Source: Anaerolineae bacterium (GTDB lineage Bacteria; Desulfobacterota; Desulfobacteria; Desulfobacterales; ETH-SRB1). Taken from it: 64,000 nucleotides of DNA. Positions 1-64,000 of this stretch are shown here, piece by piece. The notes under the pieces were generated by a model. It searched no databases and was not told the origin of the DNA. It saw nothing but the letters and a program-made list of their open reading frames with translations. Each line of letters starts with the position of its first letter. Positions within the stretch are counted from its first letter, which is position 1. The stretch spans positions 1-64,000 of the forward strand of contig DATKWZ010000057.1 in NCBI GenBank assembly GCA_035529315.1, given 5' to 3'. The position numbers and the translations under genes are program-made.

Positions 1-1181
1 AAATCAGAATGAAAATCAATATCGTGCTTTTTGTTATATTCAGCGATAATTGTATTTAATTTGATTATAAACACCTGTATTTCATCAATAAATTCTAAAA
101 TACCCTCAGGTATTACAATTACGCCGTAATTTTTTCCAACAGCAGCTCTTCTTACAATACCATCGCAAATCAACCTGGAAAGATGCCGAAGGGTCATTCC
201 GTAAGCGCTGTAATCCACGATTTTTGCTTTTTTTGCTTTTTCGAGCCTTTTTTCGTCTATGTAGTCGGCAAACTCCTCACCGATAAGTGTTATGTTGGCG
301 TGAGTCTGCAGGGCAACTTCAAGAGCCAGGTGGCTTGCGACCCTGCCCATCACCTTGCAAATATGCCAGTATTTGACATCGGAGCTGCAATCCGTGCACA
401 GGTTGCTTATCTCGTTGGCAAAAGCTCTTGCAGCAGTATGAAAACCGAACGATATCGCACATAAAACATTGCCGTCTATATCTTTGACCTGAATGTCGCC
501 GTCAATTGTTTTGGGAACTCCGATAACCTGGAGCCTGTCATCAAACATCTCCTGAGCCAGAAATGCCGCATTTGTGTTTGAATCATCACCTCCAACTATT
601 ACAATGGCATCAAGATTAAGATTTTTACATGTCGCCCTTGTAAGGGCCATCTTCTTTTTTGTGTCGATTTTTGTACGGCCGGTCTTGATCATCGTAAAAC
701 CGCCCAGATTTCTGTGAGAATCAATAATACTTTTCGTCAGCTCAATAGCTTCATTTTCAAGTATTCCATCCGGTCCAAGCAAAAAACCGTATATTTTATT
801 TTCCGGATTGGCCTTTTTTGCGGCATCAAAAAGCCCTGCAATAACATTGTGTCCGCCTGGAGCGGGCCCGCCTGAAAATACGATTCCGATATTGCGTTGT
901 TTGCAATATTTCTGCCTTAAAGATTCATCCAGAAAATCAACGCCGATAATGTTTTGCACTTTGTTAGTTATAATGCATGGTAACTGTTTGCCTGCCTCCT
1001 TATTGATTGAAAATTTAAAATAAGGATTATCCTCCAGCACGGTATATTTATGAGACAGGGCTTTACATAAAGAAGGAACATATTTCCTTCTATCAATTAA
1101 CTCCTGGTTTATATCGCCGGTAACACTTTGCACTTCAGGATTCTTCAGGAAATCTTCAAGGTCCATGAAATCTTTTTCCAT
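1..1181 (-). CDS. pfp: Pyrophosphate-dependent 6-phosphofructokinase, C-terminus beyond the window
   Basis: Phosphorylates fructose 6-phosphate, reversibly if PPi is the donor. The reading frame runs from ATG at 1181 (preceded by GGAGGG) off the left edge, giving about 393 residues. Visible motifs are GGPAPGGHN, the phosphate-donor motif GGDDSNTNA, the catalytic PKTIDGD motif, SFGFHTA and KVMGR. Asp in place of Gly in GGDD is the known marker of PPi-dependent rather than ATP-dependent enzymes, and the long N-terminus before GGPAPGG fits the long PPi-PFK clade. It belongs to the same glycolytic set as gap and tpiA nearby. Donor specificity is inferred from the motif. The C-terminal end is not visible. 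Confidence 0.93.
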   Translation of the reverse strand, partial: MEKDFMDLEDFLKNPEVQSVTGDINQELIDRRKYVPSLCKALSHKYTVLEDNPYFKFSINKEAGKQLPCIITNKVQNIIGVDFLDESLRQKYCKQRNIGIVFSGGPAPGGHNVIAGLFDAAKKANPENKIYGFLLGPDGILENEAIELTKSIIDSHRNLGGFTMIKTGRTKIDTKKKMALTRATCKNLNLDAIVIVGGDDSNTNAAFLAQEMFDDRLQVIGVPKTIDGDIQVKDIDGNVLCAISFGFHTAARAFANEISNLCTDCSSDVKYWHICKVMGRVASHLALEVALQTHANITLIGEEFADYIDEKRLEKAKKAKIVDYSAYGMTLRHLSRLICDGIVRRAAVGKNYGVIVIPEGILEFIDEIQVFIIKLNTIIAEYNKKHDIDFHSD

Positions 1182-1226
1182 TGTAAAGACCCTCCAAAAA
1201 AGACGGTTGTGTAAAAAATTTGTGTC

Positions 1227-1256
1227 ATAATAACCGCCTATCAATATTTGTGTCAA
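1227..1256 (-). promoter_or_regulatory. Sigma-70-like promoter for pfp
   Basis: On the minus strand TTGACA (1251-1256) is followed after 18 bases by TATTAT (1227-1232), about 45 bases before the pfp start codon. The boxes match the consensus at 6/6 and 5/6. It lies in the divergent spacer between pfp and the Rieske gene. Confidence 0.6.
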
Positions 1257-1377
1257 GATCGAAAAGTTGATTGTTCTTTACGTTTCTTCTGATTTCTGCC
1301 ATAATTTTTTAGATTCATGAGCAATCAGACCGCAAACCTTAGTGAGCGGCTTGGTGTAAACACGGGAGGTGAGATAA

Positions 1378-1740
1378 ATGAGTAGTTGGGTCGAAGTCGG
1401 CAAGACCGGTGAGTTTGTCAAAGGAGCCATGAAAGAAGTCCTAATCAAAGGACAAGAAATACTTTTAGTCAGGGTTGGCGACAATTACTACGCTTCCGAC
1501 AATCGCTGCCCACACATGGGAGGAAAACTATCACAAGGCCTGCTTGATGGCGCCATAGTAACCTGCCCGCGGCATGGGTCTCAATTTGATGTTACTGACG
1601 GAAACGTAGTCCAATGGCTAAAGGGAACAGGGCTCTTAACAACCCTGGGAAAAATGCTCAAATCACCAAGGCCGGTTCGCACCTATCCTGTAAAGCTGGA
1701 AGACGACCGGATCATGGTGCAGATCCCGGATAGTATGTAG
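1378..1740 (+). CDS. Rieske [2Fe-2S] ferredoxin-like protein
   Basis: A 120-residue soluble single-domain Rieske protein that would carry electrons through a 2Fe-2S cluster. The ligand boxes are C44-P-H46 (RCPHMGG) and C63-PR-H66 (CPRHGSQFD). There is no signal peptide or membrane segment, so it resembles the ferredoxin component of NirD or ring-hydroxylating systems rather than a cytochrome bc subunit. The start follows a strong GGGAGGTGAG. It stands alone, with no oxygenase or reductase gene beside it, so its partner is unknown. A hairpin terminator follows. Confidence 0.9.
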   Translation: MSSWVEVGKTGEFVKGAMKEVLIKGQEILLVRVGDNYYASDNRCPHMGGKLSQGLLDGAIVTCPRHGSQFDVTDGNVVQWLKGTGLLTTLGKMLKSPRPVRTYPVKLEDDRIMVQIPDSM

Positions 1741-1751
1741 AAAGCCGCCAT

Positions 1752-1775
1752 GCCTTTTGGATAAAAAGGCTTTTT
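1752..1775 (+). terminator. Intrinsic terminator after the Rieske gene
   Basis: GCCTTTT and AAAAGGC form a perfect 7-bp stem around a 5-base loop and are followed by five T. It starts 11 bases after the stop codon. Confidence 0.7.
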
Positions 1776-1787
1776 AGAAAGAAAACG

Positions 1788-1873
1788 TGGTGCCGAAGGC
1801 CGGACTTGAACCGGCACGAGTTGCCCCACTGCCCCCTCAAGACAGCGTGTCTACCAAATTCCACCACTTCGGC
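1788..1873 (-). tRNA. tRNA-Leu (anticodon GAG)
   Basis: On the minus strand an 86-nt class II tRNA with a long variable arm. The acceptor begins GCCGAAG and pairs with CTTCGGC before an encoded CCA (complement at 1788-1790). The anticodon stem CTGTC/GGCAG encloses loop TTGAGGG, giving anticodon GAG. The T-arm GGTTCAAGTCC is intact. It lies just downstream of secG, as leuU(GAG) does in E. coli, so it may be processed from the secG transcript. Confidence 0.96.
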
Positions 1874-1902
1874 ATTTTGAAGAACCTGAAAAAAGCAAGA
1901 AT

Positions 1903-2259
1903 TTATTGAGCCTGTTTTGCCGGCAGCGAGTCCCCGGCCTTGGGAAGAACAGTTTTTTCAGGTGCAGCCGGCGCTGACTGTTTTTCCGCCGGGGCCTTTT
2001 GTTCCATCACAACAGAATCGCCGATTCTATGAGAAGATATATATGCAAGCCCCAGCGATGTTATCATAAAAACAATTGCCGCAACTGTTGTCGCCTTGGT
2101 CAGAAAGGTTGATGCGCCTGTGCCGCCAAAAAGGGTCTGGCTGGAACCCCCTCCAAAAGCGGCGCCCATATCAGCCCCCTTTCCGGTCTGCAGCAAAACG
2201 ATCATAATGAGGGCTATGCATACTATAACGTGTATTATTATCAATAGTGTTGAAATCAT
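1903..2259 (-). CDS. secG: Preprotein translocase subunit SecG
   Basis: Small inner-membrane subunit of the SecYEG translocon. The 118 residues hold two hydrophobic segments (about 3-22 and 55-75) joined by the family motif LLQTGKGADMGAAFGGGSSQTLFGG. A polar Pro/Ala/Lys-rich tail of about 40 residues follows, which is common in this group. It starts 4 bases after tpiA, so it belongs to the gap-tpiA-secG unit, with tRNA-Leu downstream. Confidence 0.96.
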   Translation of the reverse strand: MISTLLIIIHVIVCIALIMIVLLQTGKGADMGAAFGGGSSQTLFGGTGASTFLTKATTVAAIVFMITSLGLAYISSHRIGDSVVMEQKAPAEKQSAPAAPEKTVLPKAGDSLPAKQAQ

Positions 2260-2263
2260 AATT

Positions 2264-3037
2264 TTAGACTTGAAAATTAATTATTTTGCTAAATGTCTCT
2301 GCATTAAGGCTTGCACCTCCTACAAGTGCGCCGTCAACATCGGGCATTAACATAAGCTCCTTTATATTGTCCGGTTTGACGCTGCCTCCATACAATATTC
2401 TTACGGAGTTGGCAAGATCATTACCAAATTTTTTTTCAATCAATGAACGTAAAAACCGATGAACATCCTGAGCCTGGCTGCTTGTCGCTGTTTTCCCGGT
2501 CCCGATGGCCCAGATAGGCTCATAAGCTATAATCAGTGTTTCAAGATCACTTAAAACCAAATCTTCTAACCCATTTGCGATCTGTTTGTCAAGAACGGAA
2601 AATGTATGGCTTGACTCACGCTCCTTTTCAGATTCTCCCACGCATAGAATAGGTATCAAATTATCTTTAATCGCAGCTTTTATTTTTTTATTAACAGTTA
2701 TATCGGTTTCTCCAAAATATTGACGCCGCTCAGAATGACCTATTATAACATAACTGCATCCGGCTGACAGGAGCATGCCCGATGATATTTCACCTGTATA
2801 GGCCCCTTCCGGTTCCCAGAAAAAATTCTGGGCGCCAAGGGCAACACAACTTCCTTTCACAACATCTGAAACAGGCATAAGAGATGTAAACGGAGGTGCA
2901 ATCATAACATCAACTGTATCATTAGTTATTAGCTTAACAAGCTGCCGTGATGTTTCCACAGCCTCTTTGCAGGTTTTAAACATTTTCCAGTTGCCGGCAA
3001 TCAGTGGTTTTCGACTCTTCATATTCGATTCCAGCAT
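2264..3037 (-). CDS. tpiA: Triose-phosphate isomerase
   Basis: Interconverts dihydroxyacetone phosphate and glyceraldehyde 3-phosphate. Near 257 residues, the normal length. Visible are the N-terminal AGNWKM with the substrate-binding Lys, the catalytic His in IIGHSERR, the catalytic Glu in AYEPIWAIGTG, and the phosphate-binding GGSVKPDN and GALVGGASL. I chose ATG at 3037, whose A is the last base of the gap stop (TGATG), with AGGGAGA 8 bases upstream. A GTG one codon earlier is also open. The one-base overlap implies translational coupling to gap. Confidence 0.97.
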   Translation of the reverse strand: MLESNMKSRKPLIAGNWKMFKTCKEAVETSRQLVKLITNDTVDVMIAPPFTSLMPVSDVVKGSCVALGAQNFFWEPEGAYTGEISSGMLLSAGCSYVIIGHSERRQYFGETDITVNKKIKAAIKDNLIPILCVGESEKERESSHTFSVLDKQIANGLEDLVLSDLETLIIAYEPIWAIGTGKTATSSQAQDVHRFLRSLIEKKFGNDLANSVRILYGGSVKPDNIKELMLMPDVDGALVGGASLNAETFSKIINFQV

Positions 3038-4041
3038 CACAGCTGTCTCCCTATCATGGCCGCAAGATCGACCATCCTGTTTGAGTAGCCTGTTTCATTG
3101 TCGTACCAGGAAAGCACTTTTACCATGTTATCGACGACATATGTAGTCGGCCCATCAACAATGGAAGATAGCGGCGATCCATTGAAGTCGATCGATACCA
3201 GCGGAAGTTCGCTATACCCTAATATGCCGGAAAGGGCTCCTTCTGCGGCTGTTTTAAGGGCCTGGTTAACATCAGAAACAGTAACTCCTGATTTTTCCAC
3301 TGTTACTACCAAATCAACAAGCGATACATTCGGTGTTGGAACGCGGATCGCAAGTCCGTTGAGCTTTCCTGACAATTCCGGAAGCACAAGAGCGACCGCC
3401 TTTGCAGCGCCTGTTGTAGTCGGAATCATTGACAGGGCAGCGGCTCGTGCTCTGCGCAGGTCCTTGTGGGGAAAATCAAGGAGACGCTGATCTCCTGTGT
3501 AAGAATGTATGGTAGTCATAAGCCCGCACCTGATGCCGAAATTTTCCAGAAGCACTTTGGCAACAGGCGCAAGACAGTTTGTTGTACAGGAGGCATTTGA
3601 TATAATATGATGTTGCGCTGGTTTATACTGATTTGAATTAACACCCATGACAATTGTAATATCGGGATTCTTGGCAGGGGCGGATATAATAACCTTTCGG
3701 GCCCCCGCGGCAAGATGCTTTGACGCGCTTTCGGAATCCAGGAAAAGCCCGGTACATTCAGCGACAATATCAACTCCAAAGTTTTTCCAGGCAAGATCAT
3801 CCGGATTCTTTATGGATGTAATACCGATGGATTTGCCTCCTACTTCAATTGAGTCGTCCCCGGCTGTAACTTCAACGCCAAGTTTACCGTGTACCGAATC
3901 ATAGGTAAGAAGATGAGCCATTGTGGCTGAATCTGTAAGATCATTAATAGCCACGACCTCAATCTCCGGATGATTAATAGCGGCTCTGAAAACAAGACGT
4001 CCTATTCTTCCAAAACCGTTGATGCCTATCTTTATGCTCAT
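3037..4041 (-). CDS. gap: Type I glyceraldehyde-3-phosphate dehydrogenase
   Basis: Oxidises and phosphorylates glyceraldehyde 3-phosphate with NAD. The 334 residues carry the Rossmann motif INGFGRIGR at the N-terminus, the catalytic SNASCTTNCLAP and the C-terminal SWYDNETGYSNRMVDL. Full length. It is the first gene of gap-tpiA-secG and lies 27 bases after the mannose-type EIIA gene on the same strand, so one long transcript from the PTS genes is possible. Confidence 0.97.
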   Translation of the reverse strand: MSIKIGINGFGRIGRLVFRAAINHPEIEVVAINDLTDSATMAHLLTYDSVHGKLGVEVTAGDDSIEVGGKSIGITSIKNPDDLAWKNFGVDIVAECTGLFLDSESASKHLAAGARKVIISAPAKNPDITIVMGVNSNQYKPAQHHIISNASCTTNCLAPVAKVLLENFGIRCGLMTTIHSYTGDQRLLDFPHKDLRRARAAALSMIPTTTGAAKAVALVLPELSGKLNGLAIRVPTPNVSLVDLVVTVEKSGVTVSDVNQALKTAAEGALSGILGYSELPLVSIDFNGSPLSSIVDGPTTYVVDNMVKVLSWYDNETGYSNRMVDLAAMIGRQL

Positions 4042-4068
4042 AATGCCCCCTTATTTTAACATGTCAAA

Positions 4069-4482
4069 TTATTCGCGTTTGTTTCCTTTTAAAACAGCAC
4101 TTGCAAGGGAAATGCTCTTCTTCCCAAAAGCTTCCAGGTTTTGTCCGAGGTTACTAAGATCATTGTCTTTTCGAGTGTTAACGGCTTTTAATAAAATCGG
4201 GAGGTTAACACCGGATAAAACCTCTACCCTTCCTTCTTCAAGAAATGAATAGCTCAGATTGGAAGGGGTTCCACCAAACATATCGGTTAAAACAAGCACC
4301 CCTTCTTTTGTTTTTACCCTGTTTATTGCTTCGGCAATTTTCAATCGAAGCATATCTGCCTTTTCATTCAAATCTATGGAAACCGACTCCATGGCTTCCG
4401 GCCTGCCGCCAAGAATGAATTCAGCGGCATCAATAAATGAATCCCCAAGCTGTCTGTGCGTAACAATAACTATGCCAATCAT
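4069..4482 (-). CDS. Mannose-family PTS EIIA-like protein
   Basis: A 137-residue single-domain EIIA of the mannose/sorbose family. The phospho-acceptor is His9 (IVTHRQLG), and VLVLTDMFGGTPSN matches the family signature around residues 64-77. No EIIB, EIIC or EIID gene is present, so this is probably part of a regulatory phosphotransfer chain, as in many Desulfobacterota. In related clusters a rapZ-like kinase often lies between ptsN and this gene. Here only a 37-base spacer separates them. Confidence 0.88.
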   Translation of the reverse strand: MIGIVIVTHRQLGDSFIDAAEFILGGRPEAMESVSIDLNEKADMLRLKIAEAINRVKTKEGVLVLTDMFGGTPSNLSYSFLEEGRVEVLSGVNLPILLKAVNTRKDNDLSNLGQNLEAFGKKSISLASAVLKGNKRE

Positions 4483-4519
4483 AAAACCCCTTTAATGGTG
4501 ATGAATCCGTAAAAAGTGT

Positions 4520-4978
4520 TTAAAACCTGTCATCTTCTTCCTTTATGATGGAAAGGATTTCCTCGCTGCTGGCAGCTTCCAGCAGTTTTTGTTTAAAAAG
4601 ATCATTTTTAAGAATTCTGGAAATCCTGGCAAGCAGTTTCAAATGAAGGCCCGTAGAATTTTCCGGTGTAACCAGAAGAAAAAAGATATGGGTGGGCTTG
4701 CCATCCATAGATTCAAAGTCAATCCCTTTTCGGCTAAGACCAAAACCAAGCACCAGTGATTTCAGGCTCTTTAGTTTGCCGTGCGGAATGCCGATTCCTC
4801 CGCCTATGCCGGTACTACCGAGTCGTTCTCTCTCCAGGAGTACTCGCATAATTTCTTCATGATTTACGCCGGCAATAAGGGCCGCAGGCCTGACAAGTTC
4901 TTCAAGCACCCCCTTCTTGTCATCTGATTTAAGCTCAACAATGATTGCTTCTTTATCTAAAACTTCAAGAATTTTCAT
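4520..4978 (-). CDS. ptsN: PTS EIIA-Ntr type regulatory protein
   Basis: A 152-residue EIIA of the fructose/nitrogen family, phosphorylated on His66 in GIGIPHGK. The motif ERERLGSTGIGGGIGIPHG and a C-terminal PTS_EIIA_2 fold are intact. Its position directly after rpoN and hpf is the classical rpoN-hpf-ptsN arrangement, linking it to nitrogen and stress regulation rather than sugar uptake. It ends 37 bases before the mannose-type EIIA gene. Confidence 0.93.
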   Translation of the reverse strand: MKILEVLDKEAIIVELKSDDKKGVLEELVRPAALIAGVNHEEIMRVLLERERLGSTGIGGGIGIPHGKLKSLKSLVLGFGLSRKGIDFESMDGKPTHIFFLLVTPENSTGLHLKLLARISRILKNDLFKQKLLEAASSEEILSIIKEEDDRF

Positions 4979-5008
4979 TTAATATTCACCAAAATTTTTG
5001 TTAATAGT

Positions 5009-5545
5009 TTACACTGTGCCGGGCTGGATCAAGCCGTAGTGACCATCCTTACGACCGTAAAGAACATTAACCTGATTGGTTCTGGCGTTTGTAAACACAA
5101 GAAAATCACTGCTTATAAGATCCATCTGCATTATAGCTTCTTCTATATCCATTGGCTTATATTCGATGTTTTTAATCTTGACATCTCTTTCAACATTTAC
5201 ATCGCGACGAGCAATGTCTTCAACAAAGGCATCTTTTACGCTGACTTTTGAACCGCCCCTGTATCCTCTGTTTTTTTCCCTGTTTTTCTTTATCTGTTTT
5301 TCAAGCTTATCTAAAACCATATCAATAGATGAATACATGTCGCCGGTTTCTTCTTTGCCGTTTATGTTTAGTCTGTCGCCAATAATATTGATTTCCGCTA
5401 TATGACGAAATTTTTCAACCGAAAGGACAACTTTTGCTTCTGCCGGGTTGTACAAGTATTTATCAAACCGGTTAAGTTTTTCTTGAACATATGATTTTAA
5501 ATTTTCAGAGGAATCCAGATTTTTAAAAGTTACAGATGTCTGCAT
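5009..5545 (-). CDS. hpf: Long-form ribosome hibernation-promoting factor
   Basis: 178 residues. The N-terminal S30AE/YfiA domain (1-100, with DSSENLKSYVQEKLNRFDKY) binds the ribosome. A basic linker follows. The C-terminal domain (about 120-178, SSDFLVFTNARTNQVNVLYGRKDGHYGLI) is the dimerisation module found only in long HPF, which forms 100S ribosomes alone. It sits between rpoN (12-base spacer) and ptsN on the same strand. Confidence 0.95.
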   Translation of the reverse strand: MQTSVTFKNLDSSENLKSYVQEKLNRFDKYLYNPAEAKVVLSVEKFRHIAEINIIGDRLNINGKEETGDMYSSIDMVLDKLEKQIKKNREKNRGYRGGSKVSVKDAFVEDIARRDVNVERDVKIKNIEYKPMDIEEAIMQMDLISSDFLVFTNARTNQVNVLYGRKDGHYGLIQPGTV

Positions 5546-5557
5546 GTAAAAGCCTCC

Positions 5558-7006
5558 CTAAAATTGTTTACGTTTGTTTGATGGCAGCAGTTTTAGCCTT
5601 TCCCGATACTTGGCGACTGTCCTTCTGGCGATATCAATATTCATCTGCTTCAAAAGTTCTGAGATTTTATCATCGCTGTAAGGTTTTTTGGAATTTTCAC
5701 CGGCAATAATCTTCTTTATCTTTTCCTGAACGCTGATAGAGGCTATTGCCTCACCATTTATTCGATTAATAGAACTATTAAAAAAATATTTCAATTCAAA
5801 AATACCTTGTGGAGTATGAACATACTTGTTTGTTGTAACCCTGCTGATTGTTGATTCGTGCATGCCTATATCCTGAGCCACATCCTTTAGCACCATCGGC
5901 CTTAAGTATGCTATTCCCTTTTCGAAAAAGTCTTGCTGGAATTTCAAGATGCTTTCCATAACCCTGTAGATGGTTTTCTGGCGCTGATAAATGCTTTTGA
6001 TTAACCATGCTGCTGAACGCATTTTTTCCTGCATATAGTTCTTTGCACTGCCAGTGATCTTTCCCCCACATTTTATTGTATTTTTATAAAAAGAACTGAC
6101 TCGGAGTTTTGGCATGCCATCATCATTTATTATTATCACAAATTCATTTTCCGATTTATAAACAAAAATGTCCGGAATAATATATTGAGGCTCTTCATCG
6201 GAAAATTGCCGTCCGGGTCTTGGCTCCAGCGCTTTAATAACAGTTACAGCAGAAAGAACCTCTTCAATGCTTACTTTTAATGCTTTTGCTATGGCTTTAT
6301 AATTTTTATTTTCAAGATGCTTGAGATGGTTACTGATAATATCGGTTACTACAGTATTATTAAGCCCCAAATGCCTTGCCTGAATGAGGAGACATTCGCC
6401 GAGATCTCTGGCGCATACTCCGATCGGGTCAAAAGTCTGCATTAATAACAAAAGCTTATTTACTTTTTCGGTTGTTGAGTTGCTTGACGCAACAATCTCT
6501 TCGACAGAAACCTTTAGATACCCATCTTTATCCAGATTGCCGATAATTAAGCTTCCAATCCTTTGTTGCTCTTCTGCCTGAAATATCATAAGCAGCTGCC
6601 AGAGAAGGTGTTCCCTCAAAGATTCCTTGCGTGCTACAAAAGATTCAAAATTTGGCGTATCCTTTTTTTCGGTTTCAAAATGGATTCTGCCGGACGAATT
6701 ATATTCATCAAGATAATTGCTCCAGTCAATATTATCATCAATTTTTTCTTCTATTGTAACCTCTTTGAGAGGTTTTTCAGCCGCCACAGCTTTAGATTGC
6801 TCCGAAGATTGTTCTTCACCAGCAAAATCAGTTACCTCTTCCAGCGCGGGATTTTCCTCCAGTTCATGCTGGATAGTATCCATAAGCTCCAGACGGGACA
6901 GCTGCAGAAGCTTAATGGCTATCTGGAGCTGCGGTGTCATGATAAGCTGCTGGGATAATTTTAGCTGTTGCCTTAATTCAAGCATGGTTTTATAACCTGA
7001 ACTCAT
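5558..7006 (-). CDS. rpoN: RNA polymerase sigma-54 factor
   Basis: 482 residues. Region I is the Gln/Leu-rich [31 protein letters not shown]. An acidic region II follows, then the core-binding domain, the HTH region and the C-terminal RpoN box ([15 protein letters not shown]) that reads the -24 element. The upstream ATG at 7006 overlaps lptB by 17 bases and has AGGAG immediately before it. ATG at 6985 fits the family N-terminus better but has a poorer ribosome site, so the start is uncertain by 7 residues. The lptB-rpoN-hpf-ptsN order is conserved in proteobacteria. Confidence 0.96.
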
Positions 7007-7712
7007 CTCCTAAATATATGCGCCGTGCTATTTCACTGGAAGCTATCTTTTCCGGACTTCCCGATTCAATAACCTGCCCTTCGTTTAATATATATGCCTT
7101 GCCGCAAACCTCAAGCGTTTCCCTGACATTATGATCAGATATCAAAATTCCAATTCCTCGTTTTTTAAGATGTTCAATGATGTTTTTTATATCAATAACA
7201 GCCAGAGGATCAATGCCTGCAAAAGGTTCGTCCAGTAAAATAAATGATGGGTTGGCAGCTAATGCACGCGTAATTTCGAGCCGCCGTCTCTCCCCTCCTG
7301 AAAGCATACTAGCCTTTTGATCTGCAAGGTGCTTAATGCCCAGCTCGTCAAGAAGCATGTTTACGCGATAATTTTGTTCCGACTTTGAGATAGAAAGCGC
7401 TTCTAGAATCGCTAAAATATTTTGTTTTACAGAAAGCTTTCTGAATATTGAAGGCTCCTGAGGAAGATATCCAACACCCTTGCGGGCCCTCATATACATG
7501 GGGTAATCGGTGATATCTTCATCATCAATAAAAACCTTACCTTCATCAGGCTTTATAATTCCAATAGCCATATAAAAAGTAGTGGTTTTGCCGGCGCCGT
7601 TAGGACCAAGAAGGCCGACAACACTGCCGCTTTCAATATCCAGGCTTACGCAGTTTACTACCCGCTTTCCATTATAGAATTTAATCAATTTTTGAAGAGA
7701 CAATTTTGCCAT
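6990..7712 (-). CDS. lptB: LPS export ABC transporter ATP-binding protein LptB
   Basis: 240-residue cytoplasmic ATPase that powers extraction of lipopolysaccharide from the inner membrane with LptFG. Walker [10 protein letters not shown], signature [11 protein letters not shown], Walker [17 protein letters not shown] and H-loop SDHNVRE are all present. It follows lptC-lptA and overlaps rpoN. LptFG are not in the window. Confidence 0.96.
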
Positions 7713-7734
7713 GGTTTTGTTTGTTGGGCATATA

Positions 7735-8304
7735 CTATTTCATGTTATTATCTTTTGAATAAAATACAGCTTCAACCCGTTTTTCTTTGCCGCTTTCAAC
7801 CACCATGCGGTCATCAGATCTGTACATGGTTATTTTTTCGCCTGAAATAAAATTGTTTCCGCTTGTAACATTCGAATCCGGACCGGTTAAAACAATTATC
7901 CCAGTCTCAGCCGTATAAACCGCCTGTTGTGCCTTTGCAACCTTGTCATCAAATTTTATTACCACATTGCCGTTTGCGACAATCTTTTTTATCATTTCCT
8001 CTCCGGCTGCCGGGTTCTGCTTTTTAGCAATACCCTTTTTATAAAAAATCTTCAGCCTGTCGGATGTAATAACGTCTGTTTCCCTGATTGCTATAACATT
8101 CCCAATAAATTCAGCGATCATGGCTTCGTTGTCGGCAACCAGGCTGTCGGATGTAATATGAATTTTCTTGCTGTCTTTTCCCGGATTTATTGCCGGATCG
8201 TCGGCATATGCAAAAGACACCTTAAAAACACATGCAAACAACAAAATTACAATCAAGGAATAGGATGCCCGACAACCTGTTATATTATAAAATAATGGTC
8301 TCAC
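7735..8304 (-). CDS. lptA: LPS transport periplasmic protein LptA
   Basis: OstA/LptA family periplasmic bridge for LPS, about 189 residues. A hydrophobic signal segment ([19 protein letters not shown]) is followed by the domain with [24 protein letters not shown] and later [15 protein letters not shown] chose GTG at 8304, with GAGGG 8 bases upstream; a TTG at 8331 is open but has no good ribosome site. The gene overlaps the end of lptC, which suggests coupled translation of lptC-lptA-lptB. Confidence 0.88.
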
Positions 8305-8875
8305 TAAAACTGCCCTCAATCCCTCCTTCAAACAAGATCCTGTTGGTATTTAAATCAAAACTCATCGAGTCGGCTGCAAGATTGAGTGAATCACTGACAA
8401 TTTCCACAGGAACTTTTGAAAAAATAATACGTTTGGTGTGTTCGTAATTAAGCTTTTTGGTTTTCAGCCTGTAAGTTTCATTTTGCACAACAACATTGCC
8501 TGTAACCTCAATGTCATTTGAATCTGTTTTCAGAATGCCCTGGTCAGCCGTCAGACAAACCTTTTCTTCATCTTTAAGAAAAAATGTTACAATAACATCC
8601 TGGAGATTTGCCTGTTTGGTTGCATCAATATAAGATGCTGATTTAGCTTCCAGGCTCCATTCCTTTATCCCATCACGCGTTGCTGTTTGGTAAACCTTGC
8701 TTATTGATATGTTTGCCTCGGTGTTAAGGGATGAAATAAACTTGCCCTCTTTGTTCAAAATTAATCGATAGCCTATAAAAACCGCCGATATGACGCACAG
8801 GGAAAGAAGAATGATTACGACTAAAAAAATCTTCAGTTTTTTATTTTCAGTGTTTTTTTTCTTAATAAAAAGCAT
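8285..8875 (-). CDS. lptC: LPS export protein LptC
   Basis: About 196 residues: one N-terminal membrane anchor (about 15-38, IFLVVIILLSLCVISAVFIGY) and a periplasmic beta-jellyroll of the LptC/YrbK family that hands LPS to LptA (IKEWSLEAKSASYID, VTGNVVVQNETYRLKTKKLNYE). Sequence similarity in this family is low, so position next to lptA and lptB supports the call. ATG 8875 is preferred over TTG 8881. No strong ribosome site is seen. Confidence 0.85.
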   Translation of the reverse strand: MLFIKKKNTENKKLKIFLVVIILLSLCVISAVFIGYRLILNKEGKFISSLNTEANISISKVYQTATRDGIKEWSLEAKSASYIDATKQANLQDVIVTFFLKDEEKVCLTADQGILKTDSNDIEVTGNVVVQNETYRLKTKKLNYEHTKRIIFSKVPVEIVSDSLNLAADSMSFDLNTNRILFEGGIEGSFSETIIL

Positions 8876-8909
8876 TATCAATGGCTAAGTAAAAACGTTT
8901 ATATATAAG

Positions 8910-8978
8910 GCGTAGTAGTTTTTCAGGAATGAGGCCACACATATAAAATGCCGAATGTCTGAAAAAATATTACAACGC
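8910..8978. repeat. Imperfect inverted repeat between lptC and kdsC
   Basis: The left arm GCGTAGTAGTTTTTCAG (8910-8926) pairs imperfectly with CTGAAAAAATATTACAACGC (8959-8978). The downstream flank CCTTTTGACGATGCCAT resembles the outer end of the elements at 29596 and 37270, so it may be a degraded relative. Confidence 0.5.
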
Positions 8979-9004
8979 AGTAGATGGGCCTTTTGACGAT
9001 GCCA

Positions 9005-9520
9005 TTAAAACTGCTTGATAATATTTTCTAAAAGCCCCTTAGCTTTTAATATGGTTTCGCAAACCTCTCTTACAGCGCCAAAGCCGCCCTTTGCAGATGT
9101 AACCATATCGGCTTTTTCCAGCAGTTTTTCGTGTGCATCGGCTACGGCAATGGAAAGACCGACCAGTTTCATTAAGGGAAGATCGGGCAAATCGTCGCCG
9201 ATAAATGCGATTTCTTCGGGCAGCACGCCTGTCCGCGTAATAATGGAATTCATAACAGAGGCCTTGTTGCCGACTCCGTCGAATATATATGAAATTCCAA
9301 GATTTTTACACCTGTGCAAAAGAGCCTTTGAAGTTCTGCCTGTTACGACACATACATCTATTCCTTCTTCGATAAGAAGCCTTATCCCAAGCCCGTCTTT
9401 TACATTAAAAACCTTGGTTTCTTCGGCATTGTCATTATATATTATACTGCCGTCGGTAAGAACTCCATCTACGTCAAGGAGAAGAAGTTTTATCCCTTTT
9501 AATTTATCAATAATCATCAT
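9005..9520 (-). CDS. kdsC: 3-deoxy-D-manno-octulosonate 8-phosphate phosphatase
   Basis: HAD-family phosphatase that removes the phosphate from Kdo-8-P in lipid A inner-core synthesis. 171 residues, the usual KdsC length. The nucleophile motif is LLLLDVDGVLTDG (Asp16, Asp18), the Thr motif is VVTGR, and the metal motif is FIGDDLPDLPLM. No cap domain, as in the tetrameric C0 subclass. It follows kdsA on the same strand, but a hairpin separates the two. Confidence 0.94.
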   Translation of the reverse strand: MMIIDKLKGIKLLLLDVDGVLTDGSIIYNDNAEETKVFNVKDGLGIRLLIEEGIDVCVVTGRTSKALLHRCKNLGISYIFDGVGNKASVMNSIITRTGVLPEEIAFIGDDLPDLPLMKLVGLSIAVADAHEKLLEKADMVTSAKGGFGAVREVCETILKAKGLLENIIKQF

Positions 9521-9543
9521 CCTGTTTTAAACCTGAAAAAATC

Positions 9544-9572
9544 GTAATATTTTAACCAACCTAAAATATTAC
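9544..9572 (-). terminator. Hairpin between kdsA and kdsC
   Basis: GTAATATTTT and AAAATATTAC form a perfect 10-bp AT-rich stem with a 9-base loop. On the minus strand it is followed by GATTTTTTC. It could act as a weak or partial intrinsic terminator that lowers expression after kdsA. Confidence 0.45.
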
Positions 9573-9578
9573 AAAAAA

Positions 9579-10397
9579 TTAAACTAATACACCTCTAATT
9601 GCCACGAGTTGTAAAAGAAGCTCGTAAAGATCATCAAGTTTTAACGAGTTGGGTCCGTCACAAGGTGCCCTGTCCGGATCTTTATGAACCTCCAAAAACA
9701 CTCCATCCGCACCTGCGGCAACCGCAGCTTTTGTAAGGATCGGCGCAAATTCACGCTGCCCTCCGGAACTTGAACCAACCCCTCCCGGAAGCTGGATGCT
9801 GTGAGTGGCGTCAAATATTATCGGCCAGCCTGTATCCTGCATTATCTTTATGCCGCGGAAATCTACAACCAGATTGTTATAGCCGAACATTGTGCCCCGT
9901 TCCGTAATCATGATCTGTTTGTTTCCCGCAGAGGTTATCTTTTTAACAATATTGACAACATCCCAGGGAGCAAGAAACTGCCCTTTCTTAATATTTACCG
10001 GCTTTCCGGTTCCGGCAACTTCTAAAATAAAATCGGTCTGCCTGCATAAAAAAGCAGGAATTTGTATTATATCCAGCACCTGTGCGGCTCTTTCCACTTC
10101 AGTTATTCTGTGCACATCTGAAAGAATCTTTATGCCGAGTTCTGACTTTATTTGCGCAAGAATTTTAAGTCCATCAACCAGTCCAGGGCCCCTGAAAGAA
10201 TTTATTGATGTGCGGTTAGCCTTGTCATAGGACGCCTTGAAGATAAAGGGGATGCCCAATTCTTGCGTAAGTTCTTTAAGAAATGAAGCTATTTCAAAAC
10301 AGGTTTCATAATCCTCTATCACACATGGACCTGAAATAAGCACAAGAGGCGCTCCCTGCCCGATTGATATATTACCTGTTTTGACCATATTACCCAT
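9579..10397 (-). CDS. kdsA: 3-deoxy-8-phosphooctulonate synthase
   Basis: Condenses arabinose 5-phosphate with phosphoenolpyruvate to Kdo-8-P. 272 residues. Motifs include SGPCVIEDYE near the N-terminus, FKASYDKANRTS, the PEP-binding LCRQTDFILEVA and FDATHSIQLPG. First gene of the LPS block kdsA-kdsC-lptC-lptA-lptB. A second in-frame ATG lies three codons in; the first has AGGG upstream. Confidence 0.96.
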   Translation of the reverse strand: MGNMVKTGNISIGQGAPLVLISGPCVIEDYETCFEIASFLKELTQELGIPFIFKASYDKANRTSINSFRGPGLVDGLKILAQIKSELGIKILSDVHRITEVERAAQVLDIIQIPAFLCRQTDFILEVAGTGKPVNIKKGQFLAPWDVVNIVKKITSAGNKQIMITERGTMFGYNNLVVDFRGIKIMQDTGWPIIFDATHSIQLPGGVGSSSGGQREFAPILTKAAVAAGADGVFLEVHKDPDRAPCDGPNSLKLDDLYELLLQLVAIRGVLV

Positions 10398-10551
10398 AAT
10401 GTGTCAGACCCTGCCAAGTAATCGAGTAAAATAAAAAGAATTTATCTTACGCATGGTTAAAAGTCAACAAACGAAAACTTTACCTTGATTACACGCTTTT
10501 TAACTGTTATATTTTTTTAATATATTAAAATTAAAGACTGGATATAACCCA

Positions 10552-11910
10552 TTGAAAACCAATACAAAATATCGCCTTGTTGTTCTAATCTGTTTTATAT
10601 TGATTGTTCCAATAGTGTGGTTTTTCTCAACTCTATTTGAGGGCGAAAACCCGTCTGTTGTGCTGGAACTCCCCTCTTTGTCAATAAAAGCATCTCAAGA
10701 GCTTTCCATTTCAGTGTCTGACACTAAAAGTGGTATACGAATGATGTGGATCGGTCTTTATAAAGATGGCAAAGAGGTTGTGATGCTTGATAAGGACTTT
10801 CAGGCACCAGAGTATAAGGGCGAAAAAATTCATAAAGAGACTTTTAAGATCAAGATAGAACCAAGGAAAATAGGAGTTAGCGACGGCAAGGCAATTTTGC
10901 GTATTGTTGCGCGGGATTTTTCCTGGCGCGGATGGTGGCACGGCAATAAAACATATATTGAAAAAAATATAACCATCGACACCCTGTCGCCTGATATAGA
11001 TATTTTGAGCAGAGCCCACAATATAAGCCAGGGGGGGGCAGCCCTGGCTATATACAGGCTGTCTGAGCCATGCCCAAAAAGCGGAATATATGTTGGAGAA
11101 AATTTCTTTCCGGGCTATTCAGGATATTTTAAGGATCCTGATATATTCATGGCTTTTTTTGCACTCAGTTACGACAAGGGGCCAAAAACCGAAATTTTTG
11201 TTAAAGCAACCGACCGGGCAGGCAACAATGCAATAGCCGGATTATCTTATTATATAAAAAAGAAGGAATTTAGAAAAGATGTGATTAACATTTCAGATAA
11301 ATTTCTAAACTATAAGATGCCGGAATTCGAAATTGATGCTCCGTCAGATTCCAAAACATCCGTGCTGGATAAATTTTTAAAAATAAATCATAATCTTCGT
11401 CAAAGCAACTACAAACAGGTAACAGAACTAGGGCAAAAAACCGACAACGCGTTATACTGGAACGGGCCATTTCAAAGGCTGCCAAAGTCGGCAAACAGGG
11501 CTGGATTTGCTGATCATCGAACATATAAATACAAAGAACAAATAATCGACCGCCAGGTTCACCTTGGCATAGATCTGGCCTCTCTTGAGCATTCGCCGGT
11601 ACCCGCATCCAACAGGGGAAAGGTGGTTTTTGCCGATCATCTTGGTATTTATGGGAAAACCGTCATAATCGACCATGGATTTGGGCTGCTTAGCATGTAT
11701 TCTCATTTAAGCAGTTATAATGTGCAAAAGGATCAGCTTGTATCAAAGGGTGAAATCGTGGGCCGCACAGGCATGACAGGCCTTGCAGGCGGCGATCATC
11801 TGCATTTCGGTATTTTTATCCATAACACCTTTGTAAACCCTCTTGAATGGTGGGATGCAGCATGGATAACCAACAATATAACCAGCAAGATTGAGGCTGT
11901 TAAACCCTGA
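10552..11910 (+). CDS. Membrane-anchored M23 (LytM) peptidoglycan endopeptidase
   Basis: 452 residues. An N-terminal membrane segment (about 8-28) is followed by a beta-rich region of roughly 250 residues starting with an Ig-like stretch, then a C-terminal LytM domain. The zinc-site motifs are complete: HLGIDLA, MYSHLSS and DHLHFGIF, so it should be an active D,D-endopeptidase. The start is TTG with a weak ribosome site; no upstream ATG keeps the anchor. The stop codon lies inside a palindromic repeat. An M23 enzyme is also a component of the cell-shape machinery proposed at 32.2-36.4 kb, but this gene is 20 kb away. Confidence 0.9.
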   Translation: MKTNTKYRLVVLICFILIVPIVWFFSTLFEGENPSVVLELPSLSIKASQELSISVSDTKSGIRMMWIGLYKDGKEVVMLDKDFQAPEYKGEKIHKETFKIKIEPRKIGVSDGKAILRIVARDFSWRGWWHGNKTYIEKNITIDTLSPDIDILSRAHNISQGGAALAIYRLSEPCPKSGIYVGENFFPGYSGYFKDPDIFMAFFALSYDKGPKTEIFVKATDRAGNNAIAGLSYYIKKKEFRKDVINISDKFLNYKMPEFEIDAPSDSKTSVLDKFLKINHNLRQSNYKQVTELGQKTDNALYWNGPFQRLPKSANRAGFADHRTYKYKEQIIDRQVHLGIDLASLEHSPVPASNRGKVVFADHLGIYGKTVIIDHGFGLLSMYSHLSSYNVQKDQLVSKGEIVGRTGMTGLAGGDHLHFGIFIHNTFVNPLEWWDAAWITNNITSKIEAVKP

Positions 11911-11930
11911 TTGAGCCAAAGTTAAATTAG
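11907..11930. repeat. CTGATTGAGC palindromic repeat, copy 1
   Basis: A 24-base near-palindrome starting CTGATTGAGCCAAAG. It matches a copy at 62864-62887 at 21 of 24 positions. It contains the stop codon of the M23 gene. Confidence 0.6.
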
Positions 11931-11985
11931 GTGTTACAATTTAAGATAAAGGCTGGAAATCTGACTTGGCCTGGAGCGTTTTGGA

Positions 11986-13155
11986 ATGAAAAAATATAAA
12001 GTTAACAAGACTTATAGGGAAATCAATGAAAAAATTAAATCCGGTAAAGTAGTTGTGGTTACAGCAGAGGAAATCATCAATATCGTCAAAAATGAAGGCC
12101 CGATTGAAGCTGCAAGACATGTTGATGTTGTAACCACAGGAACTTTTTCCCCTATGTGTTCTTCAGGAGCCTTTATTAATTTTGGGCATTCTGTTCCTGG
12201 AATTAAGGCTTCCAAGGTCTGGGTGAACAAGGTGCCTGCATATGCTGGAATCGCCGCTGTAGACTGCTATCTCGGGGCCACGGAGCTGTGCGAGGATGAT
12301 CCGTTAAACAAGGTATATCCAGGTGAATTCAGATACGGAGGGGGCCATGTAATCCAGGATTTGCTTGCAAAAAAGAAGGTATATTTAAAAGCAACCTCTT
12401 ATGGGACAGCATGCTATCCGAACAGGATGATAGAAAAGGAGATAACTCTGCGCACCCTTCCCAGCGCAACGCTTTGCAACCCAAGAAACGGGTATCAGAA
12501 TTATAACTGTGCCATAAATCTTACCAACAAAACCGTTTATACTTATATGGGCGCTCTTAAACCAAAAGCAGGCAATGCAAACTACTGCTCTGCAGGACAA
12601 TTAAGCCCTCTTTTTAATGATCCTTATTACAAAACCATCGGACTTGGAACCAGGATCTTTTTAGGCGGCGGCATAGGCTATGTTACATGGCACGGAACCC
12701 AGCATAACCCTTCTGTAAATAGGACTGAAAGGGGTGTTCCTGTCGCACCTGCCGGAACATTGTGGGTTATGGGAGACATGAAAACAATGAGTCCGAGCTG
12801 GCTGGTTGGCGTTAGTCTCCAGGGTTACGGATGTTCGCTGGCCGTAGGTCTGGGTATTCCGATCCCGATATTGAACGAAGAAATTGCGCAACACACTGCT
12901 ATATCTGACGAGGAAATTTTTACCCAGATAGTCGATTATGGGCATGATTATCCAAATGGCATTTCAAAAAGCTACGGCCAGGTCAGTTATGCCGAGCTTA
13001 AAAGCGGCCATATAAAATTTCAGGGAGAGACTGTCCCAACCGTGCCTATTTCCAGCATGGTAAAGGCACGTGAGATAGCTGAAATATTGAAAAGTTGGAT
13101 TTCAGATGGTAAATTCACGCTGGGCGAACCGCAGTTTACTCTTCCAAATGCCTGA
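11986..13155 (+). CDS. DUF39 homocysteine biosynthesis protein
   Basis: 389 residues matching the DUF39/HcyBio family, known from methanogens and sulfate reducers for making homocysteine from aspartate semialdehyde and sulfide without the usual transsulfuration or O-acyl-homoserine routes. Recognisable stretches are VDVVTTGTFSPMCSSGAF, LGATELCEDD, GGGIGYVTWHGTQHNPS and VAPAGTLWVMGDMK. The Cys in SPMCSSGA is the conserved residue thought to be catalytic. The companion NIL/ferredoxin gene of the methanogen system is not adjacent. The end overlaps thpR by 8 bases. Confidence 0.88.
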   Translation: MKKYKVNKTYREINEKIKSGKVVVVTAEEIINIVKNEGPIEAARHVDVVTTGTFSPMCSSGAFINFGHSVPGIKASKVWVNKVPAYAGIAAVDCYLGATELCEDDPLNKVYPGEFRYGGGHVIQDLLAKKKVYLKATSYGTACYPNRMIEKEITLRTLPSATLCNPRNGYQNYNCAINLTNKTVYTYMGALKPKAGNANYCSAGQLSPLFNDPYYKTIGLGTRIFLGGGIGYVTWHGTQHNPSVNRTERGVPVAPAGTLWVMGDMKTMSPSWLVGVSLQGYGCSLAVGLGIPIPILNEEIAQHTAISDEEIFTQIVDYGHDYPNGISKSYGQVSYAELKSGHIKFQGETVPTVPISSMVKAREIAEILKSWISDGKFTLGEPQFTLPNA

Positions 13156-13714
13156 TATCATACGCGCTTTCATAGGTTTTGAACTGCCGGAAAAAATAAG
13201 ATCCTTTATAAGCAGTATTCAGGAAGACCTGAAGTCTAATAAATTGGATGCGCGGTGGGTTCAGGTAAAAAACATCCACCTTACACTGAAATTTTTAGGC
13301 AACATCAACGAAGAGGATGCACAAAGGGTTGGCAAAGCGATATTTAAATCCGCTGCAGATCATGCTCCGATATCTCTGGCTGCAAAAGGGATAGGCGCCT
13401 TTCCAGACATTAATCGTCCCAATGTCTTATGGGTCGGCATCAAAGGGCAAATTGACATGCTTATTCAACTGCAAAAGAGTCTTGAAGATCAATTGGAAAA
13501 GATCGGTTTTTCAAGGGAGAACAGGCCGTTTAAGGGTCATCTGACGCTGGCTCGTGTAAAAAAACAGCTTGACCGGACAAAACTTATTACTGCAATAAAA
13601 AAATATAAAGAACTTGAATCAGAGCCATTTATTGCAGATAATATTATTTTATTTAAAAGCGATTTAAAATCAAACGGCGCTGTTTACACGAAGCTGATCA
13701 GCATATCATTATAG
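13148..13714 (+). CDS. thpR: RNA 2',3'-cyclic phosphodiesterase (2H family)
   Basis: 188 residues. The two HxT motifs of the 2H phosphoesterase fold are HLTLKFLG and HLTLARVK. The start is ATG 13148, which overlaps the DUF39 stop (ATGCCTGA); this gives the family N-terminus IRAFIGFELP. The frame is open further upstream, but that part is inside DUF39. It opens 2',3'-cyclic phosphates on RNA. An RNA cyclase that makes such ends (rtcA) lies 15 kb away. Confidence 0.92.
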   Translation: MPDIIRAFIGFELPEKIRSFISSIQEDLKSNKLDARWVQVKNIHLTLKFLGNINEEDAQRVGKAIFKSAADHAPISLAAKGIGAFPDINRPNVLWVGIKGQIDMLIQLQKSLEDQLEKIGFSRENRPFKGHLTLARVKKQLDRTKLITAIKKYKELESEPFIADNIILFKSDLKSNGAVYTKLISISL

Positions 13715-13973
13715 AAAAACCTGGGTTGAGCGGTTCAACGTTCACGGTTGAAGAGCCTTAGAAAGCTTCGCTTTACCTTTGACTATTGGCTATTAGCCAT
13801 TGGCTAAAGGTGGCCTAAGGCCTTAATAGGGGCGCATGTTATGTTTCACCCAATGGGTGAAAGAGACTAATCTGAGTATTGTGTTATAAAGTTAAAGATA
13901 TCAGCAGGCTATAACCTTTGAACCCTGAACCTTAAACGGATCACTTTAGATAAAAGCATTTTGGGAGGATATT
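13715..13973. other. recA upstream spacer with word repeats and a 19-bp palindrome
   Basis: No gene seen. It holds repetitive words (GGTTCAACGTTCACGGTTGA, CTATTGGCTATTAGCCATTG, GGCCTAAGGCC) and the perfect palindrome TTTCACCCAATGGGTGAAA at 13844-13862, 112 bases before recA. The palindrome could be an operator or merely part of the repeat content. The only clear expression signal is the ribosome site GGGAGGA before recA. Confidence 0.55.
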
Positions 13974-14993
13974 ATGAGCATTTCACCGGACAAGGAAAAA
14001 GCCGCAGATGCCGCTATAGTTCAAATTGAACGTCAGTTCGGCAAAGGTTCTATTATGAGGCTGGGCAGCCAGCCGATTGTTGATGTTCCGGTAATACCGA
14101 CCGGATCCCTCGCTCTTGACAAGGCGCTGGGCATAGGAGGCCTGCCAAGGGGCAGGGTTATAGAAATTTTTGGCCCGGAATCATCCGGCAAAACAACCCT
14201 GACCCTTAATGTTATTGCAGAAGCTCAGAAAAAGGGCGGCATTGCCGCATTTATAGATGCTGAGCATGCTCTTGATGTCGGGTATGCAAAGAAGCTTGGC
14301 GTGAATTGTGATGAGCTTTTGCTTGCACAGCCTGATACAGGTGAACAGGCGCTTGAAATAGCAGACATGCTGGTTAGAAGCGGAGCAATAGATATCGTGG
14401 TTATAGATTCGGTTGCAGCCCTTGTTCCCAGAGCGGAAATCGAAGGGGAGATGGGTGATTCCCACATGGGGCTTCAAGCCAGACTCATGTCGCAGGCGCT
14501 TAGGAAGCTGACCGCTTCAATAAGCAAAACCATGACATCGGTTATTTTTATAAACCAGATACGCATGAAAATAGGTGTGGTGTTCGGCAATCCTGAAACA
14601 ACTACCGGCGGGAATGCGCTCAAGTTCTATTCCTCTGTAAGGCTTGATATCAGACGCATCGGAGCTATAAAAGAGGGCCAGGATATTACTGGAAACCGTA
14701 CAAGGGTGCGTGTTGTAAAAAACAAGATGGCGCCCCCCTTCAAGGAGGCTGAATTTGACATCACGTATGGTGAAGGCATATCAAAAACAGGCGACCTTGT
14801 TGACGCGGGCGTTGAAGCAGGCATAATTGACAAAAGCGGGTCATGGTATTCATATAATGGAGAGAGAATAGGCCAGGGCCGTGAAAATGTAAAAAAATTC
14901 TTAAGCGAAAATCCGGATATTTATAATTCCGCGGTTGCAAAGGTCAGAGAAGCGCTTGGTCTTTCCGCAAAGGTGGAAGAAGGAACAAAGTAA
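13974..14993 (+). CDS. recA: Recombinase RecA
   Basis: Strand-exchange ATPase and SOS co-protease. 339 residues. Walker [21 protein letters not shown], the L2 region [22 protein letters not shown] and the C-terminal domain are complete. Start follows GGGAGGA. There is no recX; alaS follows after three bases, the recA-alaS linkage seen in many proteobacteria without recX. I could not identify a LexA box with confidence. Confidence 0.98.
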
Positions 14994-14996
14994 TCG

Positions 14997-17633
14997 ATGA
15001 CGAGCAACGAAATACGCAGTCAATTCCTTGAATATTTTAAAAAACACAACCATCGGATTATAAGAAGTTCTTCCCTTGTTCCTTCAGATGATCCTACTTT
15101 GTTGTTTACAAATGCCGGTATGGTCCAGTTTAAGCGCACCTTTCTGGGCGAAGAAAAAAGAGGGTATGTAAGGGCCGCAACATCACAGAAATGCGTGCGC
15201 GCAGGAGGTAAACATAACGACCTGGAAAATGTGGGTTATACTGCCAGGCACCATACCTTTTTCGAGATGTTAGGAAATTTTTCCTTTGGTGACTATTTCA
15301 AGGAAAAAGGGATTGAGTTTGCATGGGATCTGCTTGTGCGCGGCTATGGCCTGCCAACGGAGAAGCTATGGGTTTCAGTCTATCTTGACGATGATGAGGC
15401 ATATAATATCTGGAGTAAGAATATCGGCGTGCCGGAAGACCGGATTGTGAGGTTTGGGGAAAAGGATAACTTCTGGTCAATGGGAGATACAGGTCCATGC
15501 GGCCCATGCAGCGAAATACTCATAGATCGCGGCGAAGAATTCGGCTGCAACAGTCCTGGTTGCAGGGTAGGATGCGAATGCGACAGGTACCTTGAGATAT
15601 GGAATCTTGTTTTTATGCAGTACAGCCGTGACATCTCAGGAAAGATGACCTCCCTTCCAAAACCCAGTATCGACACGGGTATGGGTCTTGAACGGATAGC
15701 CGCTCTTGTGCAGAATGTGCCCACAAACTTTGATACAGATCTTATCCGTCCGATTATTACAATGGTGGAAACTCTTTCAGAAAAAAAATTCGGCAATTCT
15801 TTGCAAAACGACATAGCCATGAAGGTAATTGCCGACCACACCAGGGCTGCCGCATTTCTTATAGGCGACGGAATACTTCCATCTAATGAAGGAAGAGGAT
15901 ATGTGCTTCGCCGAATCATACGCAGAGCAATACGTTACGGCCGCAATATAGGTCTTTCAAAGCCGTTTCTTCATAAAACGGCAAAAAAGGTGTTTAATAT
16001 CATGGAACCGGCCTATCCTGAGCTTTCAAATGCCGCCGCTTTTATCACAAATGTAATTCAAAATGAGGAGATCAGATTTTCAGAAACCCTGGATAACGGG
16101 CTTAAGCTTTTAAACGAAACACTTGCAGATATAAAAGCAAAAAACCAAAACCAGATGCCGGGTCATGTAATATTTAAACTGTACGACACTTATGGATTTC
16201 CGGTCGATATCATAAAAGATGTGGTCAGGGATGAAAACATGACCCTGGATATGACAGGTTTTAATGAGGCCATGGAAGGGCAGCGAACCAGATCCAGATC
16301 TATCGCAACCTTTTCAGAGGTCAGTGATGCCTATAAAAGACTTTCGTCCGATGGAATAAAACCGGAGTTTGTCGGCTATCAGGCGGATTATTGTGCCTCA
16401 CCTATCCTTGCAATAGTAGAAAACGGCTATGAAGTCCAAGAGGCAACAACCGGCAAAATTGTTGAAGTTGTATCAGAAATTACACCTTTTTATGCTGAAT
16501 CCGGAGGCCAGGTAGGGGATAAAGGAAAAATAACAGGTCTGAATCCTGGAATGCTTGAAATGGATGTTTCTGACACCATTAAGGACCCGACAGGTCTTAT
16601 AATACATAAAGGTAAAATAATTTCAGGAAGCATTAAAAAAGGGGATAATGTAAAGCTTGTTGTTGAAAAAACGCGTCGTGAGGCTATTGCCTGCAACCAC
16701 ACTGCCACACATATACTCCATTTTGCATTGCGCGAAACGCTGGGCGACCATGTAAAACAGGCTGGTTCGTTTGTATCACCGGACAGACTCCGTTTTGATT
16801 TTACCCATTTTTCTCAGGTTGACGGCGATACTTTAAATAAAATTGAAAGTATTGTAAACAATCGAATACGCGAAAATGTTTTGGTTGAAACAAAAGAAAT
16901 GGATGCTGAAGAAGCATTTAAATCAGGGGCTACAGCCCTTTTTGAAGAAAAATATGGAGACCGGGTCAGGGTTGTTTCCCTTGCATCTTTCAGCAAGGAA
17001 CTCTGCGGAGGAATTCATGCCAGCCACACCGGCAAGATTGGCCTTTTCAAGATAATCGGAGAATCCAGCGTAGCATCGGGAATAAGAAGGATCGAAGCCC
17101 TGACCGGCGAAGCAGCACTTGAATATATCCAGAAGGCTTCAAAAATAGTTCAGGAAACAGCCCGCCTGATAAAGGAAAGGCCGGAAGATATTCTAAAGAG
17201 AATTAACAAAATAATCAGCGAGCATAAGTCCGCTGAAAAGGAAATAGAAAAACTTAAAGCAAAAATTGCTGCAACAAAGGCGGATAGCTCCGAAGGTTAT
17301 ATTAAATTAATAGACAATGTAAAGGTTCAGGTAAAAAAAGTCGTGGTTGACACGCCCGCGGCTCTTAGAGATCTGGCTGACAGATTCAAGGAAAAAATGA
17401 AATCTGGAATCGTTGTGCTTGGCAGTGTTGCAGGTCCCAATGTTCTGCTTATCGTGGTTGTTACAAAGGATTTAATGAATCGTTTTAATGCGGGAAGCAT
17501 TGTAAAGCAGGTTGCGGCCATAGTCGGTGGCGGCGGAGGCGGAAGGCCTGATATGGCGCAGGCCGGCGGCTCCATACCCGAGAAACTTGATCAGGCGCTT
17601 GAAAAGGCATACGAAATCATAGAAAAGATGTGA
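14997..17633 (+). CDS. alaS: Alanine-tRNA ligase
   Basis: 878 residues, normal length. The N-terminal class II core has EIRSQFLEYFKKHNH, RHHTFFEMLGNFSFGDYFK and the GMGLERIA motif. The editing domain carries the zinc ligands HTATHILH and CGGIHASHTG. The C-Ala domain ends with GGGGGGRPDMAQAGG. A Cys-rich insert (CNSPGCRVGCECDRYLEIWN, residues about 183-202) is the zinc-like motif typical of bacterial AlaRS. It starts three bases after recA and is probably co-transcribed. Confidence 0.98.
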   Translation: MTSNEIRSQFLEYFKKHNHRIIRSSSLVPSDDPTLLFTNAGMVQFKRTFLGEEKRGYVRAATSQKCVRAGGKHNDLENVGYTARHHTFFEMLGNFSFGDYFKEKGIEFAWDLLVRGYGLPTEKLWVSVYLDDDEAYNIWSKNIGVPEDRIVRFGEKDNFWSMGDTGPCGPCSEILIDRGEEFGCNSPGCRVGCECDRYLEIWNLVFMQYSRDISGKMTSLPKPSIDTGMGLERIAALVQNVPTNFDTDLIRPIITMVETLSEKKFGNSLQNDIAMKVIADHTRAAAFLIGDGILPSNEGRGYVLRRIIRRAIRYGRNIGLSKPFLHKTAKKVFNIMEPAYPELSNAAAFITNVIQNEEIRFSETLDNGLKLLNETLADIKAKNQNQMPGHVIFKLYDTYGFPVDIIKDVVRDENMTLDMTGFNEAMEGQRTRSRSIATFSEVSDAYKRLSSDGIKPEFVGYQADYCASPILAIVENGYEVQEATTGKIVEVVSEITPFYAESGGQVGDKGKITGLNPGMLEMDVSDTIKDPTGLIIHKGKIISGSIKKGDNVKLVVEKTRREAIACNHTATHILHFALRETLGDHVKQAGSFVSPDRLRFDFTHFSQVDGDTLNKIESIVNNRIRENVLVETKEMDAEEAFKSGATALFEEKYGDRVRVVSLASFSKELCGGIHASHTGKIGLFKIIGESSVASGIRRIEALTGEAALEYIQKASKIVQETARLIKERPEDILKRINKIISEHKSAEKEIEKLKAKIAATKADSSEGYIKLIDNVKVQVKKVVVDTPAALRDLADRFKEKMKSGIVVLGSVAGPNVLLIVVVTKDLMNRFNAGSIVKQVAAIVGGGGGGRPDMAQAGGSIPEKLDQALEKAYEIIEKM

Positions 17634-17701
17634 GGAATTCAGGCTTAAATTTTAATCCGCGGTCTCATATAATCGCATGCCGGAGGTAATAGACGGGTAT
17701 T

Positions 17702-18622
17702 ATGGAAAACAAAGCCGACCTATCAGTAAATATTGGAGGAATAGAGCTAAAAAACCCGGTAATGACGGCATCCGGTACATTCGGTTATGCCAGGGAGTTT
17801 GAAAATCTTATTGATTTGAACCGGCTTGGCGCTGTTATTGTCAAGGGTTTGTCTCTTAAACCCTCCATGGGTAACCCACCTCCAAGGATAGTTGAAACCC
17901 CATGCGGCATGCTCAATGCCATCGGCCTTGAAAACGTCGGGCTTGCATCATTTATTGAAGAAAAACTTCCGTTCCTCAAAAAACTATCAACGCCCATCAT
18001 TGTAAACATTTACGGAAAAGATGCCCGGGAATATGCTGAGATGGCATCACGCATTGATGAAATTGAAGAAATAGCCGGCATTGAAGTCAATATCTCATGC
18101 CCCAATGTAAAGGCGGGAGGCGCGGCATTTGGAACCGATCCTGATGCAGCCTGCAAAATAGTAAAGGCTGTCAGAAACAATACCGGCAAACCACTTATGG
18201 TAAAACTTACTCCCAATGTAACCGATATTACTCTTATTGCCCGCGGTGTGGAGGATGCGGGCGCTGATTCCATATCATTAATAAATACGATAACCGGCAT
18301 GGCTATAGACATTGAAACCCGGCGGCCGAAGCTTGCAAATATAACCGGAGGGCTTTCCGGCCCGGCAATTAAACCAATAGCTTTGCGCATGGTATGGCAG
18401 GTAGTTCAAAATGTTAAGCTCCCTGTAATAGGGGTCGGAGGCATAATGACCGCAGAGGATGCGCTTGAGTTTTTAATAGCAGGGGCGGCTGCGGTTCAGG
18501 TCGGAACGGCGAATTTGATCAACCCGCATGCCACAATTGACATTATTGAAGGAATAGAAGCCTTTCTTATAAAAAGAAATATCCCGCGGCTAACAGATAT
18601 TATTGGAACATTGCAAACCTGA
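17702..18622 (+). CDS. pyrD: Dihydroorotate dehydrogenase, catalytic subunit
   Basis: 306 residues, class 1B-like. Motifs are TASGTFGYA, the active-site Cys in NISCPNVKAGG, KLTPNVTDIT, and the FMN phosphate motif GVGGIMTAEDALEFL. Class 1B enzymes pair with PyrK, an iron-sulfur electron-transfer subunit, which is not in the window. It is in line with alaS and has GGAGG about 14 bases before the ATG. Confidence 0.93.
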   Translation: MENKADLSVNIGGIELKNPVMTASGTFGYAREFENLIDLNRLGAVIVKGLSLKPSMGNPPPRIVETPCGMLNAIGLENVGLASFIEEKLPFLKKLSTPIIVNIYGKDAREYAEMASRIDEIEEIAGIEVNISCPNVKAGGAAFGTDPDAACKIVKAVRNNTGKPLMVKLTPNVTDITLIARGVEDAGADSISLINTITGMAIDIETRRPKLANITGGLSGPAIKPIALRMVWQVVQNVKLPVIGVGGIMTAEDALEFLIAGAAAVQVGTANLINPHATIDIIEGIEAFLIKRNIPRLTDIIGTLQT

Positions 18623-18648
18623 TGAATTTAGACAGTTTTTTCAAAGGG

Positions 18649-20187
18649 CTACAATGTTTCAGGTGATATCACAGGATTGGCTTTTAAGTATTCCAGCCTG
18701 TTTAGCCCGTTAATATAAGCCTTGGCGCTGGCTGTGATGATATCCGGATCAGCTCCTCTGCCAAGAGCAATAAGCCCGTCTTCATTTAAGCGCACGGTTA
18801 CCTCTCCCTGTGCATCCGTGCCGCCGGTCAGGGCACTCACAGAAAATCTTAAGAGTTCCGATCCGGTCCCGGTAAGTTTTGCTATTGTGTTAAAAGCCGC
18901 ATCAATCGGCCCGTTCCCATAACCCGCGCCCTGCACAGAGCGTCCGTTTATTATGAGTTTAACACTCGCCATGGGAAGAACCGTTGTCCCGCTTATCACA
19001 TGCAAATACTCCAGGCAGAAAATATCTGTAGTTCGTAATATACCTTCTGTAACAAGAACCTCAAGATCCTCATCCACAATATCTTTTTTCTTATCCGCAA
19101 GCTCCTTGAATTTTTTAAAGATAAGATTTAATTCTTCGTCTGAAAGATCATATCCCAAATCCTTTAGATGTGAGCGCAGGGCATGCCTTCCTGAATGTTT
19201 GCCCAATACAAGCTTGCCGGCGCCGAGACCTATGGTATCAGGCTTCATAATCTCATATGTCATCGGGTTTTTCAACATGCCGTCCTGGTGGATACCTGCT
19301 TCATGCGCAAATGCGTTGGCGCCGACTATAGCCTTATTCGGCTGCACAATAATTCCTGTTATCATGCTGACAAGCCGGCTTGTCGGATAAATCTGCTTGG
19401 TGTTAATATCTGTTGATACCGGGATATAATTGGGTCTTGTATGCAGAGCCATTACAATCTCTTCAAGAGACGTATTTCCCGCCCTTTCTCCGATCCCGTT
19501 TATTGTAACTTCAGCCTGTCTTGCGCCGGCGCTTATTGCCGCAAGAGTATTGGCTGTGGCAAGGCCAAGGTCGTTATGGCAGTGTATGCTCACAATTGCT
19601 TTATGGATATTGGGTGTATGCGCTATTACATATTTAACAAGATCCGCAAATTCCTGTGGAATAGCGTAGCCTACTGTGTCAGGAATATTAATAGTTGTGG
19701 CGCCGGCCTCAATTACGGCCTCAAAAACCCTGCACAAAAAATCACGATCGCTCCTTGATGCATCTTCAGCAGAAAATTCTATGCTGTCAGTAAAAGATCT
19801 CGCATATTTAACCGCTTCAATTGCTTTTTTTACAACCGCATCCCGTGTCATTTTCAGCTTATAGTCCATATGAATATCCGAAGTTGCAATAAAGGTATGT
19901 ATCCTCGGTTTAGCGGCATTACGGATAGCGCCCCAGGCATGATCGATATCTTTTTTGGAAGTTCGCGCCAATGCGGCGACTTCTGTGTTTTTCAACCTGC
20001 CTGCTATTCTGGAAACCGCCTCAAAATCTCCTTCAGATGCGGCAGGAAACCCTGCCTCCAACACATCTACACCGAGTTTTTCCAGTTGCACGGCAATCCG
20101 CAGCTTTTCAGCGGTGTTCATGCTTGCTCCGGGAGACTGCTCACCATCCCTTAGGGTTGTGTCAAATATTATTACTTTTTCATTCAT
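18649..20187 (-). CDS. leuA: 2-isopropylmalate synthase
   Basis: First committed step of leucine synthesis. 512 residues: TIM-barrel catalytic domain ([15 protein letters not shown] at the N-terminus, metal-binding HCHNDLG), linker, and C-terminal LeuA regulatory dimer domain (about 385-500) where leucine feedback acts. Last gene of the ilvD-ilvB-ilvH-ilvC-cimA-leuA run, separated from cimA by a repeat. leuB, leuC and leuD are not in the window. Confidence 0.96.
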
Positions 20188-20211
20188 GATTTTGCTCCGC
20201 TATCAGTAATA

Positions 20212-20290
20212 TTGGTCAAGTGGTTGAGTAGGAAATTAGTCGAGTGGTTGACTACTCGACTATCCAACTATTTCTCTACTCGACTATTTT
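20212..20290. repeat. ACTCGAC word-chain repeat, copy 1
   Basis: A chain of TTGAGTAG / TAGTCGAGTGG words and their complements (GACTACTCGACTA, CTCTACTCGACTA), making an imperfect inverted repeat. It contains the cimA stop codon and encodes the last few CimA residues. Relatives lie at 46959-47020 and 58107-58170. Confidence 0.7.
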
Positions 20291-21899
20291 CCAATGCTTT
20301 TTTCCGTTCCTTGGCCAGCTTATACTGAAAACTGTCTGCCAGCGCCTGCCAGCTTGCTTCAATGATATCCTCTGAAGCGCCGATTGTACTCCAGATATCA
20401 TCTTCGTCTCTTGATTCTATTAAAACCCTTACCTTTGCCGCAGTTCCTTTGTCGCCATCTATTACCCGGACTTTGAAATCTACAAGACGCATGGAATCAA
20501 GATCTGTTAAATAAAATTTTTCCAGAGCCTTGCGCAAGGCATTGTCCAGAGCGCCAACCGGCCCATGTCCTTCGGCGGCGGTAATTTCCTCTTTATCGCC
20601 GACAGAAACCTTGATAGTAGCATGAGACGAACACGGATGATCTTTTTCCTTTTCAACGTGAACTCTAAAAGATTTCAGTTCAAATAACGGTTTGAACTGT
20701 TTTGTAAATTTTTCCATAAGTATTTTAAAGGAGCCGTCAGCCGCTTCAAACTGATAACCCTGATCTTCCAGCCGTTTTATTTCAGAAGCGATTTTGCGGC
20801 TGTCAAGCCCCTTGCCATTAAGCTCAATGCCCAGTTCCCTGGCCTTGTATTCTATATTGCTCTTGCCTGAAAGATCCGATATCAAAACACGGCGCTTGTT
20901 CCCCACATACTCAGGATCCATATGTTCATATGCCCCCGGAACCTTCATGATAGCGCTTACATGAATACCGCCCTTGTGGGCAAAAGCGCTTTTGCCCACA
21001 AAGGGCCTGGTGCTTAATGGAATCATGTTCGCAGTCTCGCTGACAAACCTGGAGACCTTTTTTAATTTTGCAAGGTTCTTGTTTGAAATACACGGACAAT
21101 CCATTTTTATACAAAGAATCGGTATAATTGAGGTAAGGTCCGCATTGCCGCATCTTTCTCCATATCCATTGACAGTCCCCTGAACCATAACAGCGCCCGC
21201 GCGGATCGCTGCTATGGAATTGGCCACAGCCAAGCCGCAGTCGTTATGTGTATGAATTCCGATTTTAAGCGCCAGGTCATCTGTTTTTGTGCTCTGTTTT
21301 TCAGCAATGCTTTTTTGTACATTATTTATGATGGATTCTATTTCAAATGGCAGGGTGCCGCCATTTGTATCGCAGAGAACAATAGTGTCTGCGCCGCCTT
21401 CTACAGCAGCCATCAGGGTTTTCAATGCATAACCCGGATTTTTCTTATACCCGTCAAAAAAATGCTCGGCATCGTAGATAACTTCACGATCATTCTTCTT
21501 CAGATACTCGACAGAGTCGCATATCATCGCGAGATTCTCTTTCAAAGTATTTCTCATAACCTGCTCGACATGGAGATCCCATGTCTTTCCGAAAATTGTG
21601 ACAGCAGGAGCGCCGCTTTCAAGAAGCGCATTTAAGTTAGGATCATCATCAGGCTTGATTCCTGGCTTGCGGGTTGCGCCGAATGCAGCAAGACGGGCAT
21701 TTTGAAATTTAATATTTTTCGCCAGCTCAAAAAAGCGTTCGTCCCTGGGATTGGAACCGGGCCAGCCGCCCTCTATGTAATGTATCCCGAGATCATCAAG
21801 CTTCTGTGCGATCTTTATCATTTCTTCAGCGCTGAAACTGATGTTTTCTCCCTGGGCTCCGTCTCTTAAGGTGGTATCATATAGCAGGATAGGTTCCAT
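20268..21899 (-). CDS. cimA: (R)-citramalate synthase
   Basis: Condenses pyruvate with acetyl-CoA, opening the threonine-independent route to isoleucine. 543 residues of the TIGR00977 type: YDTTLRDGAQGENISFS at the N-terminus, GGWPGSNPRD, metal site HTHNDCGLAVAN, and a C-terminal allosteric domain. GAQG instead of GEQSPG and the longer length distinguish it from the adjacent leuA. It lies between ilvC and leuA in the branched-chain operon. Its extreme C-terminus is encoded by a dispersed repeat. Confidence 0.93.
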   Translation of the reverse strand: MEPILLYDTTLRDGAQGENISFSAEEMIKIAQKLDDLGIHYIEGGWPGSNPRDERFFELAKNIKFQNARLAAFGATRKPGIKPDDDPNLNALLESGAPAVTIFGKTWDLHVEQVMRNTLKENLAMICDSVEYLKKNDREVIYDAEHFFDGYKKNPGYALKTLMAAVEGGADTIVLCDTNGGTLPFEIESIINNVQKSIAEKQSTKTDDLALKIGIHTHNDCGLAVANSIAAIRAGAVMVQGTVNGYGERCGNADLTSIIPILCIKMDCPCISNKNLAKLKKVSRFVSETANMIPLSTRPFVGKSAFAHKGGIHVSAIMKVPGAYEHMDPEYVGNKRRVLISDLSGKSNIEYKARELGIELNGKGLDSRKIASEIKRLEDQGYQFEAADGSFKILMEKFTKQFKPLFELKSFRVHVEKEKDHPCSSHATIKVSVGDKEEITAAEGHGPVGALDNALRKALEKFYLTDLDSMRLVDFKVRVIDGDKGTAAKVRVLIESRDEDDIWSTIGASEDIIEASWQALADSFQYKLAKERKKALENSRVEK

Positions 21900-21913
21900 A
21901 ATATTGCTCTTTC

Positions 21914-22966
21914 TTATTTTTTTCGGTTTTCAGGCCTTAATGATCGAACTGCTGCGCCGGCTTTCCACATTTCTGAATTCTTGATTACATCAAGTTCATT
22001 TTGCAATTTTTCACGATAATCAGGAGCGCTGTTGACTTCGATAACTCTTTTTGTCTCTTTGCCCGACAGAACACTTTCATAGAGGTCGTCAAAGACAGGA
22101 ACCACGGCGTCACGAAACTTTGGAGCCCAATCCAGAGCCCCTCTCTGAGCAGTGGTACTGCAGTTTGAGAACATCCAGTCCATGCCATTTTCCGCCACAA
22201 GTCGTATGAGGCTCTGAGTAAGCTCCTCTACGGTCTCATTAAACGCTTCACTCGGGCTGTGACCATGTTTTCGAAGAAGATTATATTGTGCTTCCATTAC
22301 ACCGGAAAGGCATCCCATTAGAACGCCACGCTCGCCGGTAAGATCGCTACGGACTTCCTTCTCAAAAGTAGTCAGAAAAAGATAACCCGATCCTATAGCA
22401 ATTCCTAATGCAATAGTTCTCTCCTTTGCCTTTCCCGTAAAATCCTGATGAACTGCAAAGCTGGAATTAATGCCGCTGCCGGCCAGAAAGTTAGTGCGCA
22501 CTGTGCGGCCCGATCCTTTTGGGGCCACTAAAACGACATCAACATTTTCCGGAGGCTTAATACCTGTTTGGTCTTTATAAACAATTGAAAATCCGTGCGA
22601 AAAATATAGAGCATCTCCTTCATTAAGACATTCTTTTATCTGAGGCCATGTTGCAACCTGACCAGCATCTGAAAGGAGAAACTGAATAACGGTCCCTTTC
22701 CGTGCCGCCTCCTCAAGAGGAAAAAGTGTTTTGCCTGGAATAAAACCGTCTGCAACAGCATGATCCCATGATGCACCACCTTCACGCTGCCCTACTATAA
22801 CGTTAATACCATTATCCCTCAGGTTCAAAGCCTGCCCAGGTCCCTGCACGCCATAACCTAAAACTGCAACAATTTCATCTTTAAGTACTTCCCTGGCTTT
22901 CTCAAGAGAAAATTCTTCAGATGTAACTACTTCCTCTACAACACCGCCGAAATCGATATTTGCCAT
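21914..22966 (-). CDS. ilvC: Ketol-acid reductoisomerase
   Basis: NADPH-dependent isomeroreductase of Ile/Val synthesis. 350 residues. The Rossmann motif is LGYGVQGPGQALNLRDNG; the metal-site region holds DLTGERG, and AFNETVEELTQSL lies in the C-terminal domain. The sequence is of the subtype I know from Bacteroides IlvC and fungal Ilv5 (GVQGPGQALNLRDNG, LYFSHGF, TTAQRGALDW, C-terminal VRSLRPEN) rather than the common class I form. 14 bases separate it from cimA. Confidence 0.95.
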   Translation of the reverse strand: MANIDFGGVVEEVVTSEEFSLEKAREVLKDEIVAVLGYGVQGPGQALNLRDNGINVIVGQREGGASWDHAVADGFIPGKTLFPLEEAARKGTVIQFLLSDAGQVATWPQIKECLNEGDALYFSHGFSIVYKDQTGIKPPENVDVVLVAPKGSGRTVRTNFLAGSGINSSFAVHQDFTGKAKERTIALGIAIGSGYLFLTTFEKEVRSDLTGERGVLMGCLSGVMEAQYNLLRKHGHSPSEAFNETVEELTQSLIRLVAENGMDWMFSNCSTTAQRGALDWAPKFRDAVVPVFDDLYESVLSGKETKRVIEVNSAPDYREKLQNELDVIKNSEMWKAGAAVRSLRPENRKK

Positions 22967-23037
22967 TTTATTCTCCCCGATTTATAATTACATTTTTGTA
23001 ATATTTAGCCCTATGCAAAAAACTCCTATGGTAATTT

Positions 23038-23526
23038 TCATTTTGATTCCCGGAAAAGGGCGATAACCCCTGTTTTTGCGATTTCCTTAATCCCTATCGG
23101 TTTTAGAAGATTCAAAATTGCATGCATTTTGTCTTCATCTCCGGTAACCTCTAAGGTGTAATGCTCCTGCCCGACATCAACCACTTTACACCTGAAAATA
23201 TCTACGATTCTGAGGATTTCAGCCCGGTGTTCAGATCTGGCCTGAACCTTGATAAGGGCCATCTCCCTTTGAACATAACTTGATTCTGTAAGTTCATGTA
23301 CTTTTATCACATTTATAAGCTTGTGAAGCTGCTTCATGATTTGCTCGACAACCGGAGCGTTCGCCTTGGTAACAAGGGTAATCCTGGACACCAGAGCATC
23401 GGTAGTTTCGGCAACAGAAAGACTTTCAATATTATAGCCTCTTCCGCTGAACAATCCTGTGATCCTGCACAGCACCCCCGGCTGGTTGTCAACTAAAATC
23501 GAAAGTATATGTTTTTGTTCAGTCAT
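23038..23526 (-). CDS. ilvH: Acetolactate synthase small (regulatory) subunit
   Basis: 162 residues: an N-terminal ACT domain (ILSILVDNQPGVLCRITGLFSGRGYNIESL) for valine feedback, and the C-terminal ALS_ss domain from about 85 (EMALIKVQA...). Follows ilvB by about 48 bases on the same strand. Confidence 0.96.
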   Translation of the reverse strand: MTEQKHILSILVDNQPGVLCRITGLFSGRGYNIESLSVAETTDALVSRITLVTKANAPVVEQIMKQLHKLINVIKVHELTESSYVQREMALIKVQARSEHRAEILRIVDIFRCKVVDVGQEHYTLEVTGDEDKMHAILNLLKPIGIKEIAKTGVIALFRESK

Positions 23527-23574
23527 GATTTATATCCTTAATTTAATCGGTTAATTATACTTTAGCGTTTGCTG

Positions 23575-25260
23575 TCAGGCCAGAAGCATTTCCGTTATAG
23601 GAGCTCCGGCAGGCACCATTGGATAAACACATTCTTCCCTCTCGACAGCAAAGTCCATAATTACTGTTCTAGGTGAAGAAAGGCCTTTTATGAGTACCGG
23701 TTCAACCTCTTCAGGCTTTGTAGCCCTTAAACCAAGGGCTCCGTATGCCTCTGCCAGTTTTACAAAGTCAGGGGCATGCTCCATGCCTGTAGCAGTGTAA
23801 CGTTTGTCGTAGAACAATTCCTGCCACTGCCTGACCATGCCAAGATACTGGTTGTTCAGGATAACGATCTTTACTGGAAGACCGTATTGTTTTGCAGTTG
23901 CCATTTCCTGTATGTTCATCTGAATGCTGCCGTCTCCGGCAATATCCACTACAAGCTTTTTAGGACAGGCCAATTGAGCGCCGATTGCTGCTGGAAGCCC
24001 GAACCCCATAACCCCCAGCCCGCCTGATGTAATAAAATGATTGGGTTTGTTAAAATGATAATACTGCGCGGCCCACATCTGATTCTGCCCAACTTCAGTA
24101 GTTATAATCGCATTGCCTTTAGTCAATTCGTAAAGTTTCTCGACAACATATTGCGGCTTGATAATATTTTTCTGTTTATATGCCAGCGGAGTCGTGCTTT
24201 TCCACTTTTCTATCTGATCCAACCAGGTTTTCCTCTTTTTCTTCAGATCGCCCAGGTCCTCCTTGTCTAAAAGCTTGTTAAGAAGACCAAGGGTTGTTTT
24301 GCAATCACCCACCACAGGGACGGCAACAGGAATATTCTTGCGTATTGATGTGGGATCAATATCAATATGCACAATCTTTGCATTAGGTGCAAATGTATCT
24401 GTTTTTCCGGTAACACGGTCGTCAAAACGGACTCCAACGGCAATCATAAGATCGCAGTCTCCTGAGCACATGTTGGCTCGATATGTGCCATGCATGCCGA
24501 TCATGCCTAACCACAAAGGATCTGTGCCCGGAAATGCTCCAAGCCCCATTAAGGAGCATGTTACAGGGGCCTGGGTTTTATGGGCCAATTCAGTAAGCTC
24601 TTTTGAACCTCTTGAAAGAACAACCCCGCCGCCTGCAAAAATAATCGGCTTTTTGGCATTCTTTATAAGTTTTACCGCCTTTTGCAACTGGTTCATGTTT
24701 GGGCTATAAGTAGGTTTATATGACTTCAGCTCAATTTTTTGGGGCGCTTTGTAAGTTATTGCCGTGCTTGACACATCCTTTGGAAGATCGATCAGCACAG
24801 GCCCCGGTCGGCCGGATGCAGCTATAATAAATGCCTCTTTAACGATTCTTGCAAGATCCTCGGTGCGCTTAACAAGGTAATTGTGCTTGGTGCATGGTCT
24901 TGTTATTCCGACTATATCCACTTCCTGAAAAGCATCATTCCCGATAAGGTGTGTAGGAACCTGACCGGTAAATATAACTATGGGAATGGAGTCCATATAA
25001 GCACTAGCAATTCCGGTCACTGTATTGGTAGCCCCGGGTCCTGATGTTACCAGACAGACACCAACCTTGCCGCTGGCCCTTGCGTAACCATCCGCGGCAT
25101 GAACCGCTGCCTGCTCATGGCGGACCAGTATATGCCGTATATCTGTTTTAGCCAGTTCATCATAAATGTCTATGACAACACCACCAGGAAATCCAAAGAT
25201 AGTGTCAACACCTTCTTCCTTTAGCATTTTCATAAGGATCTGTGCGCCTGTAAGTTTCAT
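23575..25260 (-). CDS. ilvB: Acetolactate synthase large (catalytic) subunit
   Basis: ThDP- and FAD-dependent condensation of pyruvate with pyruvate or 2-ketobutyrate. About 561 residues from ATG 25260, which gives the family start MKLTGAQILMKMLKEEGV and has AAAGGA upstream. The frame stays open to 25368, but that extra part is translated repeat. The ThDP catalytic Glu is in VRHEQAA, and the ThDP motif is GDGSIQMNIQEMATA...NNQYLGMVRQWQ. Third actor of the ilvD-ilvB-ilvH-ilvC set. Confidence 0.96.
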   Translation of the reverse strand: MKLTGAQILMKMLKEEGVDTIFGFPGGVVIDIYDELAKTDIRHILVRHEQAAVHAADGYARASGKVGVCLVTSGPGATNTVTGIASAYMDSIPIVIFTGQVPTHLIGNDAFQEVDIVGITRPCTKHNYLVKRTEDLARIVKEAFIIAASGRPGPVLIDLPKDVSSTAITYKAPQKIELKSYKPTYSPNMNQLQKAVKLIKNAKKPIIFAGGGVVLSRGSKELTELAHKTQAPVTCSLMGLGAFPGTDPLWLGMIGMHGTYRANMCSGDCDLMIAVGVRFDDRVTGKTDTFAPNAKIVHIDIDPTSIRKNIPVAVPVVGDCKTTLGLLNKLLDKEDLGDLKKKRKTWLDQIEKWKSTTPLAYKQKNIIKPQYVVEKLYELTKGNAIITTEVGQNQMWAAQYYHFNKPNHFITSGGLGVMGFGLPAAIGAQLACPKKLVVDIAGDGSIQMNIQEMATAKQYGLPVKIVILNNQYLGMVRQWQELFYDKRYTATGMEHAPDFVKLAEAYGALGLRATKPEEVEPVLIKGLSSPRTVIMDFAVEREECVYPMVPAGAPITEMLLA

Positions 25261-25398
25261 GATAAATCCTTTCTTTTGCTGGTTGCTGGTTACCGGTTGC
25301 TCGTTGTTTGTTGTAAGTGAGCTAACATTAAAATTGGCATGCCGAAAGCGTACCACAACTTTAGGCACTTTAATATACTTTAGGCACTTTAGCGCACT
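25261..25398. repeat. Word-repeat spacer between ilvD and ilvB
   Basis: Contains iterated GGTTGCTGGTTACCGGTTGC near 25280 and two copies of ACTTTAGGCACTTTA-type words near 25360-25395. The pattern is similar in style to, but different in sequence from, the ACTCGAC chains. No gene. Confidence 0.6.
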
Positions 25399-27069
25399 TT
25401 ATTTTACTATAGCCCCCTTGTCGGCAGAAGAAACCATTCGAGCATATCTGGCCATATATCCATGTGTTATCTTTGGTTCAGGAGGCGACCACAAGGCAAA
25501 TCTATCCTTGATTTTCTCTTCAGTAACCTTGAGAGTTATTTTTTTGCCTGGAATATCGATTGATATAAGATCCCCTTCTTTAACAATTGCAATAGGCCCT
25601 CCCTGCATGGCTTCCGGCGAAACATGCCCTATGGATGCGCCTTTAGTGCCTCCTGAAAAACGGCCGTCTGTGATAAGCGCAACATGAGCGTCTAATTTCA
25701 TGCCGGCAATTGCAGAAGTCGGAGTTAGCATTTCCCGCATTCCAGGGCCGCCCATGGGCCCTTCATAACGTATGACGATAACATCCCCCTTTTTTATATT
25801 GCCGTTCATAATAGCCTGGACGGCATCTTCTTCAGAATCAAAAACCCTGGCAGGCCCTTCATGGCGCAACATCTCATCTAAAACCGCAGACTGTTTTACA
25901 ATGCATCCATCAGGTGCAAGGTTTCCGAAAAGTACGGCAAGACCTCCATACTTATGATACGGGTTGTCTACAGGCCGTATGATATCCTTATCCAGCGTTT
26001 GAACATCTGCAACATTGTCGTGGATCGTTTTTCCGGTTACAGTCATGCAGTCATTGTTGATAAGGCCCGCATGTAACAGCTCATTGATTAGAGCGCTGAT
26101 GCCTCCCGCACGATTCAGATCCTCTATGTGGTGTTTGCCTCCAGGGCTGAGCGAGCAAAGATGAGGTGTCGCCTTGCTGATTTCGTTGATCATATTAAGG
26201 TCGATATTTACCTTTGCTTCATTTGCAATTGCCAGAAGATGCAGGGCTGTGTTGGTGGAACAGCCAAGCGCCATGTCAACTGTAAGAGCATTTTTAAACG
26301 CCTTTTCAGTCATGATTTTTTTCGGAGTAATCTGCTGCTTTAAAAGGCTGATTATCTGCATTCCAGCCTCTTTGGCCAGACGGATACGCGCGGCCATCAC
26401 GGCAGGAATTGTGCCGTTGCCTGGCAATCCCATGCCTATGGCCTCGGTCAAACAGTTCATGGAGTTGGCGGTAAACATGCCGGCACATGACCCGCAGGTT
26501 GGACAGGCGGCATTTTCAATAGAGGTCAAGTCCTCTTCCGACATCCTGCCTGAAAGCACTGCGCCGACAGCTTCAAAAACAGTGATAAGGTCGATTTTCC
26601 CTGTCCCTGTTTGATTTGGATTATCTCCGGCCAGCATAGGGCCTCCGCTTATTACAATTGTGGGAAGATCCAGGCGTGCGGCAGCCATCAGCATTCCAGG
26701 CACGATCTTATCGCAATTTACAACCATAACCATGGCATCAAATGCATGGGCGGTAGCCATCACCTCAATTGAATCGGCGATAAGTTCACGGCTCGCGAGA
26801 GAATACTTCATTCCGGTATGATTCATGGCAATGCCGTCACAAACACCGATAGTACCGAATTCTACAGGGGTGCCGCCCCCCATATAAACTCCGGCCTTTA
26901 CAGCTTCTACAATTTTATCAAGATGGATATGACCCGGAATAATCGCATTGGCTGAATTGGCAATGCCTATAAGAGGCCTTTTCAGCTCGGCATCAGTATA
27001 TCCCATTGACTTAAAGAGGCTTCGATGAGGCGCCCTTTCGATACCTTTTTTAACAATATCGCTTTTCAT
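25399..27069 (-). CDS. ilvD: Dihydroxy-acid dehydratase
   Basis: Iron-sulfur dehydratase of Ile/Val synthesis, about 556 residues. Cluster cysteines appear in [10 protein letters not shown] and [19 protein letters not shown]. The C-terminal motif [15 protein letters not shown] is present. I chose ATG 27069 ([11 protein letters not shown]), preceded by AGGAGG, over an upstream open start. First structural gene of the branched-chain operon, directly behind a leader-peptide attenuator. Confidence 0.97.
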
Positions 27070-27104
27070 TCTAATTAGCCTCCTGAAAAAAGATTTTTTG
27101 CAGT

Positions 27105-27149
27105 TCAAAAAAAAATCCGTTACCAGATTTAGGAGCTGATAACGGATTT
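27105..27149 (-). terminator. Attenuator terminator upstream of ilvD
   Basis: On the minus strand AAATCCGTTA and TAACGGATTT form a perfect 10-bp stem (27113-27122 with 27140-27149). A 17-base loop can close further by CAG/CTG. Nine T follow. It lies between the leader peptide and ilvD, 36 bases before the ilvD start, so readthrough is needed for operon expression. Confidence 0.85.
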
Positions 27150-27182
27150 TATATTCTTTATAATAATATAATTAAGCCATTA

Positions 27183-27272
27183 TTAAGCCCCGTGCTCGCA
27201 GCAGGTTAGGACACCTGCGACGAGGACAATAATTAGACCAATAAGGCTATAAATAGCTGATAATTTTTTCAT
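27183..27272 (-). CDS. ilvL: Branched-chain attenuator leader peptide
   Basis: A 29-residue reading frame with 12 Ile, Leu or Val residues. The core IGLIIVLVAGVL has 9 of 12 branched-chain residues. It ends about 34 bases before an intrinsic terminator that precedes ilvD. Codons 19-25 lie in a hairpin with arms GCAGGT/ACCTGC (27201-27218), fitting a pause structure. The string TTATCAGCT in codons 4-6 recurs exactly in the 5' arm region of the terminator. By analogy with enterobacterial ilvL, stalling at scarce charged tRNA would permit readthrough. The ribosome site is weak. A small membrane or lipoprotein-like peptide is the alternative reading. Confidence 0.82.
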   Translation of the reverse strand: MKKLSAIYSLIGLIIVLVAGVLTCCEHGA

Positions 27273-27299
27273 AATCTTTATTATTAGTTTTAAAGTAAT

Positions 27300-27328
27300 T
27301 CTCTAACAAACCTTATACATAGTGTCAA
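27300..27328 (-). promoter_or_regulatory. Promoter of the branched-chain operon
   Basis: TTGACA (27323-27328) is followed after 17 bases by TAGAGA (27300-27305), about 28 bases before the leader-peptide ATG. The -35 box is perfect and the -10 box is weak (3/6), so the exact -10 is uncertain. Confidence 0.55.
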
Positions 27329-27540
27329 GTTTTTTTTGATTTTGATAATAAACGTCTACTGCAACACCGGCGTCCCACTGCCTTCCCTTGGATTCGCTTG
27401 CTGTTTGGGTTCAAAAACCATACAAAAACATGCATATTGCTTTTCAGCTTCTTCTTTGATATTTATTACTTAAGTGTCGATATTAACATGCTGATATTCC
27501 AACAAGATGGCTTAATAATGGGATCAAAGAGGAAGTTAAT
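27329..27540. other. Divergent spacer between the ilv promoter and the 4Fe-4S gene
   Basis: No supported gene. A minus-strand frame of about 37 codons ending TAG near 27355 reads ...FEPKQQANPREGSGTPVLQ but lacks a good start and may be a remnant. AGAGGAAG precedes the downstream 4Fe-4S gene. Confidence 0.4.
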
Positions 27541-28413
27541 ATGTCTTTGCTTAAGTCTCTTCTTTATGCTTTGAAAGAAGCTAAATATAATCCTGTAACC
27601 ATAATCCATGGTACGTTATATGCGGCTACAGCAACCTATTTGAGGGTCTTGAAAAAACTTGTAAAGCTAAATCCCAAATCCTTTCGCAACCATACATGCG
27701 AAACGTATCATGGCAAAGTGGTTCGATTGGATGATGCAGCCAAATTCATTACCATTAATAGGAATATTGAACTCAGGAACCTGGATCAGGTACTTCCATA
27801 TAAATATGCAAAGGACATTATACTCAAAAATCCTCAAAATATCGTAGTTTATGAATGCCCTTGCAGAGCTCAAAAAAGTGATCCGTGCAAACCAACAGAT
27901 GTATGTTTGGTTGTTGGTGAGCCTTTTGCTGATCTGGCCCGTATGGTTCAGCCGTTTCGTTCCCGCAGAATAACTCCGGAAGAGGCGTTAAGGATTCTGA
28001 AAGAAGAGGATCAGAGGGGTCACGTCCATACGGCGTGGTTTAAAAAAGCTATGCTAAATCGTTTTTACGCGATTTGCAACTGTTGTAAGTGCTGCTGTTT
28101 GGGATTGGAATTCATGTTTGAATACAACATGAAAACAGTTCTTCCATCAGGATATAGTGCGGTTGTCGGAGAGGATTGTATCGGTTGTGGTGAATGTGCA
28201 AAATATTGTCAATTCGATGCAATAGAAATCATCTCGATTTTGGATAACGGCAAAGAAAAGAAAAAGGTTAAGATTATTTCTGAGAGATGTTTTGGTTGCG
28301 GAATATGCGAAAGTAAATGTAAAAAAGAAAATATCTCGCTGTTATTGGATGCTGAAAAAGGGATTCCGTTGAATATCGAAACACTGGCACAATCTACTCA
28401 AAAGGTGGTCTAA
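27541..28413 (+). CDS. Cys-rich 4Fe-4S dicluster protein
   Basis: 290 residues. The N-terminal 100 residues have no motif I recognise. Then come C106-P-C108-R, C116 and C122, followed by a dense CNCCKCCC block (C179-C186), then two ferredoxin clusters (C213/216/219/223 and C250/253/256/260) in a CxxCxxCxxxC pattern. No membrane segment is obvious. The two ferredoxin motifs should hold 4Fe-4S clusters; the two extra Cys groups could bind a further cluster or metal. Related proteins are annotated only as 4Fe-4S proteins. Its 3' end overlaps that of convergent rtcA by 20 bases. Confidence 0.8.
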   Translation: MSLLKSLLYALKEAKYNPVTIIHGTLYAATATYLRVLKKLVKLNPKSFRNHTCETYHGKVVRLDDAAKFITINRNIELRNLDQVLPYKYAKDIILKNPQNIVVYECPCRAQKSDPCKPTDVCLVVGEPFADLARMVQPFRSRRITPEEALRILKEEDQRGHVHTAWFKKAMLNRFYAICNCCKCCCLGLEFMFEYNMKTVLPSGYSAVVGEDCIGCGECAKYCQFDAIEIISILDNGKEKKKVKIISERCFGCGICESKCKKENISLLLDAEKGIPLNIETLAQSTQKVV

Positions 28414-29473
28414 ATTTAAAGCTCCGCAAACTTTCCTGCAAAAGAGTAATTTGCCAGATGTCCTTGCTGATCTGGTCCATGCTGATTCCAATGTCCATGA
28501 AAAGCTTTAATACTTCGGAATTTGTCCTGGTGTGCGCACTTGGTTTAAGGGTGTTATAGGATCCGCCGCCGGCCAGGGCAAAGGGAAGGAGCAGCTGATC
28601 AGCGAGATGATCGCAGACAGGCACACCGGCATCCAGATAGCGGAGAGCTGCTTTAGCGGCCTTGTCAGCCACGGTTTCCGCTCTTACGCCTCTCTCGCCA
28701 AAACCGGTAAATACCTCTGAGATGTATTCGCTTTTAATCTCAATTGTGACAATGTTGCCGGGACCCATGTCAGCCGGTTCTTCCTTGATATAGAGGCATT
28801 CTTCACCCCATCCAAGCTTTTGCCCGACTACACCGATTTCTCGTTGTGCAATATGACGGGGCAGGCCGGCCACAGTGGCAGTGGCGCGCTGCTCCAGAAT
28901 TTTTCCTCGCTCATGGAGATAGAAGGCTTGAAGGTTTTTAGCAGGCTGGATTGTCACGCTCAACCTGCCTCCCCCTTTGGGATAGTACCCCGGACGTTCC
29001 AGGCGTGCTTCGACCGTTGGTCCCATCCGGTTGATGATGGGCAGGAAGACCTGTTGCAGAAAGTCAAAGGTAGGGGCAAAAGGGTTATGTGTGCCGCCTT
29101 CGAGTATCAGTGTTGACGGCCCGTTTGCGATCAGCAAGGCAGGAAGTACCGATTGCAGCACCAGAGCGGTGCTGCCGGCAGTCCCGATGTCAAAATGGTA
29201 ATGACCGGGCCTGATGGTCGTTGGAATGAATATCAATTCCTGAGAGCCAAGTGCCGCACCTTCGATCCTGGCGTCACCGATCTTTGCTGCGGCATTGGCA
29301 CAGACCAGGTGCTGGTATCTGAAGCCCGGTTTCTTGCGTCGTGAGCGCAGGTTTACGATACGAAAAGGTTTGCCTGAACATAACGAAAGAGCGAGGGATG
29401 TGCGCAGTATTTGCCCCCCTCCCTCGCCCATTGCTCCGTTAATCGTTACTAGGGCGCCTCTTTTGTCCATCAT
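28394..29473 (-). CDS. rtcA: RNA 3'-terminal phosphate cyclase
   Basis: Converts RNA 3'-phosphate to a 2',3'-cyclic phosphate with ATP through an enzyme-adenylate. 359 residues. Visible are GAMGEGGGQILRTSLALS at the N-terminus, FDIGTAGSTALVLQS, RPGYYPKGGG and the catalytic His in AHTRTNSEV near the C-terminus. RtcB and the RtcR activator are absent here. The DNA looks clearly more GC-rich than the neighbours, which suggests acquisition by transfer. Start ATGATG follows GTGGGAA. Confidence 0.95.
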   Translation of the reverse strand: MMDKRGALVTINGAMGEGGGQILRTSLALSLCSGKPFRIVNLRSRRKKPGFRYQHLVCANAAAKIGDARIEGAALGSQELIFIPTTIRPGHYHFDIGTAGSTALVLQSVLPALLIANGPSTLILEGGTHNPFAPTFDFLQQVFLPIINRMGPTVEARLERPGYYPKGGGRLSVTIQPAKNLQAFYLHERGKILEQRATATVAGLPRHIAQREIGVVGQKLGWGEECLYIKEEPADMGPGNIVTIEIKSEYISEVFTGFGERGVRAETVADKAAKAALRYLDAGVPVCDHLADQLLLPFALAGGGSYNTLKPSAHTRTNSEVLKLFMDIGISMDQISKDIWQITLLQESLRSFKFRPPFE

Positions 29474-29853
29474 TTCCCACCATTAGCTCGCTTTAGTCAC
29501 TAAAGGAGACCTTTGCAAAACGCCTCTAAAGTTAAAACTTATCATTTGTTTTTTAATCGACAACTTGTTATTGTTATTTAAAATATATTTAACCATGATG
29601 AACTCATAAAAAGTCGGATTTGTCGAATGTGTCACTCTGGCAGCAGGGAGAAACCTTATCTTTTCAATGGGTTGCAGAATAAAGATTTCTCGTTTCACTC
29701 GAAATGACAGGCTAAAGGGACTTTTTGCGAAGCTATCAAATATGATTGCAATATTATTGACTTTGGAAAAAACGTGTTTTTAGAAAAGAACAACTCTCAT
29801 AAGATGCTGATTTACCGTATCAGGGGACGTATGGCTTATCAAGGGGATTCAAT
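29474..29853. other. Spacer upstream of the PPC gene
   Basis: No gene supported. It contains CTTTAGTCACTAAAG (29491-29505, a 6-bp hairpin), a MITE-like element at 29596-29738 and AT-rich DNA before the PPC gene. Confidence 0.5.
29596..29738. repeat. MITE-like element, copy 2
   Basis: About 143 bp bounded by TGATGAACTCATAAAAAGTC and GACTTTTTGCGAAGCTATCA, which are imperfect inverted ends. It shares both ends with the 173-bp element at 37270-37442. The interior contains GTCACTCTGG and GAAATGACAG, reminiscent of the CGTCATTCC/GGAATGACG repeats common in this phylum. Confidence 0.7.
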
Positions 29854-30297
29854 ATGAAATATTCACAGGCAAAACAGGGGCGTATTTTTGTTATACGTCT
29901 TGAAGACGGAGATATTGTTCATGAAGAGATTGAAAGGTTTGCGCGTGACCAGTCCATTAAGGCTGCAGCGCTAATCATTATCGGAGGAGCTGACAAAGAC
30001 AGCAAGCTGGTGGTAGGGCCGGAGCAGGGACGCATGAAAACCATAGTGCCAATGGAGCATATCCTTAACGATGTTCATGAGGTAGCAGGTGCGGGAACCA
30101 TTTTCCCTGACGATGAGGGTAATCCGATGCTCCATATGCATATGGCATGTGGTAGAAAAGCGTTTACAACAACCGGATGCATCCGTAATGGTGTTAAGGT
30201 GTGGCACATAATGGAAGTCATACTTTTTGAATTAACGGAAACAACCGGTATCAGAACATTTGAATCCGGAACAGGATTCAAGCTGCTAAATCCATAG
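29854..30297 (+). CDS. PPC-domain (DUF296) protein
   Basis: 147 residues covering one PPC/PCC domain: RIFVIRLEDGDIVHEEIERFA, AALIIIGGADKD, the metal-site-like HMHMACG, and TTGCIRNGVKVWHIMEVILFEL. Bacterial PPC proteins form trimers; plant homologues carry AT-hooks and bind DNA, but no AT-hook is seen here. The molecular role is not known. It stands alone and ends 18 bases from convergent rpsI. Confidence 0.85.
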   Translation: MKYSQAKQGRIFVIRLEDGDIVHEEIERFARDQSIKAAALIIIGGADKDSKLVVGPEQGRMKTIVPMEHILNDVHEVAGAGTIFPDDEGNPMLHMHMACGRKAFTTTGCIRNGVKVWHIMEVILFELTETTGIRTFESGTGFKLLNP

Positions 30298-30314
30298 CCT
30301 CGTATATATAAATA

Positions 30315-30710
30315 TTAACGTTTTGAAAACTGAAAACGAGCCCTTGCACCCTTTTGACCGTATTTTTTTCTTTCTTTTACCCTGGGATCACGTTTGACAA
30401 AACCGGCTTTTTTCAGAACCTGTCTAAGTTCAGGGTCGGATAACATTAGCGCCTTTGTAATGCCGTGTCTGATTGCGCCGGCCTGCCCTGAAATACCTCC
30501 GCCTTTAACATGCACCTTTATATCAAACAACCCGATAGTATTGGTTAGAGCAAGCGGCTGAGTCATAATTGTTTTTAGAGATACAATCTTGAAATAATCT
30601 TCCACTGGACGATTATTAATGACAATTGCTCCCTTTCCGGGCATTAGCCAGGTCCTGGCAATAGCGTTCTTTCGCTTTCCTGTTGCATAATAAACATTTT
30701 CTTTATTCAT
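30315..30710 (-). CDS. rpsI: 30S ribosomal protein S9
   Basis: 131 residues, ending in the conserved [16 protein letters not shown], whose basic tail reaches the P-site tRNA. Contains [16 protein letters not shown] and [19 protein letters not shown]. Follows rplM on the same strand, the universal L13-S9 pair. Confidence 0.98.
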
Positions 30711-30763
30711 ATACTATTTCCTGATGATAATTAAATTTAAACTCACCTTTTAGTTGCAAAATG

Positions 30764-31192
30764 CTAAACAGCCTCTGGTTGCTGAGCTGTATGAGGATGC
30801 TTATCGCCCGTATAAACCTTCAACTTTTTAAACAACTTGCTCCCAAGCCTGTTTTTAGGAAGCATCCCTTTGACAGCAAAACGGATAAGATCTTCAGGCC
30901 TCTTTTCCAATAGTTTCTTTGCGGTAATTGTCGTTAACCCTCCGATATAACCACTATGCCGATAATAGCATTTCTGGTCCAATTTCCTTCCGGTAAGAAC
31001 AATTTTGTCGGCATTTATAACTACAATCCAATCGCCTGTATCCACATGAGGTGTAAACAAGGGGTTGTGTTTGCCCCTAAGGCGTGAAGCTATCAAAGTA
31101 GCCAGCCTGCCGAGAACCGCTCCCTTTGCATCAACAATACACCATTTACCCTTGTTGTCTGCCTGAGTCGCACTATATGTATATTTTTTCAC
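30764..31192 (-). CDS. rplM: 50S ribosomal protein L13
   Basis: 142 residues: [26 protein letters not shown], and [12 protein letters not shown]-like [15 protein letters not shown]. The start is GTG with AAGGAGG 9 bases upstream. First gene of rplM-rpsI, with its own promoter. Confidence 0.97.
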
Positions 31193-31221
31193 CCTATCTT
31201 TCCTCCTTACTTAAAACATTA

Positions 31222-31251
31222 TCTATAAATTAAAATATTATATTGTGTCAA
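31222..31251 (-). promoter_or_regulatory. Promoter of rplM-rpsI
   Basis: TTGACA (31246-31251), 18 bases, TATAGA (31222-31227), about 30 bases before the GTG start. The surroundings are very AT-rich. Confidence 0.6.
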
Positions 31252-31446
31252 GAATAAAAACCAGGTAAAATATTTTTTTTAGATTGACTATTATCTACTG
31301 AAATGGTTAGAAATAATCGAAAAGCTTAGCGTTTTGAGAAGTCTTTGCAAAATAAAGCTGTTTGAACCGCAATAGCGAGCGTATTTCCCGTAGCTTGCTA
31401 CAGGGAATCTTTAAACTGAAGTAAAATTGAAGGCCTAAATCGGTTT
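31252..31446. other. Divergent spacer with a CCCGTAGC hairpin
   Basis: No gene. CCCGTAGCTTGCTACAGGG at 31388-31406 is a hairpin followed by GGGAATCTTT. A related string (GCTGCGGGAAATACAGGGAATCTTC) occurs near 62650, so these may be degraded copies of one family. Confidence 0.4.
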
Positions 31447-32235
31447 ATGGATAATATGTTTTCTGTATTAACACTCAATCTGCGTTTTGGCCTGGCAGAT
31501 GACGGCTCCAACAGCTGGAATCATCGAAAAAAATGCTTTCCCTGTCTTTTCAAAAACCATAGCGTAGACTTTATCGGTTTTCAGGAAGCAAACGATTTCC
31601 AGACAGATTTTCTTAAAGACATCCTGCCTGAATTTAACTTTATTGGAAAGAGAAGCCCTGCTCCGTCCTTTTGGCAAAACAATATTATTTTCTATAAAAA
31701 AACATGGGAATGTGTTCATAAGGAACATTTTTTCCTGAGCCCAACGCCAATGATGCCCAGCCGTTCCCGTGAAAGTCGTTGGCCCAGGCAATGCACTATT
31801 GGAATATTCAAAAATAAAAACCGGTTTTTGATATATATAAATACCCACTTTGATTTTGATACCGCAGTCCAGACCAAAAGCGTCAGGCTGATTATGGAAC
31901 GGCTATCATACCTGTTGCCTGAACCGCCCGTAATTCTCATGGGAGACTTTAATGCGACCCCTTCCTCTTCTTGTTATAAGATATTAACCGGTCAGGATAA
32001 AAAATCAAATTCAACAAATAAGCTCTATTTTAAAAACGTCTTCAGGGAACCTTTCCCTGGAACACACCATGGGTTTTCAGGAAATAAAAACGGAAATCAT
32101 ATTGACTGGATTCTTTATCGCGGCGGGATTATTCCTCAGGAGTGCAAAATAATATATGATACAATTGATGGGGTTTATCCATCAGATCACTACCCGGTTT
32201 ATGCAAAATTCAAATGGGAAAAGGATGAAGTCTAA
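31447..32235 (+). CDS. Endonuclease/exonuclease/phosphatase family hydrolase
   Basis: 262 residues with the EEP fold: LTLNLRFG at the N-terminus, metal-binding Glu in FIGFQEAN, NTHFDFD, GDFNATPSS and the terminal SDHYPVYAKF. No signal peptide or membrane segment. Substrate cannot be told; families with this pattern include nucleases and phosphodiesterases. Single gene, convergent with the bactofilin gene (9-base spacer). Confidence 0.85.
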   Translation: MDNMFSVLTLNLRFGLADDGSNSWNHRKKCFPCLFKNHSVDFIGFQEANDFQTDFLKDILPEFNFIGKRSPAPSFWQNNIIFYKKTWECVHKEHFFLSPTPMMPSRSRESRWPRQCTIGIFKNKNRFLIYINTHFDFDTAVQTKSVRLIMERLSYLLPEPPVILMGDFNATPSSSCYKILTGQDKKSNSTNKLYFKNVFREPFPGTHHGFSGNKNGNHIDWILYRGGIIPQECKIIYDTIDGVYPSDHYPVYAKFKWEKDEV

Positions 32236-32244
32236 AAAAACTCT

Positions 32245-32589
32245 TTATTTTGTTGGTTCCTGTTTTGAAATACAATTTACATTAGCATTTAATATTCCAC
32301 CGGCCTCAACAACAAGATTTTTACATATGACCTCGCCGTTACAGCTTCCTGTTGAAAGTATAATCAACTCATTAGACGCGTTGAGCTTCCCTTCAAATTT
32401 TCCGCCCATTGTTATGCTTGCGACTTTAGTGTCAGCGCAAACAACCCCTCCTTCGGCAACAATCACGGTTTCTCCTACAAGGCTTCCCTTCACAGTCCCC
32501 TTTATAACCAATTTCCCTTTAACAGAAATCGTACCTTCAACCGTCAGCCCCTCATCAATAATAGATATATTATCCGATTTGTTCCACAT
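32245..32589 (-). CDS. Bactofilin
   Basis: 114 residues from ATG 32589 (AGGAG 8 bases upstream); an upstream start is open but less likely. The core is a right-handed beta-helix repeat pattern (LTVEGTISVKGKLVIKGTVKGSLVGETVIVAEGG...) with short polar tails, as in bactofilin/CcmA. Such proteins polymerise without nucleotide and position cell-wall enzymes in several bacteria. It is the last gene of the operon encoding the Csd4-like and YkuD proteins, which supports a shape function. Confidence 0.9.
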   Translation of the reverse strand: MWNKSDNISIIDEGLTVEGTISVKGKLVIKGTVKGSLVGETVIVAEGGVVCADTKVASITMGGKFEGKLNASNELIILSTGSCNGEVICKNLVVEAGGILNANVNCISKQEPTK

Positions 32590-32668
32590 GACGCCTCTCC
32601 TGAACCATAAAAGCAAGCCCATTCCACATGGCTTGTAGGGGCTACTCTTATAAAAGTATGTTCATATA

Positions 32669-32686
32669 ACATGGCCATGGCCATGT
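32669..32686. repeat. 18-bp perfect palindrome
   Basis: ACATGGCCATGGCCATGT is its own reverse complement. It lies between the carboxypeptidase and bactofilin genes, 3 bases past the former's stop. Function unknown. Confidence 0.6.
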
Positions 32687-32689
32687 ATC

Positions 32690-34222
32690 TTATTGTAAAA
32701 GTAAAACAGGCTCTTTTAAATCGACAATCAATTCGCCCACCTGTTTTTCATTGTAGGTAACTATCACCTGATAGGCGATCCCGTTTTTGTTCAGAGAATA
32801 GCGTTTCCAGAGATCTCTGGCCGTGTTAATTACATACCCTCTGTCTTCTCCGGTATTATTGCCAGTATTGCCGACATAGCCTTTAAAATTCACGATCATA
32901 TCTGCCGGGTCTCCGGGCCCACCGATTACATCAACAATTTCAAACCTATCCCCCTTGATCAGTTTAACATGATCATTATTTGAGAATATATGTTCCTTGC
33001 CGTTAATTTTTATTTTAAAGGAGTCTATATGCGTAGTCAAAAACGGCCTTTTTGTGATTGATACACCTTGAGCCATCTTTTTTTCGCTTTTATTAATTGC
33101 TATATAAACACTTCCACATGAAAAGAAATCTTTTTTTGCGACAACTCGTGTAGGCCCGGTTATTCTAATTTTCTTTCGCATATCGTGAAGAGTTCCACAG
33201 CCGATAATATCTACAGAAAGGCCTCTCTCATAATTAGCCTCCATATGCGATATTAAAACAGTATCTCCTGAATTAATATTCAGCGTCTGCTGATTTTTAA
33301 CAACTATCGGAAAAGAATCATTTACCGAAATAATCAGATAATCAAGCACAGGTTTATCAAGGTTCAAGCCGGGCGTCTCAGGAACAATTCCGAATTTTTC
33401 CATAAATGCATTAATCGCAAGATGATGATGTCGCACCTGCATCTGCAGAGGCAGCGATTTGCTGGTCTCAACCCCAAATGCCGGTATCCCGCGTTTATAC
33501 AAAGCATAATAGGTCGCAGATTTGCGTTGCTCCTTATGCAACGAGGTTTTTTCGATTGTTTTGTGATTGTTGAAAGAAAAGTAATAAGAGGAATCCTTTA
33601 TATCCTCATTGATCTTTGTAGCTACCGATCTTGCCATGGTGCCAAGATGAATGGTCTGCCCTGTTTCAGAATTTACAAGAGACTCACAATCAGCAATGAT
33701 CGATTGACCATAATTTGTTGGATTTCTTTCAGGCCCCTCCCATTTGTCAGAATAGAAACCTGATCCATCGTGCAGATTAAGCAGGCAATCACTTTCATTT
33801 ATCAGTTTTTTTAAAATTTCAACGATCTTAGTCTCATAGTTGTTTTTACGGTCTTCTGCAAACTTCCGATTCATATCATCATTTATTTTCCGGCGATTTA
33901 AAACAATGGACTGAAAATTAGCTCTTGGCACGACTATCAAACTCCCTTCGGCCAGATTGATATCTGCATAATGGTCAACAGCAAGAAAGCCACCTGGTTC
34001 ATCTCCCTGTATGCCGCCTATAAGCAGAAGCGTTTTACCGGGAATTTCACCGTAAATTTTGTACACATGAAGTTCATGATCTGTGCCCTCAAAAAATATT
34101 GTATGAATTCTTTTTTGTGCTGCGGCAATACCTGGTAGAAAAAAAACAGCAATAATTAAAAAAGCAACAATTATGCTTATGCAGCCCAAGTAAAATCCGG
34201 TTTGTTTGTTTTTCTTGAACAA
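32690..34222 (-). CDS. Csd4/Pgp1-like M14 D,L-carboxypeptidase
   Basis: 510 residues. An N-terminal membrane segment or signal (about 10-35) precedes an M14-type domain. Zinc ligands appear as Q72-x-x-E75 (GGIQGDEPGG) and H151 (NLHDGSGF), with DDMNRKF and the catalytic Glu at E252 (FGVETSK). Gln replacing the usual His is the known signature of Helicobacter Csd4 (Q46, E49, H128), which trims muropeptides to keep cells helical. A C-terminal beta-rich half of about 220 residues follows, as in Csd4. Function by homology is likely but untested. It is followed by bactofilin and preceded by a membrane protein and a YkuD protein. Confidence 0.8.
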   Translation of the reverse strand: MFKKNKQTGFYLGCISIIVAFLIIAVFFLPGIAAAQKRIHTIFFEGTDHELHVYKIYGEIPGKTLLLIGGIQGDEPGGFLAVDHYADINLAEGSLIVVPRANFQSIVLNRRKINDDMNRKFAEDRKNNYETKIVEILKKLINESDCLLNLHDGSGFYSDKWEGPERNPTNYGQSIIADCESLVNSETGQTIHLGTMARSVATKINEDIKDSSYYFSFNNHKTIEKTSLHKEQRKSATYYALYKRGIPAFGVETSKSLPLQMQVRHHHLAINAFMEKFGIVPETPGLNLDKPVLDYLIISVNDSFPIVVKNQQTLNINSGDTVLISHMEANYERGLSVDIIGCGTLHDMRKKIRITGPTRVVAKKDFFSCGSVYIAINKSEKKMAQGVSITKRPFLTTHIDSFKIKINGKEHIFSNNDHVKLIKGDRFEIVDVIGGPGDPADMIVNFKGYVGNTGNNTGEDRGYVINTARDLWKRYSLNKNGIAYQVIVTYNEKQVGELIVDLKEPVLLLQ

Positions 34223-34242
34223 TATGGACCCTTACGACGCCA

Positions 34243-35079
34243 TCATGTTTGGTTTGGAACAGATTCTTTAATCTCTACAGGGAAACTTTTTTCAATCAGC
34301 AGTTCACCTGTTGTAGCAAATACAAATACCGTGGCTGTTTTAAATCGTTTTGGATCAGATTCATTCTGTGCTTTGAATTTGATGATTTTGAAACGCAATA
34401 TTGAAAAATACTGCCCTTTTTTAAAATTGGCAGGTTTCCCTGAAACCAGAGATACTGATGGGAATGTCAGCCAGGTACTTTGATCATCTTTGTTTTGTTT
34501 TAGTATTACAAACGCATGTCCTGAAACAGGCGGGTCATTTTGAGAGGCATTTATTATTTTAAATTGAACATTCAATACATCGGTATCTGGTTCAAATAAA
34601 ATACTAAAATCCGCCATAGTGGTTTTCTGAAGCTTTTCAGGCCCGGCAAGATCTGTTTTTTCTCCGACCTGCTTCTTGTCCGGCAAAGAAGCTGTTTTGT
34701 CAATCGCTTTGGAATCCGAGGTTAATATATCGGCGTCTCTGTTTTTAATCTTGGCTTCCGCCACAACAAGACGCACCATCAGCAGATCCTTTTCATCACG
34801 CAAAGACACAACCTCCTGGCGCGAAATATCCAAAGCATTGCTCAAATTCTTATTATCTTCTATCATGCTTCTGAAAATAATTAATGACCAGAAAAAAGAA
34901 ACTATGGCGATAACCAGTATAATCGCTAATGTAATCACCACCATTTTGGGCTTTTTTATCGATATCATATGCCCGCGATCCTCTAAAAACAAAATACTCC
35001 AGGACCTATCTCTTTTTGACGGCTTTGGCGGTATGTGTTCCTTTATAACTTTTGCCAAGTTTCTCGAAAGATCTTCCAT
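34243..35079 (-). CDS. Single-pass membrane protein of the cell-shape operon
   Basis: 278 residues with no family I recognise. Cytoplasmic N-terminus of about 45 basic residues, one membrane helix (about 46-69), a coiled-coil-like stretch (about 74-112), a polar linker, then a periplasmic beta-rich domain (about 145-278). The layout recalls Helicobacter Csd5, which links bactofilin to the wall, but I see no sequence similarity or SH3 motif. It overlaps the YkuD gene by 37 bases and ends 20 bases before the Csd4-like gene, so translation is probably coupled. AGGGAAAAG lies before the start. Confidence 0.75.
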   Translation of the reverse strand: MEDLSRNLAKVIKEHIPPKPSKRDRSWSILFLEDRGHMISIKKPKMVVITLAIILVIAIVSFFWSLIIFRSMIEDNKNLSNALDISRQEVVSLRDEKDLLMVRLVVAEAKIKNRDADILTSDSKAIDKTASLPDKKQVGEKTDLAGPEKLQKTTMADFSILFEPDTDVLNVQFKIINASQNDPPVSGHAFVILKQNKDDQSTWLTFPSVSLVSGKPANFKKGQYFSILRFKIIKFKAQNESDPKRFKTATVFVFATTGELLIEKSFPVEIKESVPNQT

Positions 35080-36416
35080 CCATCTTTTCCCTGTATTAAT
35101 ATAAGTTTTTTTATTCCCTTTGCTTTGAATGTGTTCGAGATATAAGTCTGAATAAATGAAATTGTAGTTTTATTTCCTAATTGTTTAATAATCAGATTGT
35201 CTCTTGAAACACGAATAAAATCGTATTTACTATTCAAGCTCTCTTTGTAGTTAAGCCATGCTTTAAGATTCATTCCCTGGGAACGGAAATCGCTTGAATA
35301 ACAGCTTCCATATTGCTTAATATCCTTTGTAGACCATGCTTTCAACCACATGTCAACAAAGCCTGTAATTTCATGCTTATCTTCAAGCAATCTTTTCAGA
35401 TTAAGGCTTGCTGAAACAAGCGGATTGCTATCCTTTTGATTTGTTGGAGCTCCATGAGATTCTTCGCCGAGTATTCTGAAGAAGCCCCCCTTATATGTCA
35501 AAAAAAGTTTTTTACTTCCCGCATGTAATTCCTTGTCTGATGATCTTACAAACTGATCAAACAAGATAACATAAATCCCATTATGCCTTAAAATTGATCT
35601 TTTTTTTATTTCAACAGACAGATCCAGATTAGACGCAGAATAAATCTTTTGAACTTTGTTCCACTCTGTCCACCAGGAAATATCAGGCAAATATTCAGGA
35701 GCATAACACTCCAGATATTCATGATAAGTGCCGTTCTCAAGCGCATGGTTCCATTGTTCAACAAAATTAAAGATAGAGTTCTTGATCCCGCTCTTATCAT
35801 CAAAAGAAGCATACGAAAGCTTGTCCACAATGACAACAGGGGTTTTATGCAAGACAATATATTTTGCCAGTTTATCAATATCCTGGTTTGCCAGCACAAT
35901 ACACCCGTTTGAATCCATCGCTTTTATAGACTGGTTGGTTCCATGAAGCCAAATTGAATGGCCTTTGCGGCCTTCAATGCGATCAAAAAAATTAGGGTAA
36001 TCTATCGGAAAGGCCATGCTGCCATAGATTGGCGAAAGATCCCTCTTTTTATACTTGTCGGTGAAAAAGTAGAGCCCCTCAGGAGTTTTTTTGTCTCCAG
36101 AGCGGAATTTCCTCCCGGCCGTCTCGCCGGTTGAACATTTAAAACTATACATTTTCTTAAAGGAATCATCATAATCATCATAAGAATAGACAAGTAATTG
36201 CTGAGTATCCTTTTCAACCACCACCGCATATTTTGTATCGCTGTCATTATCAAATGAAATAAGCACGTCTGGCGTTTTTACCATGCTTGGTTCATGGGTT
36301 GCGGCCTTCAACCCGGCTTCCTTATGCTGTGATGCTGAAACTCCAGAGTTAATTAACGGCAACATAATCACCGCAAGCCATATATAAAATATCCGCATCT
36401 TGATATAACGAGCCAT
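35043..36416 (-). CDS. YkuD-domain protein with NTF2-like repeats (Csd6/Pgp2-like)
   Basis: 457 residues: signal segment (about 8-28), YkuD domain (about 60-200) with the His motif SIWLHGTN (H158) and catalytic Cys in DSNGCIVL (C172), then two NTF2-like domains (about 214-330 and 345-457). YkuD followed by an NTF2-like domain is the architecture of Helicobacter Csd6 and Campylobacter Pgp2, which act as L,D-carboxypeptidases for cell curvature rather than L,D-transpeptidases. Its operon partners support that reading. Confidence 0.82.
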   Translation of the reverse strand: MARYIKMRIFYIWLAVIMLPLINSGVSASQHKEAGLKAATHEPSMVKTPDVLISFDNDSDTKYAVVVEKDTQQLLVYSYDDYDDSFKKMYSFKCSTGETAGRKFRSGDKKTPEGLYFFTDKYKKRDLSPIYGSMAFPIDYPNFFDRIEGRKGHSIWLHGTNQSIKAMDSNGCIVLANQDIDKLAKYIVLHKTPVVIVDKLSYASFDDKSGIKNSIFNFVEQWNHALENGTYHEYLECYAPEYLPDISWWTEWNKVQKIYSASNLDLSVEIKKRSILRHNGIYVILFDQFVRSSDKELHAGSKKLFLTYKGGFFRILGEESHGAPTNQKDSNPLVSASLNLKRLLEDKHEITGFVDMWLKAWSTKDIKQYGSCYSSDFRSQGMNLKAWLNYKESLNSKYDFIRVSRDNLIIKQLGNKTTISFIQTYISNTFKAKGIKKLILIQGKDGWKIFRETWQKL

Positions 36417-36435
36417 TACCTTCTCTAAAAAAAAT

Positions 36436-37248
36436 CTATAAGTTATTCGATGTCACTGTAACGGTATCCCATCTGTCGGCCATAAAATAGCGCTTTGCGT
36501 TGCCGCAATTTACAGCTATTTCAAGATATCCTCTGCTGCCGATAATGGCAAGAGGGCTTTGTGATAATACGTTTTCATATGTTTTTGATAGTCCAATAAT
36601 TTTCTTTTTACCTATCCTGAATTCCAATCTTTCTTTTTTGCATGATTTGCAAAATTTATCAAGGCTCTTTGCATCTATATTCGTAATCAGGTTGCCGAAT
36701 CTGTCAATAAATACAACGACTCCCACAAGTTCGCCACTGTCTGAAATGGAGGCATGTTCGACAAACAGCTTTTTTAAACCCGCCTTGTTTATTATTGTAG
36801 CACCTAATGCTTTAATTTCAACCCCATTAGACAGGTGGGCGGCAACAGGAGCAAAAATATCTCTTCCATGAAAAGTTGGGCTCACAGATTCTAAAAAATA
36901 ACGTGATTCCTCAACACGAACAATTGAGTTGATATTAGCTTTGTCCATTAAAAGGGTTAAAACTCCATTATCCGGTGCAAGAAAAATATGTCCTGTTACT
37001 TCAAGAGCGATTATTGCACGCTCACTCCCAACTCCAGGATCTACAACGACAACATGAACTGTTCCTTCAGGAAAATATTTGAAAGAATGTTTTATTATAT
37101 ATGCGGCCTGGATTAAGTCCTGAGGCTCGATATGGTGGGTAATATCAACGATAGTTGCGGCAGGGTTAATGGAAAGGATAACACCCTTTATAACGCCGAC
37201 ATACTCATCATCAACACCAAAATCGGTAATAAGAGTAATTATTGACAT
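36436..37248 (-). CDS. S-adenosylmethionine hydrolase (DUF62)
   Basis: 270 residues of the SAM hydroxide adenosyltransferase family, which cleaves SAM to adenosine and methionine. Motifs: ITLITDFGVDDEYVG, HVVVVDPGVGSERA, FLAPDNGVLTLL and FHGRDIFAPVAAHL. First gene of the minus-strand run leading to the YkuD, membrane, Csd4-like and bactofilin genes; a functional link to cell shape is not evident. Confidence 0.9.
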   Translation of the reverse strand: MSIITLITDFGVDDEYVGVIKGVILSINPAATIVDITHHIEPQDLIQAAYIIKHSFKYFPEGTVHVVVVDPGVGSERAIIALEVTGHIFLAPDNGVLTLLMDKANINSIVRVEESRYFLESVSPTFHGRDIFAPVAAHLSNGVEIKALGATIINKAGLKKLFVEHASISDSGELVGVVVFIDRFGNLITNIDAKSLDKFCKSCKKERLEFRIGKKKIIGLSKTYENVLSQSPLAIIGSRGYLEIAVNCGNAKRYFMADRWDTVTVTSNNL

Positions 37249-37269
37249 GGTTTTATATCAAACTAATCA

Positions 37270-37442
37270 TGATGAACTCGTAAAAAGTCAAAAAGTTCTC
37301 TTTCCCGTCATTCCGGTAGATCCCGGATCAGGTCCGGGAGGAATCCAGTAAATTCAATGCGTTCTGGATGCCCCCGTATCAAGTACGGGGCAGGCTTATC
37401 AAGTCCGGCATGACGATTTCGAGACTTTTTACGAAGCCGTCA
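37270..37442. repeat. MITE-like element, copy 1
   Basis: About 173 bp bounded by TGATGAACTCGTAAAAAGTC (37270-37289) and GACTTTTTACGAAGCCGTCA (37423-37442), which match as inverted ends at 16 of 20 positions. Inside, CGTCATTCCGG pairs with CCGGCATGACG, and two hairpins (CCCGGATCAGGTCCGGG and CCCCGTATCAAGTACGGGG) are present. It encodes no protein and lies between ruvB and the SAM hydrolase gene. Confidence 0.8.
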
Positions 37443-37451
37443 ATCATAGCA

Positions 37452-38492
37452 CTAAAATATTTTTTTCTGAACACTAAAACCAAGGTGTCTGTATGCTGAT
37501 TCAGCAGCCTTTCTTCCTGAAGGGGTCCTTATAATCAGACCGATTTTAAGAAGATACGGCTCAACAACGTCAACGAGCGTATCCGCCTCTTCCTGAAGTG
37601 TCGCAGAAATTGCTTCAATGCCGACCGGACCGCCGTGATAAAACTCGATTACTGTTTTAAGGTATCGGCGATCAAGACGGGTCAGCCCTTTTTCATCAAC
37701 CCCTTCCAGAGCCAGAGCCTCTTCAACCGTTTTCTTTGTAATTTTTCCATCTGCCCGAACCTGGACATAATCTCTTACACGTTTAAGAAGCCTGTTTATA
37801 ATTCTTGGAGTTCCTCTGGATCTCTTTGCAAGCTCAATCGCGCCTTTATCATCAATACTAACTTTAAGTAATTCTGCGGAACGTATGCCGATTTTCACAA
37901 GATCCTGTTTTCCATAAAAATCAAGGCTTCTTAATATGCCGAATCGATCCCGCAAAGGGGCTGATAACAGCCCAACACGAGTAGTTGCGCCGACAAGGGT
38001 AAAAGTGTTTAGACGGTATCTATGACTACGGGCATACGCCCCCTTATCAAACATAAAATCAACGGCAAAATCCTCCATTGCAGAATACAGAAACTCTTCT
38101 ACTGTCTTTGGCATTCTATGAATCTCGTCTATAAACAGGACATCCCCTTCTTCAAGGTGGGTCAGAATCCCTATCAGGTCTCCGCCTTTTTCAAGTGCCG
38201 GCCCTGAAGTCACGGTAATATCGCTCCCCATTTCATTGGCAATAATATAGGCCAGGGTGGTTTTTCCAAGGCCCGGAGGTCCATGGAAAAGCACATGATC
38301 TATCGGCTCTTTACGCTGCATAGCGGCTTCTATCGCTATTTTAAGGGTTTCAACCAGCTCTGTCTGGCCAACATATTCCGAAAGCCTTCCCGGACGCAAT
38401 GTCATAATTTCCGGTTCCTGATCAACAGGCAAACTTGATTTGGAAAGGATGCTGTTTTTATCAGAAGAATGTGTCAGTATATTATCTGCCAT
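37452..38492 (-). CDS. ruvB: Holliday junction DNA helicase RuvB
   Basis: 346 residues: AAA+ motor with Walker [12 protein letters not shown], Walker [11 protein letters not shown], sensor [18 protein letters not shown], and a C-terminal winged helix ([17 protein letters not shown]). It branch-migrates junctions with RuvA. Last gene of the ruvC-ruvA-ruvB run. Confidence 0.98.
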
Positions 38493-38537
38493 AATTTTTA
38501 CCGCAATAATTGTATCTGGCTTGAAGTTTGATGTTTA

Positions 38538-39158
38538 TTAGTTTTTTTCGCCGCGATATACCTCTTCAATAAGTTCTTCAGGGGTTGATATCTTTATATT
38601 GCGTTTCATGGCTTCAGAAATCATCTGTTTGGCATCACCAGCCCTGTAACCCAGCTGAGCAACAAGCACATCAAGCACCTGTCTTGAAAAGTCCCGCATA
38701 ACAGGCATCTCTTCCCGCTCCTTTTCTGTTTCGCGGATTAATGCGAACTTATTAATCTTGCCTTCAAGTGTTGCAATTATTTTCTGTGCTGTTCTGTTCC
38801 CGATACCTTTTAATTGCTTAAGCCTGGCAACATCTTTTGATTCAATTGCCCTGGCTATTTCACGAACAGGAAGGCTCAGGGCTTTAACCGCTTTCATGGG
38901 ACCTATATCTTCAACAGAGATAAAATATTGAAAAAATTCTCTTTCTACCTCAAGATTAAAACCGATCAATACAGGTTTTGGTTGCCGTTCGGTTTGTTGA
39001 TAATAAATATACAGAGAAACCTCGTCACCGATCACCTTTGGCTTAAAACTGTCCATCACAAACGCAGGAAGCAAAACCTCATATCCTACCTGGCCGGCAA
39101 GAAGAAGTATGCGCTCATCCTCTTTTTTCAGCAGCTTTCCTTCAATATAACCTATCAT
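38538..39158 (-). CDS. ruvA: Holliday junction DNA helicase subunit RuvA
   Basis: 206 residues: an N-terminal OB fold (MIGYIEGKLLKKEDERILL), tandem HhH motifs (EDIGPMKAVKAL and LKQLKGIGNRTAQKI) and a C-terminal RuvB-binding domain (DVLVAQLGYRAGDAKQM). Between ruvC and ruvB. Confidence 0.97.
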   Translation of the reverse strand: MIGYIEGKLLKKEDERILLLAGQVGYEVLLPAFVMDSFKPKVIGDEVSLYIYYQQTERQPKPVLIGFNLEVEREFFQYFISVEDIGPMKAVKALSLPVREIARAIESKDVARLKQLKGIGNRTAQKIIATLEGKINKFALIRETEKEREEMPVMRDFSRQVLDVLVAQLGYRAGDAKQMISEAMKRNIKISTPEELIEEVYRGEKN

Positions 39159-39177
39159 TTATTTGTCTTATGGGGTT

Positions 39178-39690
39178 TCATCGTTTAAGTTTTTTTAAAC
39201 AGTCCTGATATCGAAAAAGACCTATAAGCGCTAAACCAATTGCATCAGAAGCATGGTACGGCCTAATCGGTGTCGCCAAATTTAGAAAATGTCTGGCCGC
39301 CCTTTCAAGCTGCATTTTACTGGCATTACCGTTGCCTGTCAAAATCTGCTTAGCTTCACGCACCTGTATCTCGATAACAGGCAAATCAAGTTGGTTCCCG
39401 GCAAGAAGAATTACACCTGTCACCTTACCCAGAGTTATACCGGACTTCGGATATTTTTGAACAGAAAATATATCCTCTACAACCATGAGATCCGGGTTTT
39501 CATCTTTTAAAATAATAATAAGTTTTGAAAAGATTTTGTTGAGGCGACTTGGCAATGGAATATTTTTTGAAGTAGTTATGCTGCCATAGGAATAAGCTTC
39601 AACCTTAAGCTCCGTCCCCCTGACAATGCCGATGCCGGTTGATGACAGGCCTGGATCTATTCCGATGGCCTTAATCGCTGTGTTTTTTAT
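39178..39690 (-). CDS. ruvC: Crossover junction endodeoxyribonuclease RuvC, non-canonical start
   Basis: The domain is complete: catalytic GIDPGLSSTGIGIV, MVVEDIF, and the C-terminal HASDAIGLALIGL. The only ordinary start in frame is TTG at 39555, which would delete the catalytic Asp of GIDPG. Upstream the frame closes at a TGA without any ATG, GTG or TTG. Candidates are ATA at 39690, overlapping the cpoB stop (ATAA) 5 bases after AAGGGG, or ATT at 39675, which gives the family-like MKAIGIDPG. A single G-to-A change from an ancestral ATGA overlap would explain ATA. I used 39690. A sequencing error is possible. Confidence 0.85.
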   Translation of the reverse strand: MKNTAIKAIGIDPGLSSTGIGIVRGTELKVEAYSYGSITTSKNIPLPSRLNKIFSKLIIILKDENPDLMVVEDIFSVQKYPKSGITLGKVTGVILLAGNQLDLPVIEIQVREAKQILTGNGNASKMQLERAARHFLNLATPIRPYHASDAIGLALIGLFRYQDCLKKLKR

Positions 39691-40550
39691 TTCAACCCCT
39701 TTAATTTCTCTGTTGCTATCTTTGCTTCATTTGATTTCGGATGTTTTAGAATCAGTTCCTTTAAAACAAGACGGGCGTTTGCCTTTTCTCCGAGATTTAA
39801 AAAGGCAAGCCCTTGTTTCAAAAATGAAGCGGGTACCTTATTGCCCTTCGGATATTTTTCTATTACCTTCTGGTATTCCAATATAGCTTTTTCATACCAT
39901 TTTTCACGATAGTATATTTCACCGATCCAAAATTGTGCATTATCAACATGCTGTGACTTTGGATATTGCTTTATTATTCTTTGAAACTCCTCACCAGCGG
40001 CCTCAAGATCACCATTATCAAATGCCTGTTTAGCTGATGCGTAAATTTCATCTTCCGATCCGCCAGAGCGCTTTGGCGGATCGGTTTTGCCCACAGCCTT
40101 GGTTTTTGAATCAGAGCCTGAAGACTCTAAATCAAGATATTGCTGTATATTTACAATGCAATCATAATTTAAAGCCGATCTTTCTTCAACTTTACCTAAA
40201 ATATCTTTACTCTTTGCTCCCACATCTTCAAGCGCCGCTATTTTTCGTTTTAACAGGTATCCGGTCTCTTCAAGTTTTCCATTTAATATCCGCATTTCCT
40301 CTCTGAGCCCGTCTAACATGACATGGATATCTGCGGACATGGTTCTATGGTAATGCTCCTTTTCTTCCTGTTTTTTTATGCATTCCTGCGTCAGGGATTT
40401 AAGCTGAGTCTCATCCTTCTCCAGCTCAATATTGCGCTGTTCAAGAACAGCCATGCGATCATAGAGCGCTATAACATCCTGCTGCATGGCGCACCCGCAC
40501 AAAATGGCAAGACAGGCAATAAATAAAACAATAATTTTCATGGCAGACAT
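39687..40550 (-). CDS. cpoB: Tol-Pal coordination protein CpoB (YbgF) with lipobox
   Basis: 287 residues. An N-terminal signal ends in a lipobox-like ILCGC (Cys about 20). Coiled-coil (about 25-110) follows and then TPR repeats (about 165-287: AKQAFDNGDLEAAGEEFQRIIKQYP, IYYREKWYEKAILEYQKV). E. coli CpoB is not a lipoprotein, so the lipobox is a difference. It coordinates outer-membrane constriction with cell-wall synthesis. Downstream of pal; its stop overlaps the ruvC start. Confidence 0.9.
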   Translation of the reverse strand: MSAMKIIVLFIACLAILCGCAMQQDVIALYDRMAVLEQRNIELEKDETQLKSLTQECIKKQEEKEHYHRTMSADIHVMLDGLREEMRILNGKLEETGYLLKRKIAALEDVGAKSKDILGKVEERSALNYDCIVNIQQYLDLESSGSDSKTKAVGKTDPPKRSGGSEDEIYASAKQAFDNGDLEAAGEEFQRIIKQYPKSQHVDNAQFWIGEIYYREKWYEKAILEYQKVIEKYPKGNKVPASFLKQGLAFLNLGEKANARLVLKELILKHPKSNEAKIATEKLKGLK

Positions 40551-40596
40551 ATTAAACCTTGGTGCTTCTCCCGATTAGTGGATGCAAAGGATTCGA

Positions 40597-40639
40597 GGAT
40601 TCAAGGGGTCCGCGCTGGAACGTTCGGCCCCTTGAATCC
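40597..40639. repeat. Inverted repeat between pal and cpoB
   Basis: GGATTCAAGGGG (40597-40608) and CCCCTTGAATCC (40628-40639) form a perfect 12-bp stem with a 19-base loop. The preceding GGATTCGAGGATTC is a word repeat. It could be an RNA-stability element in the tol-pal transcript. Confidence 0.6.
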
Positions 40640-40652
40640 CTGACCCCTTAGT

Positions 40653-41207
40653 TTATCCTATTTCAAAATGGGCGCGCCTGTTTTTTGCCCAGGCACCTTC
40701 ATTGTGGCCGGAATCTACAGGACGTTCTTCACCATAGCTTACAGTTGTCAATCGAGAATCGGCAATGCCGAGATTGATCAGGTATGTCCTTGCGCTTTCG
40801 GCCCGCCTGTCTCCAAGGGCAATGTTGTACTCATTGGTGCCGCGTTCATCACAATGTCCCTCAACAATCACGGATACGTCGGGATTATTCCGCAGCCATT
40901 CTGCTTTTTTCTGTAAAATCTGCTGGGCCACAGGAAGAAGATTATACTTGTCAAAGTCAAAATAAATATTTTCATTAATAAACATATTCCTGGCGGCCAT
41001 CTTCTCACGCGCCGCCTGCTCCTCAATAACCCGCTGCCGTGCCGTCTCTTTCTGATCTGCTTCGGCGGCCATTCTTGCCGCCTGATCCTCAGCTGACAAA
41101 ACCTCAGCAGGCTCAGGCTTAACAGTCTTTTTAGCGCATGAAGCAATACACAGTAATCCGGGAATTACCAGCAATAAAACCAAACTTATCCATAATTTTT
41201 TTCGCAT
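40653..41207 (-). CDS. pal: Peptidoglycan-associated lipoprotein Pal
   Basis: About 184 residues from ATG 41207 (AAGGAGG upstream). Lipoprotein signal with Cys in [10 protein letters not shown], an Ala/Glu-rich linker, and an OmpA-like domain binding diaminopimelate ([40 protein letters not shown]). The longer open frame upstream lies inside tolB and is not used. Confidence 0.96.
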
Positions 41208-41239
41208 TTTCCCCTCCTTTATTATAAATCTGTCATATT

Positions 41240-42637
41240 TTAATTGCTTACCGTGCTTGGCGACCATCTTGGATTTGTTTGCTCACCAGGCAGGGAAAGC
41301 AAACATCTCTGATCTGTCCCATAGGCGCTCATAACATAAATGCTACAAGAACCTTCTCTGTTAGAGCTAAAAACAATGAGGCTTCCATCCGGAGACCATG
41401 AAGGAGACTCATTGTTTCCCTCATTAAAGGTCAATTGAAGCGGATCATTGCCGTCAAAACCGATTACATAGATATTAAACGCTCCGTTTTCCGCGCCGCA
41501 ATAGGCTATCTTGTCTCCATTTGGAGACCAGCTTGGAGATGTATTGTATTGACCATGGAAAGTCAATCTTTCAACCTTTCCGGAATCAATATCCTTAATA
41601 TAAATCTGTGGCGTTCCAGACCTGTCTGATACAAAGGCCATCTTTTTACCGTCCGGAGACCATGAAGGAGATACGTCGATTCCCAATTTGCTGGTTAATT
41701 TCTTAATAATTTTACCGGTTCCGGTCAACATATAAATTTCCGGGTCACCTGAAAATGAAAGTGTCGCAGCCAATGCAAATTTACCCGGAACCCATGCCGG
41801 TGTAATATTAATCCCTTTTTTTGCGACCACAAAGCCGCGTTTTTCCTTTAAATGCTCTATGTAAAGATCAGGCCCGCCCTTTTTGTAAGCAGTGTAAGCA
41901 ATCCATTTTCCGTCACACGACCATGCCGGAGAAAGGGTGATATTTTTATTATGAGTTTTTTGGATCGGATTGTAACCGTCAAATTCACATATATATATCT
42001 CCTTATTCCCTGATCCTGTTGAAACAAAAGCTATTTTACTGTCAAAAACACCCCTTTTGCCTGTTAAGCAATAAATAACATCGCTGCAAAAACGACGTAT
42101 CATTTTCCGTTTATCATTTATAAGCCCCTTGTATCTTTTACCAATAAGCAATTTTGATTTAAAAGTATCATACAATCTGAGCTCCATGATAATTATATCA
42201 TTCTTAACCTCAAGATATCCTGTTATCAAAAATTCAGCGCCGATACCTGTCCAGTTCTGAAAATTAATGTTTAAAGGAATTATATCCGATTTTTCAGGAT
42301 CAACAAGGAATGCATTCCTGTCAAGCATTTTGAAATAACCTGTAAACCCCAAAGTTTCAGAGAGCAGATTAGAAGCCTCGGCAGACAAGTCTTTCTCAGT
42401 CGGACTTTCAGTCATGGTCTTAAATAATGGAATCGCAAGAGGTATTTTTTTCAAAAAAGGATTATTTATATCAATATAATCATACTCAGCACGGCAAAAA
42501 GTTGGATTAGTTAAAAAGCATACCATTGCAAGCAGAAAAATTATATAAGCAGGACATGACCTCAACCTGTTAACAAACCCGGATAATATACAGGTCTTAC
42601 AACATTTTGAATGGGATGTTAAATTAAGTATATGCAT
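41240..42637 (-). CDS. tolB: Tol-Pal periplasmic propeller TolB
   Basis: 465 residues. A signal segment (about 28-48) is followed by an N-terminal TolB domain (about 60-190) and a beta-propeller with repeated SPSWSPDG(K) units (about 225-465). Binds Pal and TolA. 32 bases after tolA and 32 bases before pal. The N-terminus before the hydrophobic stretch is longer than usual, so the true start may be further in. Confidence 0.94.
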
Positions 42638-42669
42638 TGGGCAGTCATCATACCTTTATAAATAAGCTG

Positions 42670-43542
42670 TTAACGTAAGCCGGATGGAGTAAAAACCAGA
42701 CCAAGATTATAATCCGGGCGCAAATATGCTTTTGGAAGCATGGGAAGCGGATCCGATTTGATAACAGCCTTATAGGCAGACTCATCAAAATATGTATTGC
42801 CTGACTTTTTTTCAAACCAGACATCTTTAATGTCGCCGTTTTGCATAATCCTAATCACCACCACAGCCGCCAAATCAGTATGCTGGCCGGCCAGCTGTTT
42901 TGAAAAAGCCCAGTTTTTTTCAATATAATATGAAATTTGGGCTCTGTATATATCCATTATTTCGAGCTCTCTTTTGCCGACAGCGCCGTAGCCACCCTGT
43001 CCCCCGGTAGAAGGTGACGCAACTCCGGTTCCTGCTTGAGATTCTTGACGGCCTGTTGCCACTTTGTTTTTTAAACGGTCAATTGCTTCGGCAACAGGAT
43101 TAGGTCTTGACGTTTCAATCTTTTTTTCGATCCGCGCGATAGCGCCCTTTACAACACTGGAAGATTTAAAAGTATTTTTCTTGAGCGATTTTTTTAGTTT
43201 AGGGGCTACAGAAACAGCTTTCGAGGTGTCTTGATCCACTTTTACGGTAGATGAAATCTTGGAAGCCTGCGCCTTTTCGGACTTTGCGATTTTCTCTTCC
43301 AGCTCAAAACCGGTTGGCCTGCCGACGCCCGGCGCTTTCTTTTGGCCGGGTAATGTAACCATGCTGACATTTATAACAGAAGGTGAAAAACGTTTATATG
43401 GCTTTGGGCCGGGCACAAAAATCAAAGCAGCAAAAAAGATCATATGTAATATTGCGGAAACAGCAAAAGTAAGAATCAGGGCGCGGGGCTCCTCTTCCAT
43501 CATATAAAGCAAATAAGCATGATGGTTTAAATTTTCTTTCAT
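42670..43542 (-). CDS. tolA: TolA/TonB-like energy-transducing protein
   Basis: 290 residues: N-terminal membrane helix (about 22-44), Lys/Ala/Ser-rich linker, and a C-terminal TonB-C/TolA-like domain (RAQISYYIEKNWAF...VVVIRIMQNGDIKDVWFEKKSGNTYFDESAYKAV). By position between tolR and tolB it is TolA; by sequence it could be called TonB-family. Links the TolQR motor to TolB-Pal. Confidence 0.88.
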   Translation of the reverse strand: MKENLNHHAYLLYMMEEEPRALILTFAVSAILHMIFFAALIFVPGPKPYKRFSPSVINVSMVTLPGQKKAPGVGRPTGFELEEKIAKSEKAQASKISSTVKVDQDTSKAVSVAPKLKKSLKKNTFKSSSVVKGAIARIEKKIETSRPNPVAEAIDRLKNKVATGRQESQAGTGVASPSTGGQGGYGAVGKRELEIMDIYRAQISYYIEKNWAFSKQLAGQHTDLAAVVVIRIMQNGDIKDVWFEKKSGNTYFDESAYKAVIKSDPLPMLPKAYLRPDYNLGLVFTPSGLR

Positions 43543-43548
43543 TTGCCA

Positions 43549-43974
43549 TTAGCTTTTTTTCGTTTTGTTCTCATCAATAATCGGCTCTGTCACCATGCCC
43601 ACCTTATCAATCCCTGCCCCTTTTATCTCCGACATAACACGAACTACTACCCCATAAGGGGTTTCTTCGTCAGCCCGAAGGTATATCTCACGGTCGATAC
43701 GGCCCTCAAAAATTTTTATAAGTTTTTCTTTAAGAAAATCAAGCGTTACATGGTAATCATTAATATATACCCGATTATTGCTGTCAATAGTAATAACAAT
43801 GTGATCTTCTTTAGAAGAAAGGGGTTCCGAAGTTGTTTTCGGCAAAGAAACATCTACTCCCTGCATCATCATCGGCGCGGTTACCATAAAAATGATCAAC
43901 AGCACGAGCATGACATCAACAAACGGCGTCACATTTATATCCGACATGAGTCTGTTGTGATCGCCGGATGTCAT
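43549..43974 (-). CDS. tolR: TolR (ExbD/TolR family)
   Basis: 141 residues: one membrane helix (about 18-36) with the proton-path Asp in INVTPFVDVMLVLLIIFMVTAPMM, and a periplasmic domain. Overlaps tolQ by 4 bases. Confidence 0.96.
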   Translation of the reverse strand: MTSGDHNRLMSDINVTPFVDVMLVLLIIFMVTAPMMMQGVDVSLPKTTSEPLSSKEDHIVITIDSNNRVYINDYHVTLDFLKEKLIKIFEGRIDREIYLRADEETPYGVVVRVMSEIKGAGIDKVGMVTEPIIDENKTKKS

Positions 43975-44705
43975 TTGCCAATCTCCTTTTTACTTAATAT
44001 GTCCCGCTCAATAATATTAAGAAAATCTGCGGAAAAACTTTGCAATTCGGTTTCAATAATTCTTATTTTCTGCACAAAGTAATTAAAAGCAATAACAGCA
44101 GGTATTGCCACAGCCAAACCAGCTGCTGTTGCAATGAGCGCCTCGGAAATTCCAGGAGCTACAACAGCCAGACTGGCCGAACCTTTGAGCCCGATACCAT
44201 GAAAAGAATTCATGATGCCCCACACTGTGCCGAACAAACCAATAAAGGGGGTTGTATTCCCTGTTGTTGCAAGGAAAGGAACAAGATGGGTCATTCGGGT
44301 TGTTTCTGTATTAATCGCCCGTCTCAAAGCTCTCTTGAGATTATCTATGCCCGCGAACTTGGTGTTCAATGATGAGCTTTCAGCCTCAGATGATTGTTGA
44401 GATTGAGATGTTACTGAAACACCTGACTGACTTAGTTTTTTAAGCTCAGAATATCCTACACGGAAGATTCTTGCAACAGGACTTCCTTGAAGATGTTTGG
44501 CTTTTGCAAAAGCATCGGAAAGATCCCTGCTTTTCCAGAAAAAATTTGTGAAATATGCCGATTCTTTAAATGCCCTTTTGATATATCGATATTTAATTAT
44601 TATAATAGTCCATGATGTAATGGAAAAAAAAAGCAGGGCAAGCAACACAAACTGCACCATAAGGCAGGCATTGGATATCATGTGGATCAAATCAGTCTGA
44701 ATCAT
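43971..44705 (-). CDS. tolQ: TolQ (MotA/TolQ/ExbB family)
   Basis: 244 residues with three membrane helices (about 13-36, 148-172, 185-208) and motifs LVPFLATTGNTTPFIGLFGTVWGIMNSF and GISEALIATAAGLAVAIPAVIAFNYF. Proton-channel subunit of the Tol motor and first gene of tolQRAB-pal-cpoB-ruvCAB. Confidence 0.96.
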   Translation of the reverse strand: MIQTDLIHMISNACLMVQFVLLALLFFSITSWTIIIIKYRYIKRAFKESAYFTNFFWKSRDLSDAFAKAKHLQGSPVARIFRVGYSELKKLSQSGVSVTSQSQQSSEAESSSLNTKFAGIDNLKRALRRAINTETTRMTHLVPFLATTGNTTPFIGLFGTVWGIMNSFHGIGLKGSASLAVVAPGISEALIATAAGLAVAIPAVIAFNYFVQKIRIIETELQSFSADFLNIIERDILSKKEIGK

Positions 44706-44783
44706 AAAAACAGCTCCGGTTGATTAAATGAACTACTCCGCCAAAAGAAGCGGGGGATCTTCAAAAGCATTAAACGCCCCAAG

Positions 44784-44847
44784 GGGCTGGGAATGAAATC
44801 CCAGGATAATTTACAATTAGTCTATGAAATGGTCGATAAAATGTCAA
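44784..44847 (-). promoter_or_regulatory. Promoter and leader of the tol-pal-ruv operon
   Basis: On the minus strand TTGACA (44842-44847), 17 bases, TAGACT (44819-44824). The leader then contains two hairpins around CTGGGATTTCATTCCCAG and GCCCCTTGGGGC before tolQ. The promoter directly follows the glgB stop codon, so it isolates the tol genes from the glycogen operon. Confidence 0.6.
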
Positions 44848-44861
44848 CGGCTTTGTCACCT

Positions 44862-46943
44862 CTATTGAGCAGGGCATGTATTGCCGGGAAAGGGAGGGCT
44901 TGCAACCTTCTCCAGAACAATGGCTGTGCGTGTAGGAAGATAGAGACTGATCAGATGCTGGTTTTTGCCGTCTGAAACATCAATGGATGTCTCATGGTGT
45001 TGATCTTGAAGCAACCGTCCGTGGCCGCCGTATCCTTTGGCATCGCTGTCAAAGACCATGCGGTATTTTCCCGGCAGTGTCTTGAATCGATAGTCGACAT
45101 AAGATTTGGATGGATGGAAATTGAACACGAACAATAGCCCTGCTCGTTTAAAAGCTATTACCTTGTCATCGAAATGTTCAAACAAAAGAGCCGGTACTTG
45201 AATCTCTAACAGCCGGTAATGTTGTGCCAAAGAGATCATATCGCGATCAAAACCCGCAAGAAGAGTATACTTCAGCTCAAGATCATCAACAAGATGCCAT
45301 TGGCGACGCGCATAGCGATATGACCATGAGTTCTCTTTGCGGGGGAAATCGATCCATTCAGGATGACCGAATTCATTGCCCATAAAATTAAGATAACCGC
45401 TCCCGGCAGTAGCAAGGGTTATCAGGCGGATGAGCTTGTGCAGAGCCATGCCCCTGTCCACTCTGATATTTTTATCATGAATACCCATATGGTCGTACAT
45501 GCCTGAGCCGATAAGCCTGAATATAAGGGTCTGGTCCCCCACGAGAGCCTGGTCGTGGGATTCCGCATAGCTGATGGTTTTTTCATCCTCTCTCCGGTTG
45601 GTCAGCTCATGCCAAAGATTCCCCATATCCCAGTTTTCATCTGCCGTATCCTTGGTCAGCCGTATCCAGTAATCAGGGACCCCCATTGCAAACCTGTAGT
45701 CAAAACCGACTCCACCCACTGAAAGCGGGGCAGCCAGCCCAGGCATGCCGCTTATATCTTCCGCAATTGTAATCGCATCAGGACGCACATCATGAATGAG
45801 TCGGTTGGCAAGGACGAGATAAACCAAGGCTTCCTCGTCAACGCTGTCGTCAAAATAGTCGGCATACGAAGTAAATGCCTTGCCCAGGCCGTGGTGAAAA
45901 TAAAGCATACTGGTTATTCCGTCAAAACGAAACCCGTCAATATGGTATTCGTCGAGCCAGAAGCGACAGTTTGAAAGAAGAAAATGAAGAACCTGAGGCT
46001 TTCCAAAGTCAAAACATCTGGAATCCCAGGCTTCGTGAAACCCACGGGGGCCTTCGTGGAAATATTGACAGTACGTACCGTCAAAGCGGCTGATGCCTTC
46101 CACTTCATTGGATACAGCATGGGAATGGACTATATCCATTATCACTGCAAGGCCTGCTGTATGGGCCGCGTCGATCAACCCCTTTAGTTCCTCCGGTGTT
46201 CCGAACCGGGAGGAAGCAGCAAAAAAGCTCGACACATGGTACCCGAACGACCCGTAGTAGGGATGTTCAGGGATCGCCATTAGTTGTAGTGTATTATAAC
46301 CGCTATCAACGATCCGCGGGAGGATATGCCTGGCAAATTCCCGGTATGAACCGACCTTCTCCTCTTCCTGGGCCATGCCTACATGCGCTTCATAGATGAA
46401 CAGAGCGCTGGATGGAGACTGAAAATCGTTGCATTTCCACTGATATGGTGAAGGAGGCAGCCAGACCTGAGCATTAAAAATCAATGTTTCAGGGTCCTGA
46501 ACCACCCGCCTTGCATAGGCAGGTATCCGATCCCCATTTCCGCCGGGCCAGTGTATGCGAAGCCGGTAAAGATCGCCATGTTTAAGAGATTTTTGAGGCA
46601 GTCGTATTTCCCACACACCGTCGCCGGCAACAGAGTCAAGAGCAAACCTCTTTTTCTCCTGCCAGTCAGATATCTCTCCGACAAGATAAATTGCGGTTGC
46701 ATTCGGAGCCCACTCCCGAAAAATCCATTGATTGTCTTTGAAATGAAGTCCAAAATATTCATGGCCTGACGCAAATTCACTCAGACTCATCCTGCCCATA
46801 GTGAGCCTGCTTTCCGTCTCTTGAACGTGTGCCAACCTCTTTCTAAGGGCCTCTTCATACGGCCTAAGCCATGGATCGCTCTTCAAAAGATTTTGCAAGA
46901 GATCCTCTATCCCAACAAAAACTGATCCTTTATTCATTATCAC
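44862..46943 (-). CDS. glgB: 1,4-alpha-glucan branching enzyme
   Basis: 693 residues, GH13. N-terminal CBM48-like domain (about 60-160), barrel motifs IVHSHAV, nucleophile region DGFRFDGITSMLYFHHG, acid Glu in TIAEDISG, and YAESHDQALVGD, then a C-terminal beta domain. The HHG motif and length are closer to eukaryote-type branching enzymes than to E. coli GlgB. Last gene of the glycogen operon. Confidence 0.95.
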   Translation of the reverse strand: MIMNKGSVFVGIEDLLQNLLKSDPWLRPYEEALRKRLAHVQETESRLTMGRMSLSEFASGHEYFGLHFKDNQWIFREWAPNATAIYLVGEISDWQEKKRFALDSVAGDGVWEIRLPQKSLKHGDLYRLRIHWPGGNGDRIPAYARRVVQDPETLIFNAQVWLPPSPYQWKCNDFQSPSSALFIYEAHVGMAQEEEKVGSYREFARHILPRIVDSGYNTLQLMAIPEHPYYGSFGYHVSSFFAASSRFGTPEELKGLIDAAHTAGLAVIMDIVHSHAVSNEVEGISRFDGTYCQYFHEGPRGFHEAWDSRCFDFGKPQVLHFLLSNCRFWLDEYHIDGFRFDGITSMLYFHHGLGKAFTSYADYFDDSVDEEALVYLVLANRLIHDVRPDAITIAEDISGMPGLAAPLSVGGVGFDYRFAMGVPDYWIRLTKDTADENWDMGNLWHELTNRREDEKTISYAESHDQALVGDQTLIFRLIGSGMYDHMGIHDKNIRVDRGMALHKLIRLITLATAGSGYLNFMGNEFGHPEWIDFPRKENSWSYRYARRQWHLVDDLELKYTLLAGFDRDMISLAQHYRLLEIQVPALLFEHFDDKVIAFKRAGLLFVFNFHPSKSYVDYRFKTLPGKYRMVFDSDAKGYGGHGRLLQDQHHETSIDVSDGKNQHLISLYLPTRTAIVLEKVASPPFPGNTCPAQ

Positions 46944-46958
46944 GTTGCCTGAAATCCT

Positions 46959-47020
46959 CCACTTGAGCAGTCAAGTTGTTAACGACTCAACTACTCGACC
47001 AATTTTCCACTCGACTAAAC
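46959..47020. repeat. ACTCGAC word-chain repeat, copy 2
   Basis: Chain of TTGAGCAGTCAAGTTG, ACTCAACTACTCGACC and CCACTCGACTAAAC words between glgA and glgB. The glgA stop codon lies inside it. Confidence 0.7.
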
Positions 47021-48535
47021 CAGGGGCCGCTGCAGCATCTTTTCATACAGATCTATATACTGACGGGCAGTAACCGCATGGTTGAAGCTGGCAAGGCTCT
47101 GGTTCATAATCCGTTCTATCTGAAGCTTTTTTATTTTCCCGGGAAATTTATAAAAAAGCATGGCTTGTTCAATTGCCCAGAGCAGCCCCCTTGAATCAAA
47201 TACATTAAAAAGAAAGCCATTGCCCCTGTTATTATCAACATCCATGTGTATAATCGTATCATGGATTCCCCCGGTATCATGAGCTACTGGAAGTGACCCG
47301 TAAATCGGGCCTGTCATCTGGGGAAGGCCGCATGGTTCAAAACGTGAAGGCATCAGCACAAAATCCGACGCTCCATAGGCAAGGCGCGCCAGATCCTCAT
47401 CAAAGTCGCATATTACAACCCTGTTATACAGATGATGATATCTTACAATATCTTCAAAATGTCTCTTAAACTCACCATTGGCCACAAAAACAATTTCCAG
47501 GTTCTGGTCCCAGTAGCGGGAAACAATTTCATAAAGGATCTCGGCTAACAACTGACATCCCTTTTGAATCATATCGAGACGGGAAGGCCAGAAGAAAATC
47601 GGAGCGCTTGTATTCTGAATAAGCCCTAATCTCTTCTGGAGAAGTATCTTGTTCTCCAGTTTTCCTTTAACATGATCTTTTGCGCAGTACCGGCGAGCCA
47701 GAGCCTTGTCGGATGCAGGATCAAAAGAGGGGTCAGGAGCGTTGAGTATTCCGACAGCACATCCGGCATTCCATTTGTTGGTCAATTCCTGTTGCAGGGG
47801 TCTTTCCACAAAATCGTGCCTGTTTTCAACTATTTCCGTTAGAAAGGTCGGACTTACTGTATTGACAAAGTGGGCTGCAAATATTCCGCTTGCAAGGAAA
47901 TCTATCGGGTCTGAGTCTCTGCTTTGCTCATAGGAGGATGGAAAGCGCTCAAAAAAAAGATGTCGCCAGAATGATGCCGCATCAATACCTTCATATTCGA
48001 TGTGGGACATGAGGCTTTTCACAGTATGGATGTTATGAACCGTGAAAAGACAGGGTATGCCCAACTCTCTTGCCATTGCCGGAATCAGGCCTGTCATCCA
48101 GTCGTTACAATGGATAAGATCAGGCTGTACATGCGGGATAATGTTGTTGATAACCTCGCGCTGAAAAGCAAGGGCTATCTTAATATTTTCTCCACCATAA
48201 TTGGAGTAAACATGGTTCATATAAAAAAAGGCTCTGTCTTCGGCGAGGTGGAACCTTTCATCAGGCATTCTGCTCCTGATGGTGTTCAGCTCCCTTATGA
48301 TGAGTGAAGGGGGAGGCGCAGGGCCGCCTCTGCTGAATATAGTGCGATAATCCGGAAGAGCCACGTGAACATCGGCCCCCTGGTCGAACAGAGCACTGAC
48401 CAGGGCCGCTGAAACATCGGCAAGCCCTCCTGCCTTGGCGGAAAGATGATTGGCGATATTGCCCATTCCATCCGGCAGATACGTGACTTCAGGGGTCACA
48501 ATAAGAATACGAGGGCTCTTTAAAGGAGTTGTCAT
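47015..48535 (-). CDS. glgA: Glycogen (starch) synthase
   Basis: 506 residues, GT5 family. N-terminal nucleotide-sugar motif KAGGLADVSAALVSAL, HCNDWMTGLIPA, LFTVHNIH, and the C-terminal catalytic EPCGLPQMTGPIYGSLPVAHDTGGIHDTI. GT5 enzymes usually use ADP-glucose, but no glgC is seen in the window and a UDPGP-family gene is nearby, so donor choice is open. Its stop is within a repeat; glgP precedes it by 24 bases. Confidence 0.94.
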   Translation of the reverse strand: MTTPLKSPRILIVTPEVTYLPDGMGNIANHLSAKAGGLADVSAALVSALFDQGADVHVALPDYRTIFSRGGPAPPPSLIIRELNTIRSRMPDERFHLAEDRAFFYMNHVYSNYGGENIKIALAFQREVINNIIPHVQPDLIHCNDWMTGLIPAMARELGIPCLFTVHNIHTVKSLMSHIEYEGIDAASFWRHLFFERFPSSYEQSRDSDPIDFLASGIFAAHFVNTVSPTFLTEIVENRHDFVERPLQQELTNKWNAGCAVGILNAPDPSFDPASDKALARRYCAKDHVKGKLENKILLQKRLGLIQNTSAPIFFWPSRLDMIQKGCQLLAEILYEIVSRYWDQNLEIVFVANGEFKRHFEDIVRYHHLYNRVVICDFDEDLARLAYGASDFVLMPSRFEPCGLPQMTGPIYGSLPVAHDTGGIHDTIIHMDVDNNRGNGFLFNVFDSRGLLWAIEQAMLFYKFPGKIKKLQIERIMNQSLASFNHAVTARQYIDLYEKMLQRPLV

Positions 48536-48559
48536 GCTTAAATCCCCAAATTCCTTGTC

Positions 48560-51115
48560 TTACGGCGCCCAGGTAATGAACCCGGGAGTAAACCTGGTTC
48601 TGTCATCGCCTCTCGCTGTTACCCGCGCCGTGAAACCATACCTGCCTGAAGCGTCGCAAGTTATGGCGCAAGTGTAAAGGTACTTTCCATTTCCCTGATC
48701 TTCCTTTATAGTCATTTCCTTTATATGGCTTTCCGGCATCTTGTCTGTAGATTTCAGCTCTCCGTAAAAGATCTGAACCTCCACATCTTCCGGGCTAAGT
48801 TTTCCGAGATGTACGATAGAATTTACGGAAAATGTCTCTCCTGCTCGAAAAGGACCATCCAAATCCTTTACAGGAGACTCAATTTGGATGCTGTTCCAGT
48901 TAGCGGAAAGTCGTTTATGTTGGACAGCAAGGTTTCGGGCCTCTTCGGCATTGTTTTCAATCAGGGATTTTAGCCGTTTTTTTGCCGGAATATAAAAACG
49001 TTCATTATATTCACCTGTCATCCGAGTACTGCAAAAACCACGCATGGCCATCTTCATCGACTCTTTCATCATCTTAACCCACCTGACAGGATAGGACCCA
49101 TACTTTCTTTCATAAAAACAGGGGATTACTTCGTTTTCGAATATATTATAAAGGGCCTGGCTTTCTACAGAATCCTGATACCTGGAATCAGTATATTCTT
49201 CACCATTGCCGATACGCCATCCGGTATTCTCGGAATACGCCTCATCCCACCACCCGTCGAGGATACTCACGTTAAGAACGCCGTTTATGGCAGCTTTCAT
49301 GCCGGACGTGCCGCATGCCTCCAAAGGACGTCTCGGGGTATTGAGCCAGACATCCACCCCCTGTACAAGATATCGTGCAATATGCATATCATAGTCTTCA
49401 ACAAAAACGACCCTGTGACGCACGCTTGTTTTTTGACAAAACTCAAAAACTCTTTTTATCAGTTCCTTTCCTTCATTATCCTTAGGGTGAGCCTTTCCCG
49501 CAAAGATAAACTGCACAGGATGTGTCGTGGAATTAATGATCGCCTCGAATCGCTCGGGATCGTTCATCAACAGGTTGGCACGCTTGTAAGTGGCAAATCG
49601 ACGAGCAAAACCGATAGTCAATATGTCATGATCTAAAACCGATTGTATGGCCTCCATAATCGATTTAGGAATATTTCGCCGCCCGTGCTGCTTTGTTATC
49701 AGCTCGCGACAAGTGCCGATAAGACTGGAACGGTTCATTTCATGGGCTTGCCACAGCTCTTCATCATATATTCCATCGATCCGTTTGATATTATCCATCA
49801 TGCGTGAACTCATGAACCAGTCAGGCCCGAGGTAGCGTTCAAAAAGTGTGGTATACTTACCTGAAACAAACGACTGAAGATGCACTCCGTTTGTAATGTG
49901 GGAAATGGGGGTCTCATCTTCTGATCTCTTAGGCCAGACATGCGACCACATCCTTCGTGCAACTTTTCCGTGCAGCCGGCTGACGCCGTTGCAGTACTGG
50001 GCCATACGGAGCCCCAGAACAAACATGGAAAAGGGTTCGTTCGAATGAGTCTCTATCGATGGTTGCCCCCAGGATAAAATTTCATCCTCTGTAGCCCCCA
50101 GGCGCTCCCGCAGCGGGTCAAGATACGGTTTTACGAGATCAACAGGAAACCTGTCGTAACCAGCGTTCACAGGTGTGTGCGTGGTAAAGATATTGGTCCT
50201 CGGAATGATCTCAAGAGCTGTTTTTAGATCTATATTATACTTAGACATGATTTGAATGAGCCGTTCCAGACTGCAAAAGGCAGAATGGCCTTCGTTCATA
50301 TGGCATACTGCCGGATTGATTCCCATAGCTTTAAGAGCGCGCATGCCACCGATTCCAAGCAGCACTTCCTGGGCCAGCCGCATTTCCGGATCGCCGGTAT
50401 ACAACCTGGAGGTGATATCCCGGATTTTTGGGGGATTTTGCGGCAGATTAGTGTCAAGCAGATAAAGAGGAATGCAGCCGACCCTGACCATCCAGACACA
50501 TGCATGGATTTCCCCGTCCGGTCCTGTCACAGAAATATGTATCTCGTTTCCCAGGATATCTTTGGCCTTTTCTACAGGAAGACTATAAAGATCGGTTTCC
50601 GGATACTCCTCCTGCTGACTTCCATTCAGATCAAGAAATTGGTGAAAGTAACCATGTCGATAGAAAAGGCATATGCCTACCAGAGGAAGGCCCATGTTGG
50701 ATGAGGCTTTCAGATGGTCACCGGCAAGGATGCCAAGCCCGCCGGCAAACAAGGGAAGGCTCTCATGAATTCCGAACTCCATGGAAAAATAGGCAATTAC
50801 CCCTTCTTCCCCTGATAAATATTCAGACCAATCCACACTGGCGCAGACCCGTTTTGCAAAATCCTCTTTCACCCGCTTCTGGTGTGCAAGAAAACTCTCA
50901 TCCTTTGCCAGTTCCTCAAGACGAGTCTGAGAAATGCGCGCTAACAAAATAATTGGATTCTGTTTAGACTCTTCCCAGAGCTTTGAATCAATCCGGCGAA
51001 AGAGCCCTATAGCATCCTGTTTCCATGACCACCACAAATTTCTGGAGAGCTCTTCGAGAAAAGAAAGCTTCTCAGGGATGTTTGGAAATACCTGAAAGGT
51101 TTGCAAGTGCTCCAT
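48560..51115 (-). CDS. glgP: Alpha-glucan phosphorylase
   Basis: 851 residues, GT35 of the TIGR02094 type with an N-terminal DUF3417 domain (LSRNLWWSWKQDAIGLFRRID). The PLP-binding region is EACGTSGMKAAINGVLNVSILDGWWDEAY. About 130 C-terminal residues form an extra beta-rich extension. Releases glucose 1-phosphate from glycogen. Between the debranching enzyme and glgA. Confidence 0.95.
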   Translation of the reverse strand: MEHLQTFQVFPNIPEKLSFLEELSRNLWWSWKQDAIGLFRRIDSKLWEESKQNPIILLARISQTRLEELAKDESFLAHQKRVKEDFAKRVCASVDWSEYLSGEEGVIAYFSMEFGIHESLPLFAGGLGILAGDHLKASSNMGLPLVGICLFYRHGYFHQFLDLNGSQQEEYPETDLYSLPVEKAKDILGNEIHISVTGPDGEIHACVWMVRVGCIPLYLLDTNLPQNPPKIRDITSRLYTGDPEMRLAQEVLLGIGGMRALKAMGINPAVCHMNEGHSAFCSLERLIQIMSKYNIDLKTALEIIPRTNIFTTHTPVNAGYDRFPVDLVKPYLDPLRERLGATEDEILSWGQPSIETHSNEPFSMFVLGLRMAQYCNGVSRLHGKVARRMWSHVWPKRSEDETPISHITNGVHLQSFVSGKYTTLFERYLGPDWFMSSRMMDNIKRIDGIYDEELWQAHEMNRSSLIGTCRELITKQHGRRNIPKSIMEAIQSVLDHDILTIGFARRFATYKRANLLMNDPERFEAIINSTTHPVQFIFAGKAHPKDNEGKELIKRVFEFCQKTSVRHRVVFVEDYDMHIARYLVQGVDVWLNTPRRPLEACGTSGMKAAINGVLNVSILDGWWDEAYSENTGWRIGNGEEYTDSRYQDSVESQALYNIFENEVIPCFYERKYGSYPVRWVKMMKESMKMAMRGFCSTRMTGEYNERFYIPAKKRLKSLIENNAEEARNLAVQHKRLSANWNSIQIESPVKDLDGPFRAGETFSVNSIVHLGKLSPEDVEVQIFYGELKSTDKMPESHIKEMTIKEDQGNGKYLYTCAITCDASGRYGFTARVTARGDDRTRFTPGFITWAP

Positions 51116-51196
51116 TTTATATATCCTCTATATAATATTCAATATTTTTTAAAATAATAACTTTCTTTTATTCATTTAATCCCGCCGGGGCGGGAG

Positions 51197-54100
51197 TCAC
51201 TTGTAACCGGTTTTACTCACTTCACACTTTGTTATCATACTGATTTGCTCCCATACCCTCAGGAGTTCGCTTGCCCCCCAAGCCTGTGCGTCACAGCCCC
51301 TTTGCTTGTGAGGAAAATCGCCGTCCAGAATTTCAGGCACGTGGCCTGCGCACCCCTGATCCATAAGCCTGGTACTGCTGCTAAGCCATGCCAGGGCGGT
51401 TTCTTTTGCATTCTTTCCGTATGTCTTGACCCATGCCTCGCAAAACGTGGGGAAGAGCCATGTCCAGGCAGTGCCGTTGTGGTACGCAGGCTTCCGTTTC
51501 GTGTCCTCATCTCCCAAATATTTTCCCTGATAGGGATGGTGCGGGTCATTAATCGCTTTTCCGTTATGCATAATCGTTATTGGACGACTAACCGGTCTAT
51601 CTGCAAGACTCCGAATGGCGCCGGGCACCAGAAGCTCTTCGCAGGCCGCCAGGATATTGCGGCAGACTGTTGTGTCGGAAACAGCTCCCAGTGTAATTGC
51701 TAAAAGCTGATTTGGCCGCAGAGCATCATCCTGATCAGCCAGCCCGGCTGGTTTGCCTGAACCAGCATGGAGACAGTCCGACAAATATCCATCTTTCTTG
51801 ATCAAAAAGAGGTTAAGGATCGACGATCGAACCAGGCCGGCCATATTTTTCCATTTGTTTCCAGCCTCTTTATGATCGATATTTGCTAAAAAGGAAAGAG
51901 CAAAAAACCAGAGCGCCTGAATTTCGACAGGATACCCTTCGCGTGGACTGCACGCAGGGTGTTTGGTGTCCATCCAGGTAAAATGAACCGGGCTGAAAAT
52001 CAGGCCTGATTCAGGATCCATCCGGATATTATTTGGAGTGCCTGCAATCATGGAGCGTCCAATAGAAAGAAGAACCTGGCGCACTGTCCGGCTGCCGCAT
52101 TTTTCTTCCAGAAAGTCTTTGTTTGCTTCGGCTTCGACCAGATCAGAGCATGCTACGAAAAACCAGAGTGGCGCATCAGATGTGTCACGATTTGCAGGGT
52201 CCCTGCCCAGTATCATATTCGGAAGAGTTCCGTCTATTTCAAACTGCCCGAACTGTTTTAAGATAGCCCGCGCGTCTTTCGTCCTTCCTGCTGCAATCAA
52301 ACCACGGGCAAAAATCAGTGCATCCCGCCCCCAATCAAGAAACCAGGGATATCCGGCAATCACGGTATTTAAGGCTCCTCTTTTCACCACGTAGTGATCA
52401 AGCGCCTGTTTAAGTGCTTCACCCGGTTTATATGAAAATTTGTCCTTAAAAGCAAAAGATTTTATCTGCCGGCCAAAAGAACTATTCAGAGAACCATGCT
52501 GTAAGGGCACTTGCTCCAGCGAGCCCATGACGCTGGCTGTCAATTTTACAGCCTTACCTCCGGCCAGAAAGCAGGAAAAATAACCGGGGCTGAAGAGATC
52601 CGAATCAGGATCAAGGTTCCTTTCGGCATCCATATAGCGATGCACCATGTAATGCCATTCAGGCTCCAACACAAAAGAGCCCTTTGAAATCTTAATCTGA
52701 AGTTGACGTTCCGGTTTTGGCACAAAGCTAAAACCACGAGAATTAGCCGTCACAAATTGCGGCCATAAATGTTCATGTCCCAGATATGCCTTTGTGGTTT
52801 CGTGAAAATTGCGATCTTCAATGTCGGGCCGGAGAATGATTTGAACCTGCTGGCAGTCGGCCAGCATCCTGGCTTGGCCTTTGGCTTTGTTGCGAAAAAA
52901 GACTAATTGAACAGCATTCTGATCATCTGTCATCTCGATTCCTATGCTGAGCGATACATACTCTCCCTGTCCGGCAGGGATATGGTATAGCCAGAATCCA
53001 CGGGAATTGTAGTCAAAGCAAAAACGATCAAAACAATCAAAGCAGATTTCCTGAGAATAGCCCTGAAACACGAGCCATGCCCGACATCGTGCAAACATGA
53101 TCCATCTGTCTTCCGGAAATTCAGGATTCAGGTTTGCGGCAAGCAGGGCATCGTACCGGCTCCCTAATTTTCCCCACAAAACATTGGCCCGCAGCATACC
53201 TCCACGGCCGTTTGTTCCAAGCAGCGAGAGGGGGTGATGCAACAATTCCGATCGGTGAAAGATTCTTTTCACTTTTGCATCTTTTGCATTGGACAGAAAA
53301 AAAAGAGGCGCATCAACATGTTCACAGCCTTCCGGTGTGTAAACCGATAATTTCAGGGTATGAGAGCGATGAACCGCCGGAGGCTGGAGCGGGGGAAAAA
53401 GCGCAAAAAACGACCCGTCAATGCAGGGCAAACTTTCTTTATATGCCATGAACCGGTCTTTGTTCATAATTTTGGCGCGGAAATGATAGCTGGCGCGTAT
53501 CAGAAGAAAATGATCCGGGGGCACCATTACTTCACGCTTCAAGTCACTGGGCCATTGCCAGGTTATCACACGGGGCTCCATGCTGAAAGGATTGAGCTTT
53601 CGGCAGTACTCAACAGGATCTTCAGCTAATTGCAGCGCGGCAGAATCAGGATCAAACTCCCCAAGATCACCGGCGGCGTTGTAGTATTGAAACACATCAA
53701 GGGCGTTTGCGCGCAGGCGCTGTTTTTTAATTCGATCCAAAAGCCCGAACTTCAAATCATCCCTGTTTTGAATGAGATCGATATCGCTTTGATCGGAAGT
53801 AAGGCAGAGAACCTGGCCGGGATCAAGGAGATAAGTCTGTTGCCTTCCGGACTCGATGACAACTACTTCCTTTTCCGCAAGAAGGTCCGTAAACACCGGT
53901 CCTCGCATTCCCACCTGTTCCTGATTCCATGACCCGCGGGTCTGGTTCTCATCATCAAGGTTCACCACAATTAGAAGCTTCTTTCCGGAAGGTATATGGT
54001 GCCGCAGCAGAACAATATGGTTTTCCTCGCCCTGCTGCATAAGTTTCAGTTCGGTCCGGTCATGAAAAGCAGGATGGAGCTTGAGCAGAGTGTTGAGCCT

Positions 54101-55543
54101 GCGTATATGATTAACCTGGTTATTTGCCGCCCCCCAGTTAAGAGAAGGGGCTTCGTGAACATTGATCTTTTCCGTTGCGTACCATTCCACCCCATTGGCG
54201 AAACCAAAGGCCCCATTGCTGGAACAAAGAGCGCACAGAGCGGTACGCATCCTGGCAAAGGTCTTTGAGCGGGCAGCCAGGCGATTGTTGTCATGAGTTT
54301 CCGCAAAATGGACCATGATTCCTTCATTTTGAGAGATTTCAATAGCTCCCGGAAGATAGCTTTCAATCTGGTTTCGGTCATAATTTTGAAAGAGTTCCGA
54401 GTAAGCCCAGTTAAAATCGGCCTTGTTTAAAAGCTCCCTGGTCACGGAAATTTTTCCGCCAAGCCCTTCGAGGAGAAAAACCGTATCAGGATACTGGTCC
54501 CGGACCCTGGCAATAATGTATTTCCAAACATGGACAGGAATCATGTATCCTGCATCACAGCGAAAACCATCCACATCCCGTCGACACCATGTGAGAAAGA
54601 TATCTGCCACATACTGCCACAGGTCTTTGTTGGTGAAATCGAGATTTGTCAGATCCGCCCATATTACCCCCCATGCTCCGGGAACCTTAATATGTCCGTC
54701 CTGGTCCCGGACAAGCCATTCCGGGTGGGTATCGTGGAGTTCGGCTGCCCAGCCCGTATGGTTGATTGCGATATCGATAAAAACCCTGGCATTCCGTTCA
54801 TGGATTGCGTCTACCAGCTCGATGAACTGCTCCAGGGGAGTTGCCCGTGAATCGAATTCAGCCATAGCCGGATCAACCGAGGTAAAATTTAATGCCGCAT
54901 ACGGGCTTCCAAAACGTCCCATGCGAGCGTAAGTGGTTGGCGTGGGATGGACCGGAAGCAATTGAAGAATTCTGCACCCCAGTTCCCCCACAATAAAATC
55001 GAGCTCTTTGATAAGTTCGCGAAATGTTCCGGATGGCGGGATTACTGCATAACCAGCCCTGTCAAGGGCCATGATCCGGTCCTTTTCAGCCGGATCAAGA
55101 AGGCGGCCGCCTTTATACGGGCTGAACTGCCGCACGAATGTATTGTAGATTATGTTTGAACAACAGGTGTCTGCCGGCTCAACGTTTATAGCCGTGTTAG
55201 GCCCATCCGGCCATATCGGGTCAACTTCACCTTTTTTCAAGAAAAAACATTTGGCTTCAAAATATCCTGTTTCACAAACAGGGAGGGTGACCTGAAAGCG
55301 CCGGTCATCAACACTGGACATGGGAATGTCGAACCAGTCCCGTCCCAGCGGAGGTTCATCATTAAGCACCTCCCTGAATATTTCCTGCCTGGCGATTCCG
55401 GCATGTCCGATGTTGGTACGAAGCCATGCGCTCCCCTCTTGTTTACGAGGCAGCAAAAGGGTAAATTTCTTTGTATCGCCTTGAAACAGAAGAACACGTG
55501 TTCCAGGCGCAGGATTCTGTATGATCCGGTCTGAATTATTCAT
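51197..55543 (-). CDS. Bifunctional glycogen debranching enzyme (GH13 + GH133 fusion)
   Basis: 1448 residues. After about 125 residues of beta-rich N-terminus comes a GH13 barrel with DIAINH (257-262), DGFRCDAGY (nucleophile D330), FLLEG (E359) and ETHDNN (H417-D418), acting presumably as 4-alpha-glucanotransferase. A middle beta region follows. The last roughly 400 residues are an amylo-1,6-glucosidase domain (GH133: PWFLDWGRDALIFARGL, SDAPLWFFVACSDLVEA, GYPVEIQALWFFAL). This order and size match eukaryotic AGL/Gdb1; most bacteria use isoamylase-type GlgX or stand-alone GH133. Start overlaps the upstream gene by ATGA. Confidence 0.92.
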   Translation of the reverse strand: MNNSDRIIQNPAPGTRVLLFQGDTKKFTLLLPRKQEGSAWLRTNIGHAGIARQEIFREVLNDEPPLGRDWFDIPMSSVDDRRFQVTLPVCETGYFEAKCFFLKKGEVDPIWPDGPNTAINVEPADTCCSNIIYNTFVRQFSPYKGGRLLDPAEKDRIMALDRAGYAVIPPSGTFRELIKELDFIVGELGCRILQLLPVHPTPTTYARMGRFGSPYAALNFTSVDPAMAEFDSRATPLEQFIELVDAIHERNARVFIDIAINHTGWAAELHDTHPEWLVRDQDGHIKVPGAWGVIWADLTNLDFTNKDLWQYVADIFLTWCRRDVDGFRCDAGYMIPVHVWKYIIARVRDQYPDTVFLLEGLGGKISVTRELLNKADFNWAYSELFQNYDRNQIESYLPGAIEISQNEGIMVHFAETHDNNRLAARSKTFARMRTALCALCSSNGAFGFANGVEWYATEKINVHEAPSLNWGAANNQVNHIRRLNTLLKLHPAFHDRTELKLMQQGEENHIVLLRHHIPSGKKLLIVVNLDDENQTRGSWNQEQVGMRGPVFTDLLAEKEVVVIESGRQQTYLLDPGQVLCLTSDQSDIDLIQNRDDLKFGLLDRIKKQRLRANALDVFQYYNAAGDLGEFDPDSAALQLAEDPVEYCRKLNPFSMEPRVITWQWPSDLKREVMVPPDHFLLIRASYHFRAKIMNKDRFMAYKESLPCIDGSFFALFPPLQPPAVHRSHTLKLSVYTPEGCEHVDAPLFFLSNAKDAKVKRIFHRSELLHHPLSLLGTNGRGGMLRANVLWGKLGSRYDALLAANLNPEFPEDRWIMFARCRAWLVFQGYSQEICFDCFDRFCFDYNSRGFWLYHIPAGQGEYVSLSIGIEMTDDQNAVQLVFFRNKAKGQARMLADCQQVQIILRPDIEDRNFHETTKAYLGHEHLWPQFVTANSRGFSFVPKPERQLQIKISKGSFVLEPEWHYMVHRYMDAERNLDPDSDLFSPGYFSCFLAGGKAVKLTASVMGSLEQVPLQHGSLNSSFGRQIKSFAFKDKFSYKPGEALKQALDHYVVKRGALNTVIAGYPWFLDWGRDALIFARGLIAAGRTKDARAILKQFGQFEIDGTLPNMILGRDPANRDTSDAPLWFFVACSDLVEAEANKDFLEEKCGSRTVRQVLLSIGRSMIAGTPNNIRMDPESGLIFSPVHFTWMDTKHPACSPREGYPVEIQALWFFALSFLANIDHKEAGNKWKNMAGLVRSSILNLFLIKKDGYLSDCLHAGSGKPAGLADQDDALRPNQLLAITLGAVSDTTVCRNILAACEELLVPGAIRSLADRPVSRPITIMHNGKAINDPHHPYQGKYLGDEDTKRKPAYHNGTAWTWLFPTFCEAWVKTYGKNAKETALAWLSSSTRLMDQGCAGHVPEILDGDFPHKQRGCDAQAWGASELLRVWEQISMITKCEVSKTGYK

Positions 55544-55905
55544 GGGAACTTGATCTTGGCATCGGTTTTTTCTGGATGTTTTTGAAGGTGTTTGTACCGG
55601 TGTATAGCCGATTCTGCCAAGTGGTCAATTATGACCGGCAGGTCGGAATTATTCCAGGCAGAATTAAAATCTTCCAAAGAAAGAAGCCTCTTGCTTACTT
55701 TGTAATGATGGTCGCTATCCGGCATAAGAGCGATATCCTCATACTCAAAATCCATTTTTCCTTCAAAAATATTTCCAAACAGTTCGATGGCAGTATAGAC
55801 GAAAAACTTTTTCACATCCTCGGTAGATTCTGCCTTGCTGATCATCTGCCTGAAGTTTGGAAGGATTTTGTGCTCATGCCTGGTAAAGGAAAGTTGTTTT
55901 ATCAT
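55540..55905 (-). CDS. Small conserved-looking protein coupled to the debranching enzyme
   Basis: 121 residues, no family recognised. Predominantly helical, charged, with His-rich SDHHYKVSKRLLSLEDF and HRYKHLQKHPEK. No signal or membrane segment. AAGGAAG precedes the ATG. The stop overlaps the debranching-enzyme start (ATGA), implying coupled translation and perhaps a role in the same process, but function is unknown. Confidence 0.7.
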   Translation of the reverse strand: MIKQLSFTRHEHKILPNFRQMISKAESTEDVKKFFVYTAIELFGNIFEGKMDFEYEDIALMPDSDHHYKVSKRLLSLEDFNSAWNNSDLPVIIDHLAESAIHRYKHLQKHPEKTDAKIKFP

Positions 55906-55951
55906 GGCAATCTTCCTTTCTTTTGTTTAAGATGTTTAAGGAGATAAAAAG

Positions 55952-56041
55952 AAAAGGGCGGTTCAATACAGCGCTGTAACAAGAAGCGAAAGAACCACCC
56001 TTTTAAAGCACATATTGGATATGTAGCCTCCCATGTGCTTT
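55952..56041 (-). other. Two-hairpin structured leader or attenuator
   Basis: On the minus strand the first hairpin has arms AAAGCACAT/ATGTGCTTT (56033-56041 with 56005-56013) and a 19-base loop containing GGGAGG. The next has arms AAAAGGGTGGTTC/GAACCGCCCTTTT (55992-56004 with 55952-55964, one mismatch), enclosing the palindrome ACAGCGCTGT, and is followed by TTTTCTTTTT. It lies 46 bases before the start of the 121-residue gene that heads the glycogen-degradation genes. It may be a terminator, attenuator or RNA-binding-protein target. Confidence 0.55.
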
Positions 56042-56075
56042 GCTCAACAACTAAAGAATCATACCGGGCTTTTTG

Positions 56076-56252
56076 TCAAAGACTTGTTTGTTTATTCGCA
56101 GTCGAAAGTTCCAAAGCCGTTGAAGCATCTTTAAAGTTTTTAATTCCCGCCGACAGTATCTGTATTTCACACCTCGGAAACAGCATCCTCATGTTTTTAA
56201 TTAACACATTATAAGCTTCAGGGCAATCTGTTTTGATCATTATTTTCTTCAT
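56076..56252 (-). CDS. Small unknown protein
   Basis: 58 residues from ATG 56252 with AGAGGT 6 bases upstream; a longer frame to 56324 has no ribosome site. Starts MKKIMIKTDCPEAYNVLIKN and continues with FPRCEIQILSAG. No membrane segment. Two cysteines. Between the UDPGP-like gene and the structured leader. Role unknown. Confidence 0.55.
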   Translation of the reverse strand: MKKIMIKTDCPEAYNVLIKNMRMLFPRCEIQILSAGIKNFKDASTALELSTANKQTSL

Positions 56253-56333
56253 CTTAAACCTCTTTTTTTGGTAAAAACAAAGGCACAAAGGCACAAAAGA
56301 AAGATATGATTTATGAATTTTCACCCCATTTGA

Positions 56334-57779
56334 TCAAGCCGAAAAAAGTACGGGATAGAAAAGCTTGTCGTCCAGAAAAAATTCAGCATATCCCTTAAAG
56401 CCTTTCTGTCTATCCTGCAAGCGCATATTCTTAATCGCAATAGGTGTTGTTGCGGGAGACTTCCATGCTTTTATGGGTTTCAATACTTTTCTCCTGAAAA
56501 ATTCAGTATTTACAAGGAAATTAATGTCACCCTGGACAGGCTGGAAATAGAGATAGCCATTCTTAACGGATACAGGCATGTTTAAGCCATATTCCTTTAA
56601 TATCGACCATGACTCATAAGGCTCCGGATAATGGTTAAAGTTCTTGTTAAGATATTTTATTTCATGATTTTTTATGCCTTTGAGCTGAAAAGCCTCGATC
56701 ATCACATTTCTTCCAAGGAGACCATCAAAAGCCGCCATCCCGCCTTTTTGAGGATTTTCCGGATCGTTGCTGACGACTTCCATTATCATTCTGCAGCCGT
56801 CTCTGGCTTTTTTTAATGCAAAAGCCAGGCTTTCATAATCAATTGAGCCTGTTAGATATCCCATGTCATCTATATTATAGGAGATCTTGTCGTCCATTTC
56901 TTTTAAGGTTTCTCCGAATTCCCAGCTTGTAAGATATGTCCTGCGACCTTTCTTATCAACTCTGAAAATCTGGTCATCCATTGTTTGCTGTATAACCATC
57001 TGGCCATGATTGTGGAGACGTTCAGGCGCATTCTTATCATAAACAAACTCTCCATCAACCAGATTTATGCCGTGGTATTTTTTCTGGGCCATGAACAACA
57101 CATTTTCCCTCTTAAAACCGAAGAAGCTATTGAGCATAAACTCCATGATAATCCTGTCGATAGTAGCTTCATTAAGCACAACAAGCATTTTTTGCTTTAA
57201 AAGAACTTTTTTTGGATCATATCCATAAGTTTTCGCAAGTTTATAAATATCAAATGAAAACTGCAGCATATGTCTTGTGCCAAGGGATAGCGGCAATAAT
57301 TTTTCCGGACGGCAGCCGGCTTTTTTCAAAACCTCTTCCGGCAGAACAGCAAAATCTCTTTCTCTGGTCATGATTTTCGCAATTTTCTCATAAGACAGTT
57401 CTTCGGCAATATTGATCAAGTATTTAGTGCCAAGGCCAAGCCGTGTTGCCTCACCCGCAGCAGCATGTTCTGAAAACAATCTGCCTTCAAGAATGCATTT
57501 ATACGCTCTAACATAATCCGAATTTGTCAGGCAATTTTCATCCAGTATACTGATATTCTTTGGTTTCTCCAAAAAATCCATGTTTTTATAGATATTGATG
57601 TCTGCTTCATGATTTTTGATGCCGGCAATGGTGTCATAAGAAGACAGCTTATCCTGTGCAAGTTCGAGGCAGCAATCTATATAGCTCTCATTGTCGTAAA
57701 ATAGCGATAAATCATAGCTCTTATGGTCGTAAAATAGCGATAAATCCTTTTCTATTGTACTTAATGCTGTTTGTATCAT
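56334..57779 (-). CDS. UDPGP/UAP1-family nucleotidyltransferase
   Basis: 481 residues. The nucleotide-binding loop appears as AAGEATRLGLGTKY (about 106-119), a divergent form of the UDPGP LxGGxGTRLG motif. VVLNEATIDRIIMEFMLNSFFGFKRENVLFMAQ matches the UDPGP middle region, and LHNHGQMVIQQ replaces the usual HGNGD. It probably makes a nucleotide sugar from a sugar 1-phosphate and NTP. In this glycogen context UDP-glucose or ADP-glucose is a reasonable guess. The first residues after the start contain a recent 11-residue tandem duplication. Confidence 0.72.
   Translation of the reverse strand: MIQTALSTIEKDLSLFYDHKSYDLSLFYDNESYIDCCLELAQDKLSSYDTIAGIKNHEADINIYKNMDFLEKPKNISILDENCLTNSDYVRAYKCILEGRLFSEHAAAGEATRLGLGTKYLINIAEELSYEKIAKIMTRERDFAVLPEEVLKKAGCRPEKLLPLSLGTRHMLQFSFDIYKLAKTYGYDPKKVLLKQKMLVVLNEATIDRIIMEFMLNSFFGFKRENVLFMAQKKYHGINLVDGEFVYDKNAPERLHNHGQMVIQQTMDDQIFRVDKKGRRTYLTSWEFGETLKEMDDKISYNIDDMGYLTGSIDYESLAFALKKARDGCRMIMEVVSNDPENPQKGGMAAFDGLLGRNVMIEAFQLKGIKNHEIKYLNKNFNHYPEPYESWSILKEYGLNMPVSVKNGYLYFQPVQGDINFLVNTEFFRRKVLKPIKAWKSPATTPIAIKNMRLQDRQKGFKGYAEFFLDDKLFYPVLFSA
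57681..57746. repeat. 33-bp tandem duplication in the UDPGP-like gene
   Basis: Two adjacent 33-bp units identical at 31 positions, sharing GTCGTAAAATAGCGATAAAT. They encode the in-frame repeats DLSLFYDHKSY and DLSLFYDNESY (residues 12-33). Confidence 0.9.
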
Positions 57780-57917
57780 TGCCTTCTACCTCCATAACCC
57801 GAAAAAATCTGTTGTTTTCCGGAACCAGTTGCGGCGCCTCTTTTCCTGTAAACAAGACTGGAATAGACTGCTTGTTTAAGGGTTCAAGGTTTTTATGGAA
57901 TATTTCCCTTTCTCATC

Positions 57918-58088
57918 CTATTCCTCTTTCTCAAATAAAACCGGTTGTTGCGTTTTAAGGCAGTACCGGCGCCATGCGCAGTCCAACCGGTCACAAAACT
58001 CCTGTGCCCTGAGGAAACAATCAAAATTTCCTTCAGTGCGCTGAAGACTTCTGATCAACTCTGTTATGTTCAGAAAATTCTTTTTCAT
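57918..58088 (-). CDS. Small four-Cys protein
   Basis: 56 residues, ATG at 58088, TAG at 57918-57920. The core FDCFLRAQEFCDRLDCAWRR places cysteines at 24, 32 and 37, with a fourth at 43 (RYCL). The spacing suggests a small metal-binding or disulfide module, and the codon usage looks like real coding. No strong ribosome site is visible. It would be transcribed ahead of the UDPGP-like gene. I recall similar CDQxxCxWRxxC proteins in Desulfobacterota but cannot name a family. Confidence 0.6.
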   Translation of the reverse strand: MKKNFLNITELIRSLQRTEGNFDCFLRAQEFCDRLDCAWRRYCLKTQQPVLFEKEE

Positions 58089-58106
58089 TGGTTCGCTTCG
58101 CTTACA

Positions 58107-58170
58107 ATTGGTTGAGTAGAGAATCGGTCGAGTGGCCTACGATCTGACTATTTAGCTACTCGATTGAATC
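58107..58170. repeat. ACTCGAC word-chain repeat, copy 3
   Basis: Chain of GGTTGAGTAGAGAATCGGTC, GAGTGGCC and CTATTTAGCTACTCGATTGA words between the NarL regulator and the four-Cys gene. Confidence 0.65.
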
Positions 58171-58236
58171 TGGTTTGTAAATAGAGGGAGGGGCTCATTT
58201 TTATGAGGGGAATACCCGGGAGGGGGGGAATTTGTC

Positions 58237-58914
58237 CTAGCCTTTCCAGATGTCCACGTCGATCAGACCAAGCCTTGCCGCACACCGGACCAGTTCCATG
58301 GTGCTGTGAAGGTCAAGCTTATTCATGATGTTTGTTCTGTGATTTTCAACGGTCTTGGGGCTGATAAAAAGCTCTTTGGCGATATCTTTGGCGGAACGTC
58401 CATCGGCAAGCAGACGCATGACCTGCTGCTCGCGGGGAGTCAGTGTATTGTAGCCGGCATCCGTGATCTTTGCTTCTTTTTTATCCGACTCCATAAGGCT
58501 TTTGACTACCTTATGAGAAATGGAGGTGTCTAAAAAATACTCACCTTTTGATATGGCCTTCAGGCACTCGACAAGCCTTTCTGAAGCTGATTCCTTGACC
58601 ACGTATCCGGTTGCCCCGGCTCGAAATGCCTCGGTAATATAATCAATCTTGGAATGCATACTCAGTATCATAATGTGTATCTCAGGCAGAATGCTCCTTA
58701 TCTTGCGGGTAACGTCGATGCCGCTTTGATCCGGCAAAGAGAGATCCATTACTACCAGGTCGGGTCTTAATTTCTCCGCCTTTCTGATCCCTTCATGACC
58801 GTTTTCAGCTTCTCCGATCACCTCAAACCCGGAGCAGTTTGCCAGAATTGACTTAAGGCCCTCTCTGAAAAGAGGATGATCATCAACAATCAAGACGGTT
58901 TTCTTTTTATTCAA
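58237..58914 (-). CDS. NarL/FixJ-family response regulator
   Basis: 225 residues: receiver domain with phospho-acceptor D57 (LVVMDLSLPDQSG) and a C-terminal LuxR-type HTH (LTPREQQVMRLLADGRSAKDIAKELFISPKTVENHRTNIM). Binds DNA after phosphorylation. Overlaps the preceding kinase by 8 bases, so that kinase is its likely partner. It lies just upstream of the glycogen locus on the same strand. Confidence 0.94.
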   Translation of the reverse strand: MNKKKTVLIVDDHPLFREGLKSILANCSGFEVIGEAENGHEGIRKAEKLRPDLVVMDLSLPDQSGIDVTRKIRSILPEIHIMILSMHSKIDYITEAFRAGATGYVVKESASERLVECLKAISKGEYFLDTSISHKVVKSLMESDKKEAKITDAGYNTLTPREQQVMRLLADGRSAKDIAKELFISPKTVENHRTNIMNKLDLHSTMELVRCAARLGLIDVDIWKG

Positions 58915-60349
58915 TCTCTTTCTCCATGCAAGGTATCTTTATCAGAATTTTCGCGCCCTGCATCAGGCGGGACTCGATTTTGATTTTTCCATTAAGAAAG
59001 CCTACCCTTTCTTCCATGATCCGGAGACCCATCTGTTTTTCATCAAATATATCAGCCAGTTGCTTTTTAACGTCAAATCCCTTGCCGTTGTCTTCCATGC
59101 GAAGAATAATGTCAGGAAAGGACTTGACCAGTCTGATAACGGCGCTGTCGGCACAGGCGTGTTTTTTGATGTTGTTAAGGCCCTCCTGAACCAGACGGAA
59201 CAGCATGATCTTTGTATCAATATCCAGTTTTGATTCATCTACGCCGGCTGAAAAAAAGTCAACCTTTGTTGCGTTTTTAGTTGAGAAATCTTCGCAATAT
59301 TGAGCAATGGTCTGAATCAGCCCAAGGTGATTAAGTCCAACAGGACGCAGGCCATAAGCCATTTCCCGCACATTCATAATGATTCCGTGTACTATTTTGG
59401 ACAAATCGGAAACCACCTGCCTTGTTTCGACCGAAGCCTCTTGTCTGTTATCAAAAAGGGTGTCAAGGCTGATTTTTAAGGTAGAGAGTTCCTGGGCCAG
59501 ATGGTCATGGAGGTCAGCAGAAAGGCGTTGCCGCTCGATTTCCTGCGTTCTCATCAGTTGTTGCGAAAGGCTACGGACACGTTCTTCAGCCCGCTTGCGC
59601 TCACTAATGTCCCTATCAATACCACGATAGCCTGAAAGGTTTCCTGTTTTGTCGAAGAATGGAACGCCGCTGGTTTCCATAATGACTTCATACCCATCTC
59701 TGTGCATAAGTCTATTTTCAAAGGCGGAAAAAGGTCTTCTTTTGGCCATGACTTGAGAGGCATTATGCCTTAAGGCCTCCCTCTCTTTTTCAAAAAAGAA
59801 ATCATAAAAGTGCCTGCCGATTACCTCATCAGGACGATATCCTAAAATGTATTGAACTACGGGGTTGGAATAGGTGTATCTGCCCTGTGCGTCCATTTCC
59901 CATATCCAATTTGGTGTTCTCTCAGCCAGGTCCTGGAATCGTCTTTCAGATTTGAGCAGCGATTCCTTAAGCTTGAATTCGCGAACAACCTTTTTAATAA
60001 CACTTGGGAGCAGGGTAAAGAAATCAGCGGACTTTACCAGATAATCCCATGCTCCAAGTTTCATGGCCTGTACGGCAATATCCTCATCGCCCTGACCTGT
60101 GGTTATTATGACGGGGATTTGTTTATTGCTGCGATTCAAAGCTTCCAGAAACTCGATTCCGTTCATGCCCGGCATAAGATAATCGCTGATAATTATATCA
60201 GGCATTATCTCATCAAGTTTTTCAAGACAGGCGCCGGCCTCCGGGAAATGATACACTGATACATTCGGCAGGTTATTGGCAATCGACCGTTTCATGAGGC
60301 TGAAATGCGCCTCTTCGTCCTCGATTATTACAAGCCTTAATGTTTCCAT
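58907..60349 (-). CDS. REC-PAS-HisKA_3 hybrid sensor kinase
   Basis: 480 residues, cytoplasmic. N-terminal receiver (D56 in IIISDYLMPGMNG), PAS with PAC (about 135-255), HisKA_3 dimerisation and phospho-acceptor H281 (SADLHDHLAQELSTLKISLD), and HATPase_c (MEDNGKGFDVK, GLRIMEERV). It could receive a phosphate at its receiver and pass signals to the coupled NarL regulator. Confidence 0.93.
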   Translation of the reverse strand: METLRLVIIEDEEAHFSLMKRSIANNLPNVSVYHFPEAGACLEKLDEIMPDIIISDYLMPGMNGIEFLEALNRSNKQIPVIITTGQGDEDIAVQAMKLGAWDYLVKSADFFTLLPSVIKKVVREFKLKESLLKSERRFQDLAERTPNWIWEMDAQGRYTYSNPVVQYILGYRPDEVIGRHFYDFFFEKEREALRHNASQVMAKRRPFSAFENRLMHRDGYEVIMETSGVPFFDKTGNLSGYRGIDRDISERKRAEERVRSLSQQLMRTQEIERQRLSADLHDHLAQELSTLKISLDTLFDNRQEASVETRQVVSDLSKIVHGIIMNVREMAYGLRPVGLNHLGLIQTIAQYCEDFSTKNATKVDFFSAGVDESKLDIDTKIMLFRLVQEGLNNIKKHACADSAVIRLVKSFPDIILRMEDNGKGFDVKKQLADIFDEKQMGLRIMEERVGFLNGKIKIESRLMQGAKILIKIPCMEKEIE

Positions 60350-60371
60350 AAGCGTGAGCCCGTTAACCTCT

Positions 60372-60821
60372 TTACTCTTCCAACACAGGGGGTTGGTTGA
60401 GAATCATCCAGTAAAAATCGATCTGCCTGATTTTTTCCTCAAACTCCTTGAATCCTACCGGCTTGGTCAGGTAGCTGTTGGCATGATAATCATAAGACCG
60501 GGCAATATCTTCTTCCCGTTCCGACGTGGTGAGCATGATCACGGGAATCTTCCTCAGACTTGGATCCTGTTTGATCTTTTTCAAAACATCTATTCCATCA
60601 ATGCCCGGCAGTTTGATGTCCATCAGGATCAAGCCTGGGCATGGGTACTTAGACTTATCAGCATATTTTCCTTTGTTGAAGAGATAATCAAGCGCCTCTT
60701 CTCCGTCGCATGCAGCATCAATCCGGTTTGCATTGCCGGCCTTTCGGATTGCCCGTTTTGTCAGTTGTGCGTGAGCTTTCTCGTCTTCTACAAGCAGGAT
60801 GTTTGAAGGTTGATACTTCAT
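60372..60821 (-). CDS. Single-domain response regulator (Rcp1-like)
   Basis: 149 residues, receiver only: acidic pocket LLVEDEKAH, phospho-acceptor D68 (LILMDIKLPGIDGIDVL), Thr in VIMLTTSEREEDI and Lys in YLTKPVGF. No output domain, so it should act by phosphotransfer or protein contact. It starts 2 bases after the upstream kinase stop. Confidence 0.93.
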   Translation of the reverse strand: MKYQPSNILLVEDEKAHAQLTKRAIRKAGNANRIDAACDGEEALDYLFNKGKYADKSKYPCPGLILMDIKLPGIDGIDVLKKIKQDPSLRKIPVIMLTTSEREEDIARSYDYHANSYLTKPVGFKEFEEKIRQIDFYWMILNQPPVLEE

Positions 60822-60823
60822 GT

Positions 60824-62470
60824 TTAAGACTCCTTATCATTAATGGTAAAGAAAAAGGTGCTCCCCTCTCCCGGCGTTGATGTAACCCAGACACTCCCAC
60901 CGTGATGTTCTACAATCCTCTTTACAATGGCAAGGCCAATGCCGGTTCCCTCTCCTGCCTTTTTTGCAGACGGCAGCCGCTGAAAAACCTGAAAAATTTT
61001 TTCAAAGTACATCTCCTCAATACCAATGCCGTTATCGCGGACAAAAAACACGTTTTGCCCCTCGTGACCATAAACTCCGACATCAATACGAGGGCCGGGG
61101 TTCTCTTTCCCGATATATTTAACAGCATTGACCAATAGATTTTCAACAACCTGCATAAAACGCTTTTTTTCACCATAGATATTCGGAATATCTCCCTGAA
61201 TGTTCACCTCAATACCACTTGCCTTAATCCGTGGTCGAAGCGGGTTCAAGACCTTTTCTACAACATCGGCAAAAGAGAACCTGCTCTTTTGCTCTGTCAT
61301 GCGACCGATACGGGAAAGTTCCAGCAGATCATTGATCAGAGAGTCCATCTTCAGGGCTGCATCACTCATATACCTGAGATACTCTTCCTGGCCCTCAGAT
61401 ATCTGATCCCCAAAATCTTCTCGCATGGCGCCGATAAAACCCTCAATAGTAACAATAGGGGTCTTCAGATCATGAGAAACCATATATACAAAGGTCCCAA
61501 GCTCTTTATTTTTGGCGGCGATTTCAGCAAGAAGCTCTTTTAACCTCTTTTCATTCTCCCGCAGCTCATCTTCGACAAGATTTCGTTGGCTGACTTCATA
61601 AACAGCATTGTCTATTGCCTCTCTGTACATTTCTATCCGCCGTAAGAGGCGATAAAGCAGAAAGGAGAGAACCGCTGAAATAACAATGCCAAAAATCAGG
61701 AGCGGAAGATTCCGGATACCTAATGATTTGTAATCGGCTGCTTTGGGTTCAAGCTCCAGTTGCCACATCTTTCCGGAAAAATGGATCTCTTGAAGCACAC
61801 GCGGTCTCTTATCTTTAGAGCTTATTCCCCTTTGCTCCAAATTTGTGTAAATCAACTGTCCGTCTTCATGGAGCCTTATCCAAAAATCATTAAAAATATT
61901 TTTGGCCAGACAAAGATCCATGATCTTCTTAACCTGAAAAACCCCGTTCAGATACCCTTGAATCCTGCCGTCATAGATCAATGGCAGGAATGCTTCAAAG
62001 CCGATTCCGCCCTGATAAAGCTCGATGCAAGGCGTAAGAGAGTATTCATGGTTTTGCCCGGCCTTTTCAAATGCGTTCCGGTAACCGGAGTAAACAACCC
62101 TGCCCTTTAAAACCGCATTTTCCTTTTCAGGAAAGACCCATTGAATAATACCCTCAGGATCGATAAGGTTTATTCCGGTAAATCCTGGGAAATGGTTATA
62201 AAAGGCATCGGCAAATTGAAGAAAACGCTTTTGGCTGAAATCGGGCGGCCTCCTTTCGACCCATCTCTCGGCCAGGAGTTCGAGGGAGGCCATGCTGGTG
62301 TTTATCAGCTCTTCTGCACGAATCCGTATCTGCTGCGCAGAGGTTTCCGTATGCCTGAGAATCAGTTCATGCCTGTGGCTGTTTTGATTCTGCCATAAGA
62401 CAACTGCAATGCTTCCAAACAACAAGAATGCTACAACGGAAAGTAATTTTTTGAAATGAAAAAACAACAT
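60824..62470 (-). CDS. Membrane sensor histidine kinase with periplasmic domain
   Basis: 548 residues. Two membrane helices (about 9-26 and 254-274) flank a periplasmic CHASE-like sensor of about 225 residues. Then a short coiled coil, HisKA with H333 (VYMVSHDLKTPIVTIEGF) and HATPase_c (NLLVNAVKY, VRDNGIGIEEMYFEKIF, GEGTGIGLAIVKRI). Ligand unknown. It heads the cascade kinase, receiver, REC-PAS-kinase, NarL. Confidence 0.93.
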   Translation of the reverse strand: MLFFHFKKLLSVVAFLLFGSIAVVLWQNQNSHRHELILRHTETSAQQIRIRAEELINTSMASLELLAERWVERRPPDFSQKRFLQFADAFYNHFPGFTGINLIDPEGIIQWVFPEKENAVLKGRVVYSGYRNAFEKAGQNHEYSLTPCIELYQGGIGFEAFLPLIYDGRIQGYLNGVFQVKKIMDLCLAKNIFNDFWIRLHEDGQLIYTNLEQRGISSKDKRPRVLQEIHFSGKMWQLELEPKAADYKSLGIRNLPLLIFGIVISAVLSFLLYRLLRRIEMYREAIDNAVYEVSQRNLVEDELRENEKRLKELLAEIAAKNKELGTFVYMVSHDLKTPIVTIEGFIGAMREDFGDQISEGQEEYLRYMSDAALKMDSLINDLLELSRIGRMTEQKSRFSFADVVEKVLNPLRPRIKASGIEVNIQGDIPNIYGEKKRFMQVVENLLVNAVKYIGKENPGPRIDVGVYGHEGQNVFFVRDNGIGIEEMYFEKIFQVFQRLPSAKKAGEGTGIGLAIVKRIVEHHGGSVWVTSTPGEGSTFFFTINDKES

Positions 62471-62863
62471 TTTTAACTTATTGCTCTAAATGAGTAAAAA
62501 AATTTAAAAAGGCTACTTACGTTTTGATCGGCAAAAGCCGGTATTTTTTACATTACAGACTTTCTCAACCAGGTGCAAGGCTTGTTTGAAACTCCCCGCA
62601 GTACCGCTGGGACGGGATCTCCGCTTTGCTCCGACAAGCTGCGGGAAATACAGGGAATCTTCAATTGTTAGGCATGACTGGTCGGTTAATAATTTATGCA
62701 TTGTATTTCTTCTGAATTTTAGATAACTTGCGAGGCAGTTTAGTTGCCTGGTATTATTATATATCAGCACTGTTTTTTTGTGTAAAGGATTTTTTGTAAA
62801 AGCTCTTAATGCCGGATAAGAGTATAATCTTTACAAATAAAAATGGTTATGCAATGTTATATT

Positions 62864-62887
62864 CTGATTGAGCCAAAGCTCAATCAG
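62864..62887. repeat. CTGATTGAGC palindromic repeat, copy 2
   Basis: Perfect 10-bp stem CTGATTGAGC/GCTCAATCAG with loop CAAA. It matches the copy after the M23 gene (11907-11930) at 21 of 24 bases. Confidence 0.7.
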
Positions 62888-62904
62888 GGGTCAGTATTCA
62901 GTTT

Positions 62905-62930
62905 GCCTGTGCGTGTTCGCACGCACAGGC
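62905..62930. other. 11-bp hairpin with TTCG tetraloop
   Basis: GCCTGTGCGTG/CACGCACAGGC form a perfect stem around TTCG, 43 bases before recN. No T-run on either strand, so it is not a standard terminator. Confidence 0.6.
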
Positions 62931-62973
62931 AGGGGAACAGCAAAGGATGTATGCCTAGAGCATATCTTGTTTT

Positions 62974-64000
62974 ATGCTTCGAGAGCTTTCCATAAAAAAT
63001 TTTACTATAATAGATAAGCTTAATATAAGTTTTTCAGATGGACTTAGCATATTAAGCGGTGAAACAGGTGCGGGCAAGTCTGTTATAATAAACGCGGTAA
63101 ATCTGCTGCTTGGCAGCAAGGCAACGCCAAGATTAATCCGCACAGGATGTGAGGCGGCGGAGCTTGAAGCATTGTTTCAAATTACACCTGGAAGCAGGCT
63201 CGCCCAAATCATGAAAGAGAAAGGTTTTGATGAATCTGAAGAACTTGTAATCAGAAGAATTATTTCCCGCAAAGCCAGGCACAGAATATATATAAACGGC
63301 TGCCTTTCCACCATACAGATGCTGAATTCAATAACAGAAAACTTAGCCAGCATATCAGGCCAACATGCTCATCAAGGGCTTTTAAAAGAGGAACAGCATC
63401 TTTTAATACTCGACCAGTTCGGCGACTTGATGCCTCAGCGAGCAGAGGTTTACAGGTATTATCATGAAATAGTACAAATGATAAAGATGCTGCAGGAACT
63501 GAAAGCTGCCGGCGATCAGCAGGATGAACATATCAGGCTGCTTGAATTCCAGAAAAAAGAGATAATTGACGCCTCTATCAGTCCTGGTGAAGATAAGGCT
63601 CTGGAGCAGAAAAGAATCCGGCTTAAAAACAGGGAGGCCCTTTATCAGGCAGTTAATGGCAGCATTGAAGAGCTTTACAGCGCACAGGGGGCAATAGTAG
63701 AACGCATTGTAGAGGTAAAAAAGAGGCTTGAAAAGGCGAGCCTGATCGATCCCGCGCTTAGTCTGCATGTGGAAGGGCTGGCTAAATCAATATTCAACCT
63801 GGAGGATATTGCTGAAGGGCTTAGAGATTACCAAAAAAACGTAGAGATGGATCAAGGGCTTCTTGAGGAGGTTGAAGAGCGTCTTGACACCCTTCATAAG
63901 TTAAAGAGAAAATACGGAGGATCACTTGAGGCAATTTTTGCGTATCTTGAGTCAATAGATCAAGAGCTTTCAAAAATAGCAAATCTATCTGAAAACATAG
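62974..64000 (+). CDS. recN: DNA repair protein RecN, N-terminal part
   Basis: SMC-like ATPase for double-strand-break repair, cut by the right edge after 342 residues. Starts MLRELSIKNFTIIDKLNI; Walker A is LSGETGAGKSVIINAV. SGQHAHQGLL is typical of RecN, followed by a coiled-coil arm (about 165 onwards). No strong ribosome site before ATG 62974. The C-terminal ATPase half is outside. Confidence 0.94.
   Translation, partial: MLRELSIKNFTIIDKLNISFSDGLSILSGETGAGKSVIINAVNLLLGSKATPRLIRTGCEAAELEALFQITPGSRLAQIMKEKGFDESEELVIRRIISRKARHRIYINGCLSTIQMLNSITENLASISGQHAHQGLLKEEQHLLILDQFGDLMPQRAEVYRYYHEIVQMIKMLQELKAAGDQQDEHIRLLEFQKKEIIDASISPGEDKALEQKRIRLKNREALYQAVNGSIEELYSAQGAIVERIVEVKKRLEKASLIDPALSLHVEGLAKSIFNLEDIAEGLRDYQKNVEMDQGLLEEVEERLDTLHKLKRKYGGSLEAIFAYLESIDQELSKIANLSENI

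Follow-up and report, generated by a model that had tools for sequence, protein, structure and literature searches.

What governs the branched-chain amino acid (BCAA) operon of this genome, and does the short region in front of its first gene, ilvD, act as a regulatory switch? The window (the whole stretch of 64,000 nucleotides analyzed here) is one of the contigs of a 2.2 Mb assembly; the nearest named relatives of its ilvD belong to Candidatus Desulfaltia (97% and 91%); as a broader group, the ilvD neighbors come from Desulfobacterales, among them Desulfonema magnum 4be13 and Desulfosarcina cetonica. A sequence-only reading of the region had proposed an Ile/Leu/Val leader-peptide attenuator. 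The present analysis supports this proposal and adds an antiterminator that the earlier reading had missed, which exists and covaries. As judged from the nucleotide sequences of the window and its relatives, the ilvD-ilvB-ilvH-ilvC-cimA-leuA operon is very probably controlled by a classical three-state, ribosome-stalling Ile/Leu/Val attenuator.

The operon and its upstream region

All six genes named in the sequence-only reading were matched by curated NCBIfam models, from which the names below are taken; the gaps between them are 14-80 nt.

25402..27069, minus strand: ilvD, dihydroxy-acid dehydratase, the first structural gene (TIGR00110, 797.8 bits; Shine-Dalgarno (SD) sequence AGGAGG at 27084-27079)
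23575..25368, minus strand: ilvB, acetolactate synthase large subunit (TIGR00118)
23038..23526, minus strand: ilvH, acetolactate synthase small subunit (TIGR00119)
21914..22966, minus strand: ilvC, ketol-acid reductoisomerase (TIGR00465)
20268..21899, minus strand: cimA, citramalate synthase (TIGR00977, 726.9 bits)
18649..20187, minus strand: leuA, 2-isopropylmalate synthase (TIGR00973, 737.4 bits)

The most likely start of ilvD is the ATG at 27069, behind the AGGAGG at 27084-27079, in favor of which a mechanically called TTG start at 27108 was set aside. The attenuator is located on the minus strand as well, between ilvD and a ferredoxin-domain gene (27541, plus strand); because this neighbor is divergent, the possibility that the terminator described below belongs to an upstream gene is ruled out. 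A gene for RtcA (RNA 3'-terminal phosphate cyclase) is also found close to the operon (window positions 28394-29473, minus strand). The parts of the attenuator are the following:

27300..27328, minus strand: promoter, with the -35 element TTGACA at 27328-27323, a 17-nt spacer and an extended -10 element TGT-TAGAGA at 27308-27300
27272..27183, minus strand: putative leader peptide ORF of 29 codons, 12 of them for Ile, Leu or Val (MKKLSAIYSLIGLIIVLVAGVLTCCEHGA); an ILV-rich leader is found at the same place in 80 members of the order
27245..27258, minus strand: R1, the protector 5' arm within the leader codons, AGCTATTTATAGCC (order consensus CCATTATCAACC), delineated by alignment, pair counts and duplex energy
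27195..27224, minus strand: H, the inner hairpin nested in R1:R2, delineated by folding and by compensatory changes at 10 of its 12 pairs in 52 sequences
27177..27191, minus strand: R2, GGGGCTTAATAATGG, overlapping the leader stop codon (27185-27183), with R1 or R3 as its partner
27136..27150, minus strand: R3, the terminator 5' arm and antiterminator 3' arm; the antiterminator pairing reaches to about 27132
27107..27126, minus strand: R4, the terminator 3' arm and U-tract (nine T), delineated by sequence and pair counts

The TTGACA promoter of the sequence-only reading is present, and 70 of 77 relatives have an exact TTGACA upstream of their leader, where shuffled sequences would lead one to expect 1.7; it lies 39-98 nt, mostly 56-70 nt, from the leader start and is followed at a spacing of 17 by a conserved TGnTA. 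Therefore, transcription should begin upstream of the leader and not downstream of the terminator, an arrangement that would have told against the attenuator. A scan of the window for promoters and terminators detected neither the promoter nor the terminator of the attenuator, owing to the strictness of its patterns.

Alternative helices and the proposed switch

The four arms are linked by overlapping complementarity: R2 is complementary to both R1 and R3, and R3 is also complementary to R4. The consensus sequences in the 52-sequence alignment are CCATTATCAACC for R1, GGTTGATAATGG for R2, CCGTTATCAGCC for R3 and GCTGRTAACGG for R4. In the window, an intrinsic terminator (AAAATCCGTTATCAG-loop-CTGGTAACGGATTTT and then nine T, 27150-27107) separates the leader ORF from the first structural gene. 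Its arms, 27150-27136 with 27126-27112, form 15 bp including one G-U pair, with the T-run at 27115-27107; thus, the terminator and the nine T of the earlier reading hold, but the perfect 10-bp stem gives way to a longer, imperfect one. The inner GCAGGT/ACCTGC hairpin exists too and extends further than described, its arms (27224-27213 with 27206-27195) being paired at 11 of 12 positions. The leader string TTATCAGCT is indeed repeated, but was rejected as the R1 arm in the window species because it binds R2 weakly (-5.5 kcal/mol), compared with -15.3 kcal/mol for the duplex between R2 and the adjacent, conserved R1. The leader RNA folds better than any of 200 shuffles (z = -5.7). In the window sequence, the fold from R1 to R2, including the inner hairpin, amounts to -32.1 kcal/mol, and the antiterminator R2:R3 (about -14.7 kcal/mol) and the terminator R3:R4 (about -16.1 kcal/mol) are balanced.

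Pairing was counted on the 52-sequence alignment, with slid pairings and shuffles as controls. In these counts, which include related sequences and are not probabilities, 96.5% of the cells were paired in the terminator R3:R4 (5 pairs changed on both sides; best slid control 57.8%), 92.9% in the antiterminator R2:R3 (4 pairs changed on both sides; 60.0%), 78.8% in the inner hairpin (10 of 12 pairs changed on both sides; 56.3%) and 78.3% in the protector R1:R2 (51.0%). Compensatory changes are present in all four helices, among them the inner hairpin and the terminator, the two for which a covariation test was proposed in the sequence-only reading. The shuffle control was passed on most measures. 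The weakest case is R1:R2, for which 130 of 500 shuffles equaled the count of pairs changed on both sides; this protector hairpin, which would sequester the antiterminator arm in an untranslated leader, is the least well conserved helix. The antiterminator and the terminator are mutually exclusive and both are supported by the pair counts, so that the element appears to be a switch, more than a terminator.

The R3/R4 sequence is unusually constant across the order, as might be expected if the dyad CCGTTATCAG...CTGATAACGG were a repressor-binding operator in the DNA and not part of an RNA switch. We give this interpretation hardly any credence, given that the loop separating the arms ranges in length from about 3 to 17 nt, that a T-run nearly always follows the dyad, that compensatory changes occur also in R2:R3, and that the dyad is located about 150-190 nt downstream of the promoter. 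Under attenuation, the constancy of R3 and R4 is accounted for by R2 and R3 each having two partners.

The geometry of the leader relative to R2 is nearly fixed. In 76 of the 80 leaders, the stop codon starts at +3, +6 or +14 nt relative to the beginning of R2, a placement at which a ribosome could mask the antiterminator arm; with the stop codon inside R2 at such offsets, R2 must be covered by a ribosome that has reached the stop. The median distance between the last control codon and R2 is 18 nt (80 leaders), so that R2 should stay accessible when a ribosome stalls on that codon. The size of the ribosome footprint underlies both the masking and the freeing argument.

From this anatomy and its conservation we infer the following switching. 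Transcription would start about 20 nt before the leader ORF (the exact start is a prediction), and a ribosome would trail RNA polymerase through the leader. With charged tRNA for Ile, Leu or Val in short supply, the ribosome would stall on codons 7-22 and open R1 and/or the inner hairpin; R2, thereby freed, would pair with R3 into the antiterminator, and polymerase would enter ilvD-ilvB-ilvH-ilvC-cimA-leuA. A ribosome that translates the leader to its stop would cover R2, R3 would then pair with R4, and transcription in the cell would end about 185 nt from its start. In an untranslated leader, R1 would hold R2 and the terminator would form again.

The putative leader peptide

The 29-residue ORF with 12 branched-chain residues is present as described in the sequence-only reading, and this putative leader is enriched in codons for the amino acids that the operon is predicted to produce. 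By itself, an ILV-rich ORF is not rare: the window contains a second short ORF with 10 of 14 residues being Ile, Leu or Val, and random sequence yields about 0.8 such ORFs per 1000 short ORFs. The ORF alone is therefore insufficient, and it is position, terminator and conservation together that rule out a chance origin. The 80 usable leaders of the order span 25-41 codons (median 29 residues), a size easily overlooked by gene callers, and 77 of them start with ATG. The conservation of Ile/Leu/Val codons expected in the earlier reading is apparent: I+L+V account for 79% of the best 14 residues, and A+F+M+C for only about 2% of the core residues. The 80 leaders average 11.1 ILV per 14 residues in the coding frame, and 5.5 and 2.4 in the other frames, a comparison that is partly circular because the ORF was picked as the ILV-richest, yet nearly all loci have no comparable rival ORF. 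Only 20 of 77 leaders have an SD-like tetramer in front of them (6 in shuffles), and hence initiation of leader translation may be weak.

Since the peptide is hydrophobic and resembles a transmembrane segment or a lipoprotein signal, it could, in principle, function as a small membrane protein expressed together with the operon, the terminator only setting a basal level. We regard this as extremely unlikely. The leader composition given above is unlike that of transmembrane helices, and the C-termini differ among relatives, some ending in CEEG(A) and others in GLIMA, because a near-identical conserved RNA stretch is read in different frames. Within the genus, pairwise codon differences (26 synonymous, 60 non-synonymous) display no synonymous excess, that is, no sign of purifying selection on the residues. 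The lack of such an excess gives no coding signature and fits a sensor peptide constrained at the RNA level; combined with the frame-shifted endings, it indicates that what has been preserved in the peptide is a run of ILV codons together with the RNA arms, and not a protein.

Strong and conserved RNA structure at the ilvD leader would also be compatible with control by a ligand-binding riboswitch, sensing BCAA or ppGpp, or by a T-box, with the ORF being incidental, and riboswitch classes, including the ppGpp class, and T-boxes do control amino acid genes in other phyla (PMC8632094, PMC3766115). However, the window and 8 relatives produced no T-box (RF00230), ppGpp riboswitch or other Rfam match at the gathering level, and relaxed E-values brought up nothing credible; 80 members of the order retain start codon, frame and ILV content, whereas loops and spacers vary freely; and most of the conserved nucleotides are explained by the arms R1 to R4, the hairpin H and the codons. 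This explanation is thus very improbable, if slightly less so than the operator and the membrane protein, and attenuation by ribosome stalling remains our preferred reading.

Distribution and relation to known attenuators

Among 89 ilvD upstream regions taken from the order Desulfobacterales, the same terminator core is present in 81, in nearly all cases together with an ILV-rich leader. The cultured Desulfonema magnum 4be13 has the element in front of its ilvD. A covariance model of the element produced one high-scoring match in the genome of the window and matches in 179 of the 192 genomes (about 93%) of the class sample, all of which are listed as the same order; peptide and terminator are thus conserved in relatives, as the sequence-only reading implied. 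In the sample of the phylum Desulfobacterota, 41 of 395 genomes match, 26 of these outside the order. At loci whose first gene is another than ilvD, the elements inspected within the order precede ilvB or cimA, and the inspected copies outside the order mostly precede cimA, leuA or ilvB (names of these non-ilvD genes were read from translated sequence rather than from a family search); most of the inspected copies before non-ilvD genes share the core UUAUCAG/CUGAUAA. We lean slightly toward the view that these are one homologous BCAA attenuator RNA, its four-arm core kept, which goes back to the ancestry of much of Desulfobacterota and has either travelled with operons starting with ilvD, ilvB, cimA or leuA or been copied from one of these operons to another. 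If true, leader-peptide attenuation would be old and general in Desulfobacterota, and not mainly gammaproteobacterial. In almost every locus inspected, the element is thus followed by ilvD, ilvB, cimA or leuA. Exceptions are single copies before a DppA/M55-like peptidase gene, which is not biosynthetic (an extra copy; G022:C1165:425-600), and before an acyl-CoA dehydrogenase gene (G536:C70:4820-5000), perhaps one of BCAA catabolism or carbon metabolism.

BCAA attenuators are established in enterobacteria and Corynebacterium, and the study of Vitreschak et al. 2004 reportedly covers mainly gamma- and alphaproteobacteria. As in the ilvL/ilvGMEDA, ilvBN and leuLABCD attenuators of Escherichia coli and Salmonella, the element described here combines a leader peptide of ILV codons, a protector arm, and mutually exclusive antiterminator and terminator with a biosynthetic operon; unlike them, it has other arm sequences, belongs to another phylum and serves ilvD-, ilvB-, cimA- or leuA-first operons with one element. 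It is predicted to work like ilvL/leuL yet is outside the Rfam Leu_leader family (RF00512, no match in the window or 8 relatives at the gathering level and none credible at relaxed E-values), and no Rfam family matches it. The proposed mechanism is also that of the BCAA attenuators predicted in proteobacteria by Vitreschak et al. 2004, as cited in PMC1262725, where attenuator patterns with several interactions are described as conserved over large distances; multi-partner patterns are conserved here too. The ilvB-II uORF motif, or ilvBNC attenuator, known from Corynebacterium only (103 representatives), likewise has a BCAA-rich uORF, a terminator and an antiterminator before ilvB (PMC10272879, PMC11857589) but is built from two main stems, P1 and P2, the loop of P1 containing the antiterminator arm, in contrast to the four-arm layout here; according to a published proposal, ilvB is commonly subject to attenuation by uORFs (PMC10272879). 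In literature searches that covered mainly open papers, we found no published description of a Desulfobacterota BCAA attenuator. Judged on Rfam and open papers, this is a new, previously undescribed and widespread attenuator of the known ribosome-stalling type, and it runs counter to the possible gammaproteobacterial origin, with few transfers, that one survey suggested for amino-acid attenuators (PMC3766115). An Rfam family could be founded on the covariance model. For Desulfobacterales, an environmentally important order that includes many sulfate reducers, the element provides a concrete, testable regulatory RNA.

To look for other attenuators, only searches by family and by protein were used. 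The case for a histidine leader in front of hisG was unconvincing. A weak second match of the covariance model in the window genome turned out to be a different, Phe/Tyr-rich attenuator, in which the Phe/Tyr/Trp-rich leader MHKFSGKYFSFYRYYFYNTGLPEVR and a GCCGTGG-type terminator are followed by a second hairpin with a T-run (G000:C20, about 14427-14583, minus strand). It precedes an ADH synthase-like (DhnA-type) gene of the archaeal-type aromatic pathway; leader and terminator are conserved in most of 27 loci, across the order, and possibly represent an undescribed aromatic attenuator. Short ORFs containing WWW (e.g., MKTIGNHKIKNLLFIWWWQTYINEFAGGTSPT) are found upstream of trpE (G000:C6, 44348-45742, minus strand) in the window genome and in several relatives, and are likely Trp leader peptides. 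The co-occurrence of BCAA, Phe/Tyr/Trp and Trp leaders in the same genomes suggests that attenuation generally controls amino acid synthesis in these bacteria.

Follow-up and report, generated by a model that had tools for sequence, protein, structure and literature searches.

Helicobacter and Campylobacter cannot keep their helical shape without trimming carboxypeptidases, and how these enzymes are targeted to sites on the wall is unsettled. The Helicobacter pylori enzyme Csd4 acts on muramyl tripeptide through a site formed by Q46, E49 and H128, and the residues named for its mechanism or metal binding are Q46, E49, R86, R94, H128 and E222 (PMC4220969). The D,L-carboxypeptidase Pgp1 can act in turn on the tripeptides that Pgp2 produces (PMC8038945), and relatives of Pgp1 were noted earlier in the delta-proteobacteria (PMC3310789). 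Bd1075 of Bdellovibrio is an L,D-carboxypeptidase that makes curvature, for which its NTF2 domain and W303 are required (PMC8938487). The NTF2 domain directs the enzyme to wall sites, with Y274 and W303 as localisation residues, and the receptor for this domain is unknown (PMC8938487). Carboxypeptidases bearing NTF2 domains are viewed in the published work as restricted to helical cells (PMC8038945).

Two described membrane proteins bear on how such enzymes could be connected to a bactofilin. Csd5 crosses the membrane once, with a short N-terminal stretch in the cytoplasm and a C-terminal SH3 domain, and is a proposed link between bactofilin and the periplasm (PMC9448923). LmdC, studied with the bactofilin BacA in Hyphomonas neptunium and Rhodospirillum rubrum, is a bitopic M23 peptidase with a cytoplasmic beta-hairpin, a membrane helix and a coiled coil, and its gene lies beside a bactofilin gene (PMC10945521). 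A peptide of LmdC residues 1-38 from H. neptunium binds BacA with a KD of ~15 uM, and in R. rubrum the bactofilin-dependent enrichment of LmdC needs its conserved hairpin (PMC10945521).

We analysed a window of 64,000 nucleotides from a 76,088-base contig, part of a sulfate reducer's genome of 2.2 Mb that is 98% complete. The family of this genome contains the MAG Desulfobacteraceae bacterium Eth-SRB1, and Eth-SRB1 belongs to one family with the methanotroph-partner genus Seep-SRB1a (PMC10553843). The original prediction for this DNA was a compact version of the Helicobacter cell-shape toolkit, encoded in one minus-strand run with overlaps or gaps of at most about 100 bases. The four genes lie where they were placed, spanning positions 32245-36416 in the order YkuD, T, M99, bactofilin:

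35043..36416, minus strand: YkuD L,D-carboxypeptidase-type enzyme, 457 residues, with a signal peptide and, at the C-terminus, two NTF2-like domains (Pfam and PDB matches)
34243..35079, minus strand: T protein, 278 residues, bitopic, without a Pfam family; proposed bactofilin client or adaptor (AF2 model, neighbours in relatives)
32690..34222, minus strand: M99 D,L-carboxypeptidase-type enzyme, 510 residues, with a TTG start, a signal peptide and a Csd4-like three-domain layout (Pfam, Csd4 match)
32245..32622, minus strand: bactofilin, 125 residues from 32622, probably 114 residues from an ATG at 32589 (Pfam, PDB)

The YkuD and T genes overlap by 37 nt and a gap of 20 nt separates T from M99. 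The gap between M99 and the bactofilin is 67 nt if the latter begins at 32622 and 100 nt if it begins at 32589; we consider the start at 32589 more likely from its sequence, as it is preceded by a GGAGAGG ribosome-binding site. On the 5' side of the operon are a SAM hydroxide adenosyltransferase gene and ruvABC, and on the 3' side a convergent endonuclease-like gene and rplM-rpsI. We place the SAM hydroxide adenosyltransferase gene outside the unit because it is absent or a remnant at two loci of the same family (L020 and L021) where the operon still adjoins ruvB. Elsewhere the genome encodes MreB, three M23 peptidases and another bactofilin, whose gene lies about 5 kb away from mreB. The operon's own YkuD gene is the only one detectable in the genome, which makes it unlikely that another YkuD enzyme carries out 3-3 cross-linking or attaches lipoproteins. 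The literature we searched holds no description of the operon or of the T protein, which does not prove that the literature lacks one.

The first gene product matches Pfam YkuD (3.6e-20) and carries two stretches of the Cds6_C NTF2 family (1.8e-23). Its PDB matches are Bd1075 (7o21, 1.7e-46), Csd6 (4xzz, 4.9e-19) and Pgp2 (6xj6, 6.1e-18). Of 110 aligned relatives, 98-99% retain H158, G171 and C172, so that the two residues named in the original description, H158 and C172, are near-invariant. The equivalents of the Bd1075 residues Y274 and W303 are Y425 and W454, kept in 85% and 83% of the same relatives. W303 was earlier called Bdellovibrio-specific (PMC8938487); its equivalent is kept here. 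The operon enzyme differs from Bd1075 and Pgp2 in having a tandem pair of NTF2 domains rather than one. Judged by its sequence, the protein is an enzyme of the Csd6/Pgp2/Bd1075 kind, with both the His/Gly/Cys catalytic residues and the C-terminal NTF2 domains.

The third gene product had been described as an M14 enzyme with a Q72-x-x-E75 motif and H151. These residues are present, and the curated family to which the protein belongs is M99 rather than M14 (Peptidase_M99, 2.2e-36, 126.2 bits against a cut-off of 27). The match to the Csd4 structure 4q6m is 7.7e-26. Q72, E75, R111, R119, H151 and E252 correspond to Q46, E49, R86, R94, H128 and E222 of Csd4, so that all six mechanism or metal residues are identical, and they are invariant in 27 diverse relatives. 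The operon enzyme therefore shares with Csd4 and Pgp1 the Q-x-x-E...H site, both substrate arginines and the general-base Glu. The AF2 model (mean pLDDT 86.7) aligns with Csd4 over 363 residues, between model residues 50 and 503, with a VIA Z of 32.1 and an rmsd of 14.5 A. This rmsd suggests that the domains of the model and of Csd4 are set at different angles within the same three-domain layout. The next structural family, succinylglutamate desuccinylase, reached a Z of 20.7. A better match to that family, with loss of the Gln ligand, had been named as the outcome that would speak against the original assignment; Csd4 is the better match and the Gln is in place.

The fourth gene product is a bactofilin, as proposed, with a Pfam Bactofilin match (1.4e-19, 70.6 bits) well above the curated cut-off of 27.9 and a match to PDB 2n3d at 6e-5.

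We examined the conservation of the operon in 395 sampled Desulfobacterota genomes. All loci were found through M99, and the figures depend on that sample. M99 is present in 72 of the 395 genomes; a scan of viral contigs for M99 found none. Within the family of the source genome, all complete loci share the order YkuD-T-M99-bactofilin. One M99 gene is broken by a stop, and the order is interrupted only in clusters truncated by the end of a contig. In the wider clade of operon-linked M99 genes, 101 loci have at least 3 kb of upstream sequence. Directly upstream of M99 we found YkuD at 94, T at 89, both at 84 and either at 99 of these. None of the 13 other M99 loci has YkuD, T or bactofilin as a neighbour. 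The recurrence of the order in the family and the presence of YkuD or T at 99 of 101 loci indicate that the arrangement is not due to chance. At least four loci with upstream room (L124, L127, L144 and L161) keep T, M99 and bactofilin with no recognised YkuD gene, which indicates that the two enzymes need not occur together. A bactofilin gene lies directly 3' of M99 at 68 of 110 operon-linked loci with room. About 40 loci have M99 with no adjoining bactofilin gene, and 29 of 33 such genomes encode a bactofilin elsewhere; in at least three fairly complete or complete M99 genomes (G036, G109 and G140) no bactofilin was detected. The wider context, pal-ybgF-ruvCAB and rplM-rpsI, recurs at 34-48 of 126 loci and points to vertical inheritance. 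The compact four-gene trimming toolkit, made up of a Csd4-kind M99, a Csd6-kind YkuD-NTF2 enzyme, a bactofilin and T, thus holds as an observation, and its conserved neighbourhood extends more widely than the original prediction supposed.

The second gene product, T, had been read as a single-pass membrane protein with a coiled coil that acts as a Csd5-like linker. Its AF2 model (mean pLDDT 84.8, built from 66 relatives) agrees with the first part of this description and predicts the following segments:

34954..35001, minus strand: T residues 27-42, cytoplasmic juxtamembrane beta-hairpin, the proposed bactofilin docking element (AF2 strands 29-32 and 38-41)
34882..34944, minus strand: T residues ~46-66, transmembrane helix (sequence; AF2 helix 44-118)
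34726..34881, minus strand: T residues ~67-118, periplasmic helix, probably a coiled coil (AF2 helix 44-118)
34258..34632, minus strand: T residues ~150-274, periplasmic Ig-like beta-sandwich (AF2 pLDDT ~95; VIA Z 10.0)

The predicted helix 44-118 spans the membrane and is followed by a disordered linker and then the sandwich. The sandwich, about 120 residues, matched generic Ig or sandwich domains at best with a VIA Z of 10.0 (2.4 A over 100 residues). Searches of Pfam with 20 T proteins, of NCBIfam with the operon's T and of PDB sequences returned no family, only coiled-coil noise. No SH3 domain matched at a Pfam E-value of 0.1 among the 20 T proteins, and Foldseek and VIA listed generic Ig or sandwich domains and no SH3 folds for the model, a fold list that cannot by itself exclude a family. 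Pfam also gave no match to an M23 peptidase domain. DUF6776, a gammaproteobacterial bactofilin neighbour, did not match T in the Pfam comparison. T diverges faster than its neighbours: its identity is 31-47% in genomes whose M99 is still 65-73% identical. Its first 12 residues are encoded within the 37 nt shared with the YkuD gene and so are not conserved independently of that gene. We considered the MEDLSRxL motif at the extreme N-terminus, which falls in this overlap, as a bactofilin-binding peptide and set it aside; the motif is lost or degraded at several loci with no recognised YkuD where the hairpin is kept. The hairpin lies outside the overlap and is kept in the T proteins of loci with no recognised YkuD gene.

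We compared T with LmdC and with Csd5. A profile of T gives weak matches to many M23 peptidases with the LmdC layout, in alignments that start at the hairpin. As peptidases picked by the T profile make a circular test set, we replaced them with M23 peptidases chosen by their M23 domain alone and scored these against 110 control segments. Seven of eight LmdC-size M23 peptidases exceeded the control 95th percentile for the T hairpin (p = 5e-6 against controls, 9e-7 against shuffles), and long M23 proteins showed none of this excess in the same test. The H. neptunium LmdC peptide scored -8.4 against the T hairpin profile, below the control 95th percentile of -3.5. The parallel to LmdC therefore rests on the Desulfobacterota M23 proteins, the shared layout and the predicted hairpin. 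T resembles LmdC in its bitopic topology, predicted cytoplasmic hairpin, membrane helix, probable coiled coil and bactofilin-adjacent gene. It differs in carrying a modelled Ig-like domain where LmdC has its M23 peptidase, and the enzymes that it would recruit are separate proteins. As modelled, T has an LmdC-like layout without the peptidase and is not itself an LmdC. With Csd5 it shares a single membrane pass and a short cytoplasmic N-terminus, whereas Csd5 ends in an SH3 domain and T, which gave no SH3 match, in a predicted Ig-like sandwich. LmdC is the better parallel, and "Csd5-like" is an analogy at most. Of the original proposal, a linker role is still the likeliest reading of T, and the likeness to Csd5 is the part that was not supported.

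The neighbours of T across the phylum were surveyed within a 2.5-kb radius of the 61 strongest T matches; the counts cover the NTF2 matches listed and are therefore lower bounds. A YkuD-linked NTF2 domain was found near at least 45 of the 61, and at least 36 of those are also near M99. T lies directly beside a bactofilin gene, with neither YkuD nor M99 recognised, at L214 and L217-L220. At L216 the bactofilin gene sits between T and an M23 peptidase gene, again with YkuD and M99 unrecognised, and L222 has YkuD-T-bactofilin without M99. One contig (L102) carries YkuD, T, M99, M23 and bactofilin in a row. The T matches at L206-L213 and L215 have no recognised partner and lie beside unrelated housekeeping genes. 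These arrangements lead us to suggest, tentatively and at somewhat less than even probability, that T proteins are enzyme-free bactofilin clients that serve as interchangeable adaptors across Desulfobacterota. One hairpin-coiled coil-Ig scaffold would then be paired with L,D- and D,L-carboxypeptidases in some loci, with M23 endopeptidases in others, and elsewhere with no partner but bactofilin. If so, cytoskeleton-directed trimming would be a general device beyond helical and curved cells, which would explain how the enzymes are placed. The operon also gives the unnamed T family a testable role.

For the operon itself, we find it reasonably probable that the four genes form a peptidoglycan-trimming unit placed from inside the cell, in which bactofilin-docked T holds or guides a sequential pair of YkuD and M99 enzymes. 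Bactofilin would polymerise on the inner face of the membrane, and T would dock on it through the cytoplasmic hairpin, by analogy with LmdC. T would cross the membrane once and extend its coiled coil and Ig-like domain toward the wall, where it may hold or guide both secreted enzymes; we infer this contact between T and the enzymes. Judging from their families, the YkuD-NTF2 enzyme would shorten tetrapeptide stems, giving tripeptides that the M99 enzyme would then shorten to dipeptides. Trimming confined to the bactofilin track would lower the local capacity for cross-linking and could bend or locally shape the wall. A locus this compact and widely conserved offers a direct test of whether an internal skeleton aims wall-trimming enzymes outside the membrane.

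The operon could instead be a general unit for trimming or recycling stem peptides, perhaps linked to division or to outer-membrane constriction, that does not set curvature. We regard this as rather unlikely. The block of pal, ybgF, ruvC, ruvA and ruvB upstream at 34-48 of 126 loci would fit such a role, as would the oval or coccoid form of some species in the related genera Desulfobacula, Desulfotignum, Desulfococcus and Desulfobacterium. Among the relatives there are genera that are not known to be spiral. Non-helical carriers, if confirmed, would contradict the helical-only view of NTF2-bearing carboxypeptidases (PMC8038945). However, the block is a DNA-repair and envelope context, and many loci that retain the operon lack it. 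The presence of T and bactofilin speaks for spatial positioning, and shape phenotypes either led to the two enzyme kinds or were shown to result from them (PMC3310789, PMC8938487, PMC8038945). A further reading, less probable again, takes T as a generic bitopic protein whose hairpin binds some partner other than bactofilin, such as a cytoplasmic wall-precursor enzyme, with bactofilin adjacency a by-product of sharing a wall locus. H. pylori Csd5 also contacts MurF (PMC9448923), several T-family genes are not near bactofilin or either enzyme, and the hairpin occurs as well in M23 peptidases that do not adjoin a bactofilin gene. This reading has to account for the T-bactofilin pairs that lack both enzymes in several genomes, and for the R. 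rubrum result, where recruitment by way of bactofilin needs a hairpin of this kind (PMC10945521). The bactofilin-docked trimming unit is the reading we prefer over both.

Two other accounts concern the identity of the enzymes. The YkuD protein might be a DpaA/LdtF-type amidase that frees proteins or lipoproteins from peptidoglycan, so that the operon would tune wall-to-outer-membrane tethering, and NCBIfam does return a weak LdtF_DpaA_YafK match (1e-10). At 41 bits this match is far under the cut-off of 365 and leaves both NTF2 domains uncovered, the match to Bd1075 is much stronger, and the genome has no second detectable YkuD enzyme able to attach such proteins; we consider an amidase very unlikely. 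The most literal form of the original prediction, true orthologues of Csd4, Csd5, Csd6 and CcmA assembled as one operon, has the shared enzyme families in its favour and is nonetheless hardly credible. In a tree of M99 catalytic domains, Csd4 joins 10 Desulfobacterota M99s with a support of 0.998 and the operon M99 falls outside, in a sister clade. In the sampled loci the clade that includes Csd4 had no YkuD neighbour. The catalytic domain of Csd4 is 34% identical to that of the operon M99 and ~50% identical to Desulfovibrio-like members of its own clade. The operon enzyme differs from Csd4 and Pgp1 also in being encoded with YkuD, T and often bactofilin. T lacks an SH3 match, and the nearest solved structure to the YkuD protein is Bdellovibrio Bd1075. 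The separate clade and the kept Csd4 residues together indicate that the operon M99 probably works as Csd4 does, yet is not a Csd4 orthologue. Both kinds of M99 occur together in two genomes (G224 and G309).

Both kinds of M99 peptidase, the operon-type of the window's clade and the Csd4-type of its sister clade, were present in two sampled genomes, G224 (contigs C110 and C47) and G309 (contigs C69 and C70). The Csd4-type M99 gene is solitary in each, and the second M99 gene is operon-type. In another genome, G292, a YkuD-T pair (locus L221, contig C1) is sited apart from the Csd4-type M99 gene, indicating that the toolkit is scattered there, as its genes are in Helicobacter.

Additional paralogues of T, the 278-aa bitopic membrane protein, were found in G309 (locus L210, contig C56) and G224 (locus L212, contig C210). 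We did not recognise a neighbouring YkuD, M99 or bactofilin gene at either locus, and those large genes close by that were scanned matched no Pfam family. Four other relatives' loci (L124, L127, L144 and L161) carry T-M99-bactofilin clusters in which a YkuD gene was not recognised, though the sequence upstream extends beyond 7 kb.

In G014, a genome of the window's genus, the M99 gene (C25:9581-10045; loci L014 and L026) is broken by an in-frame TAA, which marks either a pseudogene or a sequence error. In the Olavius algarvensis Delta 4 endosymbiont MAG, a single 729-aa open frame (L140:7974-10163) spans M99 and bactofilin. This arrangement is topologically odd because M99 is a periplasmic enzyme, bactofilin is a cytoplasmic filament protein, and the linker between them has no evident membrane segment. 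A genuine fusion, loss of a stop codon or a misassembly could each explain the joint frame.

The operon bactofilins, such as that at window positions 32245-32589, have in common an NLSIID-like N-terminal motif. The MF-x-K membrane-targeting start that is usual in the phylum's other bactofilins is often absent from them. Two further elements were noted in the window:
32669-32686, palindrome ACATGGCCATGGCCATGT, between the M99 and bactofilin genes
11557-11841, M23 peptidase domain inside a 468-aa frame, away from the operon
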